A stretch of 33,984 nt of DNA. It comes from Verrucomicrobiia bacterium (lineage in GTDB: Bacteria; Verrucomicrobiota; Verrucomicrobiia; Limisphaerales; JAOAIM01). Below the pieces are notes generated by a model that saw only the letters and a list, made by a program, of their open reading frames with translations, was not told the DNA's origin and made no database searches. Shown in pieces: positions 1-33,984 of the stretch. Within the stretch, counting starts at the first letter, position 1. Each line of letters starts with the position of its first letter. The translations under genes were made by a program, and so were the position numbers. The stretch lies in contig JAOAIM010000016.1 of assembly GCA_026414705.1 (NCBI GenBank), positions 1 through 33,984 on the forward strand, read 5' to 3'.

Positions 1-2
1 GC

Positions 3-2480
3 ATCGAGCAACGCATCAGTCGCGGCGGCGGGAAAAGCACTGTGGCGACCGTCACCGAAATCTTCCACTTCCTGCGCCTGCTCTTCACGCGCCTGGGCAC
101 GCAGCACTGCCCGGACTGCCAACTGCCCGTCGAACCGCAAACGCGCGACCAGGTCACCCGCCAGCTCCGCGCCGAGTTGCGCCAACGCGGCGATCTGCTC
201 CTGCTGGCGCCCGTCGTCAAGGGCCGCAAGGGCTTTCACTCCGACGTCGCCGAATGGGCCGCACGCCACGGTTTTGGGGAAATCCGCGCCGACGGCAAAA
301 TCTACGACACCAGCCGACCCTTCCGGCTCGACCGCTTTCGCGAGCACCACATCGAAATCGTCGTCGGCGTCGCTCAACCGGGCGGCACGCGGGTGCAGGA
401 GCTTGTGGACACCGCGTTGCGGCTGGGCAACGGCACGTTGCTCGCCCTCGACAACCACGGCGTGCAAACCGTGCATTCGACCGAGCGCGCCTGTCGTCGT
501 TGCGGCCGGTCGTTCGAACCGCTCGACCCCAAGAACTTCAGCTACAACTCGCCCGCCGGCTGGTGTCCCAAATGCCGCGGCTTTGGCGAACTGTTTTACC
601 TGCCGGAGGTCGAACGCGGCGCGAACGCCGACGCCATTGAGGAAAGCTGGTGGAGCTGGGCCACCGAGCGCGAGGTCTGTCCCGACTGCGGGGGCTCGCG
701 CCTCAATTCCATCGCCCGCGCCGTGCGCCTGCCGTTGCCCGCAACGGTGGCGCGCCGGTTCGGGAACGCCGCGCGCGACGGCGGGCCGACGATTGACGAT
801 TTCTCGCGGCTCGCCGTCGAGGACGCATTCGAGCTGTTCCGCGCACTGCGTTTCAGCGGGCGCGCGGCGATCATCGCCCGCGACATCCTGCCCGAAATCC
901 GCGAGCGGCTGAAATTCCTCGTTGAAGTCGGCCTCGGTTACCTTCAACTGGGCCGTGCGGTGCCGACGCTTTCGGGTGGCGAGGCCCAACGCATCCGGCT
1001 GGCGGCGCAGCTCGGCTCCAACCTCAGCGGCGTGCTGTACATCCTGGACGAACCGACCATCGGCCTGCACGCGCGCGACAACGAGCGCCTGCTCGCCGCG
1101 CTGGAGCGGTTGCGCGCGCGCGGCAATTCGGTGCTCGTCGTCGAGCACGACGAGGCGACGATGCGGCGCGCCGACTGGATCATTGACCTGGGTCCGGGGG
1201 CCGGCGTGCACGGCGGTCAACTGGTGGCCGCCGGAACGCTGCGCGAGCTGGTGCGGCACCCGGAGTCGGTCACCGGCCAATGCCTCCGCCAGAAACGAAG
1301 TTTCCCCTCGCGCGGGGCACGGCGCCCTGTGCTGGCAAGCAATTCCGATCGGTCTGAGAGCCCTGTGCGCTGGCTCACGCTGCGCGGCGCGGCCCTGAAC
1401 AACCTCAAAAACCTCACCGTGCGCTTTCCGCTGGGGCGACTGGTCCTGGTCACGGGCGTGAGCGGTTCGGGCAAAAGCACGCTGGTGCGCGAGTGCCTGT
1501 TGCCCGCGTTGAGTGAAGCGCTCCGGGGCGGCGCCCGGCGCCTGGCGACAGGCCGTGCAGTGGATCAGTCAGGTCGGTCGGATTCGTCTGATCGGTCGCC
1601 GGGACGCCCAAGTGTGAGCGGTTTTGAAACACTCCGCGCCGTTTACGAAGTGGACCAGTCGCCCATCGGGCGGACGCCGCGTTCAGTGCCCGCCACGTAT
1701 GTGGGCTTTTTCGATGACATCCGCACACTGTTCGCCCAAGTGCCCGAGGCGCGGATGCGCGGCTACACCGCCAGCCGTTTCTCGTTCAACAGCTCGCAGG
1801 GCCGTTGCCCCGAATGCGCCGGGGCGGGTCAGATCAAACTCGAAATGAATTTCCTGCCGCCGGCCTTTGTGCCCTGCGAAACCTGCCGCGGCACCCGATT
1901 CAATGCCGAAACCCTCGACATCGAGTATCGCGGCAAAAACATTGCGCAGGTGCTCGACATGACTGTGGAGGAGGCGCTGGAGTTTTTCACCCACGTGCCG
2001 CGCATCCGGCGCGCGCTCGAAGCCCTGCACGACACCGGCCTGGACTATCTGAAGCTCGGGCAGACCAGTCCCACGCTGAGTGGCGGGGAAGCCCAGCGCG
2101 TGAAACTGGTGACGCACCTGCTCGCCGGCCTGAAGGCCCAACCGGATCCGACGGATCCCATTGATCTGACTGATCCGACTGATCTGGGGCGCGGGAAGAA
2201 AAACCTCTTCATCCTGGAAGAGCCGACCATCGGCCTGCACATGGCCGATGTGCGGCGGCTGGTGGACGTGCTCCACCGGCTTGTGGACGCCGGCCATACG
2301 GTCATCGTGATTGAGCACAACCTCGACCTGATTGCCGAAGCCGATTGGATCATTGACCTCGGCCCCGAAGGCGGCGAGGACGGCGGGCGCATTGTCGCGG
2401 AAGGCCCGCCCGAAGCGGTGGCGCGCAACAAACGCTCGCACACCGGCCGCTTCCTGCGTAAGCTGCTGGCCGTGGCATGA
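3..2480 (+). CDS. uvrA: UvrA excinuclease ABC subunit A (5' end outside window)
   Basis: ATPase that recognises DNA damage in nucleotide excision repair and loads UvrB. The frame is open to the left edge, and the first residues ([17 protein letters not shown]) match the UvrA region after the first Walker A, so the true start lies upstream. Visible in order: UvrB-binding region; zinc module CRRC...CPKC (about nt 490-580); CPDC; first ABC signature LSGGEAQR (969-992) and Walker [10 protein letters not shown]; second Walker [10 protein letters not shown] (1455-1481); [11 protein letters not shown]; zinc module CPEC...CETC; second signature (2076-2099) and Walker [10 protein letters not shown]. 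Only 34 residues separate CPKC from CPDC, where typical UvrA carries roughly a hundred more (the insertion domain). Three in-frame GATC-rich repeat islands lie at 1344-1360, 1562-1600 and 2143-2187. The family call is certain; whether this is the main UvrA or a paralogue is open. Confidence 0.96.
1562..1600 (+). repeat. In-frame GATC-rich repeat island in uvrA
   Basis: Degenerate short repeats built from GATCAGTC (1563-1570), GGTCGGTCG and GATCGGTC (1590-1597) encode a [12 protein letters not shown] stretch between the second Walker A and the [11 protein letters not shown] motif. E. coli UvrA has an unrelated linker there. A shorter related stretch with GATCGGTC at 1347-1354 encodes SDRS just before the second ATPase domain. 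Confidence 0.75.
2143..2187 (-). repeat. In-frame GATC-rich repeat island in uvrA, inverted copy
   Basis: GATCCGAC (2145-2152), GATCTGAC (2163-2170), GATCCGAC (2172-2179) and a final GATCTGG form an approximately 9-nt periodic stretch encoding [14 protein letters not shown]. Its units are reverse complements of those at 1562-1600, for example GACTGATC against GATCAGTC. It sits between the second ABC signature and Walker B, where UvrA normally has a short helix end and loop. Confidence 0.75.
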
Positions 2481-2962
2481 GCGAGGACTACCACGAGATC
2501 CTGAGCGGCGAGATCACGCCCCGACGCGCGCCCGGACGGCGGCACGAGTTGATTTGTTCCCGATTGCACGCGGCGATGGCCGCCTGCGTGGCCGGGCGGC
2601 CCGGCACGCGCCTTTTGCCCGCCCGCACCCTGGTGCGCGTGGCCCCGGACACGCACCTGTGCCCGGACCTGGCCCTGGTCAATGCCGCCACCGGCCAGCT
2701 CTGGCTGGCGGTCGAAATCGTCAGCGCCGACGACCACCGCACCGACACGGTGGTCAAAAAGCAGATTTACGAGGACATCCGCGTGCCCCGGCTCTGGATG
2801 ATTGACCCGCGCTACGACAACATCGAGGTCTATCACAACACCGAGTATGGCCTCAAACTGATGGGCATTCTGGCCGGACGCGAAGTGCTCACCGAAGCGG
2901 AGTTGCCGGAGTTTGAACTGGTCGTGGCCGAGCTCTTCGCCACCCCGCCGCCCGGGAACTAA
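2477..2962 (+). CDS. Uma2 family (DUF820) putative endonuclease
   Basis: 161-residue protein of the Uma2/DUF820 family, which has a PD-(D/E)XK nuclease-like fold. Seen: PDLALV (first acidic metal-ligand position), [10 protein letters not shown] (the ExxS-type strand with the second acidic residue), then [18 protein letters not shown], the conserved K..Y...GVP.yWivDp block, followed by an IEVY strand. The ATG overlaps the uvrA stop by 4 nt (ATGA), so translation is probably coupled to uvrA. Uma2 genes are abundant in cyanobacteria and in the Planctomycetes-Verrucomicrobia group, and their biological role is not settled. The pairing with uvrA may be chance, but the overlap makes co-expression likely. 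Confidence 0.85.
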
Positions 2963-3065
2963 CCCTTTGGATCGCCGTCTCCCGCCCAATCCGGCAGTTC
3001 AGCGGGCGTCCGGGTTTGGCCCGATTGACACGAGCCGGATCGAAAGCCATTTTCGCCCGTCACTC

Positions 3066-5744
3066 ATGAGCCGTAGATTTGGGTTGTTCTGGAACACTGC
3101 GGTGACGGTTCTCGCCTTGGAGGTGTCCGCCGCCGCCGGTCCTTTGCAGCGCGTGGCCAACACCACCCTCCAACTGCCCCCGGCCACGCCGACATTTGGT
3201 TTCACCGCCACCAACGCCTTTCCAACGCTGGTCTTCACCAATCCGGTCTGCATCGCCTCGCCGCCCGGTGAAACCAACCGCCTCTTCATCGTCGAAAAAC
3301 GTGGTCGCATCATCGTCATCACCAACCTGGCCGCCCCGACGCGCACGGTCTTTTTGGACATCACCGACCGGGTTTCAACTTCCGACACCGTTTCGAGCGA
3401 GGAGGGGTTGCTCGGCCTGGCCTTTCATCCCGGTTACGCCACGAACCGGTTCTTTTACGTCTTCTACACCGGCAACGACAACACCGGCAGCGGTCTCACG
3501 CGGCACGACATTCTTTCGCGCTTCACGACCTCGGAAACCAACGCCAACCTGGCCCTGCCCGCCAGCGAACTCAAACTGCTGCGCCAACGCGACGACGCCT
3601 CCAATCACAACGGCGGCGATTTGCACTTTGGCCCCGACGGCTACCTCTACGTCTCGCTCGGCGACGAGGGCGGCCAGAACGACGCCTTCAACAACAGCCA
3701 GATCATCACCAACGATTTCTTCTCCGCCATTCTGCGCATTGACGTGGACAAGCGGCCCGGCAGCCTGCCACCCAATCCGCACCCGGCGGCCACGACCAAT
3801 TACGCCGTACCCCCGGACAATCCGTTCGTGGGCGCGACCAATTTCAACGGTTTACCCGTCAATCCCGCCACCGTTCGCACCGAGTTTTGGGCCGTCGGGT
3901 TTCGCAACCCCTGGCGGATGGCGTTCGACCCGGAAACCTGGACGCTTTATTGCGGCGACGTGGGCCAGAGCCTGCGCGAGGAAGTGGACATCGTCGAGCG
4001 CGGTCGCAACTACGGTTGGGCCTACTGGGAGGGCAACGTGCCCGGCCCCAAGTCCAATCAGGTGCCGGCGGGCTTCGTCCACACACCGCCCTTGCGCGAT
4101 TATCCGCGCAGCGACGGCCTGTCGGTCATTGGCGGGCGCGTGTACCGTGGCTTGCGTTTTTCCCAGCTCTACGGCGCTTACGTTTATGGCGACTACGGCT
4201 CCGGTCGCATCTGGGCGCTGCGACACTCCGGCTCCAACGTCACCGAACACACCTTGCTGCTGGTGGACGACCTCAACAGCATGGGCGTGTCCGGCCTCGC
4301 CGCGTTCGGTCGAGACCCGTCCAACGACGATCTGCTGTATGCCGACGAACAGAACGGCACCAACGGCCGCATCAAACGGATTATCTACAACACCGCCCCC
4401 AGCGGCCCGTCGTTACCGCCCACCCTTGCCGACACCGGCGCCTTCACCAATCTCGCCACGCTCGCCCCCGCACCCGGCATTGTGCCCTACGACCTGAACC
4501 TGCCGTTCTGGTCGGACTACGCCCTGAAATGGCGCTGGTTTTCCGTGCCCGACACCAACCGCGTCATCACGTTCAATCGCGACGCCAACTGGCTTTTCCC
4601 AACGGGCACGGTCTGGATCAAACATTTTGAGCTGGAACTGACCAACGGCGTCCCGGCCTCGCGTCGCCGCCTCGAAACCCGTTTTCTGGTGCGCACCACC
4701 AACGGCGTCTATGGCATCACCTATCGCTGGGGCAACTCCACGACCAACGCGACGCTCGTGCCCGAGGAAGGCATGAACGAAACCTTCGTCGTGAACGAGG
4801 GCGGCGGCATTTTGCGAACCCAGGTCTGGCGTTACCCCGGACGTGTTGAATGCCTCCAATGCCACACCGCCGCCGGCGGCTACGCCCTGGGCTTCAACAC
4901 GCCCCAGCTCAACCGGGATTTCGACTACGAGGGTGTGATCACCAACCAGCTCGCCGCGTTGAGCCTCGCGGGGTATTTCCACACCAACGTCACCGGCCTG
5001 CACACCCTGCGCGCACTGGCCTCGCCGACCAATGACTCCGTCAGCCTGGAATACCGCGTCCGCTCCTGGCTGGCGGCGAACTGTGCCAACTGCCATCAGC
5101 CCGGCGGTCCGGCCCACGCCGCACTCTGGGATGCCCGCATCACCACACCCACCGCCGACGCGGGCCTCATCAACGGCGCGCTCGCCTACGACCCTGATCC
5201 TGCCCGCCGCGTGATTGTCCCCGGCTCGCTGAGCAACTCGGTGCTCTTGACGCGCATCGCCACGCGCGGACCCGGCCAGATGCCGCCCGTTGGCTCGACG
5301 GTTCCCGACCCGCAGGCCGTCGCCCTGCTCAGCGCCTGGATCACCAACGATTTGCCCGCATGGGAAAGCTTCGCCGCCTGGCAAATCCGCTTCTTTGGCA
5401 GCACCAACGCGCCCAACGCCGCTCCCGGCGCCGACCCGGACAACGACCGCGCGCCCAACACACTCGAGTACCTCGCGGGCACTTCACCCCTCAACAGCGC
5501 CGAGGCGTGGCAAATCACCGCCACGCGCACCAGCAACACCGTGCAGGTGCGCGTGCCGCAACCCGCCAATCGCGCCATTCAAGTCGAGGTGAGCACAAAC
5601 CTCTTTGCGCCGAATGCCTGGACGCCGCTGGATGTGCCCGCGAATGCGCCGTTCTTCCCCGCATCGAACCGCGTGACCGTGGTGCCCGACGTGCTCGACC
5701 CCGGCACGAGCAAATTCTATCGCGCCCGACTCTTTGCGCCCTGA
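3066..5744 (+). CDS. Exported PQQ-type sugar dehydrogenase fused to diheme cytochrome region
   Basis: About 892 residues. The start chosen is the ATG at 3066, which gives a signal peptide (MSRRFGLFWNTAVTVLALEVSAAAG); the open frame extends further upstream without a signal. Residues about 60-440 form a glucose/sorbosone dehydrogenase-type beta-propeller: SSEEGLLGLAFHPGY, then HNGGDLHFGPDGYLYVSLGD with the likely catalytic His, and FRNPWR. Residues about 450-760 resemble the SO2930/HNE_0200-like diheme region (PYDLNLPFWSDYALKWRW) with two heme-binding motifs, CLQCH (596-600) and CANCH (673-677). The last 130 or so residues hold a DPDNDRAPNTLEYLAGTSP element, resembling calcium-binding repeats, and a beta-rich tail. 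Inferred role: periplasmic oxidation of a sugar or alcohol with electrons passed to the hemes. The substrate is unknown. Confidence 0.88.
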   Translation: MSRRFGLFWNTAVTVLALEVSAAAGPLQRVANTTLQLPPATPTFGFTATNAFPTLVFTNPVCIASPPGETNRLFIVEKRGRIIVITNLAAPTRTVFLDITDRVSTSDTVSSEEGLLGLAFHPGYATNRFFYVFYTGNDNTGSGLTRHDILSRFTTSETNANLALPASELKLLRQRDDASNHNGGDLHFGPDGYLYVSLGDEGGQNDAFNNSQIITNDFFSAILRIDVDKRPGSLPPNPHPAATTNYAVPPDNPFVGATNFNGLPVNPATVRTEFWAVGFRNPWRMAFDPETWTLYCGDVGQSLREEVDIVERGRNYGWAYWEGNVPGPKSNQVPAGFVHTPPLRDYPRSDGLSVIGGRVYRGLRFSQLYGAYVYGDYGSGRIWALRHSGSNVTEHTLLLVDDLNSMGVSGLAAFGRDPSNDDLLYADEQNGTNGRIKRIIYNTAPSGPSLPPTLADTGAFTNLATLAPAPGIVPYDLNLPFWSDYALKWRWFSVPDTNRVITFNRDANWLFPTGTVWIKHFELELTNGVPASRRRLETRFLVRTTNGVYGITYRWGNSTTNATLVPEEGMNETFVVNEGGGILRTQVWRYPGRVECLQCHTAAGGYALGFNTPQLNRDFDYEGVITNQLAALSLAGYFHTNVTGLHTLRALASPTNDSVSLEYRVRSWLAANCANCHQPGGPAHAALWDARITTPTADAGLINGALAYDPDPARRVIVPGSLSNSVLLTRIATRGPGQMPPVGSTVPDPQAVALLSAWITNDLPAWESFAAWQIRFFGSTNAPNAAPGADPDNDRAPNTLEYLAGTSPLNSAEAWQITATRTSNTVQVRVPQPANRAIQVEVSTNLFAPNAWTPLDVPANAPFFPASNRVTVVPDVLDPGTSKFYRARLFAP

Positions 5745-5826
5745 GTCAACGCGGGATTCCCGAAGGGAACGAAATTCCTGCGCCCTGACATTTTTCCTTT
5801 CTCCGTCGGGAGAAGGATGAACTCAC

Positions 5827-5880
5827 GAACTCAGGAAAAAATTTTTCCTGCTTTCCTGATTTCCAAATTAAGCCGATTCC
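5827..5880 (+). repeat. Palindrome-bearing dispersed repeat, copy 1
   Basis: The unit begins GAACTCAGG, includes the near-perfect palindrome CAGGAAAAAATTTTTCCTG (5832-5850, 9-bp arms around one A), then TTCCTGATTTCCAAATTAA. Copy 2 lies 204 nt downstream with only a few mismatches. Confidence 0.85.
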
Positions 5881-5912
5881 GCGCTTGATGCCCCCGGCGT
5901 CTTCTCTCCAGA

Positions 5913-5941
5913 TCGAATTTGGAACTCAGGCACTCAGGAAG
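5913..5941 (-). repeat. Partial inverted copy of the same repeat
   Basis: The GAATTTGGAACTCAGG...CTCAGGAA stretch resembles the reverse complement of the TTCCTGATTTCCAAATT part of the two flanking copies. It lacks the A/T palindrome core. It looks like an eroded or recombined copy. Confidence 0.5.
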
Positions 5942-6030
5942 CGGAAACAATGCCCCGGCTTTTGGATTCTTCCCTTGAACCCGTCCGCCCGCCGGCCCCT
6001 GACCCCGGCGCTGATGAAGTAGGTACTCAG

Positions 6031-6084
6031 GAACTCAGGAAAAAATTTTTCCTGCGTTCCTGATTTCCAAATTAAACCCGGTCC
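6031..6084 (+). repeat. Palindrome-bearing dispersed repeat, copy 2
   Basis: Same unit as at 5827-5880: GAACTCAGG, palindrome CAGGAAAAAATTTTTCCTG (6036-6054), then TTCCTGATTTCCAAATTAA. It lies about 70 nt upstream of the PmoA-like gene, so the palindrome could also act as a regulatory hairpin there. Confidence 0.85.
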
Positions 6085-6153
6085 GGGCGCTTCTGCGGTG
6101 GTCCGACGCACTCCGGCATTGCGCTGCGCGCGCAGCCGTCACACCTTGCGCGC

Positions 6154-7098
6154 ATGAGAACGCGATGGCTTGCGCTGGCGATGGGGCTGCTGGCCGGAAC
6201 GAGTGCAGCGGCGACAAACGAGCTGACGCTGGACATTCGCGAGGCGCAAGGCGAGCTGATCCTCCGATGGGACGGGCGACCGCTGCTGGTCTATGCGTTT
6301 GCGACCAACCAGTTCAAACCTTACGTGCGCGAGCTTTACACGCTGCGGGGCGAAAACGTCCTGCTCGATGCCCCGGCCGACCATCTTCATCACCACGGCC
6401 TGATGTATGCCATTCGCGTCAACGGCGTGAATTTCTGGGAGGAAAACGACGCGCCCGGCGTACAAAAGCCGGTTCGGATCACGGCCCATCAGGTCATGCA
6501 ACCGCCCGGTGGCGTGCCCCGGGCCAGGTTTACCCAGCTCATTCACTGGCTCGCGCCGACCAACCGGCCCGGTGCGCGCACAGTCGCCGGCGAACCGCGT
6601 CCGTTGCTCATCGAGCAGCGCACGCTCACGCTCAGCGTCAACGCGGCCCGGGGTGAAGTCGCGCTTCAGTGGGACGCCGAGTTCGCAATCGGCGAAGAGC
6701 CGGTGACGTTGCACGGCCAAAATTACAACGGCCTGGGCCTGCGTCCGATCCGCTCGTTCAACGGCGTGGCGAGGTTTGAAAACTCGGAGCGCGCCCCGTA
6801 TCCACCACCCGGCCAACACGCCTCCATCCCCGCGCGCTGGACCAGCATGACCGGCAAGGCCGGCGACCGGGACGTCACGCTGGCGTTGATGGCCGGTGCC
6901 GCCAATCCCGGGGAATCCCGCTTCTTCACGATGCTCGAACCTTTCGCCTATCTTTCGGCAACGCAGGGACTGCACCGCGAACCTCTCGAATACAAGCCCG
7001 GCGACCGGTATCACCTCCGTTACCTGCTGGTGCTCTGGTCGGAGGCTCAATCGGCCGAAACCGTGCAGGCGCGCTACAACGCCTGGTCGGAGAAGTAA
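6154..7098 (+). CDS. PmoA-like (DUF6807) exported protein
   Basis: 314 residues with an N-terminal signal peptide (MRTRWLALAMGLLAGTSAAA, probable cleavage after the Ala run). The body matches the PmoA/DUF6807 family: the His-rich motif DHLHHHGLMYAI (H77, H79-H81), NFWEEN, NYNGLGLRPIR, and a C-terminal FAYLSATQGL followed by YHLRYLLVLW. The family name derives from a methane-oxygenase annotation, but members are widespread exported beta-sandwich proteins in Bacteroidetes, Planctomycetes and Verrucomicrobia, often beside sugar-degradation and Gfo/Idh/MocA genes. No direct evidence supports methane oxidation here. A carbohydrate-related role is inferred from context. Confidence 0.85.
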   Translation: MRTRWLALAMGLLAGTSAAATNELTLDIREAQGELILRWDGRPLLVYAFATNQFKPYVRELYTLRGENVLLDAPADHLHHHGLMYAIRVNGVNFWEENDAPGVQKPVRITAHQVMQPPGGVPRARFTQLIHWLAPTNRPGARTVAGEPRPLLIEQRTLTLSVNAARGEVALQWDAEFAIGEEPVTLHGQNYNGLGLRPIRSFNGVARFENSERAPYPPPGQHASIPARWTSMTGKAGDRDVTLALMAGAANPGESRFFTMLEPFAYLSATQGLHREPLEYKPGDRYHLRYLLVLWSEAQSAETVQARYNAWSEK

Positions 7099-7133
7099 GC
7101 ACGATTTCCGAGCGGCCCAACGCCCGCCGGATT

Positions 7134-8336
7134 TTACTCGCGCAAGCTGCTGCGCTCGACGAACAAAGCCAGCGAGGCGGTGTAACCGTGAACGAAGTTT
7201 TTATCGCCCACCGGGCCGAGCTCGCCGTTGCAGAAGAAACCCGCGACCGTCAACGGCCCCAGGTGTTGTTGAACCATGCGCGCGTCATGATCCGGCGCGC
7301 CAAACAGGCTCTGGCCGCGCCCGTTGCAGCAGCACAGGCAACCGCCATAAACCGTCGCCCCGCCCAGTCGCTGCCGCAACCGCCCGAGCAGCTCCCGTAA
7401 ATCCTCGCTCGCCGCAGCGGCGTCGCGCCGTTGAAATTGCACGGTCTGCCCCGGACGCGGCAGCGCGCCCACCGCCAGAATGCCCGAGTTCGGATCGCCG
7501 CCCAGCAGGTTGCGCACGAGGAAATCGCCGCGATGAAATTCTTCCAGGTATTCGTTGATAACCAGACCGATGAAAAGGTTGCCTCGGGCGAGGCGTTGTT
7601 CGCGGGGCGAGAGTTTGCCGACGGTCTCGGCCAGCACCTCGTAGGCGGGCCGGTTGCCGATGCGGTGGATGAGGTTTTGCTCCACGTGCGTGAGCGTCCA
7701 GGTCTCACCGATGGGCGTGCAACCCTGGGACACCAGCCCCGTCAGCGCAACGTCGCCGCCCACCGAGACCGCCACACCGCCCTCCTCGAACACGTCGCCG
7801 TTCAGATACACCTGGGCGATTTGCTCCTGAAAATCGCCGCTGGCCAGACCGCCAAACACCGGCGCGGGCGCGTAAGCCTCGTTCCATCCGTTCAACCACG
7901 ATTCGGCGTCCAGGTGAAACGGGTCAATGAACGCCAGCCAGCCGTTGGTCTGGTCGGCCGACACGCCGGTCTCGATTTGCCAGTAACCCGGCCCGTTGGC
8001 TTCTTCGACCTGCTCCTGCGTGAAGTGCACGCCGCGCAACGTCGCGCCCGGCAACGAGTAAAGCCCCAACACCAGCCCGGCATTCTCCTCCAACTCGCGC
8101 GCGCCCACGATCAGGCTCTGGCTCGAACAACCCGCCAGGAGCGGAATCCGCGCCTGCAGGCGAAGAATTTCGAGCACCGCGCGCGCGTGCGGGAAAAACG
8201 CGGGCGACATGAAGACCAGCCCCAGGGACACGTCCGGCGCGGCCAGTTGCGCGCGCAAGTCGGCAGCCCACTGCTGGAGGCCGCGTTCATCAAAGCCCCC
8301 GCCCCAGTGCCCGGCCACGGACCATTTCGTGTTCAC
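7134..8336 (-). CDS. FIST domain sensory protein
   Basis: 400-residue protein with no signal peptide or membrane segment. Residues about 30-230 fit FIST_N (LLAGCSSQSLIVG, VFGGLASGDF), and residues about 240-385 fit FIST_C (NLFIGLVINEY, FLVRNLLGGDP, GPLTVAGFFCNGELGPVGDKNFVHGYTAS split over the end). FIST proteins are thought to bind small ligands such as amino acids and to act as input modules or stand-alone sensors. No signalling output domain is fused or adjacent. It lies 118 nt downstream of infA on the same strand and converges on the PmoA-like gene across a 35-nt gap. A CLCCCNGRG stretch near residue 320 is unusually Cys-rich. Confidence 0.88.
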   Translation of the reverse strand: MNTKWSVAGHWGGGFDERGLQQWAADLRAQLAAPDVSLGLVFMSPAFFPHARAVLEILRLQARIPLLAGCSSQSLIVGARELEENAGLVLGLYSLPGATLRGVHFTQEQVEEANGPGYWQIETGVSADQTNGWLAFIDPFHLDAESWLNGWNEAYAPAPVFGGLASGDFQEQIAQVYLNGDVFEEGGVAVSVGGDVALTGLVSQGCTPIGETWTLTHVEQNLIHRIGNRPAYEVLAETVGKLSPREQRLARGNLFIGLVINEYLEEFHRGDFLVRNLLGGDPNSGILAVGALPRPGQTVQFQRRDAAAASEDLRELLGRLRQRLGGATVYGGCLCCCNGRGQSLFGAPDHDARMVQQHLGPLTVAGFFCNGELGPVGDKNFVHGYTASLALFVERSSLRE

Positions 8337-8454
8337 GCCCGGAACCTACGCACGCAGACCGGAGGCTCAAAGCGCAAAGTGCGCTGGAGGAAAACACCGG
8401 CCGAAAATTTCTCGGGCCACCCGGGATACGCCCGGCACCCGGCCGCCCACCTTG

Positions 8455-8673
8455 TCATCCCACGCGGTAGGTGATGCGCGCCTTGTTCAGGTCGTAGGGC
8501 GACATCTCCACCTTGACCTTGTCGCCGACGCTGATGCGAATGAAGTTCTTGCGCATCTTGCCGGAAATGTGCGCGAGGACCTCGTGTCCGTTGGGCAGGG
8601 CGACGCGAAACATCGTGCCCGGCAACACCTGCGTCACCGTGCCCGTCAATTCGATGGGTTCTTCTTTCGTCAC
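8455..8673 (-). CDS. infA: Translation initiation factor IF-1
   Basis: Small OB-fold protein that binds the A site of the 30S subunit during initiation. The sequence is near-canonical: [31 protein letters not shown] split across strands, [21 protein letters not shown] and ARITYR. I choose the GTG at 8673 (72 residues, MTKEEPIEL...), which matches the usual IF-1 N-terminus. A TTG four codons upstream at 8685 would give 76 residues with an extra MVDR. Neither start has an obvious Shine-Dalgarno site. Confidence 0.95.
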
Positions 8674-8826
8674 ACGGTCAACCAACTGACGCGTTGCAGG
8701 TTAGAAAAAGCTTCTCCCGGTCGCAACGCTTTTCCCGCCCGAATGGCCCAAGCGGGCAGATGCGGCTTCCGGGCCCGGCGGCAGTCGTCCAAGCCCGGCC
8801 GCTTTCAAGCGCCGCAACTTGTGGAG

Positions 8827-9675
8827 TTAAAGTTTCAAAATGGCATCCAGCGCGCGCCGCGTGTTGAAAATGAGCACCTCAGGGCAGTGTTTGTAAAACG
8901 GCACCGGGGGAATCATTTCCGCCGTCAGCCAACCGTCGTAGCCGATGTCGCGCAAGGCCGCCATCACCGCCGGCCAGTTCACGTCACCGGACAACAAGTC
9001 GCAAAACCCGTCCGCCGTGCCGACCGCCCGCCGGTAATCCTTGAAATGCACGCGCCGCACGCGCCGACCCAAAATGCGGATCCAATGCTCGGGATAGCCC
9101 GTTGCCAGCGCGTTGCCGATGTCCAGATACGCGGCGACGCGTTCGCTGCCGAAGCTGTCAATGAACGCGCGCATCTCCAGCGGGCTGAGCAGGAATTTGT
9201 TCCAAACGTTCTCGATGCACAGCGTGACGCCCGTGCGCTCGGCCAGCGGCAGGGCGGCCCGAACAAACGCCTGCGCCCGCTCCCACGCCACATCGTAGGG
9301 CACGACCTCGCAACCCGGAATGAAATCCACCCCCACTGCGCCGGGCACTACAAGAACCGCGTCCAGACCCAGCGCCGACGCGCACTCGATTTGTTGGCGA
9401 AGGATTTGTGCCGCGCGCTGGCGCATGGCGGCATCGGCACTGACGGGATTGGTGCTCCAGTAAAGTCCCGTGGCCAGGCCGCTCAACGCCACGCCTTGGC
9501 GTTCGGCCAGCGCCCGCACCGCGCGCAAATCGTCCGCCGCGCTCCGCAGGTTCACCGGCCCGTCCTCGCTCAGGTCCACCTCAAAACCGTCGAATCCCGC
9601 CTCACGCGCCAACTGCAGCTTTTGCTCCAGCGACCAGTTGCCGGGAAACGACCAGATGCTGATGGATGTTTTCAT
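8827..9675 (-). CDS. Sugar phosphate isomerase/epimerase (TIM barrel)
   Basis: 282-residue AP-endonuclease-2-like (xylose isomerase-like) TIM barrel. Seen: SISIWSFPG, GFDGFEVDL on the second strand, CIENVWNKFLLS with a metal-ligand Glu, YLDIGNAL with Asp, VHFKDYR with His, and GWLTAEM with the final Glu. These are the usual divalent-metal ligands of the family. I chose the ATG at 9675; a GTG two codons upstream is also possible. No signal peptide is present, so it is probably cytoplasmic. It lies 54 nt downstream of the DUF5615 toxin gene on the same strand. The substrate (a keto-sugar or inosose type) cannot be assigned. Confidence 0.85.
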   Translation of the reverse strand: MKTSISIWSFPGNWSLEQKLQLAREAGFDGFEVDLSEDGPVNLRSAADDLRAVRALAERQGVALSGLATGLYWSTNPVSADAAMRQRAAQILRQQIECASALGLDAVLVVPGAVGVDFIPGCEVVPYDVAWERAQAFVRAALPLAERTGVTLCIENVWNKFLLSPLEMRAFIDSFGSERVAAYLDIGNALATGYPEHWIRILGRRVRRVHFKDYRRAVGTADGFCDLLSGDVNWPAVMAALRDIGYDGWLTAEMIPPVPFYKHCPEVLIFNTRRALDAILKL

Positions 9676-9729
9676 GGGCACAAAAAGTTCAGTCCAGAGT
9701 TGGCGGCGTTCTCTCTGTAAACCCGATCA

Positions 9730-10086
9730 TTACATCAAGCGCCTGAAACGGTGACGACCCGGTTCTACGACCACAAACGCGCTCAACAATTGCTCCTCAC
9801 TATAACGGTGCAGGACCTGTTCGAGCTCCGCGTGAACGGCGTCGGCCGTCCAGGGCGTCATCCGGAGATAAAGGACGCCGGATTTGATTTCTCCAAGAAA
9901 GGTCAACCCGCCGAAATCACAACCTCGGGTCACGAGAACCCGGCCTTGCGCCTTTGCTTTCGCCAGCAGCGCGGCGTCCGTTGCCCCGGACAAACCCAAA
10001 CTGCCCGCCGTTTGCACGTCATGGCCCAATCGCTCCAAATGCCGCGCTGTAACCGCATACACGTCCTGGTCGAGCAGGAACCTCAC
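9730..10086 (-). CDS. DUF5615 PIN-like toxin (putative RNase)
   Basis: 118-residue protein of the DUF5615 PIN-like family, the toxin partner of DUF433 antitoxins (VapBC45-like). Seen: MRFLLDQDV at the N-terminus, GLSGATDAALLAKAKAQGRV, and LVTRGCDFGGL. Family members usually carry T-x-D-x-DF at the last site. Here the first of these Asp positions is Gly (G55), leaving D57, so activity is uncertain. It starts with GTG, overlapping the antitoxin stop by 4 nt (GTGA), which indicates translational coupling. An RNA target is inferred from the PIN fold only. Confidence 0.85.
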   Translation of the reverse strand: MRFLLDQDVYAVTARHLERLGHDVQTAGSLGLSGATDAALLAKAKAQGRVLVTRGCDFGGLTFLGEIKSGVLYLRMTPWTADAVHAELEQVLHRYSEEQLLSAFVVVEPGRHRFRRLM

Positions 10087-10307
10087 GACGTGCTGATGTG
10101 AAGGTCTTCAGCAGCAATTACCTCTCGCGCATATTGAATGCACGCGCGGATGTCTTCCGGCGTCAGGTCCGGATAGTAATCGCGAATGATGGCATCGAAC
10201 GAAAGGCCCTGCTCAATCAACTCCAGCACGGCTTGCACCGGAATGCGCGTCCCGGCAACGCAGGGTTTGCCGAAATGAATCTGCGGGTTGACCACGATCC
10301 GGTTCAT
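10083..10307 (-). CDS. DUF433 antitoxin
   Basis: 74-residue DUF433 protein. It shows the family core HFGKPCVAGTRIPVQAVLE, then LIEQGLSFDAIIRDYYP and LTPEDIRACIQYA, a winged-helix-like DNA-binding fold. It is the upstream member of an overlapping pair with the DUF5615 toxin, the standard order in type II toxin-antitoxin modules. It probably represses its own promoter and neutralises the toxin; that is family knowledge, not visible here. A weak promoter-like pair of boxes lies directly upstream. Confidence 0.87.
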   Translation of the reverse strand: MNRIVVNPQIHFGKPCVAGTRIPVQAVLELIEQGLSFDAIIRDYYPDLTPEDIRACIQYAREVIAAEDLHISTS

Positions 10308-10316
10308 CGTGCCGAC

Positions 10317-10344
10317 AGCATAATGCCGGGAAGTGGCAAAGCAA
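10317..10344 (-). promoter_or_regulatory. Possible sigma70-type promoter of the toxin-antitoxin pair
   Basis: On the minus strand, TTGCTT (10344-10339) and TATGCT (10322-10317) are separated by 16 nt. The match to consensus is partial (3/6 and 4/6). A start about 7 nt downstream would give an almost leaderless DUF433 message. Confidence 0.3.
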
Positions 10345-10390
10345 GCGATGCCCGACCCAAGGGCTTTTCCTCCAGCAAAACACCAACCGT

Positions 10391-10453
10391 TTACGCGCGA
10401 GATGGGCTAAACATCAGGGCAGGCGGCAATTGCGCATCCACCAGGAAGGTCAC
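10391..10453 (-). pseudogene. N-terminal remnant of a second DUF5615 toxin
   Basis: A GTG-initiated 20-residue frame reads VTFLVDAQLPPALMFSPSRA and then stops with TAA. The first part, TFLVDAQLPPAL, is the characteristic N-terminus of DUF5615 PIN-like toxins (MxFLVDAQLPP). After it the similarity ends abruptly, so this looks like a truncated gene. Its GTG overlaps an upstream in-frame TGA as GTGA, exactly as in the intact pair a few hundred bases away on the same strand. Confidence 0.65.
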
Positions 10454-10521
10454 GACGGTTGCAAAACAGCATGATCCATCTGACTTGCGGCACAGGCCAG
10501 TGCGGCTTTGAGGCTGGCGGC
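10450..10521 (-). pseudogene. Possible C-terminal remnant of a DUF433 antitoxin
   Basis: Directly after the aminotransferase stop and in the same frame, 23 codons read AASLKAALACAASQMDHAV and then LQPS, ending in a TGA that overlaps the GTG of the DUF5615 remnant. The LKAALACAA part resembles the last helix of DUF433 proteins (compare IRACIQYA in the intact copy). The assignment rests on this short likeness and on the conserved GTGA junction. Confidence 0.4.
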
Positions 10522-11610
10522 TCACAACTCCTTCATCGCCTCGTCCATCGCGGCAAAGAGCCGGCTCATCGTTTCGGGGGTCTCGTCGCCCATGTTCGAG
10601 ATGCGGAACGTCGTGCCCTTGATCTTGCCGTAGCCGCCATCAATCAAAAACCCGCGGTCCTTCACCAGCTTCTGAAGCTTCGGCACGTCCACGACCCGCC
10701 CGCCGGGTTTGGCCCCGTTGTTGATGCAGGTCAGCGTGAGCGATTCAAAGCCCGGTTCGGGGAAGAGCGTGAAGCCGTGTTTGGCGGCCCAGTCGCGTGT
10801 CATCTGGTTGGTGCGCCGGTGCCGCGCGTAACGGTTCTCCAGGCCTTCGGCGAACATCTCGTCGAGCTTGTCGCTGAGCGCGAACACGTGCGCGATGCTC
10901 GGCGTGCTGGGCGTCATGTTCTGCTCGGCGTTTTTCTGGAACTCGACGAAGTCGAAGTAATAGCCGCGGTCGGGCGCGGCGGCGGCTTTGGCCAGTGCGG
11001 CCTGCGAGCAAACGAACACCGTCAGCCCCGGCGGCAATGCAAAGGCCTTTTGCGAGCCTGCGAGCATCACGTCAATGCCCAGCGCGTCAAACGCCAGCGG
11101 CACCGCTGTCATCGAGGACACCGTGTCCACGATGAACATCACGTCCGGGTATTTGCGTTTGAGCGCGGCGACCTCTTCGAGCGGGCTCATCACGCCGGTG
11201 CTGGTTTCGTTGTGAATGAAGGTGATCGCGTCGAACTGGCCGGTGGCCAGCTTGCGGTCAATCGCCTCGGCGCGGATCGGCGAGCCCCACGGCACCTGCA
11301 ACGGCTCGGCCTCCTTGCCGCAGCGCTTGGAAACGTCGAACCACTTGTCTGAAAACGCCCCGCACATGCAGTTGAGCACTTTTTTGCGCACCAGGTTGCG
11401 AATCGCCCCCTCCATCACGCCCCAGGCGCTGGAGGTGGACAAAAACACCCGTTGCCGCGTGCCGAGCAGTTGCTGCAACTGCGGCTGGACCTTCGCGTAA
11501 AGGTCTTTGAACCCCTGACCGCGATGCCCAATCATCGGCGTGCAAAACGCCCGAAACGTGCGCTCGCTGACCTCGACCGGTCCCGGAATGTGCAATTTCA
11601 CGTGTCCCAT
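10522..11610 (-). CDS. Class V aminotransferase (alanine-glyoxylate/phosphoserine type)
   Basis: 362-residue PLP-dependent enzyme of fold type I, class V. Seen: the N-terminal IPGPVEVSERT and GHRGQGFKDLY of the alanine-glyoxylate/serine-pyruvate group, FIHNETSTGV, FIVDTVSSM with the PLP-contacting Asp, MLAGSQKAF with the Schiff-base lysine K188, and a C-terminal FRISNMGDET. It probably moves an amino group between a small amino acid (Ala, Ser or phosphoserine) and an oxo-acid. It could serve as the serine-pathway aminotransferase, but the exact substrate is not readable. The ATG at 11610 is the only start that keeps the complete N-terminal motif. Confidence 0.9.
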   Translation of the reverse strand: MGHVKLHIPGPVEVSERTFRAFCTPMIGHRGQGFKDLYAKVQPQLQQLLGTRQRVFLSTSSAWGVMEGAIRNLVRKKVLNCMCGAFSDKWFDVSKRCGKEAEPLQVPWGSPIRAEAIDRKLATGQFDAITFIHNETSTGVMSPLEEVAALKRKYPDVMFIVDTVSSMTAVPLAFDALGIDVMLAGSQKAFALPPGLTVFVCSQAALAKAAAAPDRGYYFDFVEFQKNAEQNMTPSTPSIAHVFALSDKLDEMFAEGLENRYARHRRTNQMTRDWAAKHGFTLFPEPGFESLTLTCINNGAKPGGRVVDVPKLQKLVKDRGFLIDGGYGKIKGTTFRISNMGDETPETMSRLFAAMDEAMKEL

Positions 11611-11669
11611 ACCTCGGCCCGAACGTTTTCAAAACCCGCCCACATCGGCAAGGTGAAACGCGCGCCGAC

Positions 11670-12965
11670 TCAGCCGTCCAACCGACCGTAACGCCGGATT
11701 TCCGGCCAGATCAACGCCACCGCCGCCACGACCAGAATCGTTCCCACCCCGCCGGACACCACCGAGATGATCGCACCGGTCACCAGCGGATTGGCCAGAG
11801 CCGGCCCGAACAGATGCGCCACCACGCCCGCGCGAAACCCGCCCAGCTCGTTGGACGTGCCGATGAACAGGCTGTTGACCGCCGACACGCGCCCGCGCTT
11901 CTCATCCGGGGAAAGCAACTGCACCAGCGTGTGGCGGATCACCACGCTGACGTTGTCCACCGCGCCGCACACGAACAACATGGCAAACGAGAGCCAGAAC
12001 CATTTTGAAACCCCGAACACGATCGTCGCCACCCCAAACGCCGTCACCGCCCAGAGCAACGCCCGCCCGGCCCGTTCCAGCGGCGGCCGATGCGCCAGAA
12101 TCAGCGCGCACACCACCGCCCCGGCCGGCATCGCCGCCTGCAGCAACCCCAGCCCGCCCGGCCCGGCCTGCAAAATGTCCCGCGCATACACCGGCAGCAG
12201 CGCCGTCGCCCCGCCCAGCAACACCGCGAACATGTCCAGCGTGATCGTGCCGAAGATGATCCGGTTCTGGAACACGAACTTGAACCCCGCCAGCAGGCTG
12301 CCGAGGGTCATCGGCTCGCGCCGCGTCACGGTGTGCCGGCTGCGGATGAGCGCGACCATCACGAAGCAAAACAGCGCTGCTGCCACGTTGAACGCATACA
12401 CCGGCACGGCGCTGTGCGTGAGCGCGATCAACGCCCCGCCCGCCGCCGGCCCGGCCACCGAGGAAAGATGAAACGCGCCGCTGTTCCACGTCACCGCCCG
12501 CGAGAACAACGCTCGCGGCACCAGATACGGCAAAAACGCCGCGCTGGCCGGCCACAGGAAGGTGCGCGCCGCCCCGGCCACAAACAGGCACGCGTAAGTC
12601 CAGCCCACCGGCGCATGCAGCGCCGAGATCAACGTCAGCCCCAGACTCGCCGCCGCGATCACGGCGATCATCGCCAGAATCACGCGCTTGCGTTCGAAGT
12701 TGTCCGCCACGTGCCCGGCCGGCAGTGTGCCCAGAATCATCGGCACCATCTGCGTCAGGCCCACCAGACCCAGGTTGAGCGCCGAACCGGTGCGTTCATA
12801 AAGCTCCCAGCCCACCGCCACCACGAGCATTTGCTGGCCAAACGAGGCAACCAACCGGCCCACCAGATACAGCGTGAAATCTCGAATCCGAAGCACCGCG
12901 TAGGGATCGGGCGCACGATCGGCAGCCGCGCGCGCCAACGGGGACGGCAATTCCTCTTGATCCAT
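11670..12965 (-). CDS. MFS transporter, EntS-like (MFS_3) exporter
   Basis: 431 residues with about twelve hydrophobic segments. The start chosen is the ATG at 12965 (MDQEELPSPLARA...); the frame continues upstream without a plausible start context. Seen: FTLYLVGRLVASFGQQML (helix 1), the loop 2-3 motif GHVADNFERKRVI typical of major facilitator proteins, and a second half with SPDEKRGRVSAVNSLFIGTSNELGG, characteristic of the MFS_3/enterobactin-exporter group. It is likely a proton-driven exporter of a small molecule; the substrate is unknown. It is divergent from the small membrane protein gene at 13097. Confidence 0.87.
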   Translation of the reverse strand: MDQEELPSPLARAAADRAPDPYAVLRIRDFTLYLVGRLVASFGQQMLVVAVGWELYERTGSALNLGLVGLTQMVPMILGTLPAGHVADNFERKRVILAMIAVIAAASLGLTLISALHAPVGWTYACLFVAGAARTFLWPASAAFLPYLVPRALFSRAVTWNSGAFHLSSVAGPAAGGALIALTHSAVPVYAFNVAAALFCFVMVALIRSRHTVTRREPMTLGSLLAGFKFVFQNRIIFGTITLDMFAVLLGGATALLPVYARDILQAGPGGLGLLQAAMPAGAVVCALILAHRPPLERAGRALLWAVTAFGVATIVFGVSKWFWLSFAMLFVCGAVDNVSVVIRHTLVQLLSPDEKRGRVSAVNSLFIGTSNELGGFRAGVVAHLFGPALANPLVTGAIISVVSGGVGTILVVAAVALIWPEIRRYGRLDG

Positions 12966-13096
12966 ACGCCGCGCCGAAGGTAGCGGGAAATTCCTGAAGG
13001 TCGAGCCGCCACGCGATCCCAGCAGCGTGGGCCGAACGGTAGGCGGACCGCATTTCCCCATTGTGACCGACGCCGCGCGAAAATACGCTCTGGCGC

Positions 13097-13315
13097 ATGG
13101 CAAATGACCCCGTTGCCGCGCCGCGCCGGTATCGCTGGCCCTGGTTTGTCTGGGGCGCGTTCCTGCTCGGTTGCGTCCTGGCCTACTTCTGGATGCGCGC
13201 CGAGGTCAACCGCATCCGCCAGTTGCGCCAGCCGCAGCCCACCAACGTTGCGCCGCCCCCTCCAACTTCCCAACTGCCGGGCGCGGGGCCTGATTTTGCG
13301 AATAAATGGGATTGA
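13097..13315 (+). CDS. Small single-pass membrane protein, unknown
   Basis: 72 residues: a short basic N-terminus, one hydrophobic segment (about residues 14-33, WPWFVWGAFLLGCVLAYFWM), a charged RAEVNRIRQLR stretch, and a Pro-rich tail ending GPDFANKWD. No family is recognised. It starts 131 nt from the divergent MFS gene and ends 31 nt before lysR on the same strand, so the two may be co-transcribed. The membrane segment and the downstream spacing support a real gene, but its short length leaves doubt. Confidence 0.55.
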   Translation: MANDPVAAPRRYRWPWFVWGAFLLGCVLAYFWMRAEVNRIRQLRQPQPTNVAPPPPTSQLPGAGPDFANKWD

Positions 13316-13346
13316 CGCCGGCGGCCTGCTCGAATTCAATGCCCTT

Positions 13347-14231
13347 ATGCAAATCGAAAGCCTCAAGGTCTTCTGCGATCTGGCCGAAACGGAGAGTTTC
13401 ACCAAGGCCGCTCAGATCAACGGCGTCACGCAATCGGCCGTGAGCCAGCAAATCAGCTCGATGGAGCGCAACTTCAAGGCGCTGCTGATCGAGCGCAGTC
13501 GCAAAAAGTTCCGCCTCACGCGCGAGGGGCAGGTGCTCTACGACTACAGCAAGCGCATCATCCAGACCTACGACGAGCTCCTGAGCAAGCTCCAGGAGAT
13601 CAAGGAGATCGTTTCGGGCACGATCCGCGTCGCCACCGTTTACAGCATCGGACTGCATGACCTCCCGCCGTATTTGAAACGTTACATGAAGGAATACCCC
13701 ACCGTGCGGTTGCATGTGGAGTATCGGCGCGCCAACCAGGTTTACGAGGAAGTGCTCGGCAACGTGGCCGACCTGGGCCTGGTCGCGTTCCCGCATCGCG
13801 AGCCGAAGCTCGAAATCGTGCCCTTGCGCAAAGACCCCATGGTCCTCATTTGCCATCCCCAACATCCCTTCGCCCGCCAGAAGTCCATTCGCATCAAAAA
13901 CATCGCCGGTCAGAAATTCGTTGCGTTCGAGCCGGACATCCCCACCCGCAAGGCGCTCGACAAGCTCTTCCGCGAACACGGCGTGAGCGTGAACATCGTC
14001 ATGGAGTTCGACAACATCGAGACGGTCAAACGCGCCGTGGAAATTGACGCCGGCATTTCGATCGTGCCCGCCGCCACCGTGCAGCAGGAGGTCGAAAAAC
14101 AAACCCTCGCGGCCGTGCCCCTGGAAGACGGGGATTTCGCGCGCCCCATCGCCGCCATCTACAAGAAAAACAAGGTGCTCTCGCCGGCGATGAAACAACT
14201 GCTGGCCCTGCTCAAGGAAGACCTCAAGTAA
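13347..14231 (+). CDS. LysR-family transcriptional regulator
   Basis: 294 residues. The N-terminal winged helix-turn-helix is clear (MQIESLKVFCDLAETESFTK, AAQINGVTQSAVSQQISSME, LLIERSRKKFRLTREGQVL). From about residue 90 a periplasmic-binding-like effector domain follows (GTIRVATVYSIGLHDLPPYL, GLVAFP, MVLICHPQHPFA, ETVKRAVEIDAGISIVP). The layout is closest to the CysB/CysL/CbbR branch. I chose the ATG at 13347 because it begins exactly at the conserved N-terminus. The effector and target are unknown; the small membrane protein and the MFS exporter next door are candidate targets. Its 3' end overlaps the convergent coaB by 8 nt. Confidence 0.92.
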   Translation: MQIESLKVFCDLAETESFTKAAQINGVTQSAVSQQISSMERNFKALLIERSRKKFRLTREGQVLYDYSKRIIQTYDELLSKLQEIKEIVSGTIRVATVYSIGLHDLPPYLKRYMKEYPTVRLHVEYRRANQVYEEVLGNVADLGLVAFPHREPKLEIVPLRKDPMVLICHPQHPFARQKSIRIKNIAGQKFVAFEPDIPTRKALDKLFREHGVSVNIVMEFDNIETVKRAVEIDAGISIVPAATVQQEVEKQTLAAVPLEDGDFARPIAAIYKKNKVLSPAMKQLLALLKEDLK

Positions 14232-14898
14232 CCCCGCCCGCCGAACCGCGCACTTCGAGCAAGCCGGCCAGCACCTCCAACAGCGCGCCAGCCTCCGGCA
14301 GGTGCACCGGGCCGACGTTCGGGCGCACCAGGCCGAAACCTTCTCCATACGCCGGCCCGTTGACCACGCACGCATCGGTGCGACACTCCGCCACCTGGTG
14401 CGCGGCCGCCGCCAGCGCCGACGCGCGGTCACCGTCCACCTCGTATTTCCAGCCCACGAGCAACGCGCCCGGAAACCAGGTGCGAAGTCGCGCGAGCAGC
14501 TTCGGCGTCGGCATCAGCTCCGCCAGCAGCGCCCCTTCGCGCGTCGGAATCTTGCCCGCACGCACCTCGATCAATTCCCCCGAAGCCTTGCGCTGCCAGA
14601 TTTTTCCAAACTTGAAATCGCTCACCGCTGCGGCGTGAAACACGGCGTCCACCGACTCGCCGGCCAGCGCGGCCAGCTTCACGCCCAGGTCCTCGGTCGT
14701 GCTGAACGTTTGAAGGGCGACCCCGGCGCACGGCATGGCCTGTGAAGACGCTTCTCCGCGCAGCAGGGTCACCCGATGCCCCCGTGCTGCCAGAACCCCG
14801 GCCAGCATCGTCCCCAACCGCCCGGTGGAAAAGTTCGTCAGCCGGCGGACGGCGTCCATCGGCTCAAACGTCGGCCCGGCGGTGACAACGCAATGCAT
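14224..14898 (-). CDS. coaB: Stand-alone phosphopantothenate-cysteine ligase (CoaB)
   Basis: 224 residues covering only the CoaB (DFP C-terminal) part of the usual CoaBC fusion, which joins cysteine to 4'-phosphopantothenate in coenzyme A synthesis. Seen: VTAGPTFEPMDAVRRLTNFS and TGRLGTMLA, the nucleotide-binding glycine and Asn region, then FHAAAVSDFKF, AGKIPTREG, LMPTPKLL and LVGWKYE. The CoaC decarboxylase half, with its flavin-binding His, is absent and should lie elsewhere in the genome. It lies 67 nt downstream of the hydrolase gene on the same strand, and its stop codon overlaps the end of lysR. Confidence 0.87.
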   Translation of the reverse strand: MHCVVTAGPTFEPMDAVRRLTNFSTGRLGTMLAGVLAARGHRVTLLRGEASSQAMPCAGVALQTFSTTEDLGVKLAALAGESVDAVFHAAAVSDFKFGKIWQRKASGELIEVRAGKIPTREGALLAELMPTPKLLARLRTWFPGALLVGWKYEVDGDRASALAAAAHQVAECRTDACVVNGPAYGEGFGLVRPNVGPVHLPEAGALLEVLAGLLEVRGSAGGVT

Positions 14899-14965
14899 TC
14901 AGCCCAGAGGTTGAAACGCCGATGCTTCCGAAAGCAAGCGCCCTCCGGAGCGACCGGCGACGGAA

Positions 14966-15832
14966 TCAACGCGGCGGCTTTGCCGACCCTTCCTCGACCA
15001 GCCGGAGAAATTCCTCGATGGCCGCGCCAAAGGCTGCCTGTTCCCACACCGGCGCGTTGTGACCGCCGCGCAACTCTCGAAACAGCTTCGGCCCGCGCGC
15101 CGCCGCGAAGTTCCGCTCGCCGTGATGAAACGCCACCAGTTCGTCTTCACGGCTGTGCAGCACCAGCACGGGCACGCTCACACGGCCCAGCTTCTGGCGG
15201 GTGTCGTAGCGGATGGTGTTGATCCAGCGCACCGGCAACCACGGAAACAACTCCGCCCCAACCTCCGCGATGCTCGTGAACGTCCCCTGCAGGACAATCC
15301 CGCCCACGCGCTCCCGCAGCGCCAGCTCCGCCGCCACCGCGCCGCCCAGCGCCTCGCCGTACGGCAAGATGCACCCGGCTTCGTATCCCCCCTGCCGCAA
15401 CCAGTCATGCGCCGCCTGCGCATCCTGATACGTGCCCTCCTCGCTCGGACGCCCCCCGCTCCGACCGTAGCCTCGGTAATCAAAAACGAACACACTCGCG
15501 CCCGTCCGTAGCAGCGCGTCGCACAACTCCAACCGATGGCTGATGTTGCCGCCGTTGCCGTGACAGATCAAAAAGGCAAAACGCGCCCGCTCCGACCCCG
15601 CCTCGGCGGGGAAAAACCAGCCGTGCAACGCCACGCCGTCGCTCGCGCGAAACTGCGCCTCCTCGTACGGCCGCCCCAGCACGTCGGGTGTCGCCTCCAA
15701 CGTGCGAGTGGGATGATAGACCTGGCTGTGCTCAAACCAGCGCAACATGAGCCAGACCAGAATCAGCGCCGCCGCCAGGCGCAGTGCCAGCCGTCCGCGC
15801 CCCGCGCCGCGTTGTGAAGTGCCGTTGGCCAC
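14966..15832 (-). CDS. Membrane-anchored alpha/beta hydrolase with Ala at the nucleophile position
   Basis: 288 residues of the BEM46/ABHD13-like group. An N-terminal hydrophobic segment (about residues 15-31) probably anchors it with the catalytic domain outside. Seen: ICHGNGGNISHR (oxyanion-hole region), VFDYRGYGRSGG, the nucleophile elbow YGEALGG, LHSREDELV (acid D230) and GGHNAPV (base H258). The elbow normally reads GxSxG. Here residue 161 is Ala, codon GCG at 15352-15350, one base from TCG. Asp and His are kept. It is either a non-catalytic hydrolase or a sequence error. It lies 93 nt after the aldo/keto reductase gene. Confidence 0.85.
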   Translation of the reverse strand: MANGTSQRGAGRGRLALRLAAALILVWLMLRWFEHSQVYHPTRTLEATPDVLGRPYEEAQFRASDGVALHGWFFPAEAGSERARFAFLICHGNGGNISHRLELCDALLRTGASVFVFDYRGYGRSGGRPSEEGTYQDAQAAHDWLRQGGYEAGCILPYGEALGGAVAAELALRERVGGIVLQGTFTSIAEVGAELFPWLPVRWINTIRYDTRQKLGRVSVPVLVLHSREDELVAFHHGERNFAAARGPKLFRELRGGHNAPVWEQAAFGAAIEEFLRLVEEGSAKPPR

Positions 15833-15925
15833 TCTGCAAACCAGGAGCTGCCCTTGGGCCGCGTGCCGCGCAGCGTTCGCTTCGGGCCGCGGGCGCGCGC
15901 CGCGGTCTCCGACCCGATGCCCGGC

Positions 15926-16981
15926 TCACCCCAGCCATTCCGGATGCCGCGCGGTGGCGTCGAACGCCGCGGAGGTTTTGAACCGCTCATAGCGGCCCGT
16001 CTTCGCGAGCGCCTCCGTGCGTTTGAGCAGGGCCGAAACCTGCTCGGCGCTCATTGGTTTGAACGTGCGCACCGCCTCCAGCGCCTGCTCCAGCCGCTCC
16101 ATGGTCTCGAACCCGGTAATCACGACCGACGCCGGCAGGTTCAGCGCGTAGTGCAGACACTCGATGGCGCTGACGACGCCGCTCCGCACGATCGCCCCCG
16201 CGCCCAGCGGTTTCATCGCCAGCACACCGATGCCCTCGCGCACCAGCACCGGCAGCACATGCTTCTCGAAACTGCGGAAATGGGCGTCCATCACGTTCAG
16301 CGGCAACTGCACCGCGTCGAACCGCACGCCGTGTTGGGCCGCGACCTCCAGCGCCCGCAGATGCACCACGGGGTCCTTGTGCCCGGTGAATCCAATGTAT
16401 CGAATTTTGCCCGCCTTCTGTGCCTCCACCATCGCCTCGTGCGCGCCGTTCTCGTCAAAGATCCGGTCGGCGTCTTCCAGGCGGATGACCTCGTGGTATT
16501 GCATCAGGTCCACGCGGTCGGTTTGCAGCCGTTGGAGGCAGTCGTCAATCTGCCGGGCGGCGGCGGCCCGCGTGCGACCCTCGATTTTGGTCATCAGGAA
16601 CACCTTGTCCCGATAACCGTCGCGCAACGCCTTGCCCATGCGGGTTTCGCTGCCGCCGTTGTGGTAACTCCAGCAGTTGTCCAGAAAGTTGATCCCGCGA
16701 TCAATCGCGGTGCGAATCAGCCGAATGGTCTCGGCCTCCTCTTTGGGCACGCCGATGTGGTAACCGCCCAGCCCGATCGCCGAGACTTTTTCGCCGGTGC
16801 GTCCGAGCGTCCGGTAGATCATCTCACCGCGGCGTGTCTCTTGCGCCCATGCCGCAAGCCCGCCCAGCCCGGCGGCCACACTCGTTGCAGCGAGCGTCTT
16901 TACAAACTCGCGCCGCGTGATCGTCGTCTCGCCACTAGCCGTGTCGCCGGCGCCCACGGACCGGTTGGATGTCGCTCTCAT
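15926..16981 (-). CDS. Tat-exported aldo/keto reductase
   Basis: 351 residues with a Tat signal (TRREFVKTL, twin Arg 23-24, then a hydrophobic stretch to about residue 47). The barrel starts MIYRTLGRTGEKVSAIGLGG. The catalytic tetrad is visible: D101 (NFLDN), Y106 (WSYHNG), K132 (LMTKIEG) and H163 (MQYHEV). NADPH-dependent reduction of an aldehyde or ketone is the family reaction. Export of a nicotinamide-dependent enzyme by Tat with its cofactor bound is common for this phylum's Gfo/Idh/MocA and AKR proteins. It is first in a likely three-gene minus-strand group with the hydrolase and coaB. Confidence 0.9.
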   Translation of the reverse strand: MRATSNRSVGAGDTASGETTITRREFVKTLAATSVAAGLGGLAAWAQETRRGEMIYRTLGRTGEKVSAIGLGGYHIGVPKEEAETIRLIRTAIDRGINFLDNCWSYHNGGSETRMGKALRDGYRDKVFLMTKIEGRTRAAAARQIDDCLQRLQTDRVDLMQYHEVIRLEDADRIFDENGAHEAMVEAQKAGKIRYIGFTGHKDPVVHLRALEVAAQHGVRFDAVQLPLNVMDAHFRSFEKHVLPVLVREGIGVLAMKPLGAGAIVRSGVVSAIECLHYALNLPASVVITGFETMERLEQALEAVRTFKPMSAEQVSALLKRTEALAKTGRYERFKTSAAFDATARHPEWLG

Positions 16982-17153
16982 AAGCCTCTGGGTGTTGATG
17001 GGTGGTTGATTCGCCGGGTCGCGCCCGCGCGCCTGACCCGACGGAATTTTTGCTTCCGCGGCTACCTTTCCACCGAACCGACCCGAGCAAAAGCCTAAAA
17101 ACGCCGCCCCATGCCGACTTGCCGTCCACCGGATTGCCGATTAAACGTGCCGC

Positions 17154-17354
17154 GTGACGCCCGAAAGTTCCGCATCCGAATCGGTTGCCGGTTCGCATTC
17201 CGATTTTGCCCCCGACCCCGTCGAGGCGGCGCAACCGGCCCGGCTTGAAACCTGGCGCTGGTGTCCGCGCTGCGGCCACGAACTGCAAAATCACAAATGC
17301 AAGTTCGTCTGCCCGCGCTGCCACTACTTCATGAGCTGCTCGGACTTTGATTGA
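17154..17354 (+). CDS. Small Cys-rich zinc-ribbon-like protein
   Basis: 66 residues, GTG start. The N-terminal half is Ser/Ala/Pro-rich and looks disordered. The C-terminal half has six Cys (37, 40, 49, 53, 56, 62) in CPRCGHELQNHKCKFVCPRC and then HYFMSCSDFD. I recognise this C-terminal pattern as recurring in small uncharacterised proteins of Planctomycetes and Verrucomicrobia. Two CPRC knuckles suggest a zinc ribbon. Function is unknown. It stands alone between the divergent aldo/keto reductase and the YdcF-family gene. Confidence 0.75.
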   Translation: MTPESSASESVAGSHSDFAPDPVEAAQPARLETWRWCPRCGHELQNHKCKFVCPRCHYFMSCSDFD

Positions 17355-17559
17355 GCGCGGACTTAACCGCCAGCAAGGGCACCATCGTCCGGACGTGGAG
17401 GAGACCGCCGAGAGGCGCTGCCCGGCAGAACGGTTGGCTCACCCTCCATCGCAGCCGTCTCCCCTGCCCCGCCAAAATCGGCGCTACTGATCGCTGCCGG
17501 ACGGCCTTCTGCGCGCCGGTCGTGCTGGACGCGAAGGGCCGTTGTTTTAGGCTGCGGTC

Positions 17560-18414
17560 ATGCTTGAGACGGTACTGCGCTCGGCGAGTTATGTGCTCGA
17601 GCCGGTGGGACTGCTGTGGCTCGGCGTCATCTTGGCGGCACTGTGGGCACTGCGGCGCGGACAGTTCGCGCTGACGTTGTTCCTGGCGCTGCTGGCGGCG
17701 GGCATGTCGGTCGTCGGCAGCACCGGATTGCCCGGACACCTGATGGCGCAACTGGAGCGGCCCTACGTCGTCCGCGATTTGGACGCGTTGCCGGCGGGCG
17801 ACGCCGTGGTCGTGCTGGGCGGCGGCGCCCGGCCCTCGCGCTACGAGGTCGGCGGCCTGGGCCTGAGCGAGGCCGGCGACCGGCTGGTGATGGGCGCGGA
17901 GTTGTTACGGCGCGGCAAGGGGCGGCATCTGGTCGTGGGCGGCGCGGCGCATCGCGTTCAGGGGCAGGTTTTGGTTGAGGCGGATCTGGCGCGGCGCTGG
18001 CTCGAAACGTTGGGCCTCGCGCGCGTGCCCGTGATCTCCCTGGGCAAGTGCATCAACACGCGCGATGAAGCGGTCCGCGTCGCGGCGCTGTGCCGGGAAC
18101 GCGGCTGGACCAACGTGCTGCTGGTGACCTCGGCCTATCACATGAAACGGGCCGAGGCGGTGTTCCGCACCGCAGGTGTGCCGGTGACCTGCGTGCCGTG
18201 CGATTTCCAGACCGAGGTGAGCGTGATGACCGAATCCGAAGTGGCCTGGGTGCCGCGCGTGGCCGGCTTCCAAAAACTCTCGCTCTACGTCCACGAACAG
18301 ATCGGCTGGTGGGTCTATCGCTGGCGCGGCTGGATCACACCGGCGGCCACGCCGCGTGGGCACAACGAGCCGCTGCCCGCGCCCCACGCGGTCACGGCGC
18401 GCGCCGCGCCGTGA
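17560..18414 (+). CDS. YdcF/ElyC family (DUF218) membrane protein
   Basis: 284 residues. Two hydrophobic segments at about residues 15-55 (WLGVILAALWAL, LTLFLALLAAGMSVVG) precede a DUF218 domain: DAVVVLGGGARP, GDRLVMGAELLRRGKG, LVVGGAAH, NTRDEAVRVAALC and the hallmark LVTSAYHMKRAEAVF. E. coli relatives SanA and ElyC affect the cell envelope and peptidoglycan precursors; a similar role is inferred. The His in AYHM is the usual conserved residue. The 3' end overlaps the convergent YceI lipoprotein gene by 23 nt. Confidence 0.88.
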   Translation: MLETVLRSASYVLEPVGLLWLGVILAALWALRRGQFALTLFLALLAAGMSVVGSTGLPGHLMAQLERPYVVRDLDALPAGDAVVVLGGGARPSRYEVGGLGLSEAGDRLVMGAELLRRGKGRHLVVGGAAHRVQGQVLVEADLARRWLETLGLARVPVISLGKCINTRDEAVRVAALCRERGWTNVLLVTSAYHMKRAEAVFRTAGVPVTCVPCDFQTEVSVMTESEVAWVPRVAGFQKLSLYVHEQIGWWVYRWRGWITPAATPRGHNEPLPAPHAVTARAAP

Positions 18415-19234
18415 GCCATTCAAAGCTCACGGTGATATCGTCACCGGTCTTGATCGGCGACATCCCCAGGATGGTGGGCGCGGGCGGTTTGACGCCAAAA
18501 TCGGTCATCTTCAGCGGCGTCCTGCCCGTCACCTTGATCTTGCCGTCGAGCTTTTCGATCGTCACGGGCATCGTGTTGGTGCGCGTCACGCCGTGAACCG
18601 TCAGCAGGCCGACGGCTTCAAATTGCAGCGGGCCGGTCGTGCCGGGCGCGGATTTGGGCTTCAGCTCAATGAGCTTGTATTCGATGCGCTTGAACTTCGG
18701 CTCCTCCATGTGCTCCTGCATGACCTCGTCCATTTTCTTGGCGTAACTCTTGAACGCCCGCACCGGCAGGAACACCTCAACCTTCGGGCGCGCGGCGTTC
18801 GGATCGGTGAGCGCCGAGGCGGGAAAATTCGCGTCCACTTCCATGAACCCGCCGATGACCGAGCTTTCCATCGTCCAGTCGTGAATGGTGGAAGTGCCCT
18901 CGATTTTGGCCTTGCTGCCGGTGGGTTGAGCGTCGTAACGCACCGCGCCGCCCGGGCTGGTGGCCGGCGCGGCATCCGGTTGAGCCGGCGTGGTGGCCGT
19001 GACCGCCGGGGCCGCGGGCGGTGCCGGAGGCGCGGGGGCTGCCGGTGCGGCCGGTTCGGCAACAGGCGCAGCCGGTTTGGCCTCGGCAGCAGGCGCGGCC
19101 GGCGCGGATTCCGGCGCAGCGGCGGTCTCGGCAGCAGGTTGTTCCTTGGGTTTGCACGCAAACAGCAACGTGAGCGCGCAAACCGCAGCAAGGGTTGTCA
19201 ATGAAACAGGCAGGGATCGTTTGGTTTTTTTCAT
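18392..19234 (-). CDS. YceI-like lipoprotein
   Basis: 280 residues from the ATG at 19234 (MKKTKRSLPVS...). The signal peptide ends in a lipobox-like LFAC with Cys27. Residues about 30-95 are a low-complexity Ala/Pro/Glu linker. The rest is YceI-like: STIHDWTMESSVIGG, FLPVRAFKS, MDEVMQEHM, VHGVTRTNTMPV, KMTDFGVKPP and DDITVSFEW. YceI proteins are lipocalin-like barrels that bind isoprenoid-type lipids. This one is probably tethered to a membrane on the linker. It starts 29 nt after the Gfo/Idh/MocA gene and is probably co-transcribed with it. Confidence 0.87.
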   Translation of the reverse strand: MKKTKRSLPVSLTTLAAVCALTLLFACKPKEQPAAETAAAPESAPAAPAAEAKPAAPVAEPAAPAAPAPPAPPAAPAVTATTPAQPDAAPATSPGGAVRYDAQPTGSKAKIEGTSTIHDWTMESSVIGGFMEVDANFPASALTDPNAARPKVEVFLPVRAFKSYAKKMDEVMQEHMEEPKFKRIEYKLIELKPKSAPGTTGPLQFEAVGLLTVHGVTRTNTMPVTIEKLDGKIKVTGRTPLKMTDFGVKPPAPTILGMSPIKTGDDITVSFEWLTARRAP

Positions 19235-19263
19235 GGTGTTGTAAAAGCAGCGGCGGATTTCGG

Positions 19264-20712
19264 TCAGCTCAGTTCGAACCATTCTTTTTTGAGTTCGATG
19301 CGAGAGCCTTTGAGGATGGCCTCGTTGGCCTTGAGGGCGAGGACGGTGGCGGCGTAGCCGACATCTTCGCGCGGGGCCTGGCGGGCGGCGTTTTCTTTGG
19401 CGCCCTGGGCTGAGGCCGGGTCGTCAATGGGCGGGCGTGTGAGACCGGCCAGGTATTCGGCCAGGGCCTTGGGATCGGTCGTGTTGAAGGTGCTCTTGAA
19501 GTCCTCGACGGCGGCGTCCATTTCGGCGCAGTTGCGCAGGAACGCGGCCAGCGCGTAGGCCAGCGGCGAATACGGGAAGGCGGAGGCGGCCTGCCCGCCG
19601 GTGAGCGCGTCCTGTTTGCTGGCCCCGGCGACCAGCGCGATGCCGCTTTCCTTGAAGAACGAGTCCTTGCGGGCATAGACCTCCCAGCCCAGCAGCGGCG
19701 AGTCCACTTCCTTGAACATCCACGCGCTGGTGGGCACGTCGCGGATCATCAACGCGGCGTCCGAGCCGTAATACATCTCGTATTCGCCGTCGAAGGAGTT
19801 GGCGAGCGTGGCGTCGTAGAGCAGTCGCACGCCGCTGGCGTATTCGACCACGACCTGCACGGTGTCGGGCACGTCGCGCCCGTCATCGCGCCAGAAGGCA
19901 ATCGAACCAAACCCGGTCACGGCCACGGGCCGGTCATTGAGAAACCAGCCGGCCTGGTCGAGCGCATGGATGCCGATTTCGCCGACAAGCCCCGGCGAGG
20001 TTTCGCGGCGCAAGCGCCAGTTCATGGCTTTTTCGCGTTCGGGATTGGGCGAGGTGCCGCGCCAGCTTTGTTTTTTGTGCCACTGCGCGCGGGCCAGCGC
20101 GAAGCGACCGAGCGCACCGGAGCGCACAAACGGCAGCAGCCAGTGCCGCTGCGGGTCGCACCGCTGTTGCAACCCGGCCTGGAAGAAACGGCCGGGCGCG
20201 TTGCGCGCGGCCTGGGCAATCGCCCTGGCGTCCTCGATGGTGTGCGCCAGGGGCGCTTCGCAATAGACGTGCTTGCCGGCCTGGAGGGCGGCGACGGCGA
20301 TCTCGCGGTGCAGGTGGGTGGGCGTGGCGATGATGACCGCTTGCACGTCTTTGTTGTCGAGCACGGCGCGATAGTCCTCGACCAGCGCGGCGCCCGGGGC
20401 CTTGCTGGCGCTGCGGTTGAGCATGGGCTTGTAATTGTCGCACAGCGCCACGACCTGGGCGTGCGTCTCTTCTCTGGGCCAGCGTTCGAGTTGGTCGAGG
20501 ATCTCGCGTCCCCACGGGCCCAGCCCGATGACGGCGACCTTGACTTTCGGGCCTTCGGGTTTGGGTTCGGCGGGTGCGGCGGCGCTGGCGGCCTGCTGGG
20601 TTTCCTGGGCGAGCAGTTCGGCGGCCTGCAGCATGGCCAGCAGGGCGGCCGAGCCGGTTTTGACGAAATCGCGTCGCGTAAAACTGTTGTCGCGTCTGTC
20701 GGCTGGATTCAT
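19264..20712 (-). CDS. Tat-exported Gfo/Idh/MocA oxidoreductase, EAP variant
   Basis: 482 residues. Tat signal SFTRRDFVKTGSAAL (Arg 13-14). Rossmann motif VAVIGLGPWG (about 59-68) and IIATPTHLHREIAVAALQAG are typical of the family. The usual EKP motif reads CEAPL (E152, A153, P154; codon 153 is GCG at 20256-20254), so the Lys that normally contacts substrate and nicotinamide is missing. The C-terminal domain includes GLVGEIGIHALDQAGWFL. Inferred role: NAD(P)-linked sugar redox chemistry in the periplasm, or binding only. It is the middle gene of a likely ThuA-Gfo-YceI transcript. Confidence 0.9.
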   Translation of the reverse strand: MNPADRRDNSFTRRDFVKTGSAALLAMLQAAELLAQETQQAASAAAPAEPKPEGPKVKVAVIGLGPWGREILDQLERWPREETHAQVVALCDNYKPMLNRSASKAPGAALVEDYRAVLDNKDVQAVIIATPTHLHREIAVAALQAGKHVYCEAPLAHTIEDARAIAQAARNAPGRFFQAGLQQRCDPQRHWLLPFVRSGALGRFALARAQWHKKQSWRGTSPNPEREKAMNWRLRRETSPGLVGEIGIHALDQAGWFLNDRPVAVTGFGSIAFWRDDGRDVPDTVQVVVEYASGVRLLYDATLANSFDGEYEMYYGSDAALMIRDVPTSAWMFKEVDSPLLGWEVYARKDSFFKESGIALVAGASKQDALTGGQAASAFPYSPLAYALAAFLRNCAEMDAAVEDFKSTFNTTDPKALAEYLAGLTRPPIDDPASAQGAKENAARQAPREDVGYAATVLALKANEAILKGSRIELKKEWFELS

Positions 20713-20783
20713 GCGTTTGAATTCCGTTGCGGCACGAAAGCTTCAAGAAGACGACGTGCGATTCAAATCAAAACGCCCGTGCG

Positions 20784-21701
20784 TCAGCGCCCCGTGGTTT
20801 GGGGTTCGGCGTCGCCCTTCTCCAGCCCGAGCGACCAGAGGATCGCGCTCAGCAGGTGTTGCTGGAAGGCGCGCGCGGTTTCGGGCGGGTTTTTGCGCTG
20901 GCCCTTGTCGTCTTTCCAATCGGGGTCCCACATGTCTTCCCGATGGCCGAGCGAGGTGTAGAGCACGCGACCCTGGCCGAAACGTTTGCACCAGGCGATG
21001 GGGAAATCGCCGGGAGTTTTTTCGTTCGGATGTTTGTCCAGGGTGAGCAGGCCGGGCACCTGGCTGCGCTCGAAGCCGTTGAGGATGTAGATCTCATCAA
21101 AGACCTTGAACGTGGCCGCCAAATGCCGCGTGGCGGCGTGGTGCGGGTCCTGATTGATGATCTCGACCTCGACCTGTGGTCCGTGGGTTTTGAACTCGCC
21201 GCCAATCATGCGCGTGAACGGATGCAGCGGCTTGTGCCCGCGGAAGGTGTCGGTGGCCGCGTGCACGCCCACGAATCCCTTGCCGCTCTTGATCCAGTCC
21301 AGAAACGCGGTCAGGTCCGGCAACGGCAAATTGCCGGTGGTGTTGTTGAAGACGACCGCGTCGTAGGCTTTGAGCGCTTCGGGACTCATTTTCTGGGCGA
21401 GCACTCGCGCGTTGGCGGCGCTGAGTTTGGCCTTGTCGGGCTTGCCATCGGCGCCCCGAAGCTCCGGCGAGCCGGGGTCCACGTCCACCACGTCCACGGT
21501 GAATTGCCCCGAGCGTTCGGCCAGTTGGCGCAGGACGCGGTTGCCCACCGGGATGGCCGAATGGCGGAACCCCTCGGTGACGCTCACCACCAAGACGCGC
21601 TTGGGCGCGGCACTGGCCGGAGCGGACAGCAGAAAAAACGCGCCGCTGAACAATGGCAATGCAACGAATCCAACCAACCGCTCGAAGCAGGCAGTTTTCA
21701 T
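20784..21701 (-). CDS. ThuA-like domain exported protein
   Basis: 305 residues from the ATG at 21701 (MKTACFERLVGFVALPL..., signal peptide ending near APASA). The ThuA fold is clear: RVLVVSVTEGFRHSAIP, YDAVVFNNTTGNLPL, GKGFVGVHAATDTF, MIGGEFKTHG, DPHHAATRHL, FDEIYILNGF, PIAWCKRFGQGRVLYTSLGH and a final LSAILWSLGL. ThuA was named from trehalose utilisation in rhizobia; the domain has a glutamine-amidotransferase-like fold and its enzymatic role is unsettled. It leads the likely operon with Gfo/Idh/MocA and YceI, divergent from another Gfo/Idh/MocA gene. Confidence 0.9.
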   Translation of the reverse strand: MKTACFERLVGFVALPLFSGAFFLLSAPASAAPKRVLVVSVTEGFRHSAIPVGNRVLRQLAERSGQFTVDVVDVDPGSPELRGADGKPDKAKLSAANARVLAQKMSPEALKAYDAVVFNNTTGNLPLPDLTAFLDWIKSGKGFVGVHAATDTFRGHKPLHPFTRMIGGEFKTHGPQVEVEIINQDPHHAATRHLAATFKVFDEIYILNGFERSQVPGLLTLDKHPNEKTPGDFPIAWCKRFGQGRVLYTSLGHREDMWDPDWKDDKGQRKNPPETARAFQQHLLSAILWSLGLEKGDAEPQTTGR

Positions 21702-21807
21702 AGACGGACGACCCGCAGGTCGGCCCGAAATTAGGACTTGTCCAAGCGTCAGGGAATTCAATTTTTGCCTTTTTCACGTCACCGGTTGTGCTTACGCGAC
21801 TGCGGGG

Positions 21808-21835
21808 TTGACCCCGAATTTCCCGCACCTATTCT
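21808..21835 (+). promoter_or_regulatory. Possible sigma70-type promoter upstream of Gfo/Idh/MocA
   Basis: TTGACC (21808-21813) and TATTCT (21830-21835) are separated by 16 nt, matching 5/6 and 4/6 of consensus. A start near 21842 would leave a very short leader before the ATG at 21851 and about 24 nt before the alternative ATG at 21866. It lies in the divergent spacer between ThuA and this gene. Confidence 0.4.
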
Positions 21836-21850
21836 GCGTCCATTCGACAA

Positions 21851-23251
21851 ATGGAAATTCAGACCATGCAAACGACGTTCAACAGCCAAAGAGCCACGCG
21901 CCGCGATTTCATTCGCAAGACCGCCGCCACCACCGCCGTGCTCGCCGCCACACCCCTGTTGCGGCGGGTCGCCCACGGCCAGGCGCCGGCCGCCGGCAAC
22001 GTGCTCGGCGCCAACAACCGCATCGTCGTGGGGTTCATCGGCGTCGGCGGTCAGGGCATGAACGCCCACGTGCGCATCATGAAAGCCAACGCCCAGGCCA
22101 ACAACGTCGCGCTCGCTGCGGTGTGCGACGTCTGGGACAAGCGCATCCGCGCCGCCAAGGAATTCATCGAAAAGGACAACCCCGGCGCGAAGGTCGAGGG
22201 CTACGGCGACTGGCGCAAGCTGATCGAGCGCAAAGACATTGACGCGGTGGTCATCTCGACCCATGACCCCCTCCACGCCGAACCGCTCATCGCCGCGGTC
22301 GAGTCCGGCAAACACGTCTATTGCGAAAAGCCGCTCACGCGTTACCTGGGCGAGGCGTTTGCGGTGCGCGATGCGGTCAAGCGCACGGGCAAAATCCTGC
22401 AGGTCGGCTCGCAGGGTTGCTCGGCCAAAGCCTGGCACGTGGCGGCCCAAATGATCCGCGAGGGCAAAATCGGTCAGCTCGTTTGGGCGCAGGGCTACTA
22501 CTGCCGCAACAATCCCAAAGGCGAATGGAATTATCCGATGGACTCGGACGCCACCGCGCAAACGGTGGACTGGGAAAAATGGCTTGGCCCGGTCAAGCGC
22601 CGCATCCCCTTCACGCCGCAACACTACTTCCGCTGGCGCAAGTTTTATCCCTACTGCGCCGGGCTGTTGGGCGACCTGATCCCGCACCGGCTGCTGCCGT
22701 TGATGCTCGCCACGGGCAACCCCGAATACCCCAGCCGCGTCGTGTGCATCGGCACCAAAAACGTCCACACCGACAAGAAGCAAACCGACGGCACGCCCGA
22801 ACGCGACGTGCCCGAACACGTGGAAATTCTGGTTGAATTCCCCAGCGGGGTAACGTTGGTGCTCGCCAGCAGCACCGTCAACGCGCGCAGCCCCGGCTTT
22901 GCGCTCTACGGCCATCACGCGACCCTGGAAATCGGCACCTCCGGCGAGCGCATCCAACTGCTGCCCGAAAAGGAATTCGCCGACGAGATTGATCCCGAAA
23001 CGCTTCAGGGCCTGCAACCGACCGAGGACATCGGCGCGCACCACGCCAACTGGTTCGAGTGCATCCGCGCCAACAAACAACCCAACTGCGGCATTGACCT
23101 GGCCGTGCGCGCGCATACCGTCATCTCGCTCGCCGAAATGTCTGACCGGCTCAAGATCGCCTGCCTCTTCGACGAAAAGACCGGCAAGGTCACGACCGCC
23201 GACGGCAAGGAAATCCAGCCGTTGACCTACGGCTCGACCGAGTTGTCGTGA
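21851..23251 (+). CDS. Tat-exported Gfo/Idh/MocA oxidoreductase
   Basis: 466 residues. Tat signal RATRRDFIRKTAATTAVLAA (Arg 17-18). Rossmann GFIGVGGQGM, VISTHDPLHAEPLIAAVESG and intact CEKPLTRYLGEA (E159, K160, P161). The C-terminal domain has GNYPM-type sugar-binding loops, GLLGDLIPHRLLPLMLATGNPEY split over the centre, and AHTVISLAEMSDRL. Inferred role: periplasmic NAD(P)-dependent sugar or inositol oxidoreductase. Two ATG starts, 21851 and 21866, fit equally; the second has GGA about 10 nt upstream. It is strongly similar to the protein at 26049-27413. A terminator-like hairpin follows the stop. Confidence 0.9.
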   Translation: MEIQTMQTTFNSQRATRRDFIRKTAATTAVLAATPLLRRVAHGQAPAAGNVLGANNRIVVGFIGVGGQGMNAHVRIMKANAQANNVALAAVCDVWDKRIRAAKEFIEKDNPGAKVEGYGDWRKLIERKDIDAVVISTHDPLHAEPLIAAVESGKHVYCEKPLTRYLGEAFAVRDAVKRTGKILQVGSQGCSAKAWHVAAQMIREGKIGQLVWAQGYYCRNNPKGEWNYPMDSDATAQTVDWEKWLGPVKRRIPFTPQHYFRWRKFYPYCAGLLGDLIPHRLLPLMLATGNPEYPSRVVCIGTKNVHTDKKQTDGTPERDVPEHVEILVEFPSGVTLVLASSTVNARSPGFALYGHHATLEIGTSGERIQLLPEKEFADEIDPETLQGLQPTEDIGAHHANWFECIRANKQPNCGIDLAVRAHTVISLAEMSDRLKIACLFDEKTGKVTTADGKEIQPLTYGSTELS

Positions 23252-23269
23252 GACTGCGTTAACCTTTGG

Positions 23270-23298
23270 AAGGCCGGGAGCCCCGCGCGCCCGGCCTT
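23270..23298 (+). terminator. Terminator-like hairpin after Gfo/Idh/MocA gene
   Basis: AAGGCCGGG (23270-23278) and CCCGGCCTT (23290-23298) form a perfect 9-bp stem with an 11-nt loop, starting 18 nt after the stop. The stem end runs into TTTC rather than a long T-run, so termination may be partial. Confidence 0.6.
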
Positions 23299-23307
23299 TC
23301 ACCTTCC

Positions 23308-23343
23308 TCATCTTAATCTTAATCTTCGTCTTGCTCTTAATCC
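23308..23343. repeat. Imperfect hexanucleotide repeat (NNNTCT)
   Basis: Six consecutive 6-nt units, TCATCT TAATCT TAATCT, then TCGTCT TGCTCT TAATCC, follow the hairpin in the gap before apbE. The 6-nt period is clear and the units are degenerate. Confidence 0.8.
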
Positions 23344-23392
23344 CCCATCTCCCTCCGCTGCGCAGGAGTCGGATCAAGTTTACAATCAAGAC

Positions 23393-24346
23393 GTGGACCC
23401 CGCTGTTACCCGGCAAACCGTGACGTTGGCGCGCCGCGCCATGGCGACGCGGTTTGAGCTCGTTCTGCACGGGGATGATCCCGTGGCCTTGCGCGCCGCC
23501 GGCGAGGCCGCGTTGGATGAAATTGACCGGCTCGAAGACCGGTTGAGCCTTTATCGCGCGGGCAGCGAAATTGCCCACGTCAACGCCCGCGCCGCGCACG
23601 AACCGGTGCGCGTGACGGCGGAAGTTTTCGCGCTGCTGGAACACGCGAAGCACCTGCACGCCGAAACCGAAGGCGCGTTTGACATCACGATTGCACCGCT
23701 GGTGCGGTGCTGGGGCTTCATGGGCGGCTCGGGCCATCTGCCCGCGCCGGATGCGTTACGCGCCGCCCGCCAGTGCGTGGGAATGCACCTGGTCGAACTC
23801 GACCCGGAGCGCCGCACCGTGCGGTTTGGGCGCGAGGGAGTCATGCTCGACCTGGGAGCCATCGGCAAGGGCTACGCCATTGAGCAAGCCGTCCGCCTGC
23901 TGCGCGAAGCGGGCGTGTCCGCCGCTCTGTTGCACGCCGGCACCAGCACGGTTTACGGCCTGGGCGCGCCGCCCGACCAGGACGCCTGGAACGTTGCGAT
24001 CGAAACGCCGCCCGCTACCGCAAGCATCGCAGGGTTTCCGACCTTGCCGACGGTGCGACTTCGAGACGGGGCGTTGTCGGTTTCAGCCGTTTGGGGGCGC
24101 ACCTTTGAAAGCGGCGGCGAACGGTTTGGACACGTCATTGATCCGCGCAGCGGCCAGCCGGTCGCTGACAGCCTTCTGGCTGCCGTCGCGCTGGACTCTG
24201 CGACCGAGACCGATGCGTTATCCACGGCGCTGCTGGTGCTGGGACGGGCCGGTTGGACGCGGCTGACCGGCGGTCGGCCCGGCCTGCGGGCGTTGCTGGT
24301 GAGCCGGCAGGGACCGCGCCTCGAAACTCTTGCCCGGGGACTATGA
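23393..24346 (+). CDS. apbE: FAD:protein FMN transferase (ApbE)
   Basis: 317 residues, GTG start. ApbE attaches FMN from FAD to Thr/Ser of target proteins such as the NqrB/C and RnfG/D subunits. Seen: RRAMATRFELVLHG (family N-terminus), DRLSLYRAGSEIAHVNA, EGAFDITIAPLV (94-105), the FAD/Mg site LDLGAIGKGYAI (152-163), LLHAGTSTVYGLG, FGHVIDPRSGQPV and DSATETDALSTALLVLG. No signal peptide or lipobox is visible, unlike many exported ApbE proteins, so it may act in the cytoplasm or its N-terminus may be miscalled. No flavinylated target protein lies in the window. Confidence 0.92.
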   Translation: MDPAVTRQTVTLARRAMATRFELVLHGDDPVALRAAGEAALDEIDRLEDRLSLYRAGSEIAHVNARAAHEPVRVTAEVFALLEHAKHLHAETEGAFDITIAPLVRCWGFMGGSGHLPAPDALRAARQCVGMHLVELDPERRTVRFGREGVMLDLGAIGKGYAIEQAVRLLREAGVSAALLHAGTSTVYGLGAPPDQDAWNVAIETPPATASIAGFPTLPTVRLRDGALSVSAVWGRTFESGGERFGHVIDPRSGQPVADSLLAAVALDSATETDALSTALLVLGRAGWTRLTGGRPGLRALLVSRQGPRLETLARGL

Positions 24347-24355
24347 GGCGGCGAA

Positions 24356-24373
24356 CGCGGGCTCCGGCCCGCG
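24356..24373 (+). terminator. Possible weak hairpin after apbE
   Basis: CGCGGGC-TCCG-GCCCGCG forms a perfect 7-bp stem with a 4-nt loop 10 nt after the apbE stop. No T-run follows, so it may be a partial terminator or an RNA-stabilising stem before the rhomboid gene. Confidence 0.3.
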
Positions 24374-24414
24374 CGTCTTGAATCGGCGGGCAAAGGCGAC
24401 TAGGTTGCAGCGGG

Positions 24415-25314
24415 ATGATCGAGAACCGCGATTACATGCGCGAAACGCCGCTGACGCCGGCGCGCTCGCTCACCGTCGCGCTGATCATCATCAACGCGGT
24501 CATTTTCTTTTTGCAGCTTCTGCTGGAGCGGATTCAACCGGGGTCGGTGCTGGACCGCTGGCTGGCGTTGAGCGCGGAGCGGCTGGCGCGCGGGGAAGTG
24601 TGGCGCTTGTTGACGTTTCAGTTTTTGCACGGGGGCTTGCTGCACCTGCTGCTGAACTCCTGGGCGCTTTACGTCTTTGGGCGCAGTGTGGAAGCGACGC
24701 TGGGGCGCGGGCGATTCCTGCAACTGTATCTGGGCAGCGGCGTGGTGGGTGGGCTGATGCACGTGGCGGGCAGCGCACTGTTGCCGCAAATTTTCGGCCC
24801 GCCGCAGGTGCAGGTGGTCGGCGCCTCGGCCGGTTTGTATGGCGTGATCGCCGCGTTTGCGGTGCTCTTCCCGCATCAACCGCTGACGTTGCTGTTGTTC
24901 TTCGTGCTGCCAATCACGCTCTCAGCGCGGGTGCTGTTGATTGCGAGCGTGGCGCTGGCGTTGATTGGTTTGTTGATGCCGCAGGACAACGTGGCGCACG
25001 GAGCGCACCTGGGCGGGATGCTGGCCGGGTATCTTTTCCTGCGCTGGGGCGACGCCGTGCGGGAACGGTTGGAAGCGTGGCGACAGCGTCCGGCCCGGCG
25101 GCGTCCGCGCGAGCTGGCACAGGTCGGCTCGCGGCGGCGCCTGCCCTGGGGCAGCACGCGCGAGGACTGGGAATCCGAGTTGCCGCCGGATGAATTCATC
25201 CGGCGCGAAGTGGACCCGATCCTGGACAAAATCTCCGCGCACGGCATCCACAGCCTGACCGAGCGCGAGCGGCGCATCCTGGAGGCCGCGCGCAAGAAAA
25301 TGACGCGCCGTTGA
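24415..25314 (+). CDS. Rhomboid family intramembrane serine protease
   Basis: 299 residues. A six-helix rhomboid core occupies residues about 18-210: WRLLTFQFLHGGLLHLLLNSW with the oxyanion Asn81, GASAGLYG with catalytic Ser138, and AHGAHLGGMLAGY with catalytic His198. It cleaves transmembrane substrates within the membrane; substrates are unknown. The last 90 residues are hydrophilic: a basic stretch (RQRPARRRPRE), then a short conserved-looking helix pair DEFIRREVDPILDKISAHG and LTERERRILEAARKKM. That tail recurs in verrucomicrobial and Bacteroidetes rhomboids. It begins 68 nt after apbE. Confidence 0.92.
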   Translation: MIENRDYMRETPLTPARSLTVALIIINAVIFFLQLLLERIQPGSVLDRWLALSAERLARGEVWRLLTFQFLHGGLLHLLLNSWALYVFGRSVEATLGRGRFLQLYLGSGVVGGLMHVAGSALLPQIFGPPQVQVVGASAGLYGVIAAFAVLFPHQPLTLLLFFVLPITLSARVLLIASVALALIGLLMPQDNVAHGAHLGGMLAGYLFLRWGDAVRERLEAWRQRPARRRPRELAQVGSRRRLPWGSTREDWESELPPDEFIRREVDPILDKISAHGIHSLTERERRILEAARKKMTRR

Positions 25315-25353
25315 GGCAGCCCTCCCTGCCGCTCTACCGCGCCGCCGCCGGGA

Positions 25354-25761
25354 TCAAAGGCGCTGTTTGATCTTCTCCAAAATTGCCCGTGACGCGGCCT
25401 CGTCGCCAAACGTGCCCACGCGGATGCGGACCTCGGTGGACTGCTCGGCAACTTTTTTGAGGCGAACGGAGATTTTCTTGTCGAAAGCGTTTCGGGCGAC
25501 CAGGTCGGCCTGCAGCGCGTCTTTGCGCTGGCTGCTGACGTAAAACTGGAGGTCTTTCATGGCAGCCAGCGTCGCGTTCCACGTGCGGTCGAGCGTGGCC
25601 GACTCGGTGGATTTGAGCACGCCGTTGACGTAGGCGTAACTGGCTGCGCCCGCGCCGGCGGCCGCGCCGACCGCAACGACGGCGCAGCCGGCGGCCAGGC
25701 TCACGGCTACCAGCAGGAAGGCGATCAAACCGGTTTGTCGGAGGAAGTTTGAAATTTTCAT
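25354..25761 (-). CDS. DUF3568-like small lipoprotein
   Basis: 135 residues from the ATG at 25761 (MKISNFLRQTG...). The hydrophobic signal ends LAAGC with Cys26, so it is probably lipidated. It is followed by a Gly/Ala-rich stretch AVVAVGAAAGAGAASYAYVNG and a compact domain (SATLDRTWNATLAAMKDLQF, ISVRLKKVAEQSTEVRIRVG, FGDEAASRAILEKI), the pattern of DUF3568 lipoproteins. Function is unknown. ATG 25767 and GTG 25770 are alternative starts. It converges on the rhomboid gene with a 39-nt gap. Confidence 0.83.
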   Translation of the reverse strand: MKISNFLRQTGLIAFLLVAVSLAAGCAVVAVGAAAGAGAASYAYVNGVLKSTESATLDRTWNATLAAMKDLQFYVSSQRKDALQADLVARNAFDKKISVRLKKVAEQSTEVRIRVGTFGDEAASRAILEKIKQRL

Positions 25762-26048
25762 GGGCATCACCGTTTTGGTTGTGGGCTACGAGCGCAACGT
25801 GGCCAAGCCAGGGCCGCTTGGCAAGTCTTGCGTTCGACCCGCGGGGACTCGGCGCCCGGCTTCTACCCAGGCCCGCAACGAGGAACTCTCAAATGAGAAA
25901 AAATCGCCACCGCTGACAAAGGGGGAGCTTCGGCCAATGCTCAAGCCACCCGGCCCTCGAGAAAATCCCACCCGGTCGTTGTTCTCACGTCCCGTCCGGG
26001 CCGTCGCCCTCGGCGCGGCTGACCTTCATGCGCCCGGATGCCCCCAGT

Positions 26049-27413
26049 TCAAACCGGCGGCGGTGGAATGACCGTGTCGTAGCTGATGGGCGGGATAACC
26101 TTGCCGTCGGCGGTCTTGATGGCGCGCGTTTTCTCGTCGAAGAACAGCGTCAGGCCCATTCGTTCGGACATTTCGGCGAGGCAAAGCACGGTCTGCGCGC
26201 GAATGGCCAGTTCGACGTTGGCCACCGGAGTTTTGCCGGAGCGGATGCAGTCGAAGAAATTTTTTGCCAGGCTGGCGATGCGCTCGACGGGTGCGGGGTC
26301 GTTGAACTCCTCGGCGTCGAGTTCATCCGTGAAGCCCGCTTCGGGTTTGAGTTCGACGCGGTTCTGGCTGGAGGAGAAGTAGAGCGTGGCCTTGTGGCCA
26401 CGAAGGATGTCGGGCAGGCCCTGCTCGTTGACGGTGCTGCCGACGACCAGGAGCGTCAGGCCGCTGGGGAATTCAGCGAGCAGGTGCGTCGTGTCGGTGA
26501 TGTCGCGGTCGGTTTGCACCTTGCGCGTGCCGGTGGCGGCGACACGGCGCGGGAATTCCGGGTTGCCGGTGGCGAGCATCATCGGATGAAACCGGTGGGG
26601 CAGGAGGTTGCCGATGATGCCGGAGTTGTAGGCGTAGTAGAGGTGCCAACTGAAGTAGTGTTCGGGATTGAACGGGATTTTGGGCACGCGGCCCAGCCAG
26701 CGATACCAGTCCAGATTCCGCTCATTGGCGTCGGGGTCCACCGGAAAACGCCACTCGCCCTTGGGATTGAACTTGCGGCAGTAGGAGCCCTGTCCCCAGA
26801 CCAGGTGCCCGATCTTGCCCGCGCGCACCCATTCGGCGGCCTTGTGCCATTTGGAGTCCATGCAACCCTGCGAGCCGATCACATACACCTTGCCGGTTTT
26901 TTTGACCGTGTCATAGACCTCCCAGGCCTCGCCCAGGTAGCGCGTCATGGGCTTTTCGCAATAGACGTGTTTGCCCGCTTCCAGCGCGTCAATCGAACAC
27001 TGCGCGTGCCAGTTGTCCACGGTCGAAATGATCACCGCGTCAATGTCCTTGCGCTCCAGCAGTCGCCGGTGATCCCGAAACGCGTCGCTGTCCTTCAAAC
27101 CCAGGAAACCTTTCGCTGCCTGGAGGTGTTTGTCGTAGAGATCGCACACCGCCGCTTGAACGATGTTGGCCTCTGCGACCATGCCCTTCTGGGTGCGGAT
27201 GTGGTTCATGCCCTGTTTGCCGGTGCCGATGTAGCCGACGGCGATGCGGTTGTTGGCGCCGAGCACATTGGCCGAGGGCGCCTGATTTTGGCCGTAAACG
27301 GGTGTCTTCAAAAACGCCGGCGTGGAGACGGCCGCCGCCAGCGTGGCGGCCTTGCGAAGAAACGCGCGCCGGTTTTCCCGGCCCGAACTTTCAGGTGTCG
27401 AAGTTGCTTTCAT
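26049..27413 (-). CDS. Tat-exported Gfo/Idh/MocA oxidoreductase (paralogue of 21851-23251)
   Basis: 454 residues from the ATG at 27413. Tat signal ENRRAFLRKAATLAAAV (Arg 15-16). Rossmann VGYIGTGKQGM, VIISTVDNWHAQCSIDALEAG and intact CEKPMTRYLGEA (E153, K154, P155). It shares with the protein at 21851 the blocks VLGANNRI, GSQGC, NPKGEW, LLPHR..P.MLATGNPE and AEMSER/DR, so the two are close paralogues in opposite orientation. Inferred role: periplasmic NAD(P)-dependent sugar redox chemistry. It lies downstream of another Gfo/Idh/MocA gene on the same strand with a gap of about 150 nt. Confidence 0.9.
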   Translation of the reverse strand: MKATSTPESSGRENRRAFLRKAATLAAAVSTPAFLKTPVYGQNQAPSANVLGANNRIAVGYIGTGKQGMNHIRTQKGMVAEANIVQAAVCDLYDKHLQAAKGFLGLKDSDAFRDHRRLLERKDIDAVIISTVDNWHAQCSIDALEAGKHVYCEKPMTRYLGEAWEVYDTVKKTGKVYVIGSQGCMDSKWHKAAEWVRAGKIGHLVWGQGSYCRKFNPKGEWRFPVDPDANERNLDWYRWLGRVPKIPFNPEHYFSWHLYYAYNSGIIGNLLPHRFHPMMLATGNPEFPRRVAATGTRKVQTDRDITDTTHLLAEFPSGLTLLVVGSTVNEQGLPDILRGHKATLYFSSSQNRVELKPEAGFTDELDAEEFNDPAPVERIASLAKNFFDCIRSGKTPVANVELAIRAQTVLCLAEMSERMGLTLFFDEKTRAIKTADGKVIPPISYDTVIPPPPV

Positions 27414-27565
27414 AATTTCAACGGTGACAGGGCTCGCGCCCAATTAGGCGCAAGCTAGCAATCCCGACCGGGAAGCAAAGCGGTTTATTCAATCCCCGGC
27501 GCCGGCTTCGCGCCGGTGACGGCGGGCCACACGGCGGATTTGTCCGGCGTCTGCCGCGTGCGTGC

Positions 27566-28915
27566 TTACAGCACTTGCGTCTGGCCGGGCATGGCGATGG
27601 GGTAGCGGCCCTGGGTGTCGGGCTGAACCGGCGCCGGGTCGTCGAGCGAGGAGAGTTTGTCCAGGCCGGGCGCGAGTTCGAGGTTGGACGCGAGGGCGTC
27701 CTCGTAGGTGATGAGTTGACCGGATTCGCAGGCCATGCGGCCCATGATGGCGACCAGGCAGGCTTTGGCGGAACGTTCGGTTTCATTCCAGGGCTTGTCG
27801 TTGCGAATGGCGTCGAAGAGCAGATCGTGCTCGCGCTGGTATTGATCGCAAGGCGGCCCGGAGTAACTCCAGATGAGCTTGTCGGCTTTTTGCAGATGGC
27901 CCGACCAGAGGCGCGGCTTGGGCTGGCCTTCGCCAAGGACCGCGCAGCCGTTGCTGCCGAGGATGACGTTGCCGAAAAAGCCCCAGCAATTGTTGATGTG
28001 CCGGCCCTGGGCGATCAGGCGCGTGCCGTCCGGGAAGGTGTATTCGGCGCAGTAGTGGTCGAAGAGCTGGTCGGGTTCGGTGCGCACCTGCCGCCCGCCC
28101 ATGCCTTGCACCGACACCGGCCAGGCGTTCTTGACCCAGCAGCACACGTCAATGTTGTGGATGAGCCAGTCCACGATGAAGCTGCCGTTGAGCCAGGTGA
28201 AGCAACTGTAGTTGAGAATCTGGTAGGCCAGCTCGCTCATGCCCGGCGCGCGCGCTTGCAGCCCGACCGGCCCGTGCATCCGGTAGGCGTTGGCGCAAAT
28301 CACCTCGCCGATCCGCCCGTGGTGAATCTGCTCGATCGCCTGTTCGAGCGGCAGGTAGTGACGGCTCATGAGACCCCCGGCGATTTTCAGGTTCTTCTCG
28401 CGCGCCAGTTCACCGGCGCGCAGCACGCGCCGGATGCCCGGCGCGTCCACGGCAAAGGATTTTTCCATGAACACGTGCAGTCCCTTCTGCACCGCGTATT
28501 CCAGGTGCAACGGACGAAACGCCGGCGGGGCGGCCAGCAACACCACGTCGCCCTGGTCGAGGGAATCCATCGCGCGCTTGTAGGCGTCAAACCCGACAAA
28601 GCGGCGCTCCGGCGGGACGGCCATTTGCGCGGCGTGACGCTCCGAGAGACTTCGGTAAGCCTGATTGACGCGGTGCTCGAAGACGTCGCCCAGCGCCCAG
28701 AGTTTGGTCGGGCCGGCGGTTGAAAGCGCCTGCGAGGCCGCGCCCGTGCCGCGTCCGCCGCAGCCCACGAGCGCAATCTTGATCGTGTTGTTCTCGGCAC
28801 AGTAGCCGGGACGCGGCGTGGCGAGCGTGCCGGCCAGCGCGGCCCCGGCCGCGGCGGTGGACGTGGTTTTGAGGAACTGGCGACGGGATGTTGTGGAAGA
28901 GATTTTCGCGTTCAT
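27566..28915 (-). CDS. Tat-exported Gfo/Idh/MocA oxidoreductase, EKS variant
   Basis: 449 residues from the ATG at 28915 (MNAKISSTTSRRQFLKTTST, Arg 11-12, Tat signal). Rossmann IALVGCGGRGTGAA. The EKP motif reads MEKSF (E151, K152, S153): Lys is kept but Pro is replaced. The C-terminal domain carries GGLMSRHYLPLEQAI, IVDWLIHNIDVCCWV and WSYSGPPCDQYQREHDLLFDAIRND, and differs clearly from the other three family members in the window. Inferred role: periplasmic sugar oxidoreductase of a separate subgroup. It lies 127 nt downstream of the TPR lipoprotein gene on the same strand. Confidence 0.9.
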   Translation of the reverse strand: MNAKISSTTSRRQFLKTTSTAAAGAALAGTLATPRPGYCAENNTIKIALVGCGGRGTGAASQALSTAGPTKLWALGDVFEHRVNQAYRSLSERHAAQMAVPPERRFVGFDAYKRAMDSLDQGDVVLLAAPPAFRPLHLEYAVQKGLHVFMEKSFAVDAPGIRRVLRAGELAREKNLKIAGGLMSRHYLPLEQAIEQIHHGRIGEVICANAYRMHGPVGLQARAPGMSELAYQILNYSCFTWLNGSFIVDWLIHNIDVCCWVKNAWPVSVQGMGGRQVRTEPDQLFDHYCAEYTFPDGTRLIAQGRHINNCWGFFGNVILGSNGCAVLGEGQPKPRLWSGHLQKADKLIWSYSGPPCDQYQREHDLLFDAIRNDKPWNETERSAKACLVAIMGRMACESGQLITYEDALASNLELAPGLDKLSSLDDPAPVQPDTQGRYPIAMPGQTQVL

Positions 28916-29042
28916 GGCTGACCCGTGGTTTTTGGCGTAGTCCGAACCCACCGGCCTTCTACGCCAAAGGGGTGTTCGTGTAAAGCGCGCCGACACGCGC
29001 GACGGGCGACCGCCTTTGAAAATCCTCAGCGACCGACGGCGC

Positions 29043-31070
29043 TCACGGCTTGGGCAACGCGTCGAGCTTCTTCTGCACGGCGGGGTTCTGTTCGATAGAG
29101 AGCGACCTGGCCCATGCTTCGCGCGCTTCGTCCATCCGCCCCAGCGCGGCGTAAATGTCGCCCAGGTGATCGTAGAGCGTCGCATCCGGTTCGGGACTCA
29201 GGCGGATGGCTTCGCGGATGTATTCGAGGGCTTTTTCGGTCTGCCCCAGCCGGAACAGCACCCAGCCAAGGCTGTCGAGATACGCGGCGTTTTGCGGGTC
29301 GGCTTTGACCGCCTGCTCGATCAGGGCGCGGGCGCGTTCGAGGTTTTCGCCGCGGTCGGCCCACATGTAACCGAGGTAGTTCTGTGCGTCGGGGAAGTCG
29401 GGCTTCAGGCGCAGGCATTGTTCGAGGAATTGTTCGGCGCGTTGATAATCGCCGCTGCGTTCGGCCGCCGCGCCCAGTTCAAAATAAAACAGGTGCGTCA
29501 GGAAGTTGGTCTCGCGCTCGCGGGCGATCCGCTCCGCCTCCAGGAAATGGCGCAACGCGGCCGGGTAGTTTTTCCGTTGGCGATGGGCCGAGCCGAACAG
29601 ATAGGCGCGCACGAAGCTGGGCGGGAACTTTTTGTCCGCCTCCTCCAGCACCGCGAGCGCCTCCTCGACCTGATTCAACTCCAACCACGTGGCGGCGACG
29701 TCGGTCCAGACCTCCGGCGAGTCGGGCTGCAGGCGGAGGGCTTTCTGGAAATAATCCCGCGCCTGCGGATGATCGCCATTGGCGGCCAGTGCCGCGCCGT
29801 ACTGGATGTAAAAGGCCGGGTTGATGAGGTTGGTGTTGGTGGTCAGGGCGATGAGTTCGGCCGCCCGGAAATGGCGCAGGGCATCGGTGTTGCGTTTCAA
29901 CTGGCGGGCGGCCAGGCCCAGGCGGAATTCCAGCGCGAAGTTTTGCGGAAATTTCCTGGCGGCGGTTTCGAGCGTGGCGAGCGCCTCCTCCGGGCGACCC
30001 AGCGCAAGCTGCGCTGACGCCAGATCGTAGTAGGCCGCTTCGAATTCGGGTCGGAACAGGATGGTTTTGCGCAGGTAATCGGCCATGTCCTGCCAGCGCC
30101 GCTCGGCGGCGGCGAGGCTCGCCAACAGATAGTAGGCCTGCGCATTGGACGGGTCGTCGCGCACGATGGCCTGCAACTGCTCGGCGGCGCGACGCCGGTC
30201 GCCCTCGCGCAGGAAGATGCGCACGAGCCGGTCGCGCACCAGATCGCGGGCTTGAGGCAGTTCGTTGAGCCGGTCCACCACGGCCAGGTAGTGCGGCGCG
30301 GCGCGTTCGGGTCGGTTGATTTTGTAGAAGGCGTCGGCCAGTTGCAGGCGCACCAGGGTGTGGGCGGGGTTGAGTTTTTCGGCCCGGTCCAGAACGCGCT
30401 CGGCGCGGGCGTGCACCGCTTCCCGTTGCGTGGGGAAACGCTGGGCGTAAATGACGAAGAAATCCGCCAGCCCGATCAGGAACGGCGCATCGGCCTGACG
30501 CACCCGCGCGGCCCTGTCGAGCAACTTGAGCGCGTCCTTGGGACGGCGTGTTTCGAGCAGAAGCAAAAACTGGTTGCGGTAACCCGCCAGCGCATTGGGG
30601 GCCAGGGCGATGGCCTTGCGATTGGCCGCAGCGGCCTCGTCAAACCGCTTCATCTGGGCGTAACTGCTGCCCAGAAGCGCATACAAGGCTGCCGATGATT
30701 TTTGCTGGCGGATCGCCGCACGGAGAATTTCGACGGCCTTCTCCGGTTGACCGGCGCGCAAACAACGCTCGGCGGCCAGACGCGCGAGGCGATCTTCACC
30801 CGGGTCGGCCAGCGCCGCCTGGTAAAATTCCTCGAGCGCCACCGCCGGCTGCTCGTTCAGATCGGCAATCACGCCCGCTGCGTAGTGCGCGTGCGCCTGC
30901 GCGCGACGCAGCACCGGGTCTGCAGCGATTGGATTGGTCCGGCTGCCCGGCGTCCACACCGGGGGCGGCGCTTCGGAGGCCGGGCCGTGCCGGGGCGACG
31001 CGCTTCGACACCCCGCAATGCCGAGCACCGCGAGCGCCAGCCCAGCCAGACCGCACAAGCGCACAATCAT
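29043..31070 (-). CDS. Large TPR lipoprotein
   Basis: 675 residues from the ATG at 31070. The signal MIVRLCGLAGLALAVLGIAGC ends in lipobox IAGC (Cys21). A short Pro-rich linker is followed by tandem 34-residue TPR units over nearly the whole length (for example AALYALLGSSYAQMKRFDEA, PAFYIQYGAALAANGDHPQA, PDFPDAQNYLGYMWADRGEN), with the best-conserved block at the C-terminus (YLDSLGWVLFRLGQTEKALE). It is a membrane-tethered protein-interaction scaffold, similar in layout to TPR lipoproteins of outer-membrane or secretion systems. Its partner is unknown. The frame runs further upstream, but the lipobox fixes the start. Confidence 0.9.
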   Translation of the reverse strand: MIVRLCGLAGLALAVLGIAGCRSASPRHGPASEAPPPVWTPGSRTNPIAADPVLRRAQAHAHYAAGVIADLNEQPAVALEEFYQAALADPGEDRLARLAAERCLRAGQPEKAVEILRAAIRQQKSSAALYALLGSSYAQMKRFDEAAAANRKAIALAPNALAGYRNQFLLLLETRRPKDALKLLDRAARVRQADAPFLIGLADFFVIYAQRFPTQREAVHARAERVLDRAEKLNPAHTLVRLQLADAFYKINRPERAAPHYLAVVDRLNELPQARDLVRDRLVRIFLREGDRRRAAEQLQAIVRDDPSNAQAYYLLASLAAAERRWQDMADYLRKTILFRPEFEAAYYDLASAQLALGRPEEALATLETAARKFPQNFALEFRLGLAARQLKRNTDALRHFRAAELIALTTNTNLINPAFYIQYGAALAANGDHPQARDYFQKALRLQPDSPEVWTDVAATWLELNQVEEALAVLEEADKKFPPSFVRAYLFGSAHRQRKNYPAALRHFLEAERIARERETNFLTHLFYFELGAAAERSGDYQRAEQFLEQCLRLKPDFPDAQNYLGYMWADRGENLERARALIEQAVKADPQNAAYLDSLGWVLFRLGQTEKALEYIREAIRLSPEPDATLYDHLGDIYAALGRMDEAREAWARSLSIEQNPAVQKKLDALPKP

Positions 31071-31286
31071 ACCGAAAAAATACACAATGGCCGCCGTTCC
31101 GGCGCACGTGAAATCAACTCCCCCCTCGCGCAAGCGCAAGCGGGCGCGTCCCAGACGTTGTCGCGCGCGTTCCTGGGAACGAACGAACCTGGTCACCGGC
31201 AGGCAACCGTCGCCCGCGGCGGTCATTTTACCGCCGTGCGGGCGCCCGCCCGGCTCTCCTTTTTCGCCGCAGCGCGGTCGGCAGAA

Positions 31287-31388
31287 CTACTTCTGCCAGG
31301 TGCGCTTCTTGTGGCGGTGCATGCGCAGCTTCTTGCGCCGTTTGTGTTTGTTGATCTTGGCCTTGCGGCGTTTTTTGAGTGAACCCAT
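31287..31388 (-). CDS. AURKAIP1/COX24-domain small ribosomal protein (bS22-like)
   Basis: 33 residues, reading MGSLKKRRKAKINKHKRRKK and then LRMHRHKKRTWQK. The MGS-KKRRK start and the overall Lys/Arg-rich helix match the bacterial AURKAIP1/COX24 small proteins, which include the actinobacterial ribosomal protein bS22 (MGSVIKKRRKRMSKKKHRK). It probably binds rRNA on the 30S subunit. It is too short for default gene finders. It lies on the same strand between hisG and the TPR gene, about 290 nt from hisG. Family likeness is strong; the exact position on the ribosome is inferred. Confidence 0.85.
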   Translation of the reverse strand: MGSLKKRRKAKINKHKRRKKLRMHRHKKRTWQK

Positions 31389-31479
31389 ACGGCAAGAAGT
31401 ATCGGCGGGCAGCGCCTTGGCAATCTCAAAGTTGCGTGGTGTGCGCATTGGCGCGCAACGCAGTTTTTTGCAGCCTCAC

Positions 31480-31616
31480 ATGAAGCCGGGCTGCAGCCCG
31501 GTGGGAAGCCCGTACGCAAGCGCCAAAGCCGTTTCAACGGCCTGGACCGGGTATGCGCAAAACGGTTGAAACTATTTTCGGCCTCCCCCGCTGCGGTTCA
31601 CCCGCCTGAAGCCGGA
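31480..31616. repeat. REP-like hairpin cluster downstream of hisG
   Basis: Non-coding DNA with a perfect 16-bp palindrome CCGGGCTGCAGCCCGG (31486-31501), a hairpin GCCGTT-TC-AACGGC (31528-31541), and a longer inverted pair GTTTCAAC (31531-31538) with GTTGAAAC (31565-31572). TGAAGCCGG occurs on both sides (near 31482 and 31607). It resembles dispersed extragenic palindromes and could end transcription from hisG. Confidence 0.65.
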
Positions 31617-31676
31617 TGTCAGGGAAAGAAGCGGTGCTCGGCAAGAAAGCGAGATGCGCTCTGCGTGCTGCGCGAC

Positions 31677-32555
31677 TCAATACACCACCTTGTTCAAGGG
31701 GTACTCGATAATGCCTTCGGCGCCGGCCGCCTTGAGTTTCGGGATGAGTTCCCGCACGACGTGCTCGTCAATGATCGTCTCCACCGCCACCCAGCCCGGC
31801 TGACTGAGGGATGAGACGGTGGGATTCCGCAGCGCGGGCAACGTTTTAAGAAGTTGAGGGAGATGTTTCTCCGCCACGTTCATCTTGAGGCCGACCTTGG
31901 CCTCGGCATCGAGCGCGCCCTTGAGCAGGAGCGCGATGGTCTCGATTTTGCGGCGTTTCCAGGGGTCTTTCCAGGCCTCCCGATTGGCGATCAGCCGCGG
32001 CGTCGAAACCAGGAGCGTGTCGAGCACGCGCAGACGGTTGGCCCGCAGCGACGAGCCGGTTTCGGTCAGTTCCACAATCGCGTCCACCAACTCGTGCGCC
32101 TTCACTTCGGTCGCTCCCCACGAAAACTCGACGGTGGCCTTGATGCCGTGACGGCGCAGGTATTTGCGCGTGAGGTTGACGACCTCGGTGGCGATGCGCT
32201 TGCCCTGGAGGTCTTTGAGCGACTTGATCGGCGAATCCTCCGGCACGCACAACACCCAGCGCGCGGGCTGGCGCGTCGCCTTGCTGAACAAAAACTCGCC
32301 CACCTCGTGCACCTTCGAACCGTTCTCAACGATCCAATCGTAGCCGGTGATGCCGCAATCCAGGTATCCGTGCTCGACGTAACGGCTGATTTCCTGGGCG
32401 CGGAGCAGGCGAATCTTCAGTTCCTCATCGTCCACATACGGAATGTAGGAACGGCTGCTGACGGTAATGTTCCAGCCCGCCTTGGCCATTTTCTGAATCG
32501 TCGCCTCCTGCAGGCTGCCCTTGGGCAATCCAAAACTCAAAACGCGTTGGCTCAT
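31677..32555 (-). CDS. hisG: ATP phosphoribosyltransferase, long form
   Basis: 292 residues from the ATG at 32555. It catalyses the first step of histidine synthesis, ATP plus PRPP to phosphoribosyl-ATP. Seen: LSFGLPKGSLQEATIQ, RSYIPYVDDEELKIRLLRAQ, the strand with LDCGITGYDWI, RIATEVVNLTRKYL, VEFSWGATEVKAHELVDAIVE (the P-loop-like PRPP site region) and LLVSTPRLIANREAW. The last 75 or so residues (GLKMNVAEKHLPQLL to EGIIEYPLNKVVY) form the ACT-like regulatory domain of long-form HisG, so it should be feedback-inhibited by histidine and need no HisZ. No other his gene is in the window. The frame extends upstream, but the chosen start matches the family. Confidence 0.95.
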   Translation of the reverse strand: MSQRVLSFGLPKGSLQEATIQKMAKAGWNITVSSRSYIPYVDDEELKIRLLRAQEISRYVEHGYLDCGITGYDWIVENGSKVHEVGEFLFSKATRQPARWVLCVPEDSPIKSLKDLQGKRIATEVVNLTRKYLRRHGIKATVEFSWGATEVKAHELVDAIVELTETGSSLRANRLRVLDTLLVSTPRLIANREAWKDPWKRRKIETIALLLKGALDAEAKVGLKMNVAEKHLPQLLKTLPALRNPTVSSLSQPGWVAVETIIDEHVVRELIPKLKAAGAEGIIEYPLNKVVY

Positions 32556-32722
32556 AAATCGTTCTCGCGCGCGCCCGGCAAACCGCCCCGGCGTCTCCGA
32601 CGCTCGGCCTGCCGAATGCGCGTCGCGGCATTTTAAGGAACGAACCCGCCGCGCAAAGAGAACTTTTTCCACCAACAGCACGGGCTGTCACAAAGGCCGC
32701 GCGAACCGGCTACGTGTTGTCC

Positions 32723-32962
32723 GTGAGCCTTAGACAAATTCGTCGCGCGCCGGGCGCGACGCCGTCTCGTCCGTTCAAGACCCACCTGGCCGATGGCACG
32801 CGACTGGAAGTGCCGCACGAGGATTTGGTTGCGCTGGACCCGACGGGCTGTGACTTCATCGTGTATCAGCCCGACGGTTCGCACCAGATCATGGACGTGA
32901 GGCACGTCAGGCGACTGGAAATGATGTTTACGAACGGGCGGCGTTCGCGCAGCAAGCGGTAG
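32723..32962 (+). CDS. Small conserved protein, function unknown
   Basis: 79 residues from GTG 32723 ([11 protein letters not shown]...); GTG 32714 is an alternative adding three residues. The core, [41 protein letters not shown] and [13 protein letters not shown], matches a pattern I recognise in small uncharacterised proteins of Planctomycetes and Verrucomicrobia (PFxxHLADGrxxxVxHpdf). It is a compact all-beta protein by appearance, with no signal or membrane segment. Its 3' end overlaps the convergent purN by 35 nt, in the basic and least conserved tails of both. Confidence 0.72.
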
Positions 32963-33590
32963 CGGTCCGACGCCAGAGCACGGTTCGACCCCGCAGCGAA
33001 ATCTCCCCGCGCGCCAGCGCCGCCAGACATTGCGGATATAACTCATGCTCGGCGACCTGAATCCGCGCGTGCAACGTCTCGGGCGTGTCATCGTCATAGA
33101 CCGGCACGGCGCATTGGGCGATGATCGGCCCGCTGTCCACCCCGGCGTCCACAAAATGCACCGTGCAGCCGGTGATCTTGACGCCGTGCTCCAGCGCCTG
33201 CCGCCACGCTTCCAGGCCGGGAAATGCCGGGAGCAGTGACGGATGAATGTTCACAATGCGCCCCTCAAACGCGCGGAGAAATTCCCCCTTCAAAATCCGC
33301 ATGAACCCCGCCAGCGCCACGCAATCCACGCCCGCCTCCTGCAACGCGGCCACATACGCACGCTCGGCCTCCTCGTCCAGCTTGGTGCGAAATCGCCCCG
33401 GCGGGATGAACCGCGCGGGCAACCCGCGCGCCCGCGCCTCGCGCAAAATGCCCGCGTCCTCCACGTCACTGAGCACCAGCGCGACTCGCGCCGGAAGCCG
33501 ACCCGCCCCGATGGCGTCGGCAATCGCCACGAAATTCGAGCCCTTGCCCGAACCGAGAATGCCCAAGCGGAATTCCTTCGCGCCGTTCAC
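32928..33590 (-). CDS. purN: Phosphoribosylglycinamide formyltransferase
   Basis: 220 residues, GTG start. It transfers the formyl group of 10-formyltetrahydrofolate to GAR in purine synthesis. Seen: [12 protein letters not shown] (GAR phosphate site), [13 protein letters not shown], the catalytic [12 protein letters not shown] with N114 and H116, [15 protein letters not shown] with the catalytic D152, and [21 protein letters not shown]. All three catalytic residues are kept. The length is usual for the family, with a Cys/Arg-rich tail ([15 protein letters not shown]) where it overlaps the convergent small gene. Confidence 0.95.
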
Positions 33591-33700
33591 GCGACACTCT
33601 TAACCGCTGGTGCACTGCCGGAGCAAGCACCGTGGCGCTCCCGCCGTCCGTTCAAGTCCTCGTTCGTTGTTCGATGTTTCGCGGGGCGCCCGCCCGCGCT

Positions 33701-33915
33701 CCCTCTCCCAGCGGGAGAGGGCCGGGGTGAGGGAGAACGTGTCGTGGGCGTGAGGGTGTCCACATGCTCGCGGGACTCTGTTGCGCCCCTTCGGGGCTTG
33801 AGAGGGTTTGGGGGCCGCGCGAACCCAGGGCGTTGCCCTGGGCTAACCTTGTGCTCGCGCCTTCGGCGCTCAAGGCCGTTGGTGAAAAAGATGTTTTCGG
33901 CGAGACGCCGAAAAC
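33701..33915. repeat. Array of five perfect hairpins with 3-nt loops
   Basis: CCCTCTCCC-AGC-GGGAGAGGG (33701-33721), GCCCC-TTC-GGGGC (33785-33797), CCCAGGGC-GTT-GCCCTGGG (33824-33842), GCGCC-TTC-GGCGC (33857-33869) and GTTTTCGGCG-AGA-CGCCGAAAAC (33893-33915). Stems are 9, 5, 8, 5 and 10 bp, all perfect, each with a 3-nt loop. CCGGGGTGAGGG follows the first. Individual motifs resemble dispersed extragenic palindromes seen in Planctomycetes and Verrucomicrobia and other phyla. Confidence 0.8.
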
Positions 33916-33945
33916 CGCACGCCAGACGCGCGCCCCCATCTGTGC

Positions 33946-33980
33946 ACAATTTGCAACTGCCAATTTGCAATTTGCAATTT
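33946..33980. repeat. ATTTGCA short tandem repeat at window end
   Basis: The stretch holds three ATTTGCA units: one at about 33949, then two in direct tandem from 33963 followed by ATTTC. It may continue past the window edge. Confidence 0.6.
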
Positions 33981-33984
33981 CGCC

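What the first reader, a model, noticed from the sequence alone, without database searches (positions are those of the whole stretch)
33701..33915. Five perfect inverted repeats in a row, all with 3-nt loops
Stems of 9, 5, 8, 5 and 10 bp with loops AGC, TTC, GTT, TTC and AGA lie in 215 nt of non-coding DNA upstream of purN. Equal loop size with different stem sequences suggests a composite structured element, perhaps an assembly of several dispersed palindrome types or a structured RNA.
Basis: partly seen in the sequence, partly recalled or inferred. Interest (0 to 1): 0.55.

Follow-up and report, generated by a model that had tools for sequence, protein, structure and literature searches.

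The report
Orphan transposon-end hairpins in repeat mosaic
The row of small hairpins is one of dozens of copies of a mosaic of mobile DNA repeats; three of the five hairpins match the ends of a family of single-strand transposases, ends that an RNA database lists as a small RNA of unknown function.

Summary
The five perfect 3-nt-loop hairpins are real and far beyond chance. They lie in one copy of a dispersed mosaic repeat (82 BLAST matches in this genome). Hairpins 2-4 (5-8-5 bp) form one unit; read on the minus strand: outer 5-bp hairpin, 14 nt ending in TAG, 8-bp hairpin, 26 nt, inner 5-bp hairpin. The same plan, with other stem sequences, flanks Y1 (IS200-like) transposase genes as inverted ends in genomes of the same order and in Bacteroidota. 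The unit overlaps Rfam RF01687, Acido-Lenti-1 'sRNA' (this copy 29 bits, cut-off 37). The transposases carry the Tyr motif Y-x-x-x-Q-x-x-H-H, the signature of TnpA subclass 1.2, for which a 2018 survey lists no REPs. I conclude that Acido-Lenti-1 is largely the DNA end (REP/REPIN-like) of these transposases, and that the window holds a transposase-less derivative fused to two other palindromic repeats whose mobiliser I did not find. No Y1 gene was found in the window's own genome (about 90% complete). An RNA role is not excluded. Binding, cleavage and mobility are inferred.

The parts
33662..33773 (+). Module A: end of a TTCGATG-like tract, then hairpin 1 and the arm GGGGTGAGGGAG
   Evidence: 34 near-full copies aligned in own genome; hairpin 1 alone makes up most listed matches outside the own genome; inverted pairs about 100 bp apart at 3 of the 17 loci inspected for it
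33701..33721 (.). Hairpin 1 (9 bp, loop AGC), REP-like, mobiliser not found
   Evidence: pattern near none of 70 Y1 loci (30, 40)
33785..33869 (-). 5-8-5 transposon-end unit (outer hairpin 33869-33857, TAG foot, middle hairpin, inner hairpin 33797-33785)
   Evidence: only hit of a sequence-free 5-8-5 descriptor in the window; same plan beside Q--HH Y1 genes
33785..33797 (.). Hairpin 2 = inner hairpin HP1 (5 bp; loop GAA on the minus strand)
33824..33842 (.). Hairpin 3 = middle hairpin HP2 (8 bp; loop AAC on the minus strand)
   Evidence: RF01687 positions 1 onward
33843..33845 (-). TAG foot at the base of HP2 (GTAG, TTAG or CTAG in most own copies)
33857..33869 (.). Hairpin 4 = outer hairpin HP3 (5 bp; loop GAA on the minus strand)
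33824..33870 (+). Match to Rfam RF01687 Acido-Lenti-1, 29 bits, below the gathering score of 37
33893..33915 (.). Hairpin 5 (HP4, 10 bp, loop AGA); terminator-like on the minus strand
33917..33933 (.). Sixth hairpin (HP5), imperfect here, perfect in many copies; with HP4 a separately dispersed unit
   Evidence: 33876-33942 matches 18 of 58 genomes
33947..33980 (+). CAATTTG heptamer tract at the end of the repeat

Best explanation
The row is a mosaic of mobile palindromic DNA repeats. Its core (hairpins 2-4) is one end of a Y1 transposase element: outer 5-bp hairpin, a linker ending in (T/C)AG, 8-bp hairpin, about 20-26 nt, inner 5-bp hairpin. In complete elements two such ends in inverted orientation enclose a gene for a TnpA of about 150 aa with the subclass-1.2 Tyr motif; miniature forms are the two ends without the gene (REPIN-like), and single ends are spread through genomes. 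Inferred mechanism: on single-stranded DNA TnpA binds the 8-bp hairpin, the (T/C)AG foot helps choose the cut, and TnpA moves ends in cis or in trans. The window's genome has no Y1 gene that I could find, so its copies look like orphans; in the window's copy the end is fused to module A and to HP4/HP5, and fusions of this kind recur in the genome as a unit of about 300 bp. Shown: anatomy, copy number, inverted placement around tnpA genes, conserved polarity and spacing, clustering of the HP2 type on the protein tree. Inferred: binding, cleavage, mobility, loss of the transposase, and how the fusion spread.
For: 82 BLAST matches in own genome. Inverted flank pairs of at least 14 bp at 33 of 46 Q--HH Y1 loci, 1 of 12 NP loci, 4 of 11 unassigned, against 6 of 420 random sites and 0 of 690 shuffles. 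Sequence-free 5-8-5 descriptor in correct polarity beside 14 of 47 Q--HH genes (both sides at 9), 0 of 12 NP, 0 of 11 unassigned, expectation 0.001 per side. Around 161 HP2 words in 118 GTDB stretches the outer hairpin is on the correct side in 121 and the wrong side in 3, the inner in 89 and 11, with 22 and 9 different stems. RF01687 matches (E up to 1) in 16 of 30 Y1 loci. In 6 of 6 GTDB stretches with a Q--HH gene the word lies 44-166 bp from the matched part of the gene. HP2 type CCCAGGGC needs 2 changes on the protein tree, shuffled mean 6.9, 0 of 500 as low. RF01687 and Y1 counts per genome correlate over 58 genomes (Spearman 0.50). Gene-less inverted pairs keep an inner hairpin on at least one side in 15 of 18.
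Against: No Y1 gene in the window's own genome. The window's unit scores below the Rfam cut-off. 13 of 46 Q--HH loci lack the inverted pair and 33 of 47 fail the strict descriptor, while 5 left and 2 right flanks show it in the wrong polarity. In L085 one of the two words is in the wrong orientation for an inverted end. No mobiliser was found for module A or HP4/HP5. The fold of the 99-nt unit is only mildly better than shuffles (z -1.9 and -1.5). No insertion, excision or empty site was seen.
Confidence: 0.8

Rival explanations
1. Acido-Lenti-1 is a functional small RNA, as Rfam files it, and the window's row is a structured RNA upstream of purN; the nearness to transposases is secondary.
For: The family's authors rated it 'probably' RNA (PMC2864571, table passage). 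Stems are kept while letters change between genomes (22 outer and 9 inner stems), and stems in own copies vary less (2.9%) than linkers (12-22%).
Against: Inverted ends around transposase genes and gene-less inverted pairs; G-T 8 against A-C 18 on the Rfam strand in own copies; no promoter-like site found in 33500-33984; dozens of copies per genome in modules joined in several orders.
Confidence: 0.1
2. The repeats are kept by the host as transcription terminators or insulators between genes, whatever their origin.
For: HP4 on the minus strand is followed by ATCTTTTTC and scores as terminator-like; HP4/HP5 fold well as single strand (z -4.55).
Against: One terminator-like site was found and shuffles give 1.0 on average; this does not explain inverted placement around tnpA or the 5-8-5 plan. 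It may hold beside the transposon origin.
Confidence: 0.12
3. The mosaic spread within this genome mainly by recombination and gene conversion between repeat islands, not by any transposase acting on the fusion.
For: No Y1 gene and no RVT_1 in own genome; modules are joined in several orders inside islands; own B copies average 85% identity.
Against: A canonical cluster of five ends remains in the same genome; the assembly is about 90% complete, so a gene may be missing. This rival concerns the spread of the fusion, not the origin of the 5-8-5 unit.
Confidence: 0.3

Closest known systems
Rfam RF01687, Acido-Lenti-1 RNA
   Same: Two of the three hairpins of the unit (HP2 and HP3) with CTA between them; window copy 29 bits; five other copies in the genome above the cut-off
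   Different: Rfam describes an sRNA of two hairpins; here there is a third (inner) hairpin and an inverted placement around Y1 genes. The window copy is below the gathering score
REP/REPIN elements with their TnpA_REP (RAYT), 'REPtrons'
   Same: 8-bp hairpin with a 3-nt loop and an AG-ending 5' foot, high copy number, inverted pairs, cognate Y1 gene in relatives; the S. maltophilia REP is an 8-bp palindrome with a 3-nt loop (PMC8266576, passage)
   Different: Foot is mostly N(T/C)AG, not strictly GTAG; two extra 5-bp hairpins at fixed distances; the proteins score as IS200/IS605 TnpA rather than REP_Tyr_transpos in NCBIfam
TnpA_Y1 subclass 1.2 (PMC6006769)
   Same: DHVH, WQ, Y-x-x-x-Q-x-x-H-H, about 150 aa (table passage)
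   Different: The survey lists no REPs and generally no IS200 ends, mostly in Cyanobacteria and Bacteroidetes; here such genes have inverted three-hairpin ends
IS200/IS605 insertion sequences
   Same: Y1 transposase family and subterminal hairpins with a 5' guide
   Different: Ends are inverted copies of one another with three hairpins each, and gene-less copies are common; the window copy has no gene
Class 3 and subclass 2.6 TnpA with 'atypical secondary structures' (PMC6006769)
   Same: Several unusual hairpins beside the gene, copies elsewhere in the genome; class 3 mainly in Planctomycetes, Acidobacteria, Proteobacteria
   Different: Tyr motifs differ (YV..(AENY)EQ and YIH(QN)NP); class 3 foot is CnGA (passages)
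BIMEs (bacterial interspersed mosaic elements)
   Same: Mosaics of palindromic repeats in intergenic islands
   Different: Here several unrelated palindrome families and heptamer tracts are mixed

Membership tests
REP/REPIN elements | Hairpin with a conserved 5' tetranucleotide foot (GTAG type) | tested here: inconclusive
   24 own B copies read: TTAG 12, GTAG 7, CTAG 3, CGAG 1, TCAG 1; in 161 GTDB words mostly ATAG, CCAG, TCAG, TTAG, only 2 GTAG
REP/REPIN elements | High copy number in the genome | tested here: met
   82 BLAST matches for the mosaic; 38 RF01687 matches at E up to 1, five over the cut-off
REP/REPIN elements | Occurrence as inverted pairs | tested here: met
   Met for the family: neighbouring words under 1000 bp apart in GTDB stretches: -+ 21, ++ 7, +- 5, -- 4; own cluster C61 has both orientations. 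The window copy itself is single
REP/REPIN elements | Cognate Y1 transposase flanked by the same repeat | tested here: met
   Met in relatives and Bacteroidota
REP/REPIN elements | Cognate Y1 transposase in the same genome | tested here: not met
   0 Y1_Tnp matches in own genome, about 90% complete
REP/REPIN elements | Single-strand binding and cleavage by the transposase | not testable with these tools
   needs protein and DNA
Rfam RF01687 Acido-Lenti-1 | Score at or above the gathering cut-off of 37 bits | tested here: not met
   Window copy 29 bits; the linker between the hairpins is 14 nt against 12 in the model; five copies at C61 meet it
Rfam RF01687 Acido-Lenti-1 | Being a transcribed RNA | not testable with these tools
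   no RNA data; G-T 8, A-C 18 on the Rfam strand
TnpA_Y1 subclass 1.2 (for the neighbouring genes in relatives) | Motifs DH(I/V)H, WQ, Y-x-x-x-Q-x-x-H-H and about 148 aa | tested here: met
   47 of 70 examined Y1 genes have the Tyr motif; no tree with the published members was made
IS200/IS605 insertion sequence | Transposase gene inside the element | tested here: not met
   none in the window copy; none in the own genome

The most novel reading that the evidence does not exclude
Subclass-1.2 Y1 transposases form a further type of REPtron with their own three-hairpin (5-8-5) ends, the plan being kept between the window's order and Bacteroidota. Rfam's Acido-Lenti-1 'sRNA' is two of the three hairpins of that end, so a catalogued RNA family of unknown function is mainly transposon DNA. 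These ends also seed composite mosaics and may carry passenger genes, such as the PemK-like toxin gene that lies between such ends in this genome.
Probability: 0.75. Interest if true: 0.68.

Novelty: new variant of a known kind. Interest (0 to 1): 0.6.

Why it matters
It puts an Rfam family of unknown function into a mechanistic setting: a 2026 paper says little is known about Acido-Lenti-1 and suggests that it may regulate nearby protease genes (PMC13298647, passage). It supplies candidate DNA substrates for a transposase subclass that a survey lists without REPs (PMC6006769, passages), so that its biochemistry can be tested directly. Annotations that report many Acido-Lenti-1 'ncRNAs' would need re-reading as mobile DNA.

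Tried and rejected
Rfam at gathering scores on the window: nothing. Retroelement mobiliser: no RVT_1 in own genome. Y1 mobiliser in own genome: none. A tnpA remnant inside the own C61 cluster: tblastn of Q--HH proteins gave nothing better than E 0.11. Module A beside Y1 genes: its pattern was near none of the 30 loci and none of the 40. Of 19 loci around repeat matches in relatives, 2 hold a Q--HH hit (L062, L065), and these were brought in by a module B and an HP4/HP5 match, not by A. Literature by the letters of hairpin 1: 430 papers hold them, 30 were listed, none about a bacterial repeat by its title; 'small dispersed repeats' with palindrom, nested, bacteri: 0 papers. Compensatory changes inside the own genome: 0 of 779 stem cells in 28 copies, which are too alike. 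DNA folding of the 99-nt B unit: z -1.9 and -1.5, and neither strand's minimum has all three hairpins; HP4/HP5 fold well (z -4.55). In some searches twelve minus-strand loci were not turned; corrected, where the inverted-pair count was again 38 of 69.

Selection: the rows add up to 266 Y1 matches in 58 genomes; I examined 70 of them: the 30 loci returned by the tool and 40 that I chose from genomes rich in the repeats and to include the long NP type. One (L219, short flank) was dropped before the pair count. The two highest RF01687 counts (86) equal the number of candidates scored and are lower bounds. On the tree L214 was labelled by its right end, though its left end is of the CCCAGGGC type. 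26 of 51 tree rows had no label.

Full report
Observation. Five or more repeats of this kind came up in 2 of 20,000 dinucleotide shuffles, the summed stem length in 0 of 20,000, and none of 1,673 overlapping 215-nt windows outside the element reached five. The gene next to it on the minus strand is a formyltransferase, as purN would be. The row goes on: a sixth hairpin, imperfect in this copy, at 33917-33933, and a CAATTTG tract at 33947-33980.

It is a dispersed repeat. BLAST of 33650-33984 against the window's genome (3.94 Mb, 390 contigs, completeness 89.95) lists 82 matches at E up to 0.001, several of them at contig ends. Aligned copies show two modules: A (33662-33773, with hairpin 1) in 34 near-full copies and B (33778-33933, with hairpins 2-5 and the sixth) in 28. 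In the fetched loci A and B are contiguous in 15 cases, B lacks an adjacent A in 18 (6 of them with under 60 bp of room) and A lacks an adjacent B in 25 (8 with under 60 bp of room). Islands also hold heptamer-like tracts and further palindromes. Among the 28 B copies stem letters differ from the commonest letter in 2.9%, loops in 4.2%, linkers in 12-22%; mean pairwise identity is 85%.

The lead. Rfam finds nothing at its own cut-offs. With a loose threshold hairpins 3 and 4 match RF01687, Acido-Lenti-1, at 29 bits (cut-off 37). RF01687 matches at E up to 0.001 in 41 of 58 genomes of the order searched, in 31 of 58 above the cut-off, and in at least 86 copies in two of them. The authors of the family rated it 'probably' RNA and probably not cis-regulatory (PMC2864571, table passage).

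The link to transposases. Read on the other strand, the hairpin carries a 5' (T/C)AG foot, like REP elements, whose mobilisers are thought to be Y1 transposases (PMC3733652, section 4 part 1 of 4 and passages; PMC8266576, passages). Y1_Tnp genes are found in 49 of 58 genomes, and not in the window's own. I examined 70 of 266 matches. By the Tyr motif 47 are Y-x-x-x-Q-x-x-H-H ('Q--HH'), 12 are Y..NP and 11 could not be assigned. Inverted sequence pairs of at least 14 bp in the 450-bp flanks occur at 33 of 46 Q--HH loci, 1 of 12 NP loci and 4 of 11 unassigned loci, against 6 of 420 random sites in GTDB stretches and 0 of 690 shuffles. RF01687 matches (E up to 1) occur in 16 of the 30 Y1 loci returned by the tool, 7 of the 30 having one above the cut-off.

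Anatomy of the end. In the 17 loci printed most flanks share one plan: an outer 5-bp hairpin with a 3-nt loop, a linker of about 12-14 nt that ends in (T/C)AG, an 8-bp hairpin with a loop of 3-4 nt, about 20-26 nt, an inner hairpin of 5 bp or more, then the gene, and the mirror image on the other side; some flanks are degenerate or have a longer middle hairpin. The window has this plan at 33869-33785 on the minus strand, with linkers of 14 and 26 nt, and it is the only hit of a sequence-free 5-8-5 descriptor in the 34 kb. In the correct polarity that descriptor lies beside 14 of 47 Q--HH genes (left 13, right 10, both 9), 0 of 12 NP and 0 of 11 unassigned; in the wrong polarity it lies at 5 left and 2 right flanks of Q--HH genes, where units occur in arrays; the expectation is 0.001 per side and polarity, from 4 hits in 689,475 bp away from the word. 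Around 161 HP2 words in the GTDB stretches, chosen by the middle hairpin alone, the outer hairpin is on the correct side in 121 and on the wrong side in 3, the inner one in 89 and 11. Outer stems come in 22 sequences and inner stems in 9: pairing is kept while letters change, though these hairpins were found by asking for perfect pairing, so the wrong-side count is the control.

Other phyla. Six of the 118 GTDB stretches hold a Q--HH gene, and in all six a word lies 44-166 bp from the matched part of the gene: L085, L088, L145, L176 and L184 are Bacteroidota by title, L109 is Verrucomicrobia. In L088 and L184 the gene has inverted words on both sides; in L085 one of two words is in the other orientation. 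On a tree of 51 Q--HH proteins (25 labelled) the CCCAGGGC type of HP2 needs 2 changes, shuffled mean 6.9, 0 of 500 as low; the four Bacteroidota proteins form one branch. This fits recognition of HP2 by the protein; near-copies can also cluster a label. Words less than 1000 bp apart are in the order -+ in 21, ++ in 7, +- in 5 and -- in 4 cases. Of 18 -+ pairs less than 250 bp apart, too close to hold the gene, 15 keep an inner hairpin on at least one side and 10 on both.

The window's genome. Besides 33 matches below the cut-off at E up to 1, it has five above it, all at C61:7430-8426 (38.5-50.7 bits). They lie between genes for NADH dehydrogenase chains 4L and 5, on both sides of a PemK-like toxin gene. 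No tnpA remnant was seen there. Over 58 genomes the numbers of RF01687 and Y1 matches go together (Spearman 0.50, p 8e-5); the nine genomes without Y1 have 15, 0, 2, 1, 0, 4, 0, 0 and 0 copies, the 15 being the window's own.

RNA or DNA. In own copies mismatches on the Rfam strand are 8 G-T, 18 A-C and 19 others in 779 stem cells, not what G-U pairing would preserve, though the numbers are small. In 33500-33984 no promoter-like and one terminator-like site were found (shuffled mean 1.0). DNA folding of the B unit is only slightly better than shuffles. Transcription could not be tested.

Novelty. NCBIfam puts two of three Q--HH proteins tested above the cut-off for IS200/IS605 transposase (58.2 and 86.1 against 55) and the third just below (53.9); the REP-associated model stays far below its cut-off. 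PMC6006769 describes subclass 1.2 by the same motif, with 'no' in the REP column and generally no IS200 ends, mostly in Cyanobacteria and Bacteroidetes (passages). Assignment to that subclass rests on motifs; no tree with the published members was made. Three papers in the library hold 'Acido-Lenti-1': the original table, a list of annotated ncRNAs (PMC10059132, passage), and a paper of 2026 that says little is known and suggests regulation of proteases (PMC13298647, passage). By the searches, in open-licence papers only, I saw no paper that links the family to transposases.

Open: the mobilisers of module A and of HP4/HP5, how the fusion spread, and whether any copy moves today.

Noticed in passing
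L266 (own genome G000:C61, about 7430-8426): Five canonical Acido-Lenti-1 ends in both orientations, on both sides of a PemK-like toxin gene, between genes for NADH dehydrogenase chains 4L and 5; perhaps a passenger gene carried between ends.
   Followed up: partly
L012, L018 and other own-genome islands: Further palindromes, e.g. GCCGACTGCCAGTCGGC next to CGGATTTCCAATCCGCGCTACG; the second read on the other strand has a GTAG foot before the hairpin, like a REP.
   Followed up: no
window 33947-33980 and own-genome islands: Heptamer-like tracts (TTCGATG, CAATTTG, GTTCAAA) border the palindromes; they recall the short tandem heptamers of filamentous cyanobacteria (recalled, not looked up).
   Followed up: no
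L050, L055, L059 and listing: Hairpin 1 with its GGGGTGAGGG arm occurs as inverted pairs about 100 bp apart in several genomes of the order, REPIN-like, with no transposase found for it.
   Followed up: partly
L205, L217: Arrays of several Acido-Lenti-1 units in direct and inverted order lie beside the transposase gene, as if ends multiply locally.
   Followed up: no
genomes G002 and G036: HP4/HP5 occurs without the rest of the row in many copies (16 and 13 matches listed, from 16 scored candidates each), so it is a repeat family of its own.
   Followed up: no
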